A stretch of 47,500 nucleotides of DNA from Bacillota bacterium (GTDB lineage: Bacteria; Bacillota; Sulfobacillia; JAJZYS01; JAJYTV01), in assembly GCA_021793645.1 (NCBI GenBank), contig JAJYSJ010000018.1, positions 1-47,500 on the forward strand, read 5' to 3'. The notes under the pieces were generated by a model that saw only the letters and a program-made list of their open reading frames with translations, was not told the DNA's origin and made no database searches. Both the position numbers and the translations under genes were made by a program. Of this stretch, positions 1-47,500 are shown one piece after another (position 1 is the stretch's first letter; each line of letters starts with the position of its first letter).

Positions 1-43
1 TTGGATCCCGCATGCGTAGGTTCGAGTCCTACCGCCCCAACCA
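1..43 (+). tRNA. tRNA-Gln (TTG), 3' part only
   Basis: Only the last 43 nt lie in the window. Counting back from the encoded CCA (41-43) gives an acceptor strand, a perfect 5-bp T-stem (16-20 with 28-32) and a 5-nt variable loop. This places TTG at anticodon positions 34-36 at the very window edge. The implied acceptor 5' strand TGGGGCG is typical of bacterial tRNA-Gln. The isotype rests on the 5-nt variable loop, so it is likely but not certain. Confidence 0.75.
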
Positions 44-48
44 AGTTT

Positions 49-124
49 GGGCCATTAGCTCAGCGGTTAGAGCGCCCGCCTTTTAAGCGGGGCGTCGATG
101 GTTCGAATCCATCATGGCCCACCA
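49..124 (+). tRNA. tRNA-Lys (TTT)
   Basis: A full 76-nt cloverleaf: acceptor GGGCCAT pairs with ATGGCCC, and the anticodon stem CCCGC/GCGGG encloses the loop CTTTTAA with anticodon TTT. The T-loop is TTCGAAT and CCA is encoded at 122-124. It lies 5 nt after tRNA-Gln, so the four genes are probably processed from one transcript. Confidence 0.97.
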
Positions 125-126
125 GG

Positions 127-211
127 GCGGGCGTGGCGGAATGGTAGACGCGTGGGACTTAGGATCCCATGGGGTCAACCCGTGAGAGTTCGAGTCTCTC
201 CGCCCGCACCA
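127..211 (+). tRNA. tRNA-Leu (TAG)
   Basis: An 85-nt class II tRNA with a long variable arm. Acceptor GCGGGCG pairs with CGCCCGC. The anticodon stem TGGGA/TCCCA holds the loop CTTAGGA, so the anticodon is TAG (reads CUA). CCA is encoded at 209-211. Only 2 nt separate it from tRNA-Lys. Confidence 0.97.
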
Positions 212-216
212 GGTTT

Positions 217-291
217 GCGGAAGTGGCTCAGTGGTAGAGCATCGCCTTGCCAAGGCGAAGGTCGCGGGTTCGAATCCCGTCTTCCGCTCCA
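217..291 (+). tRNA. tRNA-Gly (GCC)
   Basis: A 75-nt cloverleaf: acceptor GCGGAAG/CTTCCGC, anticodon stem TCGCC/GGCGA with loop TTGCCAA, anticodon GCC. CCA is encoded at 289-291. It is the last gene of the tRNA cluster. Confidence 0.97.
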
Positions 292-300
292 ATTTTCGCC

Positions 301-320
301 GGGCGACCGCTAGGTCGCCC
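301..320 (+). terminator. Hairpin after the tRNA cluster
   Basis: GGGCGACC (301-308) pairs perfectly with GGTCGCCC (313-320) around a 4-nt loop, 9 nt after tRNA-Gly. No T-run follows, so this may be a weak terminator or a processing structure. Confidence 0.45.
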
Positions 321-333
321 ATTCGTGCACGCG

Positions 334-357
334 GGGCCGGACGCCGCTGTCCGGCCC
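334..357 (+). terminator. Second hairpin, just before tig
   Basis: A 9-bp perfect stem, GGGCCGGAC with GTCCGGCCC, around a 6-nt loop, ending 8 nt before the tig ribosome-binding site. It may be a second terminator of the tRNA operon or a leader structure of tig; no T-run is present. Confidence 0.4.
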
Positions 358-380
358 TGCAATTTGGAAGAGGTGTGGAC

Positions 381-1592
381 GTGCAGGTCGAGCTGGAGAA
401 GCTGAACGAGGACGAGGTTCGCGTCACGATCGCCGTTGATCAGGAGCGCCTTCAGGGCGCGCTGGATGGCGCTTTCCGCAAGATCGCGAAGCGGGTGAAC
501 GTCCCGGGGTTCCGCCCCGGCAAGGCGCCGCGCCCGGTCGTGGAGCGCGCCTACGGCACGCAGCGCCTCTATGAAGACGCGCTCCAAGACCTCGTCCCGA
601 AGGTCTACAGCGAGGCGATCGAGCAGCTTGAGATCAAGCCCTACGAGGACGGCGTGATCGAGGAGATCGAACCGGCCGACGAGGGAGTGCGGGTGAAGGC
701 GCGCGTTCTGCTCGAGCCGGAGGTCAAGCTTCCGGACTATCGCGCGTATCCTAAGGAGCAGCCCGCTCCGTACGTCGTTCCGGACGGGGAGATCGACCGC
801 GCGCTCGAGGAGGAGCGCCGCGCGCATGCGACGCTCGTCCCGGCCGAGGTGATCGGCCCGGAGTCCGTGGTGGAGATGAGCGGCAGCTACATCGACGAGA
901 ACGGCGAGGCCGCCCAGATTCCCCGCACGCAGATTGCGCTGGACCGCGCGTTCCCGGAGTTCCGCGACGCGCTCCTGGGCGCCAAGGTGGGAGACGAGCG
1001 TCAGGTGCCGCTGGAGGGAGCGGAGAGCGACAAGACGGCGCGGGTCGTCGTGGACGATGTCCGCTCCCTGGAACTCCCTGAGGTCGACGACGCCTTCGCG
1101 CAAGAGCATGGACACGCCGACCTGAAGGAGATGCGCGAAGGTCTCGCGAATGCTCTGCGCGCCGAGGCGGAACGGTCTGTCGAGAGTGCGCGCAGGACGG
1201 CGCTCCTCGACAAGGTGATCCGCGAGGCGGAAGTGCGGATGCCCGAGACGCTCGTCGAACGCGAGGCGCACTCGATGCTGCACGAACGGCACGGCGATGC
1301 CGCCCACGACCACGGCGAACCCGACGAGGAGATGCTCAAGGAGGCGCGCGAGCGCGTTCGGGGCAAGGTCGTCGTGGGCAAGCTGATGGAGGCGGAGGGC
1401 ATCCAACTATCGCAAGCTGAGTTCGACGCCGCCCGGAGAGCCCTCGAGGAGAACCGGCGCGGGCAGCGCCTCAGCGACCAGGAACTTCAATCGCTCTATG
1501 GCATACTGCTCGACGAGAAGCTGCGCGTGTTTTTGGGTACCTTGGGTGAGGAGCCGAAGCAGCCCGAGACCGAGCAGCAGCAAGCCGAGTAG
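381..1592 (+). CDS. tig: Trigger factor (ribosome-bound chaperone, PPIase)
   Basis: Trigger factor binds near the ribosome exit tunnel, shelters nascent chains and has a prolyl isomerase domain. The N-terminal ribosome-docking signature GFRPGKAP is at residues 43-50, the usual place. An FKBP-like middle part (about 150-240, including [13 protein letters not shown]) and a helical, charged C-terminal domain follow, ending in a Q/E-rich tail. At 403 aa it is slightly shorter than the usual 420-440. I chose GTG 381 because GGAAGAGG (366-373) lies 7 nt upstream; GTG 375 is too close to it. The next gene is clpP, 22 nt downstream, the common tig-clpP-clpX order. Confidence 0.97.
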
Positions 1593-1614
1593 GTCGCGGA
1601 AGGAGAGGGAACCG

Positions 1615-2226
1615 ATGGGCTACATGGTGCCAATGGTCGTCGAACAGACGAACCGCGGGGAACGCGCCTACGATATCTACTCCCGGCTGCTCAAGGAGCG
1701 AATCATCTTTCTCGGCTCACCGATCGACGACCAAGTGGCCAACCTCGTCGTGGCGCAGCTGCTCTTCCTTGAGAGCGAAGACCCCGAGAAGGACGTCCAC
1801 ATCTACATCAACTCACCGGGCGGTGTCGTGGATGCCGGCCTGGGCATATACGATACCATGCAGTACATCCGTCCCGACATCTCGACGATCTGCGTCGGGC
1901 AGGCTGCGAGCATGGCTGCGCTGCTGCTTGCGGGCGGGGCGAAGGGCAAGCGGTTCGCTCTGCCGAACGCGCGCGTCATGATCCACCAGGCGGGCGTAGG
2001 CGGCGGCCCTCCCGGCAAGGCTAGCGACATCGAGATCTTCACGCGTGAACTGCTCAAGATCAAGGAAGTGACCAGCCACATCCTTGCGCTTCACAGCGGA
2101 CGCCCCATCGAGGAGATCTACCGGGACACGGACCGTGACAAGTTCATGTCCGCGCAGGAAGCCAAGGAGTACGGGCTCATCGACGAAGTGATCACCTCGC
2201 GCGACGTCAAGAGTCCAACCCGCTAA
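1615..2226 (+). CDS. clpP: ATP-dependent Clp protease proteolytic subunit ClpP
   Basis: ClpP is the tetradecameric serine peptidase that degrades substrates unfolded by ClpX, ClpC or ClpA. The catalytic triad is visible: Ser99 in GQAASMA, His124 in VMIHQ and Asp173 in RDTDRD. The N-terminal IEQT-like strand ([16 protein letters not shown]) that gates the pore is intact. Length is 203 aa, normal for the family. ATG 1615 follows a strong GGAAGGAGAGGG site; ATG 1624 would be possible but is worse spaced. clpX starts 15 nt downstream, so the peptidase and its unfoldase are co-transcribed. Confidence 0.98.
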
Positions 2227-2241
2227 CAGGGGGTGTCGCGG

Positions 2242-3507
2242 ATGTTCAAGTTCACCGACGAGAAGGGCCAACTGAAGTGCTCGTTCTGCGGTAAGTTCCA
2301 GGATCAGGTCAAGCGCCTGATCGCGGGCCCAGGGGTGTACATCTGCGATGAGTGCATCGAGCTGTGTTCGGAGATTATCGACGAGGAACTGGGAGACGAC
2401 GTCGAAGTCGAGCTGAAGAACATCCCCAAGCCGGCGGAGATCAAGGCGATCCTCGACCAGTACGTGATCGGGCAGGAGCGCGCCAAGCGGACGCTCTCAG
2501 TCGCGGTGTACAACCACTACAAGCGCATCAACCTGGGTTCCAAGATCGATGACGTCGAACTGCAGAAGTCGAACATCATCATGATGGGACCGACGGGTTC
2601 GGGCAAGACATACATGCTCCAGACCCTGGCACGCATCCTCAACGTCCCGTTCGCGATCGCGGACGCGACGTCCCTGACGGAGGCGGGCTACGTCGGCGAG
2701 GATGTGGAGAACATCCTCCTGAAGCTCATCCAAGCGGCCGACTACGACGTCGAGAAGGCCGAGAAGGGCATCGTCTACATCGACGAGGTCGACAAGATCG
2801 CGCGCAAGTCCGAGAACCCCTCGATCACGAGGGACGTCTCAGGCGAGGGCGTGCAGCAGGCGCTCTTGAAGATCCTCGAGGGTACGGTCGCCTCGGTTCC
2901 ACCGCAGGGCGGGCGCAAGCATCCGCACCAGGAGTTCATCCAGATCGACACGACGAATGTCCTGTTCATCTGCGGCGGTGCCTTCGACGGCATCGACAAG
3001 GTGATCAAGAACCGCATCGGCAAGAAGGGGATCGGCTTCGGCGCCGAAGTCGGCCAAACGAAGAACGAGCGGATCGGCGAGGTGCTTGCCCGAGTGCTGC
3101 CGGAGGACCTCCTGCACTACGGGCTGATCCCTGAGTTCGTCGGCCGCCTGCCGATCATCGTCACGCTGGACGCGCTGGACGAGGAGGCGCTGGTGCGCAT
3201 CCTGCAAGAGCCGCGCAACGCGCTCGTCCGTCAGTACCAGAAGCTCTTCGAGCTCGACGGCCTCGACCTCGAGTTCAAGGACGATGCGATCCACGCAATC
3301 GCGCAGGAGGCCATGAAGCGCAACACCGGCGCGCGCGGTCTACGGGCGATCATCGAGGACATCATGCTGGACGTGATGTTCGACACGCCGTCGCGCAAGG
3401 ACGTCACCAAGTGCGTCGTGACCAAGGAAGTCGTGCTGCGCCGCGAGGAGCCGCTCCTGGTCACGTCGGAGCGCAAGGGGCGAAAGAAGCAGGAAGAGAC
3501 CGCCTGA
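2242..3507 (+). CDS. clpX: ATP-dependent Clp protease ATP-binding subunit ClpX
   Basis: This AAA+ unfoldase delivers substrates to ClpP. In order: an N-terminal zinc-binding domain with Cys13, Cys16, Cys35 and Cys38; Walker A GPTGSGKT (116-123); the GYVG pore loop (149-152); Walker [10 protein letters not shown] (about 177-185); and the IGF loop that docks on ClpP (KKGIGFGAE). Length is 421 aa, as in Bacillus. ATG 2242 sits 6-8 nt after a GGGGG run; an in-frame GTG at 2233 overlaps that site. After Walker A the sequence reads TYMLQTLA where most ClpX have TLLAQTLA, a minor variation. Confidence 0.98.
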
Positions 3508-3514
3508 CCATCGG

Positions 3515-3549
3515 AGAAGGGCGCCGCACCGGGGGTGCGGCGCCCTTCT
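3515..3549 (+). terminator. Strong terminator after clpX
   Basis: A perfect 14-bp stem (3515-3528 with 3536-3549) and a 7-nt loop begin 8 nt after the clpX stop. The 3' arm ends in CCCTTCT and only a short T-rich end follows. The 183 nt from here to the next gene show no clear promoter to my eye. Confidence 0.8.
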
Positions 3550-3732
3550 GTACCCTGCGGATCAGCCGACGGCCAGGTGCGCCATGACGAGTATGGTCAG
3601 TACCTGCGCGTCCCTTGGACGCCGGCGGGCCGAAGGTGCTGGCTTCAGGCGTGTGTCGTCATGTCTCTTTGCACTCCCTGTCGACGTCGCTTGCATGCCG
3701 CCGCAGCGATTCCATGTTGAAGGAACCTGCCG

Positions 3733-4710
3733 GTGCAGTCGCCAAGTAGGGCGCCATTGGGGGTGTGCTTTCTGGCGCTCGAAGCCCTGATGAACCAGCT
3801 CCAGCGGGCGGCATGGGGAAGGCGGCGAACTGCGGAACGGCTGCTCCTGGCGGTGCTTGCGGAAGGACACATCCTCGTGGAGGATGTTCCGGGCGTCGGC
3901 AAGACAACGCTTGTGCGTGCACTCGCCGAAAGTCTCGGCGTCGAGACGCGGCGCATTCAATTCACGCCCGACCTCTTGCCATCCGATGTTACGGGATACA
4001 CATACTACGAGCCGCAGAGCCGGGAGTTTATCCTTCGGCGAGGGCCCGTGTTTACGAACCTGGTGCTTGCGGACGAGATCAACCGTACGTCACCGAAGAC
4101 CCAGTCCAGCCTGCTCGAGGCGATGGAGGAGCGTCAGGTCACGATCGACGGCGAGGTGCACGAGTTGCCCTGGCCGTTCGTCGTCTGCGCGACCGAGAAT
4201 CCGATCGAGTACGAGGGTACCTTCCCTCTGCCCGAAGCGCAGCTCGACCGCTTTCTCGTGCGGCTGCGCCTGGGCTACCCGGATGCCGCATCGGAGACTG
4301 AGGTGCTGATGCGGCCGGGTGGGGAGCAGCGCGCCGAACGCCTCAGTCAGGCGATCTCCTTGGAGGAACTGCGGGCCGCCGTCGACGCGGCCCAGGCTGT
4401 CCTGGTGGGGGAGCCGATCGCCCGCTACGCGCTCGCGGTGGCGGAGCGCACGCGTTCGCACCAGGCGCTGCTCCTCGGCCTCAGTCCGCGCGGTACGATC
4501 GCCTGGGTGCGCGCTGCCCGCGCGCTCGCCTTCCTGCGCGGCGAGACGTTCGTCACGCCGGACCACCTGCGCGACCTGGCGCACGACGTGGCTTGCCATC
4601 GGCTGGTCGTCCGTCCGGAGCCTGCCATGCGGGGTGTCACCGCACAGGCCGTTCTCGACGAGGTCCTCTCTGCAGTGCCGCTTCCGGGCGTCCGGGCTCC
4701 CGTGCGATGA
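3733..4710 (+). CDS. MoxR-family AAA+ ATPase
   Basis: MoxR ATPases are chaperone-like AAA+ proteins, usually encoded with DUF58 proteins. Walker A is GVGKTT (54-59), Walker B LVLADEIN with Asp114-Glu115, sensor 1 lies in CATENP, and the lid is C-terminal. Length is 325 aa, typical. GTG 3733 is 8 nt after TGAAGGAA; ATG 3790 would cut into the conserved N-terminal helix. The stop overlaps the next start (ATGA), so the three genes 3733-7630 form one operon. Family assignment is firm; the client in this organism is unknown. Confidence 0.93.
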   Translation: MQSPSRAPLGVCFLALEALMNQLQRAAWGRRRTAERLLLAVLAEGHILVEDVPGVGKTTLVRALAESLGVETRRIQFTPDLLPSDVTGYTYYEPQSREFILRRGPVFTNLVLADEINRTSPKTQSSLLEAMEERQVTIDGEVHELPWPFVVCATENPIEYEGTFPLPEAQLDRFLVRLRLGYPDAASETEVLMRPGGEQRAERLSQAISLEELRAAVDAAQAVLVGEPIARYALAVAERTRSHQALLLGLSPRGTIAWVRAARALAFLRGETFVTPDHLRDLAHDVACHRLVVRPEPAMRGVTAQAVLDEVLSAVPLPGVRAPVR

Positions 4711-5762
4711 AGTGGGGCGGCCTCTATTCGACGATCGCACTGTTCGTTGTGGCCATGGTGGTTTCACACGTGGCTCCGGGGGCGATCTGGGAGTACGTTT
4801 GGCGCGTCGTCCTGCTCTGCCTTGCCGTATCCCTGGGCTGTCTTTGGCTCGCTGGCAGCGTGCGGCCGCACGCGAGCGCGTGGCCTGAGCACGCGGAAAG
4901 CGGCGACTTCGCCGGAATCGACGTCGAGTGGCTCACGCCCGTGCCGGGGTTTTGGCTCCTCGAGGCGAACGCACGGGGAAGTTCACTTCGGGCGCAGGGC
5001 TGGTTTGCCATGGGTCGGCAGAGGGTTCGCCTGGAGGAGGCCGCGGCGCGGCGCGGCGTACACAGCTATTCTGTGCGCCTGACCTACCGCGATCCCTTCG
5101 GCCTCTTCTCGCGTCGGCTGGCCTCGTCCCCAGAGGTGGAGCTTGCAGTGCATCCGCGCACGGTGCCGCTCGGGAGGATCGGCGCCCTGCGGGGGCTGCG
5201 CGGCACGATGATCGGTGCAAGGCGCGCACAGCGCTCGGAAGCGCCGTCAGGCGTGCGCCGGTACCTTCCTGGCGATCGCTTGGCCGAGGTGCACTGGCCG
5301 CAGACGCTGCGAACCGGCGAGGTGCAGGTGCGCGATGCCTATACCCGCGGCTCCACCCTGCGCACGATCGCACTCGACGCGCGCAGTGCGGTCTATGCTG
5401 ATGCACAATCCTTTGAGCTTGCCGTCAGCGTCGCTGCGTCGCTTGCGCTCAGCTTCAGCCGGCGCGGCGATGCCGTGGCACTGCTGGCGGGCGACACATT
5501 CCTTTCCGCCCGGTCTGCGACGCCCGCCCGGATCCTCGATGTCCTGACGCGCGTCACCCTCGGAGAGGGCGGCGACGGTCTCGGCTCGGGCGCCCAGTCT
5601 CTCATCTATGTCGGCAGTGCCCAGGGCGCGGCTGCGGTGCGCACACAGCGAGTGCTCTCGTTTACCGTCGCCGTCGGGCGCGGCGCGCAGGGCGAAGATC
5701 TCCCAATCCCGGACTGGCCGTCCCTCTACCGACTGGCGCGCGGAGCGAGGGCGGTCCGGTGA
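4707..5762 (+). CDS. DUF58-domain protein with N-terminal membrane segments
   Basis: DUF58 proteins (von Willebrand A-like fold) accompany MoxR ATPases. Two hydrophobic segments lie in residues 1-50 (ALFVVAMVVSHVA; VVLLCLAVSLGCLWLA). The DUF58 signature near the middle reads RRYLPGDRLAEVHWPQTLRTGEVQVRD when joined across its parts: a PGD turn, then a W and a TLR. Length is 351 aa. Start and stop both overlap their neighbours by 4 nt (ATGA at 4707, GTGA at 5759), implying translational coupling with the ATPase and the transglutaminase. The exact job is not known. Confidence 0.85.
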   Translation: MKWGGLYSTIALFVVAMVVSHVAPGAIWEYVWRVVLLCLAVSLGCLWLAGSVRPHASAWPEHAESGDFAGIDVEWLTPVPGFWLLEANARGSSLRAQGWFAMGRQRVRLEEAAARRGVHSYSVRLTYRDPFGLFSRRLASSPEVELAVHPRTVPLGRIGALRGLRGTMIGARRAQRSEAPSGVRRYLPGDRLAEVHWPQTLRTGEVQVRDAYTRGSTLRTIALDARSAVYADAQSFELAVSVAASLALSFSRRGDAVALLAGDTFLSARSATPARILDVLTRVTLGEGGDGLGSGAQSLIYVGSAQGAAAVRTQRVLSFTVAVGRGAQGEDLPIPDWPSLYRLARGARAVR

Positions 5763-7630
5763 AGCGCGGCACGCAGGGCACCGTGTGGTCCTTGCCGCTC
5801 GTCTACGCGCTCAGCCGCGGCATCGGCGGGAGTGCTGTCTTCGTGCTGTCAAGCGCCGGCCTCTTCGCTGCGGCAGGGTTCCTTCAGGCGCGCTGGCAGC
5901 GCATCGCGCTGCGATCGGTCGTCTACCTCGGGAGCCTGTACATCGCGGCTTCCCAAAGTTCGCGCGGCATGCTCTGGCTGCTCGGCAAGACGTATGTGCT
6001 TTCGCGCGACCTGAACCTCACCGCCTTGTCGACGCAGGAGTCCACGCTCCTCTTCGTCGCGCTGGTTCCGCTCCTGATCCTGGCGTTCGAGCTGCGGGGG
6101 AATGTACACCTGCGGCTGTGGCAGGCGCTCGGCGGCGTCGCTGTGCTGGCGGTGCTGCAACGCCTGGACGTCGCCGTGGCAGTTGAGATCCTGCTGCTTG
6201 TCGCGCTGTACTTCCCGGTTCGCTACTACGACCTCGCGGGCGGGAGCGTCGCGGAGCGGCCGAGTGTTGCCTTGTCGTCGCTCGTCTTCCTGCTCTGCGC
6301 GTACGCTCTACTGGCGGCGAATGCGGCGATCCAGCCCGGCGCTTCCCAGGGCCAAGGGCAAGCCACCCTCGCCACCCAGGGCTACCTCGCCAATCCACAG
6401 CAGATTGACGTCGCTGTGCGTCGCAGTTCCGCGCGCGAGTTCTTCGCCGCAGTAGCCCAACCTGTGTACTGGACGACGTTCGTCGGCGAGCAGTACACAG
6501 GGCAGGGCTGGCGCCCCTTTAACAGCAAGTGGAGAACCATGCAGCCGCTGCAGCTGGTTGGGGTAGCGCCGCAGGGGGAAGCGGTACGCACCGAACAGTT
6601 GCAACTCTATCGGCCCTTGCCGACGGACCCCGTCGGCGGAGCGCTCGTCACCGTGCTCTCGCCGCTTCAGCCCTGGCGCTACCGTTCCACAGAGCAGGCC
6701 TACAAGGTGCAGGGTTCTCGCATTACCGTCCTCGCCGCCCTCCCCGTGCCAGGGAAAGGGATCGTCGGCCCAGGCATCGCTCCGCCGAGTGCCGCGGACC
6801 TCACCGTGTCCTCGGGGCTGCCGATGCCCGTCCAGGTGCCACAGCTCGCTCAGCAGATCATCTCCGGCGTACCTGATAGCCCGATGGCCAAGGCGCAGGC
6901 GATTATCGATTACCTGCGCTCCCACGAGCGCTATACCCTCAATGTTCCCTCGGACCAGGGCCGTGATTTCGTCTACGACTTTCTCTTCGTTCACCACGCG
7001 GGCGACTGCAACGGCTTTTCGAGCGCTTTTGCAGTCCTTGCGCGCTTTGACGGCATCCCGACTCGCTGGGTCAGCGGCTTCCTGCCGGGCCAGCGCGTTA
7101 AGGGAGGGTACCTCGTAACGGCGAAGGATGCACACAGCTGGGATGAGATCTACGTTGCGGGATCGGGTTGGGTCACCCTCGACCCGACGCCCGGCTTCTC
7201 CGTGCCTCAAACGGCACGCCCGAAGGTCTCCGAGTCCGCATCCTCGGCAACGGCCGACGCACTGCGGAGCGCGAGGCTGGCGGAGCGGCAGTTGGCAGGG
7301 ACGGTCGGAAATGGACGGGGCGGCGCAGGCGGCGGCCTGCACGCTGGCGCGTGGGCGGTCGGTCCCGTGCTGCTGCTCGCCGTGCTCGGCGCGATCGTCT
7401 ACGTGCGGCGGTCCTTGCCGCTCTGGTGGCTGCGCGCTGTGGGCCGCATCTTCCGCGATCCTTGGCCGCGCGGCGAGACGGTGCGGACTTGGCTGCGCGG
7501 CAGGGCGCCGCTGCTGCAGGCGTACATCGAATGGCGAACCTACCGCCCGCAAGTGCCTTGCACCGTCCCGTTGACGCTGGCGCGCCGCGATCTGAGCCGA
7601 CTCTACCTGCGCCGGTCTGAAAGAGCGTAG
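5759..7630 (+). CDS. Membrane transglutaminase-like protein (TgpA type)
   Basis: This is a polytopic membrane protein with a periplasm-facing or extracellular transglutaminase-like cysteine hydrolase domain. About six N-terminal hydrophobic segments (to about residue 190) precede a loop domain. The papain-like triad is readable: Cys417 in HHAGDCNGFS, His459 in KDAHSWDE and Asp475 in LDPTPGF. One more membrane span (about 530-550) and a basic C-terminal tail follow. Length is 623 aa. GTG 5759 overlaps the DUF58 stop. Triads of MoxR, DUF58 and TgpA-like protein are common in bacteria, but the substrate here is unknown. Confidence 0.88.
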   Translation: MKRGTQGTVWSLPLVYALSRGIGGSAVFVLSSAGLFAAAGFLQARWQRIALRSVVYLGSLYIAASQSSRGMLWLLGKTYVLSRDLNLTALSTQESTLLFVALVPLLILAFELRGNVHLRLWQALGGVAVLAVLQRLDVAVAVEILLLVALYFPVRYYDLAGGSVAERPSVALSSLVFLLCAYALLAANAAIQPGASQGQGQATLATQGYLANPQQIDVAVRRSSAREFFAAVAQPVYWTTFVGEQYTGQGWRPFNSKWRTMQPLQLVGVAPQGEAVRTEQLQLYRPLPTDPVGGALVTVLSPLQPWRYRSTEQAYKVQGSRITVLAALPVPGKGIVGPGIAPPSAADLTVSSGLPMPVQVPQLAQQIISGVPDSPMAKAQAIIDYLRSHERYTLNVPSDQGRDFVYDFLFVHHAGDCNGFSSAFAVLARFDGIPTRWVSGFLPGQRVKGGYLVTAKDAHSWDEIYVAGSGWVTLDPTPGFSVPQTARPKVSESASSATADALRSARLAERQLAGTVGNGRGGAGGGLHAGAWAVGPVLLLAVLGAIVYVRRSLPLWWLRAVGRIFRDPWPRGETVRTWLRGRAPLLQAYIEWRTYRPQVPCTVPLTLARRDLSRLYLRRSERA

Positions 7631-7736
7631 GTATTCGGCTGGACCGTCCGGTACCGGCAAAGGTGGCAACGTCCGTCTGCTGTGCGAACACGCTGGATGT
7701 CGCGAATTACGGGTAATAACTGGACGCCATGCGCGC

Positions 7737-7743
7737 CATACTA
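7737..7743 (+). promoter_or_regulatory. Possible forespore-type -10 element before lonB
   Basis: CATACTA fits the CATnnTA -10 pattern of sigma-F/sigma-G promoters, and lonB is a forespore gene in Bacillus subtilis. The matching -35 is poor (only GTAAT-like bases about 20 nt upstream), so this is inference from a short motif. Confidence 0.22.
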
Positions 7744-7766
7744 GCCCCCGGATGGGGGGAGTGGCG

Positions 7767-9479
7767 ATGGACTACGCGGCAGGGATCTTCACGTTCGTGC
7801 AGTTCTTCTTCGCGGTGGTGATCGGGCTCTACTTCTGGAACCTGCTGCGCACGCAGCAGGGGAGCCGCGTCGCCATCGACCGCGAATCGCGCAAGGAAGT
7901 CGAGAAGCTGCGTCAACTGCGCGACATCTCCCTTACGGAACCGCTTTCCGAGCGAACCCGACCGACCAGGATGAACGACATCGTCGGCCAGGAGGAGGGC
8001 ATACGCGCACTGCGTGCGGCGCTGTGCGGACCGAACCCGCAGCATGTGCTGATCTACGGACCGCCCGGCGTCGGCAAGACGGCCGCCGCGCGCCTCGTGC
8101 TGGAAGAGGCCAAAAAGCGCGGCCATTCGCCGTTCAAGCCGGAAGCCAAGTTCATCGAACTCGACGCGACGACGGCCCGGTTCGATGAGCGCGGCATCGC
8201 CGATCCCTTGATCGGTTCCGTCCATGATCCGATCTACCAGGGCGCGGGGGCCATGGGCATGGCGGGCATCCCGCAGCCGAAGCCGGGCGCGGTGACGAAG
8301 GCGCACGGCGGGATGCTGTTCATCGATGAGATCGGCGAACTGCACCCCATGCAGATGAACAAGCTCCTCAAGGTCCTCGAGGACCGCAAGGTGTTCCTCG
8401 AGAGCGCCTACTACTCCAGCGAGGATCCGAACATTCCACGCCACATCCAGGACATCTTTGAGAACGGGCTGCCGGCAGACTTTCGGCTGGTCGGCGCCAC
8501 TACGCGTCAATCCGAGGACCTGCCTCCTGCGCTCCGCTCGCGCTGCGTGGAGGTGTTCTTCCGGCCGCTGCGCCGGACCGAGGTGCTGGAGATCGCGGCG
8601 GGCGCCGCGCGCAAGGTCGATCTGCAGTTCGGAGACGGTGCGCTTGAGGTGGTCGCGGACTTCGCACAGAATGGCCGCGAGGCGGTGAACATCGTCCAGA
8701 TCGCGGCGTCTTTGGTGTTCACCGAAAGCCGCCAGCGCATCACGCGATCGGACGTGGAGTGGGTCGTGAACGCGGGCCAGTACTCGCCGAGGATCGAGCG
8801 AAAGATGCCGTCAGAGGCTCACATCGGCGTCGCGACGGGACTCGCCGTCGTCGGCCCGAACGTCGGCATGATCCTCGAAGTGGAGGCGACGGCTCGCCAT
8901 GTCGGCCGCGGCCGCGGGCGCCTGCGCGTTACGGGCATGGTCGAGGAGGAGGAGCTCGGCGCGCGCGGGCGCACCTTGCGACGCAAGAGCATGGGCCGCT
9001 CGTCGGTCGAAAATGTGCTCACCCTGCTGCAGCCGCTGGTGGGTCAGGACCTGCAGGACTACGATCTGCACGTCAATCTGCCGGGTGGCATGCCGGTGGA
9101 TGGACCCTCGGCGGGCGTCACGATCGCCGCGGCGATCTACTCTGCCGTCGTCGGGCGCCCGATCGATCACCTCCTCGCCATGACGGGGGAGCTCTCGATC
9201 CACGGCGAGGTGCGCCCGGTCGGGGGGGTGCCGGCGAAGGTGCAGGCGGCGGTCGACGCAGGAGCCCGCCGCGTGCTGGTGCCGAAGGAGAACGACCAGG
9301 AACGCCTGCACGAGTTGGGCGTCGACGTGGTGACGGTCTCGCGCTTTTCCGATGTGCTGGAGTACGCGCTCTTGCCTGCGCGGGAGCAGCAGGGCGCACC
9401 CACACCGGTGGCCGCAGACCGAACTGCTGTCGCAGCGGCGCCGCTTGCAGCCCCGCAGCAGCGCGAACTGCCGATCTGA
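7767..9479 (+). CDS. lonB: LonB membrane-anchored ATP-dependent protease (sporulation type)
   Basis: LonB is the Lon-like protease made in the Bacillus forespore. An N-terminal membrane anchor (FVQFFFAVVIGLYFW) is followed by the AAA+ domain with [14 protein letters not shown] and FIDEIGELH, then the Lon protease domain with the Ser448-Lys491 dyad (DGPSAG; VGGVPAK). Similarity to Bacillus LonB extends over the whole length. It is 570 aa, with an extra Ala/Pro-rich tail of about 30 residues. ATG 7767 follows GGGGGGAG with good spacing; the upstream ATG 7752 overlaps that site. lonA is a separate gene at 11811. Confidence 0.95.
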   Translation: MDYAAGIFTFVQFFFAVVIGLYFWNLLRTQQGSRVAIDRESRKEVEKLRQLRDISLTEPLSERTRPTRMNDIVGQEEGIRALRAALCGPNPQHVLIYGPPGVGKTAAARLVLEEAKKRGHSPFKPEAKFIELDATTARFDERGIADPLIGSVHDPIYQGAGAMGMAGIPQPKPGAVTKAHGGMLFIDEIGELHPMQMNKLLKVLEDRKVFLESAYYSSEDPNIPRHIQDIFENGLPADFRLVGATTRQSEDLPPALRSRCVEVFFRPLRRTEVLEIAAGAARKVDLQFGDGALEVVADFAQNGREAVNIVQIAASLVFTESRQRITRSDVEWVVNAGQYSPRIERKMPSEAHIGVATGLAVVGPNVGMILEVEATARHVGRGRGRLRVTGMVEEEELGARGRTLRRKSMGRSSVENVLTLLQPLVGQDLQDYDLHVNLPGGMPVDGPSAGVTIAAAIYSAVVGRPIDHLLAMTGELSIHGEVRPVGGVPAKVQAAVDAGARRVLVPKENDQERLHELGVDVVTVSRFSDVLEYALLPAREQQGAPTPVAADRTAVAAAPLAAPQQRELPI

Positions 9480-9514
9480 CCCGGCCCCCGCGCAGAGCCC
9501 CTTCCCGGGGCGAA

Positions 9515-9559
9515 CAGGAGCAGGCCCAGCGAACGCCGTCGCGCGCGGGCCTGCTCCTG
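9515..9559 (+). terminator. Hairpin after lonB
   Basis: A perfect 13-bp stem, CAGGAGCAGGCCC with its complement, around a 19-nt loop, 36 nt after the lonB stop. There is no T-run, so its strength is uncertain. Confidence 0.6.
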
Positions 9560-9618
9560 TGTGTCCGCAGCAAGGAAAGGGTCGTCTGCGCTATGCTGGA
9601 CGCAAGGGGGTGATGGAG

Positions 9619-10599
9619 ATGGAAGTGGCGATTTCCCATCGCGCGTCGCAGCGTGAGCGCATGCTCTACAAAGAGCGCTTTTCCGGGAATGCCGACGTCC
9701 TTTATCTGCAGGATCTCGAGGGAGTGGACAGGCTCTCGGCCGCCCGGCGCGCCGACGTGCTGCTCGGCTGGAATCCCGGTCTCGATCTCGGCGCGGAGCT
9801 TTTGCAGGAAATGCAGAATGTGCGCCTCGTCCAGCTGGTCTCGGCGGGAGCGGATCACCTCGATCCGAGTGCGCTCCCGGCGGGCGCAGTGCTCTGCTCG
9901 AATGCGGGCGCGTTTGCCGAGCCCATGGCGGAGCACGTCCTCGCGATGGCGCTCGCGCTGGGCAAGCGGCTTCTCCGGGGCCACGAGGAACTGCGCCAAG
10001 GCATCTTGGACCAGCGGACGCCCTCGCGCGCACTGCGTGGGAGCACGGTCGGGATCGTCGGCTACGGCGGGATCGGACGAGCGGTCGCGGATGTCTTCCG
10101 GCCGTTCGGCTGCCCGATCCTCGCCATCAACCGCAGCGGCCGGATCGAGGATCCGGTGGACTTCCGCGGTACGCTCGAGCGCCTCCCGGACCTACTGGCC
10201 CAAAGCGACATCGTCGTGCTCTGCTTGGCGCTGACGCCTGCGACGCGCGGGCTGATCGGGAAAAGGGAGCTCTCGTTCCTGCGCGAGGAGTCGATCTTCA
10301 TCAACGTGGCGCGGGCGGCCATCGTGAACGAGGATGCGCTCTACGAGCATCTTGCGGAGCATCCGAAGGCGCTTGCCGGTATCGATGTCTGGTGGGAGGA
10401 GCCCTTCCGCGGCCAGCCCTTCCGAATGAGGCGGCCCTTCCTCGACCTGCCGAATGTGCTCGGCTCGCCCCACAACTCCGGCGTGACGGAGGGCGCATTG
10501 TTCGCCGGGCTTGATCGCGCCGTCCAGAATGTCGTGCGCTTCCTTGAGGGAGAGCCCTTGCATGGCACGCTGCGCAGGGAGGATCTTTTCACGGTCTAG
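9619..10599 (+). CDS. D-isomer-specific 2-hydroxyacid dehydrogenase family protein
   Basis: These NAD(P)-dependent enzymes interconvert 2-hydroxy and 2-oxo acids. The Rossmann motif GIVGYGGIGRAVA is near residues 145-157. The family Arg and Glu sites are in INVARAAIVNED and DVWWEEP, and the catalytic His is in SPHNSG. Length is 326 aa, normal. ATG 9619 lies 8 nt after AAGGGGG; the in-frame GTG 9610 and ATG 9613 overlap that site. It stands alone between two hairpin or empty gaps. The substrate cannot be told from sequence. Confidence 0.88.
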   Translation: MEVAISHRASQRERMLYKERFSGNADVLYLQDLEGVDRLSAARRADVLLGWNPGLDLGAELLQEMQNVRLVQLVSAGADHLDPSALPAGAVLCSNAGAFAEPMAEHVLAMALALGKRLLRGHEELRQGILDQRTPSRALRGSTVGIVGYGGIGRAVADVFRPFGCPILAINRSGRIEDPVDFRGTLERLPDLLAQSDIVVLCLALTPATRGLIGKRELSFLREESIFINVARAAIVNEDALYEHLAEHPKALAGIDVWWEEPFRGQPFRMRRPFLDLPNVLGSPHNSGVTEGALFAGLDRAVQNVVRFLEGEPLHGTLRREDLFTV

Positions 10600-10670
10600 G
10601 CGCCGAACACTGCTGCACCTGGTCCTCCCCCACCTAGGAAAGCCACAAGCGCGTCCCGAACCCTAGATGC

Positions 10671-11576
10671 ATGCCGAACGCCGATGCAAACACGCGCGCT
10701 TTTGCCTGGACATGGCTCGTTATAGCCGTCATCGCGGCCTCGACGGCTGCGAGCCTCTTTCGACTCGCGCAGCTCCCTGCCCTCGAGGCGGCAGGCCTGC
10801 GCCTATTCATCTCCGGTCTTGTTCTCCTCCCGTTCGGACTCAAGCATCTACTGCACCGAGGCCGCCCAGTGCTTTGGAGCGTTGCCCTGGCCGGGCTCGC
10901 GCTTGCGGTGCACTTCGGCAGCTGGGTGGAATCTTTGTACCTGACGTCCGTTGCATCGAGCGTCGTGCTGGTGAGTGCGAGTCCGCTCTTCGTGCTGCTT
11001 TGGGAACTGCTCGCGCACGAGCCGGTCCGGCGCGGCCAGTGGCTGGGCGCGGCGCTTGGCCTCGCGGGCGTTGTCCTGATCGCTGGCGGCGACCTCAGCG
11101 TGCATGGGCAGACGGCACTTCTTGGAGACGGCCTTGCGCTGCTTGGCGCGCTCGCCTTCTCCATCTACCTGAGAGCGGGGCGGCGAGCACGCCAGCACCT
11201 GCCGGTGCTCGCCTACGCGGCGCCCGTTTATACGCTGGGCGGGGTGCTGCTGCTCACGCTGCAGCCGATGGTGGGGCCGCCTGCGTGGCCGCTCTCGACC
11301 GCGGCCTGGCTGATGACGGCGCTCCTGGTGCTCCTGCCGACGCTCGTCGGCCACACCGGGTTCAACAACGCACTGCAGGAACTACGGGCGAGCACCGTTG
11401 CGATGGCCTCGCTGCTCGAGCCCCTCTTTGCTGTCCTGATCGCGTGGCCGCTCCTCCGCAGCGTGCCAAGCGGCCTCGACGTGCTGGGCGGTGTTCTGGC
11501 GGTTGGGGGCCTGCTCGTCTTCGAGTGGGGGAGGCGCGCGGCGAAGCCGGCGGATCCCGCCTCGCCGCTCGGCTGA
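10671..11576 (+). CDS. EamA/DMT-family membrane transporter
   Basis: A drug/metabolite-superfamily permease with about ten hydrophobic segments arranged as two EamA repeats; the second starts near residue 150 with GLALLGALAFSIYL. EamA proteins export or import metabolites such as amino acids. Length is 301 aa, normal. No good ribosome-binding site precedes ATG 10671, and translation may be weak or start differently. It is monocistronic, with 71 nt to the upstream gene and 234 nt to lonA. The substrate is unknown. Confidence 0.85.
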   Translation: MPNADANTRAFAWTWLVIAVIAASTAASLFRLAQLPALEAAGLRLFISGLVLLPFGLKHLLHRGRPVLWSVALAGLALAVHFGSWVESLYLTSVASSVVLVSASPLFVLLWELLAHEPVRRGQWLGAALGLAGVVLIAGGDLSVHGQTALLGDGLALLGALAFSIYLRAGRRARQHLPVLAYAAPVYTLGGVLLLTLQPMVGPPAWPLSTAAWLMTALLVLLPTLVGHTGFNNALQELRASTVAMASLLEPLFAVLIAWPLLRSVPSGLDVLGGVLAVGGLLVFEWGRRAAKPADPASPLG

Positions 11577-11772
11577 CGCGGGGCAAGGCGACCGGCGGCT
11601 GGGGAACGTCGCCGGGTACCGTCTGCCGATCTCGCGTGCCTGCTTCAGGTACGCGCGCTGAGCGCTGCGCCGAACCGGCGCTGACTGCTGTCCGCGCGAC
11701 GCTGATAGCCGTGCGTGATGCCGATGCGCGACGGGGAAAACTGAGGAGGCACCGGGGATCGGTACGTGCGAA

Positions 11773-11781
11773 TGGTATAAT
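11773..11781 (+). promoter_or_regulatory. Extended -10 promoter for lonA
   Basis: TGGTATAAT is a perfect TGn-TATAAT extended -10 element. No good -35 is present 17-18 nt upstream, which extended -10 promoters do not need. Transcription would start near 11788, giving a leader of about 23 nt. The 196 nt upstream of it, back to the EamA gene, hold nothing else I can support. Confidence 0.7.
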
Positions 11782-11810
11782 GTGCGCGAGTTCAGCCAAG
11801 GGGTGTTCGT

Positions 11811-14117
11811 TTGCAATATCCACTGCTGCCGCTGCGTGGCGTACTCGTGTTTCCTGGGCTCGTCGTGCCGCTTGAGATCGGGCGGGAACGCTCGGTGCGG
11901 GCGCTCGAGAAGGCCTGGGAGACCGAACATCGCCTCGTCTTCGCGAGCCAGCGTGACCCGCGTGACGATGAGCCGAACGCAGAAGACCTCTTTCCCGTCG
12001 GGGTAGTCTGCGAGATCAAGCAGGTCGTGAAGCTGCCGGACGGCACATGGAAGGCCGTCGTCTATGGAGAACGGCGCGTGCGCATCGACGCCTTCGCGGA
12101 CGAGAAGGAGTATTTCCTCTGCGACGTGGAGCCGCTCGAGGAGATCCCCGCGCCCGAGAACGAAGAAACCGAGGCTTCCATGCGCTCGATCATCCACCTC
12201 TACGAGCAGTACCTGAAGCTCGGGCGCAAGATGCCCGGCGATGCTACCCTCTCCATCTCGACCGATGAGCCGGGGCGGCTCTGCGACGCCGTAGCGTCCA
12301 ACCTCGAGATCAAGATCGAGGAGCGACAGGAAGTCCTAGAGACGCTCGATGTGGAGGAGCGGTTGATGCTCGTCCACCGCATCCTGACCCGTCAGATCGA
12401 CCTCCTCGAACTGGAGCGCAAGATCCATTCGCGCGTGCGCCGGCAGATGGAGAAGACCCAGAAGGAGTACTACCTGCGCGAGCAAATCAAGGCGATCCAG
12501 CGCGAGCTCGGCGAGCACGAGGACCCGGCCGGCGAGGCCGACGAGTGGCGCAAGAAGATCGAGCAGGCGAAGCTGCCCAAAGAAGCCCAGGAGAAGGCCC
12601 TGCGCGAGGTAGACCGTTTGGAGCACATGCCCCAGATGTCCGCCGAGGCAGTCGTCGTCCGCACCTACCTCGAATGGCTCACGAGCCTGCCATGGGAGAT
12701 CGAGACCGAGGACTCGCTCGAACTCAAGGACGCCCAGCGCATCCTCGACGAGGACCACTACGGCCTCAAGAAGGTCAAGGACCGCATCCTCGACTACCTC
12801 GCCGTGCGCGCGCTGCAGCCGGAGATCAAGGGGCCGATCCTATGCCTGGTGGGCCCGCCCGGCGTGGGCAAGACAAGCCTCGGACGCTCCGTCGCGCGTG
12901 CGCTGGGCCGCAAGTTCGTGCGCATCAGCCTGGGCGGCGTGCGCGACGAGGCGGAAGTGCGCGGCCACCGGCGCACCTACGTCGGTGCGCTGCCCGGCCG
13001 CATCATTCAGGGCATGCGCCAGGCAGGGAGCAAAAACCCCGTGTTCTTGCTGGACGAGGTCGACAAGATGGCCCAGGATTTCCGCGGCGACCCGTCAGCG
13101 GCGCTCCTCGAGGTGCTTGATCCGAGCCAGAACGCCGCATTTTCCGACCACTACATCGAACTGCCGTTCGACCTATCGCACGTGCTGTTCATCACAACTG
13201 CAAACCTGGCCCAGCAGATCCCGCAGCCGCTTCTTGACCGGATGGAAACGATCACGATCCCCGGCTACACCGAGGACGAGAAGGTCCAGATCGCTACGCG
13301 CCACCTGCTTGCACGGCAGATGGCGGAGCACGGGCTGAAGCCGCAAGACCTTGAACTCGGCCGAGGCGTGCTCGAGAGCGTCGTCCAGGGCTATACCCGC
13401 GAGGCGGGGGTGCGCAGTCTGGAGCGCCAGATCGCGGCGCTCTGCCGCAAGGCGGCTCGGCGCAAGATCGCCGGCCGCGGCCCGTTGCACGTCACGCCGA
13501 AGTCGCTCGAGAAGGCGCTCGGCCCGCGCCATTTCCACGGCCACACCCTGCGCCATGACGATGAAGTGGGCGTCGCCACCGCGCTGTATTGGACCGAGGT
13601 CGGAGGCGATGCCATGCCGATCGAGGTCACCGTGGTGCCTGGCAAGGGCAACCTGGTGCTGACGGGCAAGCTCGGAGAGGTGATGCGCGAGTCGGCGCAG
13701 GCCGGATACACCTACGTGCGCTCGCGCCGCGGCGAACTTGGCATCGGCGAGGAGTTCCCGGACCACGTCGACGTGCACATCCACGTGCCGGAGGGCGCGA
13801 CGCCGAAGGAGGGGCCGTCCGCCGGCATCACGATGGCCACGGCGCTCGCGTCGGCGCTCTCGGGCCGCGCCGTTCGCGCGGACCTCGCCATGACAGGCGA
13901 GATCACGCTGCGGGGCCGCGTACTGCCGATCGGCGGACTGAAGGAGAAGACGCTTGCCGCGCACCGCCTCGGCGTGCGTACGCTGATCGTGCCGCAGGAA
14001 AACGCGCGCGACCTCGAAGACCTGCCCCAGAAGGTGCGCCACAGCATGGATTTCGTGCTTGTCGAGAACATGGACCAGGTGCTGGAGACGGCGCTCAAGC
14101 CTGCGCCGGCCAGCTGA
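11811..14117 (+). CDS. lonA: ATP-dependent Lon protease
   Basis: Cytosolic AAA+ protease that degrades misfolded and regulatory proteins. An N-terminal LAN domain (starting [14 protein letters not shown]) is followed by a coiled-coil region rich in E/K/Q (about 190-280), Walker [11 protein letters not shown], Walker B FLLDEVDK, and the protease domain with Ser670 (EGPSAG) and Lys713 (second Lys of GGLKEK). Length is 768 aa, typical. TTG 11811 is the start: CAAGGGGTG lies 5-6 nt upstream and the conserved N-terminus begins at once. engB overlaps the stop (TGATG). Confidence 0.97.
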
Positions 14118-14692
14118 TGCAGATCCGCTTCCTGCAGTCGGCCATGGCGCTCGAGAGCTGGCCCGTGACCGGACTCCCGGAGGTCGCGATCTTCGGCCGC
14201 TCGAACGCCGGCAAGAGCACCCTCATCAATACCATCGCCTCGGCCCGGGTGGCGCGCGTGTCGCGCGATCCGGGCCGCACGCGTACACTGAACTTCTTCG
14301 ACTGCGGCAACCTTCTGCTCGTCGATCTGCCGGGCTATGGCTATGCGAAGGTCTCGAAGGAGCAGGAGCAGCGCATTCATGCGGTGATGCGCCGCTACAT
14401 CGAACGTCGCGAGGCGCTGCGCGGCGCCATTCAGCTCGTCGACATCCGCCATGCGCCGAGTCCCTTGGACATCGCCTGGCACCAGGAACTGGTGGCGCGC
14501 GGGCAGCCGCTCCTTCTGCTGCTCGGTAAGGCGGATCAGGTCGGACGCGGCCGCTGGCGCAGCCGCGAACAGGAAATCGTCGCTGCGCTCGGCGGGCAGA
14601 CGCCTGCCGTATTCTGGTCGGCGCGCACCGGTGACGGAAAGCGCGCGGTGGAGGAGTTTTTGGAACGCATGCGCGTCCACGCGCCAAGATGA
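14117..14692 (+). CDS. engB: Ribosome biogenesis GTP-binding protein EngB/YsxC
   Basis: Essential GTPase needed for assembly of the 50S subunit. G1 is GRSNAGKST (about 28-36), G3 DLPGYGYAKVS and G5 SART. The G4 site reads GKADQ where TKADK is usual, so the first Thr of TKxD is replaced by Gly. Length is 191 aa, normal. ATG 14117 shares a base with the lonA stop, so the two are translationally coupled, as in Bacillus (lonA-ysxC). Confidence 0.95.
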   Translation: MQIRFLQSAMALESWPVTGLPEVAIFGRSNAGKSTLINTIASARVARVSRDPGRTRTLNFFDCGNLLLVDLPGYGYAKVSKEQEQRIHAVMRRYIERREALRGAIQLVDIRHAPSPLDIAWHQELVARGQPLLLLLGKADQVGRGRWRSREQEIVAALGGQTPAVFWSARTGDGKRAVEEFLERMRVHAPR

Positions 14693-14789
14693 GAAGTGTC
14701 TGAAAACTTGGTCCAAATTACATAAAGGTTCACGCTTTCGAGCGGCGAAGCCTTGGCCTACCAAACAATGCGTGAGGTGGCGTCCTCTT

Positions 14790-15347
14790 ATGATGCTGAG
14801 CGATGCGGAACTCTCCCTGCGGCCGCGGGGTCCGCGTGATGTGTTTGTGCTCGACTGGTCAGGAGACGCGGAGGCCGAACGGTTCGGGGAGGAACTCGAG
14901 GGGAGCTCGTGGAGCCAGCTCTGGGACAGGCGTCGCCGCCAGGCGTTCTGGGTTTGCATCGGGGACGAGGTCGTCGGCGAGGCGGACCTCTTCGACATCC
15001 GGCGCGGGGACCGCACGGCGGAACTCAGGATCGGTCTTGCCCCGACCGCGTACCTCGGGAAGGGCTACGGTCGTCGCGCGCTCCAGCTGCTGCTCGACTA
15101 CGCGTCGGGGCACCTGCAGCTCGGCAGCGTCTACCTGCGCGTACGCGAGGCGAACACCCGCGCGGTGCGCTGCTACCTCGCGGTCGGGTTTCGCCGCCAC
15201 GGGCGGCTGCGCGGCGAGCGTTTCCCCGAGCCTGTGCTGCTGATGCACCGCGAGCTAATGCGGGAACGGATCGCGCAGGGCCCTGCGGGCGAACTGATCG
15301 TCGACAGCGCCCTGCGGGAAACGGCCACGGGCGAATTCTCCCTCTAG
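14790..15347 (+). CDS. GNAT-family N-acetyltransferase
   Basis: Acetyl-CoA-dependent acetyltransferase of the GNAT fold. The CoA-binding motif A is visible (IGLAPTAYLGKGYGRRALQ in pieces: GLAP, then GKGYGRRA), followed by the motif B pattern NTRAVRCYLAVGF. ATG 14790 or 14793 follows TGAGGTGG. Length is 185 aa. The family fold should end near MHREL, but the frame runs on about 35 residues and overlaps the 3' end of the convergent lipoprotein gene by 93 nt. The acceptor substrate is unknown. Confidence 0.85.
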   Translation: MMLSDAELSLRPRGPRDVFVLDWSGDAEAERFGEELEGSSWSQLWDRRRRQAFWVCIGDEVVGEADLFDIRRGDRTAELRIGLAPTAYLGKGYGRRALQLLLDYASGHLQLGSVYLRVREANTRAVRCYLAVGFRRHGRLRGERFPEPVLLMHRELMRERIAQGPAGELIVDSALRETATGEFSL

Positions 15348-16163
15348 GTTCATGAGCGCGGAGCCGGAGAGGTTCAAGGCGCTCGTGAAGATCCCTTTCT
15401 GACGGGCCGTGAGGACGGTGCGCAGCAGGCTTGAGGGAGAGACTCCCGGAACGAGCGGACGGAGCGCGAGCGCGAGCTGGCCTGGGTCCTCGGTGGAGAG
15501 GCGCCAAAGGCCGAGATCGAGCGCCCGCACCATCTGCAGGCTGAGCAGCGGGTCGGCCTGCAGCGTTGTGCGTCGCGCCAGCAGAAGACAACTGGGGTAC
15601 GGGCCGAGTTCGTCCGGCAGAGGCTGGGCGAGCTCGGCCTGTCCGTTTGCCAACAGGGACGATGCGATCGGCTCGGGGGCGAGCAGGAAGCCTGTCGGGT
15701 CGGCTTCGAAGCCTGCGACGCCGCCTACCTGGGAGATGGGCTCTGGCAGCGGCGAGAGCACGCCCCGGTAACGCGCGATGGCGGCGCCGAGCGCTGGCGC
15801 GTCGGCACCGGGTGCGAGGTAGAGACCCTGTTTGGCCAGATCCTGCCAGGAAAAGAGTCCGGTTGCGTGCCAAAGGAGCGTATCGGGAGGGCTTGCACAA
15901 GCAGCACCGAGCGCGATCCACCCTTCGCCGGCGAGCTGCGGCAGCATGCTGCTCGGCGCGATCAGGTACGGCGCGGTGCGCGCGGCTGCGCCGCGCCGTA
16001 GGCCAAGCGGCAGCGGCAGGCTGTCCTGCGCGAGAAGGGCCGGCGCTGCGCCTAGCGGCTCGCCGAGGAGCCCCAGTCTGAGGAGCGGGCGCGGTGACTT
16101 GGGAGCGCCGCAGGCCGCCAGCAGGAACAGCGCGTAGATCGCAGCGATCAGGACCCGCCTCAT
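15255..16163 (-). CDS. Lipoprotein resembling ABC-transporter solute-binding proteins
   Basis: A secreted lipoprotein: the signal peptide has a lipobox LAAC with Cys18. After it the pattern LLRLGLLGEP, then an Ala/Leu-rich body, resembles NitT/TauA/SsuA-type solute-binding proteins, but no permease or ATPase gene is adjacent. Length is 302 aa. The start ATG overlaps the upstream flippase stop (ATGA), so both are in one operon. Its last 93 nt overlap the GNAT gene on the other strand. Family assignment is tentative; lipoprotein is firm. Confidence 0.7.
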   Translation of the reverse strand: MRRVLIAAIYALFLLAACGAPKSPRPLLRLGLLGEPLGAAPALLAQDSLPLPLGLRRGAAARTAPYLIAPSSMLPQLAGEGWIALGAACASPPDTLLWHATGLFSWQDLAKQGLYLAPGADAPALGAAIARYRGVLSPLPEPISQVGGVAGFEADPTGFLLAPEPIASSLLANGQAELAQPLPDELGPYPSCLLLARRTTLQADPLLSLQMVRALDLGLWRLSTEDPGQLALALRPLVPGVSPSSLLRTVLTARQKGIFTSALNLSGSALMNLEGEFARGRFPQGAVDDQFARRALRDPFPH

Positions 16164-17680
16164 GGGTGTGTGAACTGGCGCCAGCCGCCGCCGAGCGCCA
16201 AGAGGAGTGCGAGGTAGAGGCAGGCGCCGGCCCCGATCGCAACGAGCGTCGAGAGCCAGAGCGAAGCCCCCAGGGCGATCGTCTCGGAGCGCAGGATCAG
16301 AAGGCTCAGCGCGAGACCGGCCGCCGCAACGCCGGGCGGACCCAGCAGGCGGCGCAGGTTCGCGGTATATCCGGTCACCTGTGCGAGCGAGCGGAAGTTG
16401 AGGGCGAACGATAGCGCGAGATCGAGCGAGATGCCAAGGATCACGGCGCGCATGCCGATGGTCGGCATTGCGGAGAGCGTGTAGACAATCACGAGCCGCA
16501 CCCCCGAGCCAGCGAGTCCGTTCCACATGGACAGCGAAGCGAGCCCCAGTCCGCGCAGCACGGCCGAAACGCTCGCTTCGAGGTAGACAAACGGCGCAGC
16601 GAGGGCAAGCGGCACCATCAGGTCGCCGACTTGCCGCTGACCGTAGAAGAGGATGCCGAGCGTATGGCCGTAGAGGGCGAAGACGACGCTTGCGGGCAGA
16701 CTGACGACGAGCGCGAGGTAGATCGCCTGGCTCGTGCGCATCCGCACCAGTGCGAGGTTTTTCCGTGCGTAGGCGTCGGAGACGGCGGGCACCAGCGCCT
16801 GCGTGAGGGCGAATGTGATCACGGTGGGGAAGAAGAGCAGCGGGATGGCCATGCCCGTGAGGTTGCCGAAGAAGGCGGTCGCGGCGTCTCGGCTCATGCC
16901 GCCTGCCTCCAGGCGGCGCGGGATGATCGCCGCGTCGAGGAACTCCGTGACGCTGCCGATGATGCGGGTGAAGCTGATCGGCAGTGCCATCGCGAGCAAC
17001 TCCGCGAGCGCGCGCCGAGAGGCTGCCGGGGTGTAGGCCGCCGCCACGGGAGCAGGACCCGGGCGCAGGTAGTAGGTCGCGGCGAGCACCAGAAGGCCGC
17101 ACATCTCGCCGAGCACCATGCCGGCCGCCGCCGCCGCAGCACCCCACTCGATGCCGCGCGGCAGGAACTTGTCGATCAGCCACAGCGCGCTGCCGATCCG
17201 CACGACCTGCTCGATCACCGCGCCGATCGCCGAAGGCGTCATGCGCTGCAGACCCTGGAAGTAGCCGCGCAGCACCGATGAGATGGCGACGATGGTCAGC
17301 ATCGGCACCAGCGCGATTAGGGGGTAGATGGCCCGCGGATCGGCGAGCAGGTACCGGCTGACGGTGCGCAGGCTGACCAGCAGGAGCACCGTGATGCTCA
17401 GGCTCGTGAGCACCACGAAGCGAAGCGCGGTGCGCAGCACGGCCCGCACGCCTCGTGGATCGATGGCGGCGCGCTCCGCGACGATCTTCGAGACTGCGAC
17501 CGGCAGGCCGGCAGTCGAGGCCGTGATCGCCACATGCAAAACTGGGAAGGCGAAGCCCAAAAGGCCCATGCCCTGGCTGCCCAGCCGCTGTGCCAGTACG
17601 ATCCGGTAGAAGAAGCCCAGGATGCGGTTGACCAGTCCCGCGCCGAAGAGGGTCAAGGTGCCCTGCACAAGCGTGCCCAA
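16160..17680 (-). CDS. SpoVB/MurJ-type polysaccharide flippase (MATE-like, MOP superfamily)
   Basis: A polytopic lipid-linked oligosaccharide flippase of the SpoVB family, which in Bacillus acts in spore cortex synthesis. The N-terminus (GTLVQGTLTLFGAGLVNRIL) and the motif RGYFQGLQRMTPSAIG are family hallmarks, with about 14 hydrophobic segments. Length is 506 aa from TTG 17680, close to SpoVB (518). That start is preceded by GGGGGG 11 nt upstream, so it is uncertain. The frame stays open to 17830, but the extra part would cross the strong valS promoter. It is divergent from valS. Confidence 0.85.
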   Translation of the reverse strand: MGTLVQGTLTLFGAGLVNRILGFFYRIVLAQRLGSQGMGLLGFAFPVLHVAITASTAGLPVAVSKIVAERAAIDPRGVRAVLRTALRFVVLTSLSITVLLLVSLRTVSRYLLADPRAIYPLIALVPMLTIVAISSVLRGYFQGLQRMTPSAIGAVIEQVVRIGSALWLIDKFLPRGIEWGAAAAAAGMVLGEMCGLLVLAATYYLRPGPAPVAAAYTPAASRRALAELLAMALPISFTRIIGSVTEFLDAAIIPRRLEAGGMSRDAATAFFGNLTGMAIPLLFFPTVITFALTQALVPAVSDAYARKNLALVRMRTSQAIYLALVVSLPASVVFALYGHTLGILFYGQRQVGDLMVPLALAAPFVYLEASVSAVLRGLGLASLSMWNGLAGSGVRLVIVYTLSAMPTIGMRAVILGISLDLALSFALNFRSLAQVTGYTANLRRLLGPPGVAAAGLALSLLILRSETIALGASLWLSTLVAIGAGACLYLALLLALGGGWRQFTHP

Positions 17681-17737
17681 GCGGACGGATACCCCCCGTG
17701 GAGGGGTATGGCTGTGCGGGCGCGAACATGCTCGCGC

Positions 17738-17766
17738 TTGACAGTCGAAAGGCGCAGAAGGATAAT
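17738..17766 (+). promoter_or_regulatory. Sigma-A promoter of valS
   Basis: TTGACA (17738-17743), a 17-nt spacer and GATAAT (17761-17766), nearly consensus. The start would be about 17773, just before the T-box leader. Confidence 0.85.
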
Positions 17767-17783
17767 CAGCAATCAAATAGTCG

Positions 17784-18015
17784 GCCATGACGGGGAGCGT
17801 CCGCACCAGCGGTCCAAGAGAGGGGATCACCGCGCTGTGAGATCCCCGGCCACGACGGTGCAGGACCGGTCGCCCCGGAGCCGCCGCGCTGAAGCGTTTT
17901 GCCTAGGCGTAGCCGGGAAGGGGCACGAGACGCCCCGCGAGCGCCCGCCGCAAGTCGGCGGGAAGCAAGGTGGTACCGCGGCGCAGCCGCCCTTGAGTGG
18001 GCGGTGAATTTTTTT
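17784..18015 (+). ncRNA. T-box riboswitch (tRNA-Val sensing) of valS
   Basis: The conserved T-box AAGGTGGTACCGCGG is at 17967-17981. Stem I shows the GACGGGGAG start, the AGAGAG...GCTGTGAG distal loop pattern (17817-17841) and a specifier-loop candidate GTC at 17869-17871 (Val). The terminator alternative is CCGCCC/GGGCGG (17987-18004) followed by seven T. Uncharged tRNA-Val should stabilise the antiterminator and allow valS transcription. Stem I boundaries are approximate. Confidence 0.92.
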
Positions 18016-18032
18016 GCTCAGGGGGAAAGACG

Positions 18033-20636
18033 ATGCTCGACGCACGGTACGACAAGGCCAAGGAGGAAGCGATCTATCGCCTGTGGGAAGAGGCTCAGGC
18101 ATTTGCGCCCAGCGGCACGGGCGAGGCGCGCACGATCGTCATGCCGCCGCCCAATGTCACTGGCGTCCTGCACATCGGTCACGCGCTCGACAACAGCATG
18201 CAGGACGCCCTGATCCGCTTCTGGCGGCTTTCCGGCCGGGACGCGCTCTGGCTGCCGGGTACGGACCACGCGGGCATCGCGACGCAGGTGCGCGTCGAGG
18301 AGGAACTCGCAAAGGAGGGTCTTTCGCGGCGGGAGATCGGCCGCGAGCAGTTCCTCGAACGCGTCTGGGACTGGAAGGAGCGCTCACAGGGCACCATCCT
18401 CTCCCAACTGCGGGCCCTCGGGGCGGGACCGGACTGGTCGCGCCAGCGCTTCACGCTGGACGAGGGTGTATCCCGCGCCGTGCGGGCGGCCTTCGTGCGG
18501 CTTTATCAGGATGGCCTCGTCTATCGCGGCAGCTACCTCATCCACTGGTGCCCGAGCTGCCGCACGGCGCTCTCGGACATCGAGGTGGAGTACGCGGAGC
18601 GGGAAGGCGCGCTCTACCACCTGCACTACCCGCTCGTGGACGGCGATGGCGGCCTCACGGTCGCGACGACCCGCCCCGAGACGATGCTGGGCGACACGGC
18701 GGTTGCGGTGCACCCGGACGACGCCCGCTACCAGGGTCTGGTGGGGCGCCTCTTGCGCCACCCGCTCACAGGACGTGAGATCCCGGTCGTGGCCGACGCA
18801 GCCGCGGACCCGGAGTTCGGCACCGGTGCCGTGAAGGTGACGCCGGCACACGACCCAACGGACTTTGACATCGGCGTGCGCCACGCGCTCCCATCGATCC
18901 CGGTGATCGGGGAGGATGGGCGCATGCTGCCCGCTGCCGGCGAGCGCTTCGCCGGCCTCACGCGCGAGGACGCCCGCAAGGCGGTTGCAGAGGCGCTCGA
19001 GGAAGAGGGCGTGCTGCTGGAGATCGAGCCGATCCGCCACAACGTCGGCAGCTGCGAGCGCTGCGGCACGACGGTGGAATCGCTCGTTTCCCGGCAGTGG
19101 TTCGTGCGCATGAAGCCGCTCGCAGAACCCGCGGCGCAGGCCGCGCGCGACGGCCGCCTGGAGATCTGGCCCGAACGTCTGGGGAAGATTTACACCGACT
19201 GGCTCGACAACATCCGCGACTGGTGCGTCAGTCGCCAGATCTGGTGGGGCCACAGGATCCCGGCGTGGCACTGCCAGGAGTGCGGCAAGACGGTGGTCGC
19301 GATGGAGGCGCCGGCGCGCTGCCCGGACTGCGGCGGGGCGCTGCACCAGGACGAGGACGTGCTGGACACGTGGTTCTCGTCGGCCCTCTGGCCGTTCTCC
19401 ACGCTCGGCTGGCCCGACGACACCGAGGACTTGCGTCGCTACTACCCGACGGCCGCGCTCGTCACCGGCTACGACATCCTGTTCTTCTGGGTGGCGCGCA
19501 TGGTGATGATGGGCATGTACCTGACCAACCAGGTGCCATTCCGCAATGTCGTGCTGCACGGCCTCGTGCGCGACAGCCGCGGACGCAAGATGTCGAAGTC
19601 GCTCGGCAACGGCCTCGACCCGATGGAGGTAATCGCGGAGCATGGTGCGGACGCCCTGCGCTACGCGCTGCTGACGGGCACGACGCCGGGTCAGGACATC
19701 CGCATGAGCCAAGAGCGCGTACTGGAGGGGCGCAACTTCGCTAACAAAATCTGGAACGCTGCGCGCTTCGTGCTGGCGCAGGAACCGGATCCCTCGGCGT
19801 CGCCGTCGGACGACGATGTGGACCGCTGGCTCCTGCAGCGCAGGGACGCTGCGGCGCACCAGATGACTGAGGCGCTCGAACGCTTCGAGCTGGGAGAGGC
19901 GGGCCGCATCGCCTACGAGTTCGTCTGGGGGACCTACTGCGACTGGTATCTCGAACTCGCGAAGCCCCGGCTTGCGGACCCGCAGCAGCGCGCCGGCGTA
20001 GGCAGGGTGCTGCTGGACGTGCTGCGCGACGCGCTGAGGATGGTGCACCCCTTCATGCCGTTTGTCACCGAGGGGATCTGGCAGGAGCTTCCGGGCTCCG
20101 CGGGTCTCCTCACGACCGATCGCTGGGTGGCGGAGACCGCGCAAGGGGATGCTGAGGCCCTCCTGCGCGTCGACCGCTTCACGGAGGCGGTGCGGCTTGC
20201 GCGCAACCTGCGGGCGGAGATCGGCATCCGCCAGGGACAGAAGGCGCCGGTGATCGTGCACGCCGAGGACCCGCAGGAGCGGGATTGGCTCCTCCAACAC
20301 GAGGGACTCTTCAACCGCCTCGCGCAGGCGGAGCTGCGCCTCGCTGCGCAGGAGGAGGCCGCACCGCGCGGCGCACTCTCCGCCCGCATGCCTGGCCTTG
20401 AGCTGTACCTGCCGGCCGCCGGCCTCATCGATCTCGCTGCGGAACGCCAGCGCGTCGCGAAGGAGATCGCGGACCTCGCCGCGGAAGAGGGCCGGCAGGA
20501 GCAAAAGCTCGGTCGGCCGGGCTTCCGAGAGCGCGCGCCGCAAGAGATCGTCGCCCAGGAGGAGGAGCGCCTCACCGGTCTACGCGATCGGCTTGCTCGT
20601 GCGCGGCAGCGCGAGGCCGCGCTTTCGCAGCTGTGA
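18033..20636 (+). CDS. valS: Valyl-tRNA synthetase
   Basis: Class Ia aminoacyl-tRNA synthetase that charges tRNA-Val and edits mischarged threonine. HIGH is at residues 47-50 (GVLHIGH), KMSKS at 519-523, and Cys pairs in the CP/editing part (WCPSC; CERC; CQEC; CPDC) suggest zinc sites. The C-terminal coiled-coil arm (about 800-867, rich in E/R/Q) is present. Length is 867 aa, normal. ATG 18033 follows AGGGGGAAAG. Expression is set by the upstream T-box. folC overlaps the stop by 4 nt. Confidence 0.97.
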   Translation: MLDARYDKAKEEAIYRLWEEAQAFAPSGTGEARTIVMPPPNVTGVLHIGHALDNSMQDALIRFWRLSGRDALWLPGTDHAGIATQVRVEEELAKEGLSRREIGREQFLERVWDWKERSQGTILSQLRALGAGPDWSRQRFTLDEGVSRAVRAAFVRLYQDGLVYRGSYLIHWCPSCRTALSDIEVEYAEREGALYHLHYPLVDGDGGLTVATTRPETMLGDTAVAVHPDDARYQGLVGRLLRHPLTGREIPVVADAAADPEFGTGAVKVTPAHDPTDFDIGVRHALPSIPVIGEDGRMLPAAGERFAGLTREDARKAVAEALEEEGVLLEIEPIRHNVGSCERCGTTVESLVSRQWFVRMKPLAEPAAQAARDGRLEIWPERLGKIYTDWLDNIRDWCVSRQIWWGHRIPAWHCQECGKTVVAMEAPARCPDCGGALHQDEDVLDTWFSSALWPFSTLGWPDDTEDLRRYYPTAALVTGYDILFFWVARMVMMGMYLTNQVPFRNVVLHGLVRDSRGRKMSKSLGNGLDPMEVIAEHGADALRYALLTGTTPGQDIRMSQERVLEGRNFANKIWNAARFVLAQEPDPSASPSDDDVDRWLLQRRDAAAHQMTEALERFELGEAGRIAYEFVWGTYCDWYLELAKPRLADPQQRAGVGRVLLDVLRDALRMVHPFMPFVTEGIWQELPGSAGLLTTDRWVAETAQGDAEALLRVDRFTEAVRLARNLRAEIGIRQGQKAPVIVHAEDPQERDWLLQHEGLFNRLAQAELRLAAQEEAAPRGALSARMPGLELYLPAAGLIDLAAERQRVAKEIADLAAEEGRQEQKLGRPGFRERAPQEIVAQEEERLTGLRDRLARARQREAALSQL

Positions 20637-21898
20637 CGGAGGAAGAGGCCCTCAGGTTCCTCGCTGACGCCGGCCGCTTCGGAGACCTGGGACTCGGGCG
20701 CACCCAGCACCTCCTGGCGGAGATCGGAAACCCCCAGCAGGGCATGCGCTTCTTCCATGTCGCGGGGACGAACGGCAAGGGATCGACGACAGCGAGCCTG
20801 GATGCGATGCTGCGCCGACTCGGCCGGCGCACAGGCCGCTTCATCTCGCCGCATCTCGTGCGTCCGCATGAGCGCGTTGCGGTGGATGGGCGCGAGATTG
20901 CGGGCGATGCGCTGGCGTACGCCGCACTGTCGGTGCGCGGCGCAGCGCAGGGCATGACCGATCCGCCGACCGAGTTCGAGCTGTGGACGGGCATCGCGCT
21001 CCTCCACTTCGCGCGCGAGGGCGTCACAGACGTCGCATGGGAGACGGGCCTCGGCGGGCGCTACGACTCGACGAACGTCGTGACGCCTGCGGTTTCCCTG
21101 ATCACATCGATCGGGCTCGACCACATGGATCGCCTGGGCGGCACGCTCGCCGCGATCGCTTCTGAGAAGGCAGGCATCCTGAAACCGGGTCGGCCGGCGG
21201 TCGTGGGCGACCTGCCTAGGGAGGCCTCGGCCGTCGTGGAGGAGGAGGCCGCACGGCAAAGGGCGCCGCTCTGGCGGATCGGGCAGGAGATCGCGGTCGA
21301 GGGCGTCCACGTCTCCCGCGAGGGAACACACCTTCGCTATGGCGACCCCCTGGGCGAGTTCTCCGTACACACTTCCCTGATCGGGCGCCACCAGGCGCAG
21401 AACACGGCGCTCGCGCTCGCAGCGCTTCGCCTCACCCTGGGGGCCTCGCAGGCGCACAGGGCCAGCGCGGCGCTCTCGGATTTGCGCTGGCCGGGGCGGT
21501 TCGATGTCCGGGATGGCCAGCCGACGATCGTACTCGACGGGGCCCACAATCCACAGGGCGCAAGCGCGCTTTTCGAGACCTGGTCAGAGGCCTTTCCCGG
21601 CGAGCGACCGGTCGCGCTCTTCGGCTGTCTGAAAGACCGCGATCCCCGCGACGTCGTGGGGGCATTTAGGCAGGAGATCGCGGCACTGCATGCGGTCGCA
21701 CCGCCCAGCCCGCGGGCGCTTTCCGCAGAGGACACGGCGCGGGCGCTTTCCGGTATTCCGCATAGGGACATCGCGGGCGGCCTGCGCGCCGCGCGGCTGG
21801 ATGCCCTCAACCGGCAAGCGCCGCTGCTCGTCTTCGGGTCGCTCTACCTGATCGGCGCCGTCCAGGCGCTGTTGGACGGCGACGAGCGCGGCCTCTGA
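20633..21898 (+). CDS. folC: Folylpolyglutamate synthase / dihydrofolate synthase
   Basis: Mur-ligase-family enzyme that adds glutamate to (dihydro)folates and dihydropteroate. The P-loop is GTNGKGS (45-51). The family motifs ISPHLVRPHERV, WETGLGGRYDSTN and DGAHNPQGA follow in order. Length is 421 aa, normal. GTG 20633 overlaps the valS stop (GTGA). valS-folC is the usual Bacillota pairing, so folC is also under the valine T-box. Confidence 0.95.
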   Translation: MTEEEALRFLADAGRFGDLGLGRTQHLLAEIGNPQQGMRFFHVAGTNGKGSTTASLDAMLRRLGRRTGRFISPHLVRPHERVAVDGREIAGDALAYAALSVRGAAQGMTDPPTEFELWTGIALLHFAREGVTDVAWETGLGGRYDSTNVVTPAVSLITSIGLDHMDRLGGTLAAIASEKAGILKPGRPAVVGDLPREASAVVEEEAARQRAPLWRIGQEIAVEGVHVSREGTHLRYGDPLGEFSVHTSLIGRHQAQNTALALAALRLTLGASQAHRASAALSDLRWPGRFDVRDGQPTIVLDGAHNPQGASALFETWSEAFPGERPVALFGCLKDRDPRDVVGAFRQEIAALHAVAPPSPRALSAEDTARALSGIPHRDIAGGLRAARLDALNRQAPLLVFGSLYLIGAVQALLDGDERGL

Positions 21899-21914
21899 GC
21901 GGGGCGCGAGGATG

Positions 21915-21940
21915 AGGGGGCGTGCAGCCCCACGCCCCCT
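21915..21940 (+). terminator. Terminator after folC
   Basis: A 10-bp stem (21915-21924 with 21931-21940) and a 6-nt loop. TTTT follows only 12 nt later. It lies between convergent folC and the DUF2993-like gene; the 123 nt beyond it to 22063 show nothing else. Confidence 0.6.
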
Positions 21941-22063
21941 GCGGATCGGGGTTTTACAGCGCCCGAGAAGATGACCGGTGTCCGAAGCGTGCGAAGACAT
22001 ACTGGCCGGACGGTGGATCGAGGGGCGCATGCCCGCGCACCGGGCGTTTCAGCCAGCGGGGCT

Positions 22064-22816
22064 CTACGGGCCGTTCTTGAGGGAGACCGCAACGCTGCCC
22101 TTTTGGAGGGTCACGCGGGCGAAGCGCCAGGAGATGCCGTCCACTTGCGGGATCTGCTGCGCCTTCATGACCGGCACAGCTGGCAGCGCGAGGGCGCTGC
22201 GATTCAGGGAGCGGGTCTGAAAGACGATGCGCTTGCCGCCCGACGCCACTTCGAGGACGCCCTCCAGGCGGTAGGGGATGGGTACGCCCAGGACGTCGAC
22301 CGCACCGCCTATGGAGATGCCCTGCGGCGCGATGCTGACCTGCGGCACGGTGACCGTCGAGCCGGACGGGAGGTATGGCCGCACGGCGTCGGCCAGGGCC
22401 TGTTCGATCACCTTCGATCCGATCGTACCGGCGACGACGAGCGTGCCCTTGCGCACGATGACGAGTCTGCCGCGCTGCAGGGCCGCCAGATCGACCTGGC
22501 CGTCCCGCCAGTCGAGGCTCGCTGCGCTGACGTTCAACCCCTGGTAGGTGAGGTGCGGCATGCGGATCTCCAAGCGGTCGAAGCGGCCGAACGCCACCTG
22601 CCAGATCGGACCGGGGCTGAGGTTGACGTTCGCTGGGCTGCCGAGCTGCTGCGCGATGGAGCGGGAGATGGCGGCGTCGATGGCCTGTGGGACGTAGGCT
22701 GCGGCAAGGGCGTAGAGGCCGCCAAGCACCGCGAGCGGGAGCAGGATCCACCCGATGATGCGGCGGCCGCGGCGACGCCGGCGGCGCGGCGGGGTCACGG
22801 TCGTTCCATGGTGCAA
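22064..22816 (-). CDS. DUF2993 (LmeA-like) membrane-anchored protein
   Basis: A protein with a basic N-terminus (run of Arg), one membrane anchor (IIGWILLPLAVLGGLYALAAA) and an exported beta-rich domain. The pattern fits DUF2993, a family that includes the actinobacterial lipid-binding protein LmeA. Length is 250 aa. TTG 22816 is 8 nt after GAGGGGTGG on the minus strand. It is monocistronic and divergent from the small gene at 23006. Family call is by pattern; function unknown. Confidence 0.65.
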   Translation of the reverse strand: MHHGTTVTPPRRRRRRGRRIIGWILLPLAVLGGLYALAAAYVPQAIDAAISRSIAQQLGSPANVNLSPGPIWQVAFGRFDRLEIRMPHLTYQGLNVSAASLDWRDGQVDLAALQRGRLVIVRKGTLVVAGTIGSKVIEQALADAVRPYLPSGSTVTVPQVSIAPQGISIGGAVDVLGVPIPYRLEGVLEVASGGKRIVFQTRSLNRSALALPAVPVMKAQQIPQVDGISWRFARVTLQKGSVAVSLKNGP

Positions 22817-23005
22817 CAGCTCGCCACCCCTCGAATGACAGGAAAAGGATATTGGGCGATTCGGGTGCGGCGGCGCAAGCTCCTGCCGTCAGTGTGACGC
22901 TTGCTGGCCATTGGAAGACAAATACTTCGGTCAATCCCGTTTCCTGCGAAGGAATTCGGCAAGAGCGCCAGAACCTATCGAAGGACATCGGAGGAGGGAT
23001 GGCTT

Positions 23006-23239
23006 TTGCGTCGCGGACGTGGCGGCAGCTGGTGGAGTAGCGTGATCGTCACCCTCATTCTCCTGGTGATCGGAACCGTACTCGGGCGGTCGCTGCCGCT
23101 CGGTCCGCTCAGCCTGCACGTCGGGTTCGCTCCGCTGACGCTCAATCTCTACGTCATGACGGTCGGCGTCTCACTCGAGACGAACCTTCTTGGGCTGATC
23201 GGTGCCGCCTTCGGCCTCGTGCTCACGCGCTTCGTCTGA
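23006..23239 (+). CDS. DUF4321-like small membrane protein
   Basis: A 77-aa protein with a basic start and two hydrophobic segments (VIVTLILLVIGTVLG; LLGLIGAAFGLVLTRF), with the GFAPLTLNLYVMT stretch between them. Small DUF4321 proteins with this plan often sit just before radC-mreB in Bacillota. TTG 23006 follows GGAGGAGGG (22990-22998) by 7 nt, a near-ideal site; the upstream in-frame part lacks one. The radC start overlaps the stop (TGATG). Function unknown. Confidence 0.7.
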   Translation: MRRGRGGSWWSSVIVTLILLVIGTVLGRSLPLGPLSLHVGFAPLTLNLYVMTVGVSLETNLLGLIGAAFGLVLTRFV

Positions 23240-23916
23240 TGCCGCTGCGGGACCTCCCGCCGGACCAGAGACCGCGGGAGCGGCTGATGCGGGAAGGCGC
23301 GGGGGCGCTTGCGGACTACGAACTCCTGGCGATTGTGCTGGGAGCCGGATCCGCGGGCGACCACGCGTTGGCACTGGCCGGGAGACTGCTGGCAGACGGC
23401 GGGATCCAGGGAATCCGCCGCCGCGGACCCGCTGCGCTGCTCGGTGAGCGCGGCATCGGCCCGGCGCGAGCGGCCCAGGTCGCCGCAGCGCTGGAATTGG
23501 GTCGGCGGGCCTTAGGGAACGGGCGGCCGGCGCAGCTCGCGATGAACGAACCGGCGCGGGCCTATGAGTATCTCCGCCAGCGCTTCGACGCAGGCTGCGA
23601 GCAGTTGCTCGCGCTGCTGCTGGACGTGCGGCTTCGCCTCATCGGAGAAGCGCGGCTGGCCCAAGGAGGGCAGGCTGCGCTTGCGGTACGGGCCGCTGAC
23701 GTGCTTCGGCCCGCAGTGCGGGCTGGCGCCAGCGCCATCTTGCTAGCGCACAACCATCCGTCCGGCGATCCGACACCGTCGGCGGATGACGTCGCAACGA
23801 CGCGCGCGCTTGCGCGTGCGGCAAATGCCATCGGCATCCAACTGGTTGACCATCTAGTTATCGGCGATAATACCTTTGTGAGCATGCGGCTCGCGGGGTA
23901 TCTTGGCCACGAGTAG
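23239..23916 (+). CDS. radC: RadC-family JAMM/MPN-domain protein
   Basis: An N-terminal UPF0758 helical region ([20 protein letters not shown] in its usual place) precedes a metal-binding JAMM domain with [14 protein letters not shown] (HxH and Asp ligands). Length is 225 aa, normal. The family's cellular role is unsettled despite the name; it is not needed for repair in tested species. ATG 23239 overlaps the upstream stop and the gene overlaps the first possible mreB codons, so it is part of the radC-mre operon. Confidence 0.93.
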
Positions 23917-23932
23917 GAAAGGAGCCAACGCG

Positions 23933-24970
23933 TTGGCGCTCACGGACGTCTTCTACCGCAGCTTCTCGCGCGACCTCGGCATCGACCTCGGCACCGCCAA
24001 CACGCTTGTTTTCGTCAAGGGACGCGGCATCGTCATCCAGGAACCTTCGGTCGTGGCGATTGACCGCGAAACGAAGTCGATCCTTGCTGTCGGTGCTGAA
24101 GCCAAGCAGATGATCGGGCGCACCCCGAGCAACATCGTCGCGGTACGCCCCATGAAGGATGGTGTGATCGCCGACTTCGAAGTGACGCAGTCGATGCTCA
24201 AGTACTTCATCAGCCACGCGCAGTCCCGTGCTGGCATGTTCCATCCGCAGGTCGTCGTCGCGGTGCCTTCCGGCATCACCGGCGTCGAGCGGCGTGCTGT
24301 CAAGGAGGCTGCCCAGCAGGCCGGGGCGCGTGACCCGGTGACGATCGAGGAGCCGTACGCCGCCGCCATCGGCGCCGGGCTGCCCGTGGAAGAGCCGACC
24401 GGCAACATGGTCGTCGACATCGGCGGAGGTACGACGGAGGTCGCGATTATCAGCCTCGGCGGCATCGTTACGTCGCGCTCGGTGCGCGTGGCGGGCGATG
24501 AACTCGACGAAGCGATCGTCAACTACGTCAAGCGCACATACAACATGATGATCGGCGAGCGTACGGCGGAGGACGTCAAGATCCGCGTCGGCGCTGCGAT
24601 CGATCCGGAGGACACGACGATCGAGGTGCGCGGGCGCGACCTGGTCACGGGCCTGCCGCGCACGCTGCCCCTGGGTGCCGACGAGGTGCAGCGCGCACTG
24701 TCGGAACCGCTCCAGGCGATCGTCGACGCGATCAAGCTGACGCTCGAGCGCACCCCGCCAGAGCTGGCGGCAGACATCATGGACCGCGGCATCGTGGTAA
24801 CCGGCGGTGGGGCGCTGCTGCGCAACTTCGATCGACTGATGATGAAGGAAACTGGCATGCCGGTCCATGTCGCGGAGGATCCCTTGCTCTGCGTCGTCAA
24901 GGGGACTGGAAGATGTCTTGAAGACCGGAGTATTCTGGAGAAGATCAAGAAATTGCAACGCGAGGGTTAG
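23933..24970 (+). CDS. mreB: Rod shape-determining protein MreB
   Basis: Actin-like ATPase that forms membrane-associated filaments and steers the elongation machinery. The phosphate 1 loop [10 protein letters not shown], the phosphate 2 region [12 protein letters not shown] and the adenosine motif [12 protein letters not shown] are all present. Length is 345 aa. I chose TTG 23933, 8 nt after AAAGGAG; TTG 23903 would add ten non-family residues and overlap radC. mreC starts 4 nt after the stop. Confidence 0.97.
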
Positions 24971-24973
24971 CCT

Positions 24974-25789
24974 TTGCCTCGACGCGGCGTGATCCGTATG
25001 TATATTGCTGCGCTTCTTGTGCTTGGGCTTGTCACGCTTGAGAGCCTGACTGTCTTTCCACGCGCCTCGGTTTCGCGGGTCAGTGGCGCCGTCAACACGG
25101 TGCTGCTGCCGCTCGAGGTCGGTACGAACAGCGTGACGCACTTCATCGCGAGCGGCATCCGCTCGGTGGTGGGCGCCTTCGGCGCGGAGCGCGAGAACCA
25201 GACCCTGCGCGTCGAGGTGCAGAGGCTGCAGGCGGAAGTGACGACCCTGCAGGCGACCAAGGGCGAGGACGCCCAACTGCGCAAGCTCTTGCAGATGAAG
25301 AACTCCCTGCCGAAGACGGAGCGTTCCCTGACGGTCCCCGTTGTCGGCCGCTCTCCGGTAAACTGGCTTGACCAGGTCGTGATCGCGGGCGGCAGCCACA
25401 ACGGGATCAAGTACGGGGATCCCGTGCTCTCCTATGGCGGGGTCGTCGGGCGCGTCATCTCGGTCGGGCCGGTCAGTTCGACAGTGGTGCTGCTGCCGGA
25501 CCCGGAGAGTGCGATCGGTGCGATGGTCGCACGCTCCTCAGACGCTGGTGTGCTGCTCGGCAACGGGCAGGCCGCCACGCTGACGATGCAGTTCTTCGCC
25601 GCAGGCGCGAACGTCCGCAAGGGCGATCTCGTGGTGACGTCCGGCCTCGACCACCTGCTGCCGGCCGGGCTGCCGCTCGGGCGGGTGATCAGCACCAGCC
25701 AGGGCGACTTCGGCCTCGTCAAGGTCGCATCGGTGCGCCCGCTCGCGAACCTCAACGAACTGCAGGATGTCCTGGTGATCCTGCGATGA
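24974..25789 (+). CDS. mreC: Rod shape-determining protein MreC
   Basis: Bitopic membrane protein that activates PBP2/RodA during elongation. One N-terminal membrane span (MYIAALLVLGLVTLESL) leads to a coiled coil (about 70-115, leucine/glutamate rich) and a beta-barrel domain (LSYGGVVGRVISVG, LLGNGQ). Length is 271 aa, normal. The start is TTG 24974, with GAGGG just upstream. The stop overlaps mreD by 4 nt (ATGA). Confidence 0.94.
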   Translation: MPRRGVIRMYIAALLVLGLVTLESLTVFPRASVSRVSGAVNTVLLPLEVGTNSVTHFIASGIRSVVGAFGAERENQTLRVEVQRLQAEVTTLQATKGEDAQLRKLLQMKNSLPKTERSLTVPVVGRSPVNWLDQVVIAGGSHNGIKYGDPVLSYGGVVGRVISVGPVSSTVVLLPDPESAIGAMVARSSDAGVLLGNGQAATLTMQFFAAGANVRKGDLVVTSGLDHLLPAGLPLGRVISTSQGDFGLVKVASVRPLANLNELQDVLVILR

Positions 25790-26277
25790 CGTTCAAAAAG
25801 GCGATGGACGGCTACCTCGGCCCCGCCCTCTTTGGACTCCTCGCCTTCCTGCTGCGGACGAGCGTCTTCGCCCGCCTGCCGATCAACGGCGTGACGCCGG
25901 ATCTGCTGCTGGTGGTCGTCGTGATGACGGCACTGCGCCAGGGAGCCTTCCGGGGCGCGGTCGTCGGCATCGTCGGCGGACTCGTAGAAGATCTTGCGAC
26001 CGGCCGGCTGATCGGCATGCACGGGCTAGGGCTGATGCTGGCCGGACTCGGGGCGGGACTCCTGCGCCGCCGCCTCTATCCGGACCCCTGGTTCGTGCCG
26101 CTGCTTGCGGTGCTGATCGGGGTCGCGATACAGGAAATCGTCGTGGCGGTCACGTTCTTCGCGGCGCACATCGGGGTGCAGCAATTGCCTGTGTTGGTTG
26201 CGATTGAATATATCTACACGGCCCCTTTCGCCTATATCATTCGCCCTGTGTTCCATCGCCCGGAGGCGCCCGCGTAG
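25786..26277 (+). CDS. mreD: Rod shape-determining protein MreD
   Basis: Small polytopic membrane partner of MreC, with about five hydrophobic segments in 163 aa and the typical VTPDLLLVVVV and GLVEDLATG stretches. ATG 25786 overlaps the mreC stop, so the two are translationally coupled. Confidence 0.92.
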   Translation: MTFKKAMDGYLGPALFGLLAFLLRTSVFARLPINGVTPDLLLVVVVMTALRQGAFRGAVVGIVGGLVEDLATGRLIGMHGLGLMLAGLGAGLLRRRLYPDPWFVPLLAVLIGVAIQEIVVAVTFFAAHIGVQQLPVLVAIEYIYTAPFAYIIRPVFHRPEAPA

Positions 26278-26292
26278 ACGCCGCCACGGCCG

Positions 26293-26321
26293 TTGGCATA
26301 AACTCAGTTGTGTAGTACAAG
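26293..26321 (+). promoter_or_regulatory. Possible promoter before PBP2
   Basis: TTGGCA (26293-26298), 17 nt, then TACAAG (26316-26321). The -10 matches 4 of 6 bases. It lies in the 59-nt gap after mreD and could start a PBP2-min transcript. Weak evidence. Confidence 0.3.
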
Positions 26322-26336
26322 CGCGGGGGTTCCGTT

Positions 26337-28493
26337 ATGCAGCCGCAATTTCGCGAGAAGCGTCTCATCTTCCTCGCCGTCCTTGCCGTGCTCGTACTGG
26401 GGCTGCTGGTCGCACGCCTGGGCTACCTTGAAGTAGTGCAGGGAGCGAAACTGCGCAGTCTGGGCGTTGCCTATCGCGTGCGCGTGATGCCGATCTCGGC
26501 ACCGCGTGGCGAGATCTTTGCAAGCGGCGGGCAGGCGCTCGTTACCAATAAGCCATCCTTTTCAGCAGAATACTTCGACCTTGGCGCACCACCGCCGAAG
26601 GCTGAACTTTCGCAACTTGCTAAGATCCTCGCGCTGACGCCGTCCGCCCTGAAAGCCGTGATCACCGCATACCAGGGGCAGCCCTACATCCCCGTGCGCA
26701 TCAAGGCAGACCTCACGCCGCAGCAGATCACGATGCTCGACGAGCAGAAGCCGACTCTGCCCGGCGTCTTCGTCCAGGCGGAGCCTCTGCGATACTACCC
26801 GCTCGGCACGATCGGGGCGCACGTGCTCGGCTACGTACAGGGCATCAACCTGCAGGAACTCAAGACTTGGAAGGACCCTCGCCTCACCGCCGCTTCGATC
26901 GTCGGGCAGAGCGGGCTCGAACTTAGCTACCAGAAGTACCTCCAGGGCACCAACGGGGGCGAGGAGGTGGAGGTGGACGCGAACAACCGTCCGCTCGTCG
27001 TGCTCGGCACGAAGGCGCCCATCCCTGGCGACAATCTGCATCTCACGCTCTCCAAGGGACTCGAGGTGGAGGCCGCGCGCGCGCTGCAGGCAGACATCAC
27101 CTGGCAGCAGACTGCCCTGAAGCAGGACGCCCGTTCTGGAGCCGTGATCGTGATGGATGTGAAGACGGGCGCCGTCCTCGCGATGACATCGAACCCGTCG
27201 TTCAACCCGAACTGGTTCGCCAAGGGCCTGACGACGGCAGAAGCGAAGCAGGTGCTCAATCCGACGACGAGCCCGATGCTGAACCGGGCGATCGACGCGA
27301 TCTACCCGCCTGGGTCGACGTTCAAGATGGCAACCGCCATCTCGGCGCTGGAGTCTGGCACGATCACCCCGAGCACCATCATCCAAGGGCTTGCGCGCTA
27401 CTGGTACGCACCGTTCCCCTGGAACTGGATTAGGACCTATACGGGGCCGAACTGGCTTGCCAAGGCCATCGGGCAGTCGAACGACGTCTTCTTCTACGAA
27501 GTCGGTCGCCGCACCGGCATCGACACGATCGCCAAGTGGGCGACGCAGCTCGGCTTCGGCAAGCCGACCGGCATCGACCTGCCGGGCGAGAGCTCCGGCT
27601 TTGTGCCGACAAAGGCCAGCTACGAAAAGCAGAACGGCGGGGCATGGTACCCGGGACTCGTCTATTCGGTCGCGATCGGGCAGGGCGAGGACCTTGCGAC
27701 GTTGATCCAACTGGTCGACTACACGGCGTCCGTCGCGGAAAACGGCGTCCGTTACCAGCCCTACCTCGTCCAGACGATCGATTCGCCGTCGGGCAAGGTC
27801 GTCTTCCAGCACAAGCCGACGGTCACTTCCAGGACAACGCTGCCCGCGGCCGACTGGCAGGCGATCCAGAGCGGCATGCAGTGGGCGACGCAGCCCGGCT
27901 CGATCCCTGGGAACGGCGGCACGGCCGGCCCGTTCTTCAGCGGCTTCCCGATGCAGGTCGCGGGCAAGACGGGTACCGCGCAGGTCTCGAACCAGCCGTC
28001 GATCACGTGGTTCGTGTCCTACGGACCGTATAAGGACCCCAAGATCGCGATTGCGGTGGAAGTTGCGGGTGGAGTCGAGGGTGCGTACGCGGCCCCGGTT
28101 GCGCGCGACCTCTACGACTACTACTTCCACCTGAAGGACCCGGGCAACATCCTTGCGCCGCCTGCACCGCCTGCGCCGCCCAAGCCGCAAGGCGGGACGG
28201 GCACAGGCAGCGGCACGGGGAGCAATCCCGGGACAGGGACCGGTACAGCGGGCACAGGGACGACGACCGGTACCACGACAACCACCACAGGGACCGGCGC
28301 AGCCACGGGTACGCCGACCACAAGTACTGGAACGACCGGCACCGGCACAGGCACCGGCACAGGCACCGGCACTGGAACGACCGGCACCGGCACTGGAACG
28401 ACAGGCACCGGCACTGGAACGACCGGCACCGGCACAGGCACCGGCACAGGAACCGGCACTGGAACGACCGGAACCGGCGCAGCCGGGAACTGA
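26337..28493 (+). CDS. mrdA: Penicillin-binding protein 2 (elongasome transpeptidase) with Gly-Thr repeat tail
   Basis: Class B PBP that cross-links peptidoglycan during elongation, partner of RodA. An N-terminal span ([19 protein letters not shown]) is followed by the dimerisation/pedestal domain and the transpeptidase domain: Ser327 in GSTFK, SND in GQSNDVFF, and Lys544 in GKTGTAQ. After [15 protein letters not shown] comes a tail of about 110 residues (about 608-718) made almost only of Gly and Thr. Length is 718 aa, against about 600-700 for the family. ATG 26337 follows GGGGGT. The tail is odd for a PBP2 and lies outside the membrane. Confidence 0.95.
28190..28490 (+). repeat. Degenerate tandem repeats encoding the Gly-Thr tail of PBP2
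   Basis: Short GGCACC/GGCACT/GGCACA hexamers group into units of about 21 nt of the type GGAACGACCGGCACCGGC plus one codon, repeated at least five times between 28329 and 28480. All stay in the PBP2 frame and encode (G-T)n with TT breaks. Repeats of this kind can change length by slippage. Confidence 0.85.
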
Positions 28494-28540
28494 ACGACCA
28501 CAGGGACAGGCCACTGATCGACACGCTGTGTAGGGCACCG

Positions 28541-29026
28541 TTGAAAGCCGTCGCGCGAAAGCCCAGCAAACCGGCAGGAAATGGGCCAAGCCCGCGCGAA
28601 ACGGCTGTGAGACCGGGGGTGACCACCGTTTCGCACGCCGTGTTGAACCGATCGACCGAGGGTGGGAATCGGGAGGCGCTGTACTTGCGTCGAACACTCC
28701 GTTCCGGTCAACGGGTCGCCCATGACGGGAACGTCGTGGTGTTCGGCGACGTGCACGCGGGGGCAGAGATCGTGGCTGCGGGAGACGTGCTTGTCTTCGG
28801 ACACCTGCGCGGGGTCGTTCATGCAGGTGCTGCGGGTGCCGAGACGGCGCGCGTCTGCGCTTGGCGGCTTGAGCCGGTCCAGTTGCGCATCGCCCGCATG
28901 ATCGCGCGCTCGCCGGATCGGGGGGACGAACCGTCCATCGCACCGGAGGTCGCGCGCATCGAGGGCGGACAAGTGGTAATCGAACGTGCGGATAGAGCGG
29001 ATGACGGGAGGGTGCCCCGTGGGTGA
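28541..29026 (+). CDS. minC: Septum-site protein MinC, C-terminal domain only
   Basis: The C-terminal beta-helix of MinC is clear from about residue 50: LRSGQRVAHDGNVVVFGDV, then GAEIVAAGDVLVFGHLRG in pieces, then PVQLRIARMIAR. This part dimerises and binds MinD. The usual N-terminal domain of about 100 residues, which inhibits FtsZ, is absent: PBP2 ends at 28493 and only about 45 non-conserved, Pro/Arg-rich residues precede the helix. Length is 161 aa against about 210-230. TTG 28541 is a best guess (weak AGGG before it). minD overlaps by 8 nt. Confidence 0.85.
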   Translation: MKAVARKPSKPAGNGPSPRETAVRPGVTTVSHAVLNRSTEGGNREALYLRRTLRSGQRVAHDGNVVVFGDVHAGAEIVAAGDVLVFGHLRGVVHAGAAGAETARVCAWRLEPVQLRIARMIARSPDRGDEPSIAPEVARIEGGQVVIERADRADDGRVPRG

Positions 29027-29813
29027 GGTCATCGTCATCACTTCTGGAAAGGGCGGGGTCGGGAAGACCACGACCACAGCGAACCTGGGCACAGCGCTTG
29101 CCCAGTCGGGCAGCCGGGTCTGCCTTGTGGATGCCGATATCGGGCTGCGCAACCTCGACGTTGTGCTGGGCCTGGAGAACCGCATCGTCTACGATCTCGT
29201 CGACGTCGTTGACGGATTCTGCAGGCTGCGTCAAGCGCTGATCCGCGACAAGCGCATCGACACCCTCAGCCTGCTGCCGGCAGCCCAGACGAAGGACAAG
29301 ACCGCCGTGACGCCCGAACAGATGAAAGCACTCACGGACGAGTTGCGTCAGGAGTTCGACTACATCGTGATCGACAGCCCGGCCGGCATCGAGCAGGGCT
29401 TCAAGAACGCCATCGCCGGCGCGGACCGCGCGCTGATCGTTGCGACTCCGGAGGTCGCCTCGGTGCGCGACGCGGACCGGATCATCGGCCTCCTGGAGGC
29501 GGCAGAGATACCGCCGGCGCGGTTGATTGTCAACCGGCTGCGTCCGCAGATGGTCAGGAGAGGCGATATGATGAGTGTCGACGATATCGTCGACATCCTC
29601 GCGATCGACCTGATCGGCGTCGTCCCGGAGGACGAGCAGATCGTCGTGACAACGAACCGCGGCGAGCCCGCCGCGCTGATCCAGGGTTCGCGTGCGGGAG
29701 AGGCGTATCGCAGCATCGCCCGTCGCCTGAAAGGCGAGGATGTACCCTTCATGGACCTCGAAGAGACCTCGGGGTTCCTCGACCGCCTACGCCGAATATT
29801 CGGCCAGGCCTGA
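29019..29813 (+). CDS. minD: Septum-site-determining ATPase MinD
   Basis: ParA-like ATPase that binds the membrane as an ATP dimer and carries MinC. The deviant Walker A is SGKGGVGKTT (about 8-17), with DADIGLRNLD and DSPAGIEQGF following. The C-terminal amphipathic helix (FLDRLRRIFGQA) is the membrane anchor. Length is 264 aa, normal. GTG 29019 lies 6 nt after GGGAGGG and gives the conserved start GEVIVITSGK; the start overlaps minC. Confidence 0.97.
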   Translation: MGEVIVITSGKGGVGKTTTTANLGTALAQSGSRVCLVDADIGLRNLDVVLGLENRIVYDLVDVVDGFCRLRQALIRDKRIDTLSLLPAAQTKDKTAVTPEQMKALTDELRQEFDYIVIDSPAGIEQGFKNAIAGADRALIVATPEVASVRDADRIIGLLEAAEIPPARLIVNRLRPQMVRRGDMMSVDDIVDILAIDLIGVVPEDEQIVVTTNRGEPAALIQGSRAGEAYRSIARRLKGEDVPFMDLEETSGFLDRLRRIFGQA

Positions 29814-29825
29814 GGAGTAATCGCC

Positions 29826-30086
29826 ATGTGGACGAGAAATGGATCGAGCAAGCAGATCGCGAAAGACCGGCTGCGCAACGTTCTGGTGCATGATCGCGCC
29901 GACACGTCGCCGGAGTTCATGTCGCACCTGCGCGACGATCTCATGCGGGTGGTCAGCGAGTACCTGGAGGTCGGGCAAAACGGCGTCGACATGAAGCTGC
30001 AGTCGCTGGACGACCATGTGGCGCTCGTCGCGAGCATACCGGTGAAGCAGCTGAAACGCGCAAGACAGCGCTCGGGCAACAATTGA
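29826..30086 (+). CDS. minE: Cell division topological specificity factor MinE
   Basis: MinE stimulates MinD ATPase and makes the Min system oscillate. The anti-MinCD helix region (AKDRLRNVLVHDR) and the C-terminal topology domain (VDMKLQ, VALVASIPV) are readable. Length is 86 aa, normal. ATG 29826 follows GAGGAG by 8 nt. Its presence sets this genome apart from Bacillus, which uses DivIVA/MinJ instead. Confidence 0.93.
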   Translation: MWTRNGSSKQIAKDRLRNVLVHDRADTSPEFMSHLRDDLMRVVSEYLEVGQNGVDMKLQSLDDHVALVASIPVKQLKRARQRSGNN

Positions 30087-30091
30087 CAAGG

Positions 30092-30117
30092 GCGCCTGCT
30101 CAATGAGCAGGCGCTTT
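30092..30117 (+). terminator. Terminator after minE
   Basis: A perfect 10-bp stem (GCGCCTGCTC with GAGCAGGCGC), a 3-nt loop and TTT, 5 nt after the minE stop. It should separate the min operon from rodA. Confidence 0.8.
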
Positions 30118-30120
30118 CGA

Positions 30121-30129
30121 TGCTAGAAT
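30121..30129 (+). promoter_or_regulatory. Extended -10 promoter for rodA
   Basis: TGCTAGAAT fits TGn-TAnAAT, directly after the minE terminator. The -35 region is poor. The start would be near 30136, about 22 nt before rodA. Confidence 0.55.
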
Positions 30130-30157
30130 GAGTTGAATTGCGAGGAGGTCTTGGCGC

Positions 30158-31282
30158 TTGGCGCGACTGCTTCGGGTCGACTTCGGTCTGCTGCTGGTCG
30201 TCGCCGTTCTCTGCGTAGCCTCCCTGATGGTCATCGGTTCGGCAACGCACGCCGACGTGCCGGGAAGTCCCCTCTACTATGTGCAGCACCAGATCCAGTG
30301 GCTCGTGCTCGGCACATTGCTGCTGATCGTCACCGCGACGATCAACTACCGGGACGTGCGTTCCTACGCCGCATACATTTACGCCTTCGGCGTCATCCTT
30401 CTGACGGTCGTGCTGGTGGCGGGTCACAGCGCCCTTGGCGCGCAGCGCTGGATCCAGTTGGGACCCTTTCAGCTGCAGCCGTCGGAGTTCGCGAAGCTGG
30501 CGCTCGTCGTGGGCCTCGCCGACCTCTTGGCGCAAAGAAAGCGCCTGGACCGCATGCGGGACCTGTGGGGCCCGATCCTCTTCGCCGCGATCCCGGCCGC
30601 GCTCGTCTTCAAGCAGCCGGACCTCGGGACGGCGCTCATCTTCGTCGCCATCCTGGTCGTGATGCTGTTCATGGCGGGTGCACGCATCTGGCATCTATTA
30701 TTGCTTTTTGGCGGCGGCTTTGGCCTCGTTGTACTGTGGGTGTACCTGCATCTCAACTTTCACGTGCCGCTGCCGTTCATCCATGCCTATCAGTTGAAGC
30801 GCCTGCTCGTCTTCCTCAACCCGAACGTCGACCCGACGGGCAGCGGCTACAACATCATCCAATCGCTGGTCTCGATCGGTTCCGGCGGTATGACGGGGCT
30901 CGGCCTGCATTCGAACCAGGCGATCCTGACGTTCCTGCCAGAGCACGCGACAGACTTCATCTTCGCCGTGGTGGCCCTTGATTTCGGATTCGCGGGCGGT
31001 GCCGTACTGCTTGCCCTGTACCTCGTGCTCGTTTGGCGCAGCCTGAACGTCGTGAGCGAGGTGCGCGACCCGTTCGGCGCATTGCTCGGTGCGGGCATAG
31101 TCACGATGCTCGCCGTGCAGGTCCTGATGAACGCAGGGATGGCGATGGGCGTCATGCCGGTCGTCGGCGTTCCGCTGCCCTTCTTGAGTTATGGAGGCTC
31201 CTCGATCCTTACCGACTTCCTCGGCATCGGTGTGCTCCTGAGCCTGCGCCTGCACCCCGGGAAGTTGACGTTCCGCTCCTAG
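30158..31282 (+). CDS. rodA: Elongasome SEDS glycosyltransferase RodA
   Basis: Polytopic SEDS protein that polymerises lipid II with PBP2. About ten membrane spans are present. Family motifs are GAQRWIQLG, QPSEFAKLA, QPDLGTA and the catalytic-loop region with Asp in NVDPTGSGYNIIQS, then PFLSYGGSS. Length is 374 aa, normal. TTG 30158 is 9 nt after GGAGG. It has its own promoter and its stop overlaps a small minus-strand gene by 4 nt. Confidence 0.96.
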   Translation: MARLLRVDFGLLLVVAVLCVASLMVIGSATHADVPGSPLYYVQHQIQWLVLGTLLLIVTATINYRDVRSYAAYIYAFGVILLTVVLVAGHSALGAQRWIQLGPFQLQPSEFAKLALVVGLADLLAQRKRLDRMRDLWGPILFAAIPAALVFKQPDLGTALIFVAILVVMLFMAGARIWHLLLLFGGGFGLVVLWVYLHLNFHVPLPFIHAYQLKRLLVFLNPNVDPTGSGYNIIQSLVSIGSGGMTGLGLHSNQAILTFLPEHATDFIFAVVALDFGFAGGAVLLALYLVLVWRSLNVVSEVRDPFGALLGAGIVTMLAVQVLMNAGMAMGVMPVVGVPLPFLSYGGSSILTDFLGIGVLLSLRLHPGKLTFRS

Positions 31283-31413
31283 CCTCGCAGCGAGCGCGCG
31301 CTAGCCCACTGCAGCCAGGTGATCGCAGCGTACAGTCCGATCGATAGGCCGAGAGCGAGCGCCCAGACGGCGATCCAGGCGATTTCGCCGAACAGTTCAT
31401 CCAGCGCCGACAT
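31279..31413 (-). CDS. 44-residue membrane protein
   Basis: A short gene on the minus strand. It has an AGGAGG site 7 nt before ATG 31413. The product begins MSALDELFGEIAW, has one hydrophobic stretch (IAVWALALGLSIGLYAAITW) and ends basic (ASARSLRG). The ideal ribosome-binding site, the clean membrane segment and the fit between rodA and spoIVFA support a real gene. Its stop overlaps the rodA stop. I do not recognise the family; a role near the envelope or in sporulation is only a guess from location. Confidence 0.65.
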   Translation of the reverse strand: MSALDELFGEIAWIAVWALALGLSIGLYAAITWLQWASARSLRG

Positions 31414-31523
31414 GGGCTTGCCTCCTAGAGCTCCGCGCAACCAGTCTCGTCCATGCGCCCGGCTTCCATGCAGGCGGAATGGCGGGACAGGCCAGCGCAT
31501 ATGCCTCTTCCGAGGTGTGGCCT

Positions 31524-32057
31524 GTGGGCAAGCTTGCACTGCGCATTGCGGCGGCGGTCCTACTGGCTGGCGGGCTCTTCTGGGCGACGCGCGCATCGGG
31601 TGTTGCGGCCGCCTCCGTGAGGCGGATCCTGCATACCTATATCGCGGCGAACACCCTTTCCAGTGTTGCGCCACCCCGCGCTGTTGGCCAAGCGAACACG
31701 TCAGCCGCGCAGAGGGGGCTCTCGTGGCCGCTGACCGGCGCGATCAGCGAAGCGGCCCAGGACGGCATCAACATCGCGGCCCCGAGCGGGACGCTCGTAC
31801 GGTCGGCATCCGCAGGGCGAGTCGCGTCGTTGGATGCGGACGCGCCCGGCGTCGACATCGTCGTGTCGCAGGGGAGCCTGACGCTCACCTATGGCCACGT
31901 TGGACCGACCTACGTCCACAAGGGCCAGGTCGTGCGCGTCGGCGAGGTGCTCGGCGAGATTCCCCACTTCGGTCCTGGGCTCACGTCGGGACTCCTGTTC
32001 CAGGCGCGCGTCAAGGGGAAGGCGACATCGGCGCTGGCGCTCTTGGGCTCGCCATGA
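31524..32057 (+). CDS. spoIVFA: SpoIVFA-like protein with degenerate M23 domain
   Basis: SpoIVFA tethers and restrains the pro-sigma-K protease SpoIVFB in the outer forespore membrane. One N-terminal span (LALRIAAAVLLAGGLFWA) is followed by an M23/LytM-like beta domain. The catalytic metal ligands look lost: the HxGxD site reads AAQDGINI and the HxH site reads LFQARVKG, as expected for this inactive family. Length is 177 aa. GTG 31524 is 6 nt after GAGGTG; ATG 31479 lacks a site. ATGA overlap with the M50 protease gene supports the assignment. Confidence 0.8.
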   Translation: MGKLALRIAAAVLLAGGLFWATRASGVAAASVRRILHTYIAANTLSSVAPPRAVGQANTSAAQRGLSWPLTGAISEAAQDGINIAAPSGTLVRSASAGRVASLDADAPGVDIVVSQGSLTLTYGHVGPTYVHKGQVVRVGEVLGEIPHFGPGLTSGLLFQARVKGKATSALALLGSP

Positions 32058-32923
32058 CGTGGCGCCTTCCGCGCATCCATCCGCTTCTACTGGCGCTCGT
32101 TGCGCTGGGAGTTGTGATGGGTCGAACGACGGAGATCGGGGTGTATATCGTCTCCCTCCTGCTGCACGAAGCCGCGCATGCGGCCGCGGCGCGCTCCCTC
32201 GGCTACGAGATGGGGCGCGTCGAACTCTATCCCTTCGGCGGACGGGCGGACATCCCGGGCATCGAGCTGCGCGGGCCTCTCGGGGAGATGGTGATCGCGG
32301 CCGCCGGACCGCTCGCGAACCTCGTGGCGCTGGCGGCGGCGACAGCGCTCTGGCGACTCGGTCTGGCGGATGCGCTGCGGGTGCGCATGATCGTCGATGC
32401 GAACCTCGCCATGCTGCTTGTGAACGCCCTTCCGGCCTTTCCGCTCGATGGCGGGAGAGTGCTGCGGGCGGTATCTGCCGCACGGGTTGGCTTCTCGAGG
32501 GCGAGCGAGGCCGCGCTGCAGCTCACGCAATGGATCTGCGTCCTCCTCCTCCCGGCCGCGGCGGTCGTGCAGCTGCTGGGCCTTCCAGGCTGGCAGCTCG
32601 CGGTGCTCTCCTTGGTCCTCTTCTCCGCGCTGCGCCGCGAGACCGCGAGGGTGCCACTTGCACGGTGGACGCTCTGGCTGCGCGGCCAAGAGGATCTGCG
32701 CGGCGGCGGCATCCTGCCGTTGCAGGCGTTTGCGGCGGGGGAGGGTGCGCAGATTCGCCAGGTGCTGCGCCGACTCTTCGGCCGGCGCGCGCACCGCATC
32801 TATGTCTACGACCGCGACCGCATGCTCGGCACGCTCGACGACCATGCGATCTATCGCGCCGCGCAGCGCGGAGAATTGCAGCGCACACTCGGCGAGATCG
32901 TGCGAGAGCGCAACGATGGCTAG
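32054..32923 (+). CDS. spoIVFB: SpoIVFB-like site-2 (M50) membrane metalloprotease
   Basis: Intramembrane zinc protease that processes pro-sigma-K in Bacillus. HEAAH is at 38-42 (ligands His38, His42; base Glu39) and the third ligand Asp132 is in FPLDGGR. About six hydrophobic segments precede a C-terminal CBS-like domain (about 220-285) that in SpoIVFB senses ATP. Length is 289 aa, typical. It overlaps spoIVFA by 4 nt. The sigma-K substrate is inferred from the family and the spoIVFA neighbour. Confidence 0.87.
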   Translation: MTWRLPRIHPLLLALVALGVVMGRTTEIGVYIVSLLLHEAAHAAAARSLGYEMGRVELYPFGGRADIPGIELRGPLGEMVIAAAGPLANLVALAAATALWRLGLADALRVRMIVDANLAMLLVNALPAFPLDGGRVLRAVSAARVGFSRASEAALQLTQWICVLLLPAAAVVQLLGLPGWQLAVLSLVLFSALRRETARVPLARWTLWLRGQEDLRGGGILPLQAFAAGEGAQIRQVLRRLFGRRAHRIYVYDRDRMLGTLDDHAIYRAAQRGELQRTLGEIVRERNDG

Positions 32924-32964
32924 GCACTTTCCTGCAGGGGCATGCTGGACGCGGGGGGATTGCT

Positions 32965-33153
32965 TTGCCGAAACCATGTGCCGCTTGCCTCGGACGGGGC
33001 GTCTGTTCGCAGTGCGAAGGGCGCGGTGTCGTGTCGCCGCCCTGGGGTGACGGGCACCTGTGCGACGGCTGCCACGGCAGCGGCCACTGCTGGGAATGCG
33101 GAGGATCTGGCGTACAGGCGCTTGCCAACCAAGACGACCCTTCTTATACTTGA
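32965..33153 (+). CDS. 62-residue four-CxxC zinc-finger protein (DnaJ central-domain-like)
   Basis: A tiny Cys-rich protein with CAAC, CSQC, CDGC and CWEC, each followed by a G-x-G turn (CLGRG, CEGRG, CHGSG, CGGSG). This is the pattern of the DnaJ zinc-binding domain and of anti-TRAP-like proteins. TTG 32965 has GGGGGG about 6 nt upstream. It lies 41 nt after spoIVFB and carries the rng promoter in its 3' end. Four CxxC motifs would hold two zinc ions. The function is unknown; binding protein or RNA is possible. Confidence 0.7.
   Translation: MPKPCAACLGRGVCSQCEGRGVVSPPWGDGHLCDGCHGSGHCWECGGSGVQALANQDDPSYT
33122..33150 (+). promoter_or_regulatory. Sigma-A promoter before rng
   Basis: TTGCCA (33122-33127), 17 nt, TATACT (33145-33150). 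It sits within the 3' end of the CxxC gene and would start transcription near 33157, leaving a 59-nt leader before rng. Confidence 0.7.
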
Positions 33154-33175
33154 GCCAAACAAGTTTACGGCCTTT

Positions 33176-33198
33176 GCCTTGAGTGAAGGCGGTTTTTT
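33176..33198 (+). terminator. Small hairpin with T6 in the rng leader (possible attenuator)
   Basis: GCCTT (33176-33180) pairs with AAGGC (33186-33190), extendable by TT/GG wobbles, followed by six T (33193-33198). It lies between the rng promoter and the rng start, so it could end the upstream transcript or attenuate rng. Confidence 0.4.
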
Positions 33199-33215
33199 GG
33201 GAGTGAAGACAAGCG

Positions 33216-34949
33216 GTGCGCCGCGAAATATTGGTCAACGTCGAGCCGCTCGAGACACGTGCAGCGATTCTCGAGGATGGCGAACTCGTCGAACTTTTGG
33301 TCGAGCGTCCGATCCATCAGCGCGCGGTCGGCAATATCTTCAAGGGCCGGGTGGAGAACGTCCTTCCGGGGATGGAGGCTGCCTTCGTTGCGATCGGCTT
33401 GGAGAAGAACGCGTTTCTCCACGTCGGCGACGCAGGCGCCCTCTACGACGAAGATGACGGGATCGAGGAACAGCAGCAGCAGCAGCGCCGCAAGTTCGTC
33501 AACATTGACGATGTGGTGCGCTCGAAGCAGGAGATCATGGTGCAGGTCGTCAAGGAGGCGATCGGCACGAAGGGCGCCCGGGTGACGACGAACGTCAGCC
33601 TGCCGGGCCGGTACATCGTGCTCACGCCAATGAACGACTTCATCGGCGTCTCTCGCCGCATTACCGACGAGAAGGAACGCGCCCGCCTGAAGGCCTTCGC
33701 CGAATCGTCAAAGCCGGAAGGCGCCGGCGTGATCGTCCGCACCGTCGCGGAGGGCCGTCCGGAGGCGGAGCTTCAGCAGGACATGGAGTTTCTGAAGCGG
33801 CTGTGGAGCCGCATCCAGAGGCGTGCACAGGTGATGAACGCACCTGCGGTGCTTCATAAGGACATCGGCCTCACCTTTCGCATCGTCCGCGACATGCTCA
33901 CCGATGAGGTAGAGCATGTCTGGATCGACAACAAGGAGGAGTACGAGCGGGTCGTGGAGCTTGCCGACACGATGTCGACGGACTTGCGCCAGCGCATCCG
34001 CCTGTGGCCGAACAAGAGCGCGAGCCTCTTTGACGCGTTCAACCTCGAGCCGGAGATCGAGAAGGCGATACGGCGCAAGGTCTGGCTGCACTGCGGCGGC
34101 TATCTCGTGATCGACCAGACGGAGGCCCTCACGGTCGTCGACGTGAACACCGGCAAGTTCGTCGGCAACCGCAACCTCGCCGAGACGGTCCTGCGGGCGA
34201 ATCTCGAGGCCGCCGAGGAAATCGCGCGCCAGGTGCGCCTGCGGGACCTCGCGGGGATCATCATCGTCGACTTCATCGACATGGACCGTCCCGAGGACCG
34301 GCAAAAGGTGCTGACGACGCTGGAGGAGGCGGTGCGGCACGACCGCACGAAGGTGCACATCCTCGGCCTCACTCAGCTCGGGCTTGTTGAGATGACGCGC
34401 AAGAAGGTCGGGCATGGGCTCGAGGGCATGCTTTTGCGCACCTGCCCCGACTGCGAGGGGCGCGGGCGTGTGCTTTCCGAGGAGACGATGGCGCAGAAGG
34501 TGCGCCGCGACATCCGTGCGCTTCTCCGCAAGGAGCAGGCAGAGGCCGTGCTCGTCGAGGTGAACCCGGCCGTTGCGGCGCTTCTCATCGGCACAGGCGG
34601 CGCGCACCTGCGGGAATTCGAGAAGGAGCTCGGGCGCTCAGTCTATGTGCGCGGCTCGGAGGAGTTGCGCATCGAGACGATGCGCATGCCGGCCATCGGC
34701 TCCCGCGAGGAGGTCGAGCGCCAGGCCCGACCTGTGCAGCCGGGCCAGGAGATCGAACTGCGGATCGAGGAGCAGCACCAGTCCAACCCCGACGACGGCA
34801 TCGCGCGCCTGGAGGGCTACGTCATCGACGTGCAGGGCGCGGGGCGGCTTGTGGGCGAACGGGTCAAGGTGCACGTGACGGGCGCCTTCCGCACCTTTGC
34901 GCGGGCGCGGGTCGTGCGCCAGAAGGGCGAAGTGCCGTCGGCGACCTAA
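33216..34949 (+). CDS. rng: Ribonuclease E/G family protein (RNase G)
   Basis: Endoribonuclease of rRNA maturation and mRNA decay. An N-terminal S1-like domain (GNIFKGRVENVLPGMEAAFV) contains a five-Gln run and an acidic stretch. The catalytic Mg ligands are Asp309 (VVDVNTG) and Asp352 (IIVDFIDM), and the zinc link is Cys410/Cys413 (CPDCEGRG). A C-terminal part (about 500-570) looks like a TRAM-type beta domain (GQEIELRIEE, GYVIDVQGAG), longer than E. coli RNase G. Length is 577 aa. GTG 33216 has only a distant GGGAG. Confidence 0.94.
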   Translation: MRREILVNVEPLETRAAILEDGELVELLVERPIHQRAVGNIFKGRVENVLPGMEAAFVAIGLEKNAFLHVGDAGALYDEDDGIEEQQQQQRRKFVNIDDVVRSKQEIMVQVVKEAIGTKGARVTTNVSLPGRYIVLTPMNDFIGVSRRITDEKERARLKAFAESSKPEGAGVIVRTVAEGRPEAELQQDMEFLKRLWSRIQRRAQVMNAPAVLHKDIGLTFRIVRDMLTDEVEHVWIDNKEEYERVVELADTMSTDLRQRIRLWPNKSASLFDAFNLEPEIEKAIRRKVWLHCGGYLVIDQTEALTVVDVNTGKFVGNRNLAETVLRANLEAAEEIARQVRLRDLAGIIIVDFIDMDRPEDRQKVLTTLEEAVRHDRTKVHILGLTQLGLVEMTRKKVGHGLEGMLLRTCPDCEGRGRVLSEETMAQKVRRDIRALLRKEQAEAVLVEVNPAVAALLIGTGGAHLREFEKELGRSVYVRGSEELRIETMRMPAIGSREEVERQARPVQPGQEIELRIEEQHQSNPDDGIARLEGYVIDVQGAGRLVGERVKVHVTGAFRTFARARVVRQKGEVPSAT

Positions 34950-35066
34950 CATCGTGGTGTGCCGTCTTCGGCCTTGCCCTCTAGATCGACCGTTCGTACT
35001 GCTGGAGGAAAGGTATTTCAAAGAGCCCGGCTCACCGAATGAACGCGACCGGCAGCACGGCGTTCA

Positions 35067-35095
35067 TTGACGCATTGGGGCGCAGCCAGTACAAT
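35067..35095 (+). promoter_or_regulatory. Sigma-A promoter of the rplU operon
   Basis: TTGACG, 17-nt spacer, TACAAT. The start near 35102 gives a 75-nt leader, where Bacillota often place an L21-binding leader; I see GC-rich complementarity but cannot confirm the fold. Confidence 0.8.
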
Positions 35096-35176
35096 CAACT
35101 TTGTCTGTAAGCCGCTCGCGATCGGTTTCAAGTCGCCCTCGGGCGCACCGGACGCGGCGTGTCTGGAGGGTTTGCG

Positions 35177-35488
35177 ATGTACGCAGTAGTGGAGACCGGC
35201 GGAAAGCAGTACCGCATTGCGCCGGGCGACGTGATCCGCGTCGAGAAGGTCGGCGCGCCGGGCGAGGAGATCGAGTTCTCCCAGGTTCTCATGCTGGTGC
35301 GCGACGACGGCACGGTGATGGTTGGCAACCCAACCGTCGACGGGGTCAAGGTGAAGGCATCCGTCATGGCGCACGGCAAGGCGAAGAAGATCCACGTCTT
35401 CAAGTACAAGCCCAAGGTCAACTACCGCAGGCGCTACGGGCACCGTCAGCCGTACGCCGAGGTTCGTATCGAAGCGATCGAGGGGTGA
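35177..35488 (+). CDS. rplU: 50S ribosomal protein L21
   Basis: Binds 23S rRNA in the large subunit. Start MYAVVETGGKQYR and the C-terminal YKPKVNYRRRYGHRQP are L21 signatures. Length is 103 aa, normal. ATG 35177 is 7 nt after TGGAGGG. Overlaps prp by GTGA. Confidence 0.98.
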   Translation: MYAVVETGGKQYRIAPGDVIRVEKVGAPGEEIEFSQVLMLVRDDGTVMVGNPTVDGVKVKASVMAHGKAKKIHVFKYKPKVNYRRRYGHRQPYAEVRIEAIEG

Positions 35489-35802
35489 TTCGCGCCGAGG
35501 TCCGTAGGCGCGGGGGCGAGATTCGCTACCTGCGCGTGCGGGGTCACGCGGATGCCGGCCCCTACGGCCACGACCTCGTCTGCGCTGCCGTTTCGGCGGT
35601 TGTGCAGACCGCTCTGCTGGGGCTTCGGGAGATCGATCCCACGGCCGCACGGGGCGAGATCCTCGAAGGGGACGTGCGTTGGCAGGGAAGCGCGGGCCCG
35701 GCAGGGCAGGCCATCCTGGCCGCCTGCGTCGTGGGGCTGCGCGACATCGCGCGATCGCATTCCGGGTCCCTCTCACTGAGCGAGAAGGAGGAGTCATCAT
35801 GA
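35485..35802 (+). CDS. prp: Ribosomal-processing cysteine protease Prp (YsxB)
   Basis: Prp removes the N-terminal extension of L27 in Bacillota. The dyad is His21 (RGHADAG) and Cys33 ([11 protein letters not shown]). Length is 105 aa, normal. It lies between rplU and rpmA with 4-nt overlaps on both sides (GTGA, ATGA), as in Staphylococcus and Bacillus. Its substrate site is present in the next gene. Confidence 0.95.
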
Positions 35803-36065
35803 ATCTACAATTGTTCGCCCACAAGAAGGGCGGCGGGTCCTCGCGCAACGGCCGTGACTCGCAGCCGAAGCGCCTTGGCGTCAAGGCATACTCCGGCCAG
35901 ACCGTTCGCGCGGGCACGATCATCGTGCGCCAGCGCGGAACGCGCATGCGCCCGGGTGACAACGTCGGCGTAGGCCGCGACCACACGCTGTTCGCGCTTG
36001 CGGACGGAGTTGTTGCGTTCGAGATGCGCCGCGATCGTTCGGCAGTCTCAATCCGGCCGCTGTAA
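35799..36065 (+). CDS. rpmA: 50S ribosomal protein L27 with Prp-cleavable N-terminus
   Basis: L27 reaches the peptidyl transferase centre. The product starts [15 protein letters not shown]: the NLQLF extension is cut by Prp after Phe6 to expose AHKKG, as known for Bacillota. Length is 88 aa. GGAGGAG precedes ATG 35799. Overlaps prp by 4 nt. Confidence 0.98.
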
Positions 36066-36121
36066 GGACAGCAGCGCTTTGCGCAAGGCGGATGCCGCCC
36101 GCATGAAGGGAGGTGTCCGCC

Positions 36122-36544
36122 TTGCGTCGTGTCCGTAGCAGACCCGGGCCTGTGCAGGCGGCCTGGGTGGACGTGTACCGCGCGCTGCGGCATCGTACGC
36201 TGAACCGCCTGCAAGTAGCGCACGGCTGGGCACAGTTAGGAGAGGGAGATGCGGCGCGCGAGGCGCTCGAGGAGTACCTCCTCGAGGAGCAGCGCCTCTC
36301 CGCGCTGCTCTCATCTGCCAGCGGGCGTCAGCAGCGCGCCCTGCTGACGCTGCTCGCGCATTGCGAGCGGAAGGGTCGGCCTGTGCGGCTGACTGGCACG
36401 GCGCAGACACTAGGACCGGCCGCCATCGCGGACATGCTTGGCGACTTGCAGCGGGCCGTGCGCAGTGGAGACGGGGCGCCGATCGAGATCGCACTCGCAG
36501 GTGGTGCCGTGCGTGTTCTGCTACACGGAGTAGGGGGCAGCTGA
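36122..36544 (+). CDS. spo0B: Spo0B-like phosphotransferase
   Basis: Spo0B passes phosphate from Spo0F to Spo0A in the sporulation phosphorelay. The helical-hairpin motif YRALRHRTLNRLQVAHGW has the His-x3-Asn-x-Leu-Gln pattern, with His24 the likely phospho-site. A short C-terminal part, rich in Gly/Ala, lacks a clear ATP-binding motif. Length is 140 aa, shorter than Bacillus (about 190). TTG 36122 is 8 nt after AAGGGAGG. Its place between rpmA and obg is the Bacillus place of spo0B, which is much of the evidence. Confidence 0.75.
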   Translation: MRRVRSRPGPVQAAWVDVYRALRHRTLNRLQVAHGWAQLGEGDAAREALEEYLLEEQRLSALLSSASGRQQRALLTLLAHCERKGRPVRLTGTAQTLGPAAIADMLGDLQRAVRSGDGAPIEIALAGGAVRVLLHGVGGS

Positions 36545-36545
36545 T

Positions 36546-37805
36546 TTGTTCGTTGACGAGGCCCGCGTTCACCTTAAAGCCGGTGATGGCGGCAGCGGCG
36601 CAGTGTCCTTTCGACGGGAGAAGTATGTGCCGCGCGGCGGCCCCGACGGTGGCGACGGCGGGCACGGCGGCGACATCATCTTCCGCGTGGACCCCGGCGA
36701 GCGGACGCTTTCGGCGTATCGCGGCCGCCACCACTACAAGGCGCAGACGGGCGGCGGCGGCACTGGCGCGCTGCGCCATGGCGCGGACGGCGAGGACATC
36801 GTGCTGACGGTGCCCGCGGGAACCGTGATTCGGCGCGAAGACGGCTCTGTCGTACGCGACTTGCGTGGTCCAGGTGAGAGTGTGCTGGCCGCGCGCGGTG
36901 GACGGGGCGGACGCGGCAACGCGCGCTTCACCTCCTCCCGCGAGCACGTGCCGCGCATCGCCGAGCAGGGCGAGCCAGGTGAAGAGGGCTGGTTCACGCT
37001 CGAGCTGCGGCTCGTCGCCGATGTCGGCTTCCTCGGGTTCCCGAACGCCGGGAAGTCGACCCTCCTGCGTCGGCTCACGAACGCGCGGCCAAAGGTTGGC
37101 GACTATCCGTTCACGACGCTCGAGCCGGAGCTCGGGATCGCGGAGCGCGACGGCGCAGGCCTCGTGCTCGCGGACCTTCCTGGTCTCATCGAGGGCGCCC
37201 ACAAGGGACGCGGCCTCGGTCATCACTTCCTGCGTCACGCGAGCCGGTGCAGGGCCTACGTGCAGGTCGTAGACACGAGTGACAAGGATGCGCTCGCCGC
37301 GTACCGCGCGGTGCGCGACGAGCTATCGCTCTATGACGTGGAACTCGCGGCGCGGCCCTTCCTTGTCGCGCTGAACAAGATCGATCTGCCCGAGGCCCGA
37401 GAGGCGCTCCCGACGCTCGAGACGGCGCTGGCGGCGGAAGGCGTCGAGTACGTCGCCATCTCCGCAGGCAGCGGCGAGGGGCTTGCGGAGCTTTCGGACC
37501 AGATCTGGCGCCTTGCGCAGTCGGCGCCTGTGCAGGAGCCGCTGCCATCGGAGACGAAGGAGCGCGTCGATCCGACCGCCTTCCGCGTCGTGCCGGAAGG
37601 CGACGGGTATCGTGTCGAAGGAGTGACGGTGGAGCGCCGCGTGGCGATGACCGACCTGGGCAATGACTCAGCCGTGCGCAGCCTGCAGCGCTACCTGCGC
37701 CGCAAAGGCGTCGAAGAGGCGCTCCGCCGAGAGGGAGCCAAGCCTGGGGACACCGTGCACATCCGTGAGCTCGAGTTCGACTTCCTTGACGATGCGGACC
37801 GCTAG
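36546..37805 (+). CDS. obg: GTPase Obg/CgtA
   Basis: Large-subunit assembly GTPase, also tied to sporulation and stress. Gly-rich Obg fold (1-155: GDGGSGAVSFRREKYVP, GGDGGHGGD), G1 GFPNAGKS (164-171), switch TTLEPELG, G3 DLPGLIEGA, G4 NKID, and a C-terminal OCT domain (about 340-419). Length is 419 aa, normal. TTG 36546 follows the Spo0B-like stop at once, with AGGGGG upstream. Confidence 0.97.
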   Translation: MFVDEARVHLKAGDGGSGAVSFRREKYVPRGGPDGGDGGHGGDIIFRVDPGERTLSAYRGRHHYKAQTGGGGTGALRHGADGEDIVLTVPAGTVIRREDGSVVRDLRGPGESVLAARGGRGGRGNARFTSSREHVPRIAEQGEPGEEGWFTLELRLVADVGFLGFPNAGKSTLLRRLTNARPKVGDYPFTTLEPELGIAERDGAGLVLADLPGLIEGAHKGRGLGHHFLRHASRCRAYVQVVDTSDKDALAAYRAVRDELSLYDVELAARPFLVALNKIDLPEAREALPTLETALAAEGVEYVAISAGSGEGLAELSDQIWRLAQSAPVQEPLPSETKERVDPTAFRVVPEGDGYRVEGVTVERRVAMTDLGNDSAVRSLQRYLRRKGVEEALRREGAKPGDTVHIRELEFDFLDDADR

Positions 37806-37840
37806 AGGATACGGGCGCGCCTGCGCCGAAGGAGCCGGCG

Positions 37841-38512
37841 ATGCAGGGCAGTAGAGCGATCGGCATTATGGGCGGTACATTTGATCCCATTCACTTCGGC
37901 CACCTGGTGGCTGCGGAGGCCGCACGCGCATGCTTCGGCCTGTCAGAGGTTGTCTTCGTGCCGTCGGGCAGTCCGCCGCACAAGGCGGACCGCTTCGTCA
38001 CGACGTCCGAGCACCGCTTCCTGATGACCGTGCTGGCGACCACGACGAACCCGTACTTTCGGGTTTCGCGCGTGGAGATCGACCGGCCGGGGCCATCCTA
38101 CACGGTTGACACGATCGAGGCGTTGCGGGCACAGGTGGAGCCGGATACAGCCATCTACTTCATCACGGGCGCAGATGCTGTGATGGAACTGATGACCTGG
38201 AACCGCCCCGAAGCCATCCTGCAGATGTGCGAATTGATCGCCGCGACCCGGCCTGGCTACCCGCCAGCCGACATTCGGCGGCTGCGCAAGGCGATTCCGG
38301 AGGCGAACGCGAAGCGCGTCCACACGATCGAAGTGCCGGCGCTGGCGATCTCTTCAAGCGATATTCGCGCGCGGGTCGCGCAGGGCAACCCGATCAAGTA
38401 CTTGGTTCCAGAGACGGTAGAGCATTACATCCTGAAGAGCGGCCTCTACGGCGGACCCTTCGCCGCTGGACACGCGGGCGCTGGGCCATTGTCCGGCTTC
38501 TGGCGACGCTAG
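37841..38512 (+). CDS. nadD: Nicotinate-nucleotide adenylyltransferase
   Basis: Adds AMP from ATP to nicotinate mononucleotide in NAD synthesis. The nucleotidyltransferase motif GGTFDPIHFGHL (11-22) has the T/HxGH signature (His18, His21), and the second motif ISSSDIR is near the C-terminus. Length is 223 aa; the last 15 or so residues (Gly/Ala rich) are an extension. ATG 37841 follows AAGGAG. Confidence 0.95.
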   Translation: MQGSRAIGIMGGTFDPIHFGHLVAAEAARACFGLSEVVFVPSGSPPHKADRFVTTSEHRFLMTVLATTTNPYFRVSRVEIDRPGPSYTVDTIEALRAQVEPDTAIYFITGADAVMELMTWNRPEAILQMCELIAATRPGYPPADIRRLRKAIPEANAKRVHTIEVPALAISSSDIRARVAQGNPIKYLVPETVEHYILKSGLYGGPFAAGHAGAGPLSGFWRR

Positions 38513-38537
38513 CGCCGCATTCCATGGGGGGATAGCA

Positions 38538-39089
38538 GTGGCGGAGAAGGATTGGCTCGCATTCTTGCACCAGACACTCACGCCCAATCGTGTGCAGCAT
38601 TCGCTCGGTGTGGCGGACACCGCGGCGTCGCTTGCGGAATTCTATGAAGAAGAGCCTGAGCGTGCCCGGCTCGCAGGCATCACGCACGATCTAGCGCGGG
38701 AGATGCGGCCAGCCGACATGCTTGCCGAGGCGTTGATGCGCAAACTACCGATGGAGCGCGTCGAGCGTCAGGCTCCGATCCTGTTGCACGGCCCGATCGA
38801 GGCTTCGCGTCTCGCGGAGGAAGGCTTGCACGACCCCGACATCCTGCAGGCGGTGCGTCTGCACACAACGGGTGCACCGGGCATGGCCAAGCTGGCGCAA
38901 ATCATCTTCATCGCCGACGCCATCGAGCCGGGAAGGGAGTATCCGGGGGTAGACGCGCTGCGCGAGGCGTCGCGCATGGGGCTCCGGACCGCCGTCGCGG
39001 CATGCCTCAAGACACAGCTCTCCCACCTTGTTGAGACGGGACAGCTCATTCACCCGCGCAGCGTCGCGACCTACAACAGCTTCATCTGA
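38538..39089 (+). CDS. yqeK: YqeK HD-domain hydrolase (Ap4A pyrophosphatase family)
   Basis: HD-fold phosphohydrolase; family members cleave diadenosine tetraphosphate symmetrically. Metal ligands: His21 (RVQHSLGV), His50-Asp51 (ITHDLA), further His in LLHGPIEA and RLHTTGAPG, and Asp in FIADAIEPGR. Length is 183 aa, normal. GTG 38538 follows GGGGGGATA. The order nadD-yqeK-rsfS is conserved in Bacillota. Confidence 0.94.
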   Translation: MAEKDWLAFLHQTLTPNRVQHSLGVADTAASLAEFYEEEPERARLAGITHDLAREMRPADMLAEALMRKLPMERVERQAPILLHGPIEASRLAEEGLHDPDILQAVRLHTTGAPGMAKLAQIIFIADAIEPGREYPGVDALREASRMGLRTAVAACLKTQLSHLVETGQLIHPRSVATYNSFI

Positions 39090-39102
39090 GGGGGAACGCA
39101 CG

Positions 39103-39462
39103 ATCGCACGCGAAGAGGAAAGCGCCCAAAGAGCGCGCCGCGCCGCCGAGATCTGCCAGGAGCGCAAGTGCCCCTATGTCATCGTCATCGACGTGAGGCA
39201 GCACACTCCGTTTGTCGACTATTTCGTCGTCTGCACGACCCAGAACAGGGTGCAATCCGAGGCGGTCGTCGATGCGCTCCGCGATGGGCTGCACGACTAT
39301 CACCACCGCGAGGGTGGGGAAGGCTCCGACTGGATCCTCGTCGATTTCCGCGATATTGCCGTTCACGTGATGCTGCCGGAGGCGCACCGCTTCTACGACC
39401 TGGAGCGCCTTTGGGGAGACGCGCCGCGCTTGCCGGTCGGAGAAGCGGCCCGCGTGACCTGA
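39103..39462 (+). CDS. rsfS: Ribosome silencing factor RsfS
   Basis: RsfS binds L14 and keeps subunits apart in poor growth. The family core AAEICQERKCPYVIVIDVR (shown from Ala), VDYFVVCTTQNRVQ and WILVDFRDIAVHVMLPE is intact, 119 aa in total. No ATG, GTG or TTG occurs at the right place. Seven nt after a strong GAGGGGG site there is ATC (39103), one base from ATG; the nearest in-frame TTG (39028) lies inside yqeK and would add 25 unrelated residues. The true start may be ATC, or the base may be wrong. Confidence 0.88.
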   Translation: MAREEESAQRARRAAEICQERKCPYVIVIDVRQHTPFVDYFVVCTTQNRVQSEAVVDALRDGLHDYHHREGGEGSDWILVDFRDIAVHVMLPEAHRFYDLERLWGDAPRLPVGEAARVT

Positions 39463-39494
39463 CGAGGCCACGAAACCGCTTGGCCATTCGTAAC

Positions 39495-39514
39495 GACTGA
39501 CTTGTCGTTCAGTC
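39495..39514 (+). promoter_or_regulatory. Possible TetR-type operator left before the efflux-pump remnant
   Basis: GACTGA (39495-39500) and TCAGTC (39509-39514) form an inverted repeat with an 8-nt spacer, like the GACTGAC...GTCAGTC operators of TetR repressors. AAAGGAGAA follows, but no start codon. It fits the former control region of the MFS gene. Confidence 0.4.
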
Positions 39515-39539
39515 AAAGGAGAAGGCGCCCGGCAGATAC

Positions 39540-39995
39540 CCGCGGCTCTTTCCCGCGAGATCGCTGACCTACGCATCCCCATTCGACCTTCCCGGATTCG
39601 TGCTGCTTGCGGCAGGACTCGCGCTCTTGGCCTTCGTAGCTTCTCAGGGCGTGCAGCAGGGGTGGCTCTCCGCGGCCGTGTGGCCCTACTGGTTGGCGAG
39701 CGCAGTCCTTCTGGCCGCATACGCCGTCTGGGCCGTGCGCCAAGCCCACCCGATCGTCGCTGTGCGGCTGATGCTGCCTTCTCAGCAGGCGATCGCCATG
39801 CTCCTTGTAGCGATCGTGTCCATCGAGACCTTCGCCCTGATCGTCGTCGTCCCGATGTACATGCAGCAGTTCCAGGGGCAGTCCGCCCTGGCGGCGGGCA
39901 TGGTGCTCTTTCCCCAGGGGCTGACGACGGGACTTGGGGCGCTGCTCGGTAACGCGCTGCCAAAGCGCCTTGGTGCGCGCGCAACTACAGTATGG
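39540..39995 (+). pseudogene. DHA2-type MFS efflux transporter, middle fragment
   Basis: From about SLTYASPFDLPGFVLLAAGL to ALPKRLGARATT the frame matches the centre of EmrB/QacA-like 14-span drug exporters (PMYMQQFQGQSALAAGMVLFPQG). The first half of the gene is missing: the frame opens after a stop near 39500 and has no start before GTG 39600. After about 39990 it runs into unrelated sequence and stops at 40061. The missing C-terminal part is found at 42596-43063. Confidence 0.82.
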
Positions 39996-40129
39996 TGTCA
40001 TTTACAGCTACGCAGTCTAGCCCGCTACCAGAGCGTACTTCAAGATTTTTTCGGGCTTTGAAACATAGACCACCGTACAGGTGCCCACCGCGATCGGCAG
40101 TATCACCCGCATTCTTGGGCGCAGAGACG

Positions 40130-40864
40130 CTACTGGACGTTCGCGTCTGGCAGTTCCTCACGGTCGCTGTCCCAATGTTCCAGCCAGCCGCCCACCGGCG
40201 AAAGTGTCCGGTGGGAAAGTGCCCAAAGGGCGTCCACGCGCTCTGCGATAGAGCGACTTGGATCAAGTGCGTCGCGCGCGAGCGCGGCGCTGCTCTCGTC
40301 CCAACAACTGAGGTCTTTGAGCAGGTACTTCTGCTGCGGCAGCCAGCGCCGGTTGAGTCTGTAGTGACCGACGAGCGCGGAGAGAACGCCTTGCCCCGTC
40401 AGCCACTCTGCGCTGCGCGGATCGTCATCTTGTAAGTCCTGTACGTCCTTCACGACATCGCAAAGCGCGTAGCGCCACAGTGCGGTCCACTTGGGATCGG
40501 CCGGAGGCGGTCCCGCCCGCCAGATCCGGCTAGCCTCCGCTTGCAGTTCGGCCACCTGTCCTGTCGAATCTTCCACAATCAGACCATGAGCGAACATATC
40601 GATGGTGGCAGGATGCTCCCACAGTTTGAACTCCTTACGCACTTGAGAGACCGGGTTGATGAGGAGTTCCACCTCATTGCCACCGACACTCAGGACGCGC
40701 CTCTGGCGCCATGTGGCGTCGATCAGCACGAAGAAGTCCCAATCGCTCAATGGGTGGGGCGTTCCGTAGGCTCGAGATCCGACGAGCAAGACACCGATGA
40801 GTCGCTCGCCAAACTCCCCTCGCAGCGCCTGAACTGTGCTCCGTTGTGCCGCATCCTTATCCAT
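40130..40864 (-). CDS. Nucleotidyltransferase-domain protein, specificity unknown
   Basis: A polymerase-beta-fold nucleotidyltransferase: Gly29-Ser30 and the metal Asp pair Asp41/Asp43 are in LVGSRAYGTPHPLSDWDFF. A helical C-terminal domain follows, with LTGQGVLSALVGHYRLN. The plan recalls aminoglycoside nucleotidyltransferases, but resistance cannot be inferred. Length is 244 aa. ATG 40864 has GGAGAGGG 7 nt upstream. It is complete and sits on the foreign block that splits the MFS gene. Confidence 0.78.
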   Translation of the reverse strand: MDKDAAQRSTVQALRGEFGERLIGVLLVGSRAYGTPHPLSDWDFFVLIDATWRQRRVLSVGGNEVELLINPVSQVRKEFKLWEHPATIDMFAHGLIVEDSTGQVAELQAEASRIWRAGPPPADPKWTALWRYALCDVVKDVQDLQDDDPRSAEWLTGQGVLSALVGHYRLNRRWLPQQKYLLKDLSCWDESSAALARDALDPSRSIAERVDALWALSHRTLSPVGGWLEHWDSDREELPDANVQ

Positions 40865-41017
40865 CTCATCGCCCTCTCCAAGTCGAATGGCCAAGGCTTC
40901 GCAGGCAAGTGGACGAGGAGCGTGGAGAGTTATGCCCAGTGGCCCGCGCCGAAAGAGGTTCCCGAATCTCCGTCCACCCGATATGCGCACACACGGACAA
41001 CTGCGTGGCTGCACGGG

Positions 41018-41375
41018 TCAGTCGGCGATCCGCTGCTCTTCGAAGGCAATAAGTTCAGGCAATGCTGCCGCGAGTTGAGGCACAAACGTGGTAGCCGTTC
41101 GCCAGACGCGGTCGAGATTCACGTTCGTGTAGTCGTGGACGAGAATGTTCCTCATGTTCGCCATCCGTCGCCATGGATGCTGGGCCTGCCGCTCGCGGCA
41201 GGCGGGGCTCAGGCGGCTTGCAACCTCACCGATGACGGCAATCTGGCGAATCACGGCATCCTGCTTCTGCTCGTCGTCCATGGGTCGCCTCCTGAAGATA
41301 ACGTGCGATCTTGGAACATGCTCTTAGCATGTCCTTTAGAAGCTCAACGTCCGTACGATCAGCTCGGTGCGACAT
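41018..41375 (-). pseudogene. HepT-like HEPN toxin (DUF86), frameshifted
   Basis: HepT is the HEPN toxin of MNT/HepT pairs. The C-terminal part (QDAVIRQIAVIGEV ... MRNILVHDYTNV) holds the RNxxxH/Y site. The N-terminal part (SHRADRTDVELLKDML ... KIARYLQEATHG) starts at ATG 41375, overlapping the MNT stop as usual, but is in another frame and ends at 41226. The break is near 41280. The rear part has its own start (ATG 41281) 6 nt after CAGGAGG, so an N-truncated product of 87 aa could still be made. Confidence 0.8.
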
Positions 41376-41697
41376 AGATGACCCGCCTTGTGGAGAGTAT
41401 CTCGCCCCGCAGGAACGGCTTGATGCAATCCTTCTCGACGAGGTCCACGCTGCGGCCGAGGAGATCTTCTAGGTCGCACTTCAGGCCAGCCAAGTCGAGA
41501 AGCGTAATATCCGCGTCCGCAGCGAACTCGACGAGCACGTCGACGTCGCTTCGTGCGCTGAAGTCATCGCGGAGCACAGATCCGAAGAGAGAGAGCTCCC
41601 GGACCCCATACTCCCCACAAAGGCGGGAAACGCCCTCTGTGGGGATCGGCATGCGCGGCGCAACCACTTCGGGCCGAGAGGCAGAGCCAGTCGACAT
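41359..41697 (-). CDS. mntA: MNT-domain nucleotidyltransferase antitoxin
   Basis: Small polymerase-beta-type protein of MNT/HepT modules, which neutralises HepT by AMPylating its Tyr in tested systems. The active site is LFGSVLRDDFSARSDVDVLV: Gly39-Ser40, Asp51, Asp53. Length is 112 aa. ATG 41697 follows GGGAGGGAT. The stop overlaps the hepT start by 17 nt. It looks intact although its toxin partner is frameshifted. Confidence 0.85.
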   Translation of the reverse strand: MSTGSASRPEVVAPRMPIPTEGVSRLCGEYGVRELSLFGSVLRDDFSARSDVDVLVEFAADADITLLDLAGLKCDLEDLLGRSVDLVEKDCIKPFLRGEILSTRRVIYVAPS

Positions 41698-41721
41698 GTC
41701 AATCCCTCCCTGCGTACTCAC

Positions 41722-42204
41722 GACTCAAGGCACCAGCGTGGCGGTCAGTCGTGGTGGTTCGCCCGTTTGTCGATGCAGTCCTCTCCAGTAGAGCATAACC
41801 TGCTCGCCGAAGAAGAAACAGGCTAACGGAGTCGCCGGATCTTCGACGGGCTTGCCCGATACATGCGAATGTTACCGCTTGAATGCCCCGCGCCGGTCGC
41901 CATTGGGCTCTACGTGGGAGCCGGTTGAGCAGATCGTCGAACCTTTCCGCCACCTGCCGTTTGGTCTGCTCGAGCACGTGCGCGTAGACCTTCCCTTTGC
42001 CGACACCCTGATGACGTTTGGCAATGATCACTGTTACGACCTCGACATGTCCTCGTTCAGGCGAACAGAGAGCTGCCCTCGCAGAACGCATGGGACGAGC
42101 TATCCGGACATTCCGCTCGGTTGCGAGCTTCTATGGGCAGAAGTCTGCTGCAGAGCGCGGCGACTCGTAATCAGACCATAACCTGCCTCGCTCTGCCTCT
42201 GTTC
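41722..42204 (-). other. Stretch of about 480 nt with no recognised gene
   Basis: It lies between the MNT gene and the F420-ligase-like fragment. A minus-strand open frame of 130 codons (41699-42091) includes HQGVGKGKVYAHVLEQTKRQ-like sequence but has no ribosome-binding site and no family I recognise. It may be the remains of a gene. Confidence 0.4.
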
Positions 42205-42600
42205 CTACTGCCGCACTCGCCTGAGTACGCCCATCGGGGTCCGCTGATCCCTTTGGCCCATGGGATTGTCCCTGAGGGCAGAGCGCACGAACTCCCGGTC
42301 CACGCCCTCGCTCGCGCCAAGCACTTCGGAGCCGAGGTCGTTGCAGTCCACGACCGCGACGCCGATGCCGAGCAGGCGGCTCAGCTGCGTCGCGACCTCA
42401 TCCGGGTTCTTCGGAGCCAGGATGACGTAGTAGCCGAAGGGCTTGACGGTATAACGGTTCGGGCCGTCGATCGCCGCCACCCGGCGACCGGCGATACGGT
42501 AGAAGTCGCCGCTGCGACCGAAGGTGCGGGTAGGTCCGCCGATCACCGCCGCGGCGACGATGCGCGGCGCACCTACCTCGCGCATGACCATCTCCATGAC
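42205..42600 (-). pseudogene. Coenzyme F420-0:L-glutamate-ligase-like protein, C-terminal fragment
   Basis: The minus-strand frame from MEMVMREVGAPRIVAAAV through GRSGDFYRIAGRRVAAIDGP to ALRDNPMGQRDQRTP matches the C-terminal half of CofE-like proteins (PF01996 type). Upstream of about 42600 the same frame turns into the antisense of the MFS gene, so the N-terminal half is lost. The exact enzyme is uncertain, since Bacillota carry CofE-like proteins without proven F420 use. Confidence 0.65.
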
Positions 42601-43063
42601 CACGATGCTCGGGATGGCGATCCTGACGCTCGCGACAGCCAGCGTGCTGCTGATGACAGCACATGCTCCGGACTGGCTGATGGCGCTTGTCCTGAGCGGC
42701 AGAGGATTCGCCATCGGCCTCGTGATCCATCCGCCGCTGAACCGGCTGATCGGTACGCTGCCCAAGGAAGAAGTGCCCGACGCCAACACGCTCTTCAGCA
42801 TCGTGGATCGCATCTCTGGTGCCACGGGGATCGCGCTGATCGTGACGTTCTTTCAGGTGAGGGAGAAGGCGCGGGCGGCTGCGGCGCTGAGTGCAGGCGC
42901 CGCGCATGCCATGGCACAGACGGCCAACGCAGGATTTCACGACACCATCGCCCTGATCGCATGCCTGAGCGCGGCGGGACTCATCATGGCGCAAGGACTC
43001 AGGTCGCCGACCGGGCGCGACCGCAGCATATCGCTTGACGTGACCACAAAGACCACAATATGA
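42596..43063 (+). pseudogene. DHA2-type MFS efflux transporter, C-terminal fragment
   Basis: MTTMLGMAILTLATASVLL, then GFAIGLVIHPPLNRLIGTLP, EVPDANTLFSIVDRISGATG and a last span (IALIACLSAAGLIM) form the end of an EmrB/QacA-like exporter. It resumes close to where the 39540-39995 fragment stops, so both could come from one gene. There is no start or ribosome-binding site at its 5' end. Confidence 0.82.
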
Positions 43064-43064
43064 T
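43035..43064 (+). promoter_or_regulatory. Promoter and repeat operator of the Phd/PIN pair
   Basis: TTGACG (43035-43040), 18 nt, TATGAT (43059-43064). The spacer holds GACCACAA twice (43042-43049, 43051-43058), a tandem repeat that could be the antitoxin operator. It overlaps the end of the MFS remnant. Confidence 0.65.
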
Positions 43065-43097
43065 GGAGTCGCATTGATCCGCGACGGAGGTGGGCAT

Positions 43098-43385
43098 GTG
43101 CGGGAGATCGGCATCCGCGAAGCCAAGGCGCGACTGAGCCAAGTACTCCGTGATGTGCAGGAAGGCGTCGAGTGGATGATTACCGACCGCGGCAAGCCTA
43201 TCGCACGGATCATACCCGTGAACAACGTTGCACGGACGCTTCAACAGCGCCTCAAGCGCCTTGAAGACCGAGGAGTTCTTGAGCCGCCGAGGGAAACAGG
43301 GCAGAGAGAGTGGACGCCCCCGCTTCGTCCGCCGGGTGATGCGGCGCAGCGCATGTTGCAGGAGGACCGGGATGGGGGACGCTGA
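43098..43385 (+). CDS. Phd/YefM-family antitoxin
   Basis: Type II antitoxin: the N-terminal DNA-binding Phd fold reads REIGIREAKARLSQVLRDVQ, then ITDRGKPIARIIPV. A disordered, charged C-terminal tail should bind the toxin. Length is 95 aa. GTG 43098 is 6 nt after GGAGGT. The stop overlaps the toxin gene by 14 nt. Autoregulation is likely by family. Confidence 0.9.
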   Translation: MREIGIREAKARLSQVLRDVQEGVEWMITDRGKPIARIIPVNNVARTLQQRLKRLEDRGVLEPPRETGQREWTPPLRPPGDAAQRMLQEDRDGGR

Positions 43386-43821
43386 AGGAGTCCTCTACTG
43401 GGACACGTCTGCGGTGCTATCCACGCTGATGGCGGATCGTCATACCGACCTCGCGGTGCGCCAACTGCGTTCCCAAGCAACGCATCTTCTCTCGAGCCTA
43501 GCATGGGCAGAAGCCCATGCGGTGCTGAGTCGGCTGCGACGCGAGGGGGGCGCGTCGGAACACGGGTTCAGGGCTGCACAAGGCCTTCTGGCACAAGGGC
43601 CTTGGCAGCGAATTTCCTCAAGCCCAGATTGGGCGGTGACGCGAGCCATCGCGGTACGTTGGCACCTTCGCGGGGCAGATCTTTGGCATCTCGCCATGGC
43701 CAAGTCGTTGCAACGCGACCTGCCGGAGATCACGATGCTCACGTACGACGTCGCCCTTCAGGAGGCCGCGATGGGAGAGGGGCTTGCTTCGCACGCGGGA
43801 CCAGAAGTTCCCGTTCCTTGA
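43372..43821 (+). CDS. PIN-domain toxin (VapC-like ribonuclease)
   Basis: PIN-fold RNase toxin. The acidic site is Asp11 (YWDTSAV), Glu47 (AWAEAHA), Asp103 (RGADLWHL) and Asp126 (LTYDVAL). Length is 149 aa. ATG 43372 is 6 nt after AGGAGG. It looks intact, so with its antitoxin it is the one complete toxin-antitoxin pair here. Target RNA unknown. Confidence 0.9.
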   Translation: MGDAEGVLYWDTSAVLSTLMADRHTDLAVRQLRSQATHLLSSLAWAEAHAVLSRLRREGGASEHGFRAAQGLLAQGPWQRISSSPDWAVTRAIAVRWHLRGADLWHLAMAKSLQRDLPEITMLTYDVALQEAAMGEGLASHAGPEVPVP

Positions 43822-43846
43822 CGCTTTGGGCCGTCGACGGTATAGT
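43818..43846 (+). promoter_or_regulatory. Promoter of tRNA-Ala
   Basis: TTGACG (43818-43823), 17 nt, TATAGT (43841-43846). The -35 overlaps the PIN stop codon. Start near 43853, 41 nt before the tRNA. Confidence 0.75.
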
Positions 43847-43893
43847 AATGTGCGTGCGCTGGACGGTCTGGTGGAGGCCGAACAGGTGGTTTT

Positions 43894-43969
<76 letters not shown>

Positions 43970-44013
43970 AGCTTGAACCCGCTTCCCGCAAGGGATTGCA
44001 GGTTTTTTGTTGT

Positions 44014-45255
44014 TCACGCGGAAGGGCCGTTTTCGGCGTTGCCACCGAAATTGCCACCGAGCGGTGGCTTAAAGCCGCTCTCGAAGGCGTCTGCGGCCTT
44101 GAAAACGGCGCGCCGCTGGGCATCTTCCGAAGTGTGGGTGTAGACGTTATCGCCCATGACGGTCGTCGTGTGGCCCATCACGTCGGCCTTCACACGCGCG
44201 CTGTTGCCCGCCTCCTCCATGAGGGAGGTGAAAACATGCCTGAGATCATGCAGGGTGATCTTCGGGTAGCCATGCCTCGCGATCAGCTTCATGAAGTGGT
44301 GGTAGACCGAGTCGGGTCGCACCGGCTGACCATCGTTGCGCGTGAAGACGTAGCTGTCCGCAAGGACCTGCCAGTTGTACATCTTCGCCTGCTCCAGCTG
44401 ACGCGCGCGATGCGCCTGGAGCATCTCGACGAGGAACGGCGGCAGGGCGATGTCGCGCGTGCTCTTCTTCGTCTTGGTGCGGGCGACCTGCAGCTTGCCG
44501 CCCACGAGGCGGATCTGCTGGTGGACTTCGATGATTCCACTGCCATCCGCGAGGAAGTGCACGCGGTCCCAGCACAGGCCGACGAGCTCACCGCGGCGAG
44601 TGCCGAGCTGCACCGACATCCGGAAGAAGGGGTAGAGCGGATCGCCCTCGATGAGCGCGAGGAACTGCCTAGCCTGCTCGACGGTCCAGACCTCGCGTTC
44701 CTCGTGCCGCTGCCGCGGCAGCTCGATCGCGTCGGCCGGGTTTTGCTTGATGATGCCGTTGCGGATCGCGAGCTTGAGGGCGCCGCGCAGGATCATGTGC
44801 ACTTTGCGAATCGTGCCCTTCGCGTAGGGAGCCGGATGTCTGGCGTCGCCGTGCAGGAGGTCGGAGACGAGCCCATCGATCATCGGCGCCGACACCTGCG
44901 CGATCTTTGCGCCGCCCAGGCGCGGCAGCAAGATGTCATGCACGAGATGCCGGTAGCTTTCGAGGGTGGACGCCTCGATCTCGCTGCGCTCGGTGCGCTG
45001 CGAGAGCCACTCCGCGAGGAGATCGGCGACCGTGTCCTTGGCGGGCGGCATGAAGGCGCCATCGTCGATGTCGTGCAGGAGTCGGGTGAGGTGGCGCTCG
45101 GCGTCCGCTCGCGTGCCCCGCACGGTACAGAAGTGACTACGGCGGTGGAGCGTCAACGGGTCCGGAGAGAGTTCGACCTTGACCTCCCACGAACGTTCTC
45201 CGCGCTGACGGATGTGCCCTCTGGGCCGCCGACGGCGGGTGCGAGTGCGAGCCAC
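44014..45255 (-). CDS. int: Phage-type tyrosine integrase
   Basis: Site-specific recombinase of the lambda-integrase family. A basic N-terminal arm-binding part (TRTRRRRPRGH), a SAM-like core-binding domain (about 90-190) and a catalytic domain follow in order. Catalytic residues are Arg in LGTRRGELVGL, Lys in ARTKTKKSTRD, His and Arg in LHDLRHVFTSL, His in DVMGHTTT, and nucleophile Tyr in GDNVYTH. Length is 413 aa, normal. GTG 45255 follows GAGGGGG. It points at tRNA-Ala, the usual layout for an element integrated there. Confidence 0.94.
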   Translation of the reverse strand: MARTRTRRRRPRGHIRQRGERSWEVKVELSPDPLTLHRRSHFCTVRGTRADAERHLTRLLHDIDDGAFMPPAKDTVADLLAEWLSQRTERSEIEASTLESYRHLVHDILLPRLGGAKIAQVSAPMIDGLVSDLLHGDARHPAPYAKGTIRKVHMILRGALKLAIRNGIIKQNPADAIELPRQRHEEREVWTVEQARQFLALIEGDPLYPFFRMSVQLGTRRGELVGLCWDRVHFLADGSGIIEVHQQIRLVGGKLQVARTKTKKSTRDIALPPFLVEMLQAHRARQLEQAKMYNWQVLADSYVFTRNDGQPVRPDSVYHHFMKLIARHGYPKITLHDLRHVFTSLMEEAGNSARVKADVMGHTTTVMGDNVYTHTSEDAQRRAVFKAADAFESGFKPPLGGNFGGNAENGPSA

Positions 45256-45268
45256 TGCGTGTCCCCCT

Positions 45269-45568
45269 CTACTCCTTGCGCCGCGTGGCTTCCGCGAGCA
45301 GGCTGGCATCGAGCAGATCCAGCGGGATGCGCCACACGGTGCCCAGCCTCGCAGCGGGTACCTGGGCCGTGCGGACCAGCTGATACGCGAGAGAGCGGCC
45401 GATGCCCAAGTGTTCGGCCATTTCCTCAACGCTTAACCAGCGTGTGCCGGAAGCGTTGGGGTCCACGGTGTCTGCCGGTGTCTCCTGTCTGGCGATGATG
45501 CTCCTGGCTGTCGGCTGCGATTGCTTACGTGCAGCCAACTTTCTCAACTCCTCATGCTGGTGTGCCAC
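45269..45568 (-). CDS. Excisionase-like helix-turn-helix protein
   Basis: A 99-aa protein with a MerR/HTH_17-type winged helix: RWLSVEEMAEHLGIGRSLAYQLVRTAQVPAARLG. Small proteins of this kind next to integrases act as excision factors (Xis). The first 40 residues are polar. GTG 45568 has AAAGGGAT 6 nt upstream. It ends 13 nt before the integrase start, so both form one operon. Confidence 0.82.
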   Translation of the reverse strand: MAHQHEELRKLAARKQSQPTARSIIARQETPADTVDPNASGTRWLSVEEMAEHLGIGRSLAYQLVRTAQVPAARLGTVWRIPLDLLDASLLAEATRRKE

Positions 45569-45763
45569 TACTATCCCTTTATCCTTTTCCCAAGGGTTCT
45601 CCTAAAGGAATGTCGGAGTCCGCGCCATGCTGGGGCGAGATGTGTAGTGACAGATTCATGGCACAAGTAGAGATCGAGCGGCTGATTTTTGTTTAGGAGC
45701 TCCTGCCGTAACCGCAGAAATACGTGGATAGGTTCAACTCGGAATCGAGAGAGGGGAACAAGG

Positions 45764-46153
45764 ATGGACCGACAGGACAGCCTCCGGAAAGAGGAAGCCG
45801 CCCGACTGCTCCAGCGGACCGAAGGCGAGGTTCACCTTGCCGTCGCGCTGATGCTATTCGGGGGGCTCCGCGTTGGGGAGGTTGCCGAACTCCGGCACCG
45901 CGATGTGGTCGTTGGCCAGAAGATTGCCAAGATCCATGTCGGGCGCGGGAACAAAGTGGACTCCGTGAAGGCAACGGGACGGTTCCGTGATCTCCTAGCG
46001 GGGCACCGCGGCGTTCCGGACGAACTGGTCATCGGGCGGCGGACCGGTGACGTGCCGGACATGCTGAAGCGTGCTATGCGCGCTCAAGGCATCACGGCAT
46101 CCTGCTACGCGCTGCGCCACACGTACGCGACCTCCGAGACCGGTGAAGACTGA
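45764..46153 (+). CDS. Tyrosine recombinase-like protein lacking the C-terminal nucleophile
   Basis: A partial catalytic domain: LFGGLRVGEVAELRHRDV has box I Arg, then VGRGNKVDSVKA, then YALRHTYATSE with the box II Arg-His. The stop comes right after, so the final His/Trp and Tyr are missing. No core-binding domain precedes it. Length is 129 aa. ATG 45764 follows GAGAGGGG by about 8 nt, so it may be expressed as a short protein; otherwise it is a decayed recombinase. Confidence 0.7.
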   Translation: MDRQDSLRKEEAARLLQRTEGEVHLAVALMLFGGLRVGEVAELRHRDVVVGQKIAKIHVGRGNKVDSVKATGRFRDLLAGHRGVPDELVIGRRTGDVPDMLKRAMRAQGITASCYALRHTYATSETGED

Positions 46154-46166
46154 TCTCACCCACACG

Positions 46167-46203
46167 GCAAGCACCGCGGGGCACTAGGCCCCGCGGTGCT
46201 TGC
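46167..46203. terminator. Long perfect hairpin after the short recombinase
   Basis: A 16-bp perfect stem (46167-46182 with 46188-46203) and loop ACTAG. No T-run on either side. It lies between the + strand recombinase and the convergent propeller gene and may serve both. Confidence 0.7.
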
Positions 46204-46278
46204 TCGTAACACGAAACAACCGCGCTCGGTGTCAACGCACGAGCGGCCCCAAGACTGGACGAAAGTGCGGATACTCAA

Positions 46279-47500
46279 TTATTGGGCTGCCTGTGTCCAG
46301 TGCTTTCCGCCGTCGGCTGTGCGGTAAACTCCATCCGGGGTAATGATCCAAGCGTCCTCACCAGAGGTCGCTGATAGTATCTGGTCGTTCGGCTCATTGT
46401 TCACCATCCAGCCGGGCAAGCGGCTGAGGGTCCAGTGCCGGCCCCCATCTGTGCTGCGGAGCAGTGTGACGTTCTCGGCGTTGGCCGACCCCGCCGGGTA
46501 GATCGCGATCCACACGGTGTTCTTGCCTGCGGCGGCGAGCCATGCCTGGTCGGGTTTCCCGCGCAGCTGTACCGGCAGGAGCACCTTGGTCCACGTACGC
46601 CCAACATTGATAGTGCGCCAAAGGGAAGGTTTGCCCCTACTAAGCGAGAGGAACCACCCGCTGGTCGGCGTGCCGAACCCGAGTGCATAAGCGGCGCGGT
46701 TAGTCTTGAGAAGGTCTACAGGCAACATTGCGCCCTTGATCGGCGTGGGCGCGGATGATCCGCCGTTTAGAGAGTAGATCTGAGGCGCGAGGACTCCTTG
46801 GCTATAGCGGAGCGCAACGCCCTTGCCATGAAGGAAAAGCGCTGCGAACGCCGACTGGCCCCACATCCTGACCCAGTTGTTCCCACCGTCAACGGTCTGA
46901 GATAACACGGGACTGTAGGCCATGGCTACTCCACGGCTGTCGTCCGCGAAGGAGACGGCAAACGTGTCGCTGGGTCCAGACCCCACAACCGTCCACTTCG
47001 CACCGCCATCGGTCGTGCGAAGGACAGCCGATGGGTCCCAGTACAGCCCAACTCCGTAGCCGAGGTCGCCGTGCACGAAGTCGATCGACTGCTGTGGAGA
47101 AACACTTGGAAAGACGTACTGCCACGGTCCGTTTGGTGCGGACCTGCGCAGGAGAACGCTCGCAGGCTGGTCGGCTAGTGCGTACGTCACCCCATCGGCC
47201 GCGCTGATTGAGGCGAACGGACCGGACTGCATCAGGGAAATCTCTTGCCAAGTTCGTCCGCTGTCCTCGCTGGTGGCTATGCCTTCCATGTTGCTAGCAA
47301 TGATTGTGGTGGGGCTCACCGCTGTGAGGGAGACCACGCCCCCTTCGGGTCCCAGCATTGACCCGTTCCAGCCAGGAATGGGTCCCATATTTACTGCGCT
47401 GACGAGCTGCCAATGTGCACCGTGGTCGTAGGAAGCGGCGATCAACTCGGGGCAGCCGCCGGCCCAGCAATTGGCGATATTGAAGGACGCATACCCTGCC
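46279..47500 (-). CDS. BNR/Ycf48-like beta-propeller protein, 5' end outside window
   Basis: Repeated blades carry Asp-box motifs of the S/T-x-D-x-G-x-x-W type: TSEDSGRTWQE, TTDGGAKWTV, TVDGGNNWVR, STDGGRHWTL and TADGGKHWTQ. This is the fold of sialidase-like and Ycf48/HCF136-like propellers. The frame stays open to the window edge (SFNIANCWAGGCPELIAAS upstream of the first listed start), so the N-terminus and any signal peptide are unseen. The protein ends at 46279. Such proteins are often secreted; no enzyme activity can be assigned. Confidence 0.8.
   Translation of the reverse strand, partial: AGYASFNIANCWAGGCPELIAASYDHGAHWQLVSAVNMGPIPGWNGSMLGPEGGVVSLTAVSPTTIIASNMEGIATSEDSGRTWQEISLMQSGPFASISAADGVTYALADQPASVLLRRSAPNGPWQYVFPSVSPQQSIDFVHGDLGYGVGLYWDPSAVLRTTDGGAKWTVVGSGPSDTFAVSFADDSRGVAMAYSPVLSQTVDGGNNWVRMWGQSAFAALFLHGKGVALRYSQGVLAPQIYSLNGGSSAPTPIKGAMLPVDLLKTNRAAYALGFGTPTSGWFLSLSRGKPSLWRTINVGRTWTKVLLPVQLRGKPDQAWLAAAGKNTVWIAIYPAGSANAENVTLLRSTDGGRHWTLSRLPGWMVNNEPNDQILSATSGEDAWIITPDGVYRTADGGKHWTQAAQ

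Follow-up and report, generated by a model that had tools for sequence, protein, structure and literature searches.

A four-knuckle CxxCxGxG microprotein gene between spoIVFB and rng in a family of Bacillota, with a promoter-like element in its coding tail

Results and Discussion

Location and product of the small gene

The window analysed here is a stretch of 47,500 nucleotides from a Bacillota genome. Between a spoIVFB-like gene and a gene of the RNase E/G family (rng) it contains a short open reading frame whose product, read from the TTG start, is LPKPCAACLGRGVCSQCEGRGVVSPPWGDGHLCDGCHGSGHCWECGGSGVQALANQDDPSYT. The coordinates of the frame and of the features around it are collected in Table 1. 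The four knuckles correspond to residues 5-12, 14-21, 33-40 and 42-49; within each pair the spacer is a single residue, and between the pairs it is 11 residues. The small gene lies 41 nt after the spoIVFB-like gene and 62 nt ahead of the GTG start of rng. A first-pass annotation, made by reading the sequence without database searches, had given the position of the gene, its length of 62 aa and the four CxxCxGxG knuckles, all of them exactly.

Table 1. Features at the spoIVFB-rng junction (positions in the window).
Feature	Position	Strand	Basis or remark
spoIVFA-like M23-domain protein, upstream neighbour	31479..32057	+	Pfam Peptidase_M23 1.1e-10; synteny
spoIVFB-like M50 membrane protease, upstream neighbour	32054..32923	+	Pfam Peptidase_M50 8.8e-14; synteny
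Shine-Dalgarno region of the small gene (GGGGGGA)	32953..32959	+	sequence; GGAGGGAT/GAGGTGAT equivalents in relatives
Gene of the 62-aa four-knuckle protein (CxxCxGxG x4)	32965..33153	+	TTG start, TGA stop
Knuckles 1 and 2 (CAACLGRG-V-CSQCEGRG)	32977..33027	+	translation, alignment, pattern search
Knuckles 3 and 4 (CDGCHGSG-H-CWECGGSG)	33061..33111	+	translation, alignment, pattern search
Sigma-70-type promoter-like site, -35 TTGCCA, 17-nt spacer, -10 TATACT	33122..33150	+	codons 53-62
rng leader	33154..33215	+	near-invariant CAAACAAGTTT at 33156-33166; TTTTGGGAGTGAAGACAAGCG just ahead of GTG
rng (RNase E/G family), GTG start	33216..34949	+	Pfam RNase_E_G 9.2e-107

Several lines of evidence bear on the reality of this gene. 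The good ribosome-binding site noticed at first reading has counterparts throughout: a purine-rich Shine-Dalgarno sequence precedes the gene in 9/9 homologs, in the form GGGGGGAT in the window, GGAGGGAT in the 3 other genomes of the same genus (g1), and GAGGTGATC or a near form in a second genus (g2). The start codon is TTG in the window and ATG, GTG or TTG among relatives; in five g2 genomes the whole open frame comprises only 67 codons, which leaves a margin of just a few codons for the start. The small gene contains two copies of the tandem pattern CxxCxGxGxCxxCxGxG; the rest of the 3.4-Mb genome has none, and the reversed pattern, used as a control, is absent from the genome. At the level of sequence the frame is confirmed as a genuine gene, and a chance ORF is ruled out. 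The gene order spoIVFA-spoIVFB-CxxC-rng is found by tblastn at 9/9 homolog loci, which settles in the positive, inside the family, whether the spoIVFB-CxxC-rng order is kept; the spacing suggests that the small gene is probably co-transcribed with spoIVFA-spoIVFB.

Conservation of the protein

All 8 cysteines, the 8 motif glycines, W27 and D29 are invariant in the nine homologs; a cysteine pattern unconserved in close relatives, the observation named at the outset as contrary to the first reading, is therefore ruled out. For codons 2-51, pN/pS among the pairs listed (11 of 36) ranges overall from 0.07 to 0.62, with values of 0.07-0.21 in g1, 0.27-0.59 in g2 and 0.47-0.62 between genera. The between-genera values understate constraint, because pS is there near saturation (0.57-0.75). 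These data are relevant to the notion that the ORF is a mere spacer, translated but without function, whose conservation reflects only the promoter of rng. Conservation of the tail is indeed at the DNA level, as described below, but within codons 5-49 the cysteines and glycines never change whereas synonymous sites do, and pS reaches 0.31-0.75 in 10 of the 11 listed pairs, the eleventh (L005/L008) consisting of nearly identical sequences. We consider this explanation extremely improbable and already largely refuted.

Distribution and origin

Homologs were recognized in 9 genomes among 61 (own genome and relatives), all belonging to a single family, f1, in which they occur in 4/4 genomes of g1 and 5/6 of g2 (9/10 in total). 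In the remaining g2 genome (G008) the contig begins inside rng, with the match starting from residue 98, and the upstream region is unassembled. A profile search of 154 genomes of the class returned the same 9 homologs and none in the other 144 genomes outside f1. Among 398 genomes of the phylum there were 7 matches, 2 in g1 and 5 weak and partial ones elsewhere, with no rng match at any of these five loci. Close relatives among named records are metagenome assemblies called Bacillota or Clostridia bacterium.

A number of candidate homologs were rejected. Of the five phylum loci outside g1, two (L070 and L071) have a readable knuckle frame, yet they are large unrelated ORFs, which by inspection look ABC-like in L070 and have fibronectin-like repeats in L071; the other three (L069, L072, L073) showed no intact frame of CxxCxGxG type. 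Two matches outside the family, in Victivallis and Prevotellaceae, are knuckle stretches that form part of longer ORFs, and rng was not matched in the stretch examined; pattern matches in G081 and G089 were dismissed as repetitive-looking, the former from its locus, the latter from sequence alone. A phage origin was likewise discarded: a viral scan found no relative, and PHROGs yielded only weak matches, the best (0.00091) to an unnamed family and shared by 4/9 members. Small four-CxxC modules are not unique to f1, as two genomes from another family of the class (G125 and G127; L056 and L057) encode proteins of this size class in which four CxxC motifs include a single tandem pair, CxxCxGxGDCxxCxGxG. 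Among the 154 class genomes, two tight knuckle pairs were seen in f1 alone.

Two genomes from two other families of the same order (G010 and G011) carry spoIVFA- and spoIVFB-like genes upstream of rng, and no CxxCxGxG frame was found at these loci besides the one of rng itself. It follows that an older spoIVFB-rng junction either acquired the small gene or lost it. In the genomes of family f4 there is no spoIVFB match beside rng in the stretch examined. The rng gene of G010 (L022, L025; G010:C6:7079-8772) was matched as two overlapping pieces in different frames, and is therefore either frameshifted or misassembled. A literature search (titles and abstracts in a limited collection) found no paper on the spoIVFB-CxxC-rng locus.

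A promoter-like element in the tail of the gene

The site found in the last ten codons matches the sigma-70-type consensus at 10/12 positions and is the sole one in 501 bases, where shuffled sequences lead us to expect 0.1. Across the nine genomes the -35 element is TTGCCA or TTGTCA (TTGYCA), the -10 element is always TATACT, and there is no indel between them; the rng promoter placed by the first-pass annotation in the 3' end of the gene is thus present as sequence and conserved in 9/9. We also counted, among codons for residues invariant in all nine genomes (W left out), those that are codon-invariant as well: 4/4 in the tail (CTT, CCT, TAT, ACT) vs 4/21 in codons 2-51, for which the exact chance, calculated by hand, is ~0.006. 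In seven genes of the window these four codons account respectively for 14, 9, 39 and 4% of the usage for their residues, and three of the four are therefore uncommon. Identity in 9/9 genomes of codons that are for the most part uncommon indicates that the tail is conserved partly as DNA. It follows that the conserved 'DPSYT' should not be read uncritically as a functional peptide motif, as it may serve in equal measure as a signal in the DNA. The site is the probable promoter of rng, and judging from its sequence it is very likely active as a -35/-10 element in starting rng transcription. The locus offers a clear case of a coding tail whose synonymous sites are frozen by an overlapping promoter-like element.

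Conservation extends to the start of rng. The sequence TTTTGGGAGTGAAGACAAGCG, which has one occurrence in the genome, and codons 1-6 of rng do not differ among the 9/9 genomes save for one base in L009, and these six codons are all codon-invariant (6/6), vs 139 of the 442 amino-acid-invariant codons gene-wide. The whole stretch 33195-33233 (rng leader and first codons) is frozen as DNA, including an ATA codon in GC-rich surroundings. Sites of the RN-WUU type occur in 9/9 genomes at rng +12 and, again in 9/9, close to where the leader begins at its 5' end; this is the core motif of Salmonella RNase E as stated in PMC10989929. That paper also describes the leaders of rne in E. coli and Synechocystis as self-regulated. 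Self-regulation of rng is only a suggestion, and it is possible that the frozen leader and start serve translational or self-cleavage control. As for structure in the leader, hairpin energies are within those of dinucleotide shuffles in 9/9 genomes (z from -1.74 to 0.04), consensus pairs change on both sides in just 1/20, and Rfam gives no match. The near-palindrome CAAACAAGTTTG was discarded as a regulon operator, with 5 near matches in the genome vs 3 for the reversed control. A terminator-like hairpin followed by six T is found at 33170-33190, just after the promoter-like site; it too is no stronger than expected from shuffles, in the window as in the relatives.

Family membership and fold

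The four CxxCxGxG motifs of the DnaJ_CXXCXGXG family (PF00684) are present in 9/9 homologs, all of which give weak matches to this Pfam model (best 0.0034); the score of 16.1 bits is below the curated cut-off of 32.7. The two anti-TRAP models score 15.1 bits vs 65 (NF058604, RtpA, NCBIfam) and 6.7 vs 32 (PF15777), and the protein has four knuckles in 62 aa where anti-TRAP has two in ~53 aa. BSD2_CRD (PF25436) and DUF5351 reach 14.1 and 20.4 bits, respectively, vs a cut-off of 27 for each. With the curated scores missed, membership in the DnaJ or anti-TRAP families was rejected. The sole Pfam model over its curated cut-off is DUF7895 (PF25433; 31.5 bits vs 27), which matches 9/9 members at E up to 1 (best 2.5e-8). 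This match is split in two stretches along the 75-position model, the best covering positions 3-23 only; a genome search with the model gave no match here nor in 14 controls, and the literature search found no paper that names the family. As an identification we regard it as uninformative, lacking a positive control.

Among solved structures, the profile retrieves DNAJA3 (0.01), anti-TRAP (0.015), DnaJ (0.032) and BSD2 (0.94), while a search with the single sequence places anti-TRAP best (0.049). The five AF2 models of a first run had pLDDT values of 81 (pTM 0.58), 50, 40, 40 and 37; in a second run, with a g2 member first, pLDDT was at most 43, so that 1/10 models is confident. With this model Foldseek found DnaJA2 (8.9e-4) and BSD2 (2.2e-3). 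VIA-align Z values were at most 3.2, and UvrA rows, to which we give no weight, were tied with DnaJ rows. The initial impression of a likeness to the DnaJ zinc domain or anti-TRAP therefore stands in part: both rank with its nearest neighbours in sequence and in fold, but the curated cut-offs are missed. On the strength of motif and profile, the protein is most likely a stand-alone zinc module of the DnaJ/BSD2 type. A DnaJ-type fold is a sound guess from the motif and its neighbours, not an established model, and two zinc ions are in all likelihood bound via the eight invariant cysteines.

Comparison with these known systems brings out what is particular to the small protein. The DnaJ cysteine-rich domain, its neighbour in both Foldseek and profile searches, likewise has four CxxCxGxG knuckles, but the small protein is without J domain or substrate-binding domains, and its 1-11-1 residue spacers differ from those of E. 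coli DnaJ, which are about 9-14-6. The genome encodes its own DnaJ-type domain elsewhere. Anti-TRAP/RtpA is also a small stand-alone CXXCXGXG protein, with two knuckles instead of four, and PMC2896485 describes both its motif and its requirement for zinc. BSD2 and ZnJ2 are stand-alone like the small protein, and ZnJ2 also has four CXXCXGXG knuckles, combined with chaperone activity (PMC5818400); unlike the small protein, both are plastid proteins tied to Rubisco. The Foldseek alignment with BSD2 has 38% identity over 56 columns. Finally, residues 410-417 of Rng form a knuckle too, CPDCEGRG, in the place of the RNase E/G Zn-link (CPxCxGxG). The Rng sequence CPDCEGRGRV and knuckle 2, CSQCEGRGVV, are identical at 7/10 positions, a likeness that spans 10 residues only and concerns a common motif. 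In RNase E the Zn-link belongs to the enzyme itself, and in E. coli it holds the oligomer through zinc (PMC12510024 for both).

Possible function

The explanation that best accounts for the locus as a whole, to which we would assign about even chances, is that of a family-restricted zinc microprotein with an embedded rng promoter and a single protein partner. According to this explanation, a four-knuckle module would either have joined the spoIVFB-rng junction or have been kept there, with its last ten codons read twice, as protein tail and as -35/-10 promoter, and rng transcription would start just after the stop codon of the small gene. By analogy with anti-TRAP, DnaJ-CRD and BSD2 modules, the module would act as a compact scaffold held by zinc and bind a single protein; with RNase G as that protein, binding would tune its assembly or zinc loading. 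Of the individual candidates RNase G is the best, though doubtful: its gene is always the next one downstream, and its Zn-link CPxCxGxG resembles knuckle 2. The fact that two other families keep spoIVFA-spoIVFB-rng without the small protein argues against RNase G generally needing it. The neighbourhood is specific to f1, as rng adjoins spoIVFB in those two families in the absence of the small gene. The earlier proposal of RNA or protein binding, drawn from proximity to rng and from resemblance only, is not supported. A more specific version, in which the microprotein serves RNase G alone and shares zinc with it, knuckle 2 mimicking the Zn-link so as to cap or load it and set the oligomeric state, appears quite improbable; if true, it would mean that regulator and target are locked together in double-duty DNA, as the gene ends in the promoter of the RNase.

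Two other roles can be weighed against that of a single-partner scaffold. The protein could act by itself as a holdase or thiol helper, in the manner of ZnJ2/BSD2, working on RNase G, SpoIVFB or general clients, and not a specific RNase regulator. The nearest folds to the predicted model, DnaJA2 and BSD2, and the chaperone activity of four-knuckle ZnJ2 (PMC5818400) are consistent with such a role, but the fixed place beside one locus in 9/9 genomes suggests a specific function and BSD2_CRD falls short of its cut-off; we hold this role to be possible, if doubtful. Alternatively, the protein could be an accessory of sporulation or of the membrane protease, acting with SpoIVFA/SpoIVFB, with which it would be co-transcribed, the nearness of rng being incidental. 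A scan of 32800-33300 shows no promoter-like site ahead of the small gene, which follows spoIVFB on the same strand, and these two observations imply that it should share the spoIVFB transcript. Two relatives, however, have spoIVFA and spoIVFB beside rng with no small gene there, and no membrane segment is apparent by eye in the small protein, so that we deem an accessory role rather unlikely.

The small protein is a predicted zinc microprotein specific to one lineage, its four knuckles unusually tightly spaced and its gene fixed beside that of a key ribonuclease; if it does regulate RNase G, it would add a new type of control over RNase E/G in Bacillota. It appears from its sequence to be a new variant among stand-alone DnaJ-type zinc proteins.

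Other features of the window

Further along the window, the Rfam family L21_leader (RF00559) is matched ahead of rplU at 35099-35174, with 37.2 bits vs a cut-off of 36. On the minus strand, an ORF at 28121-29185 translates into a long Val-Pro repeat, the DNA being repetitive just upstream of a minD-like gene. An identical 12-mer is found at 38-49 of the window and at G000:C14:34-45, near the ends of two contigs, and may represent a common repeat at assembly breaks.
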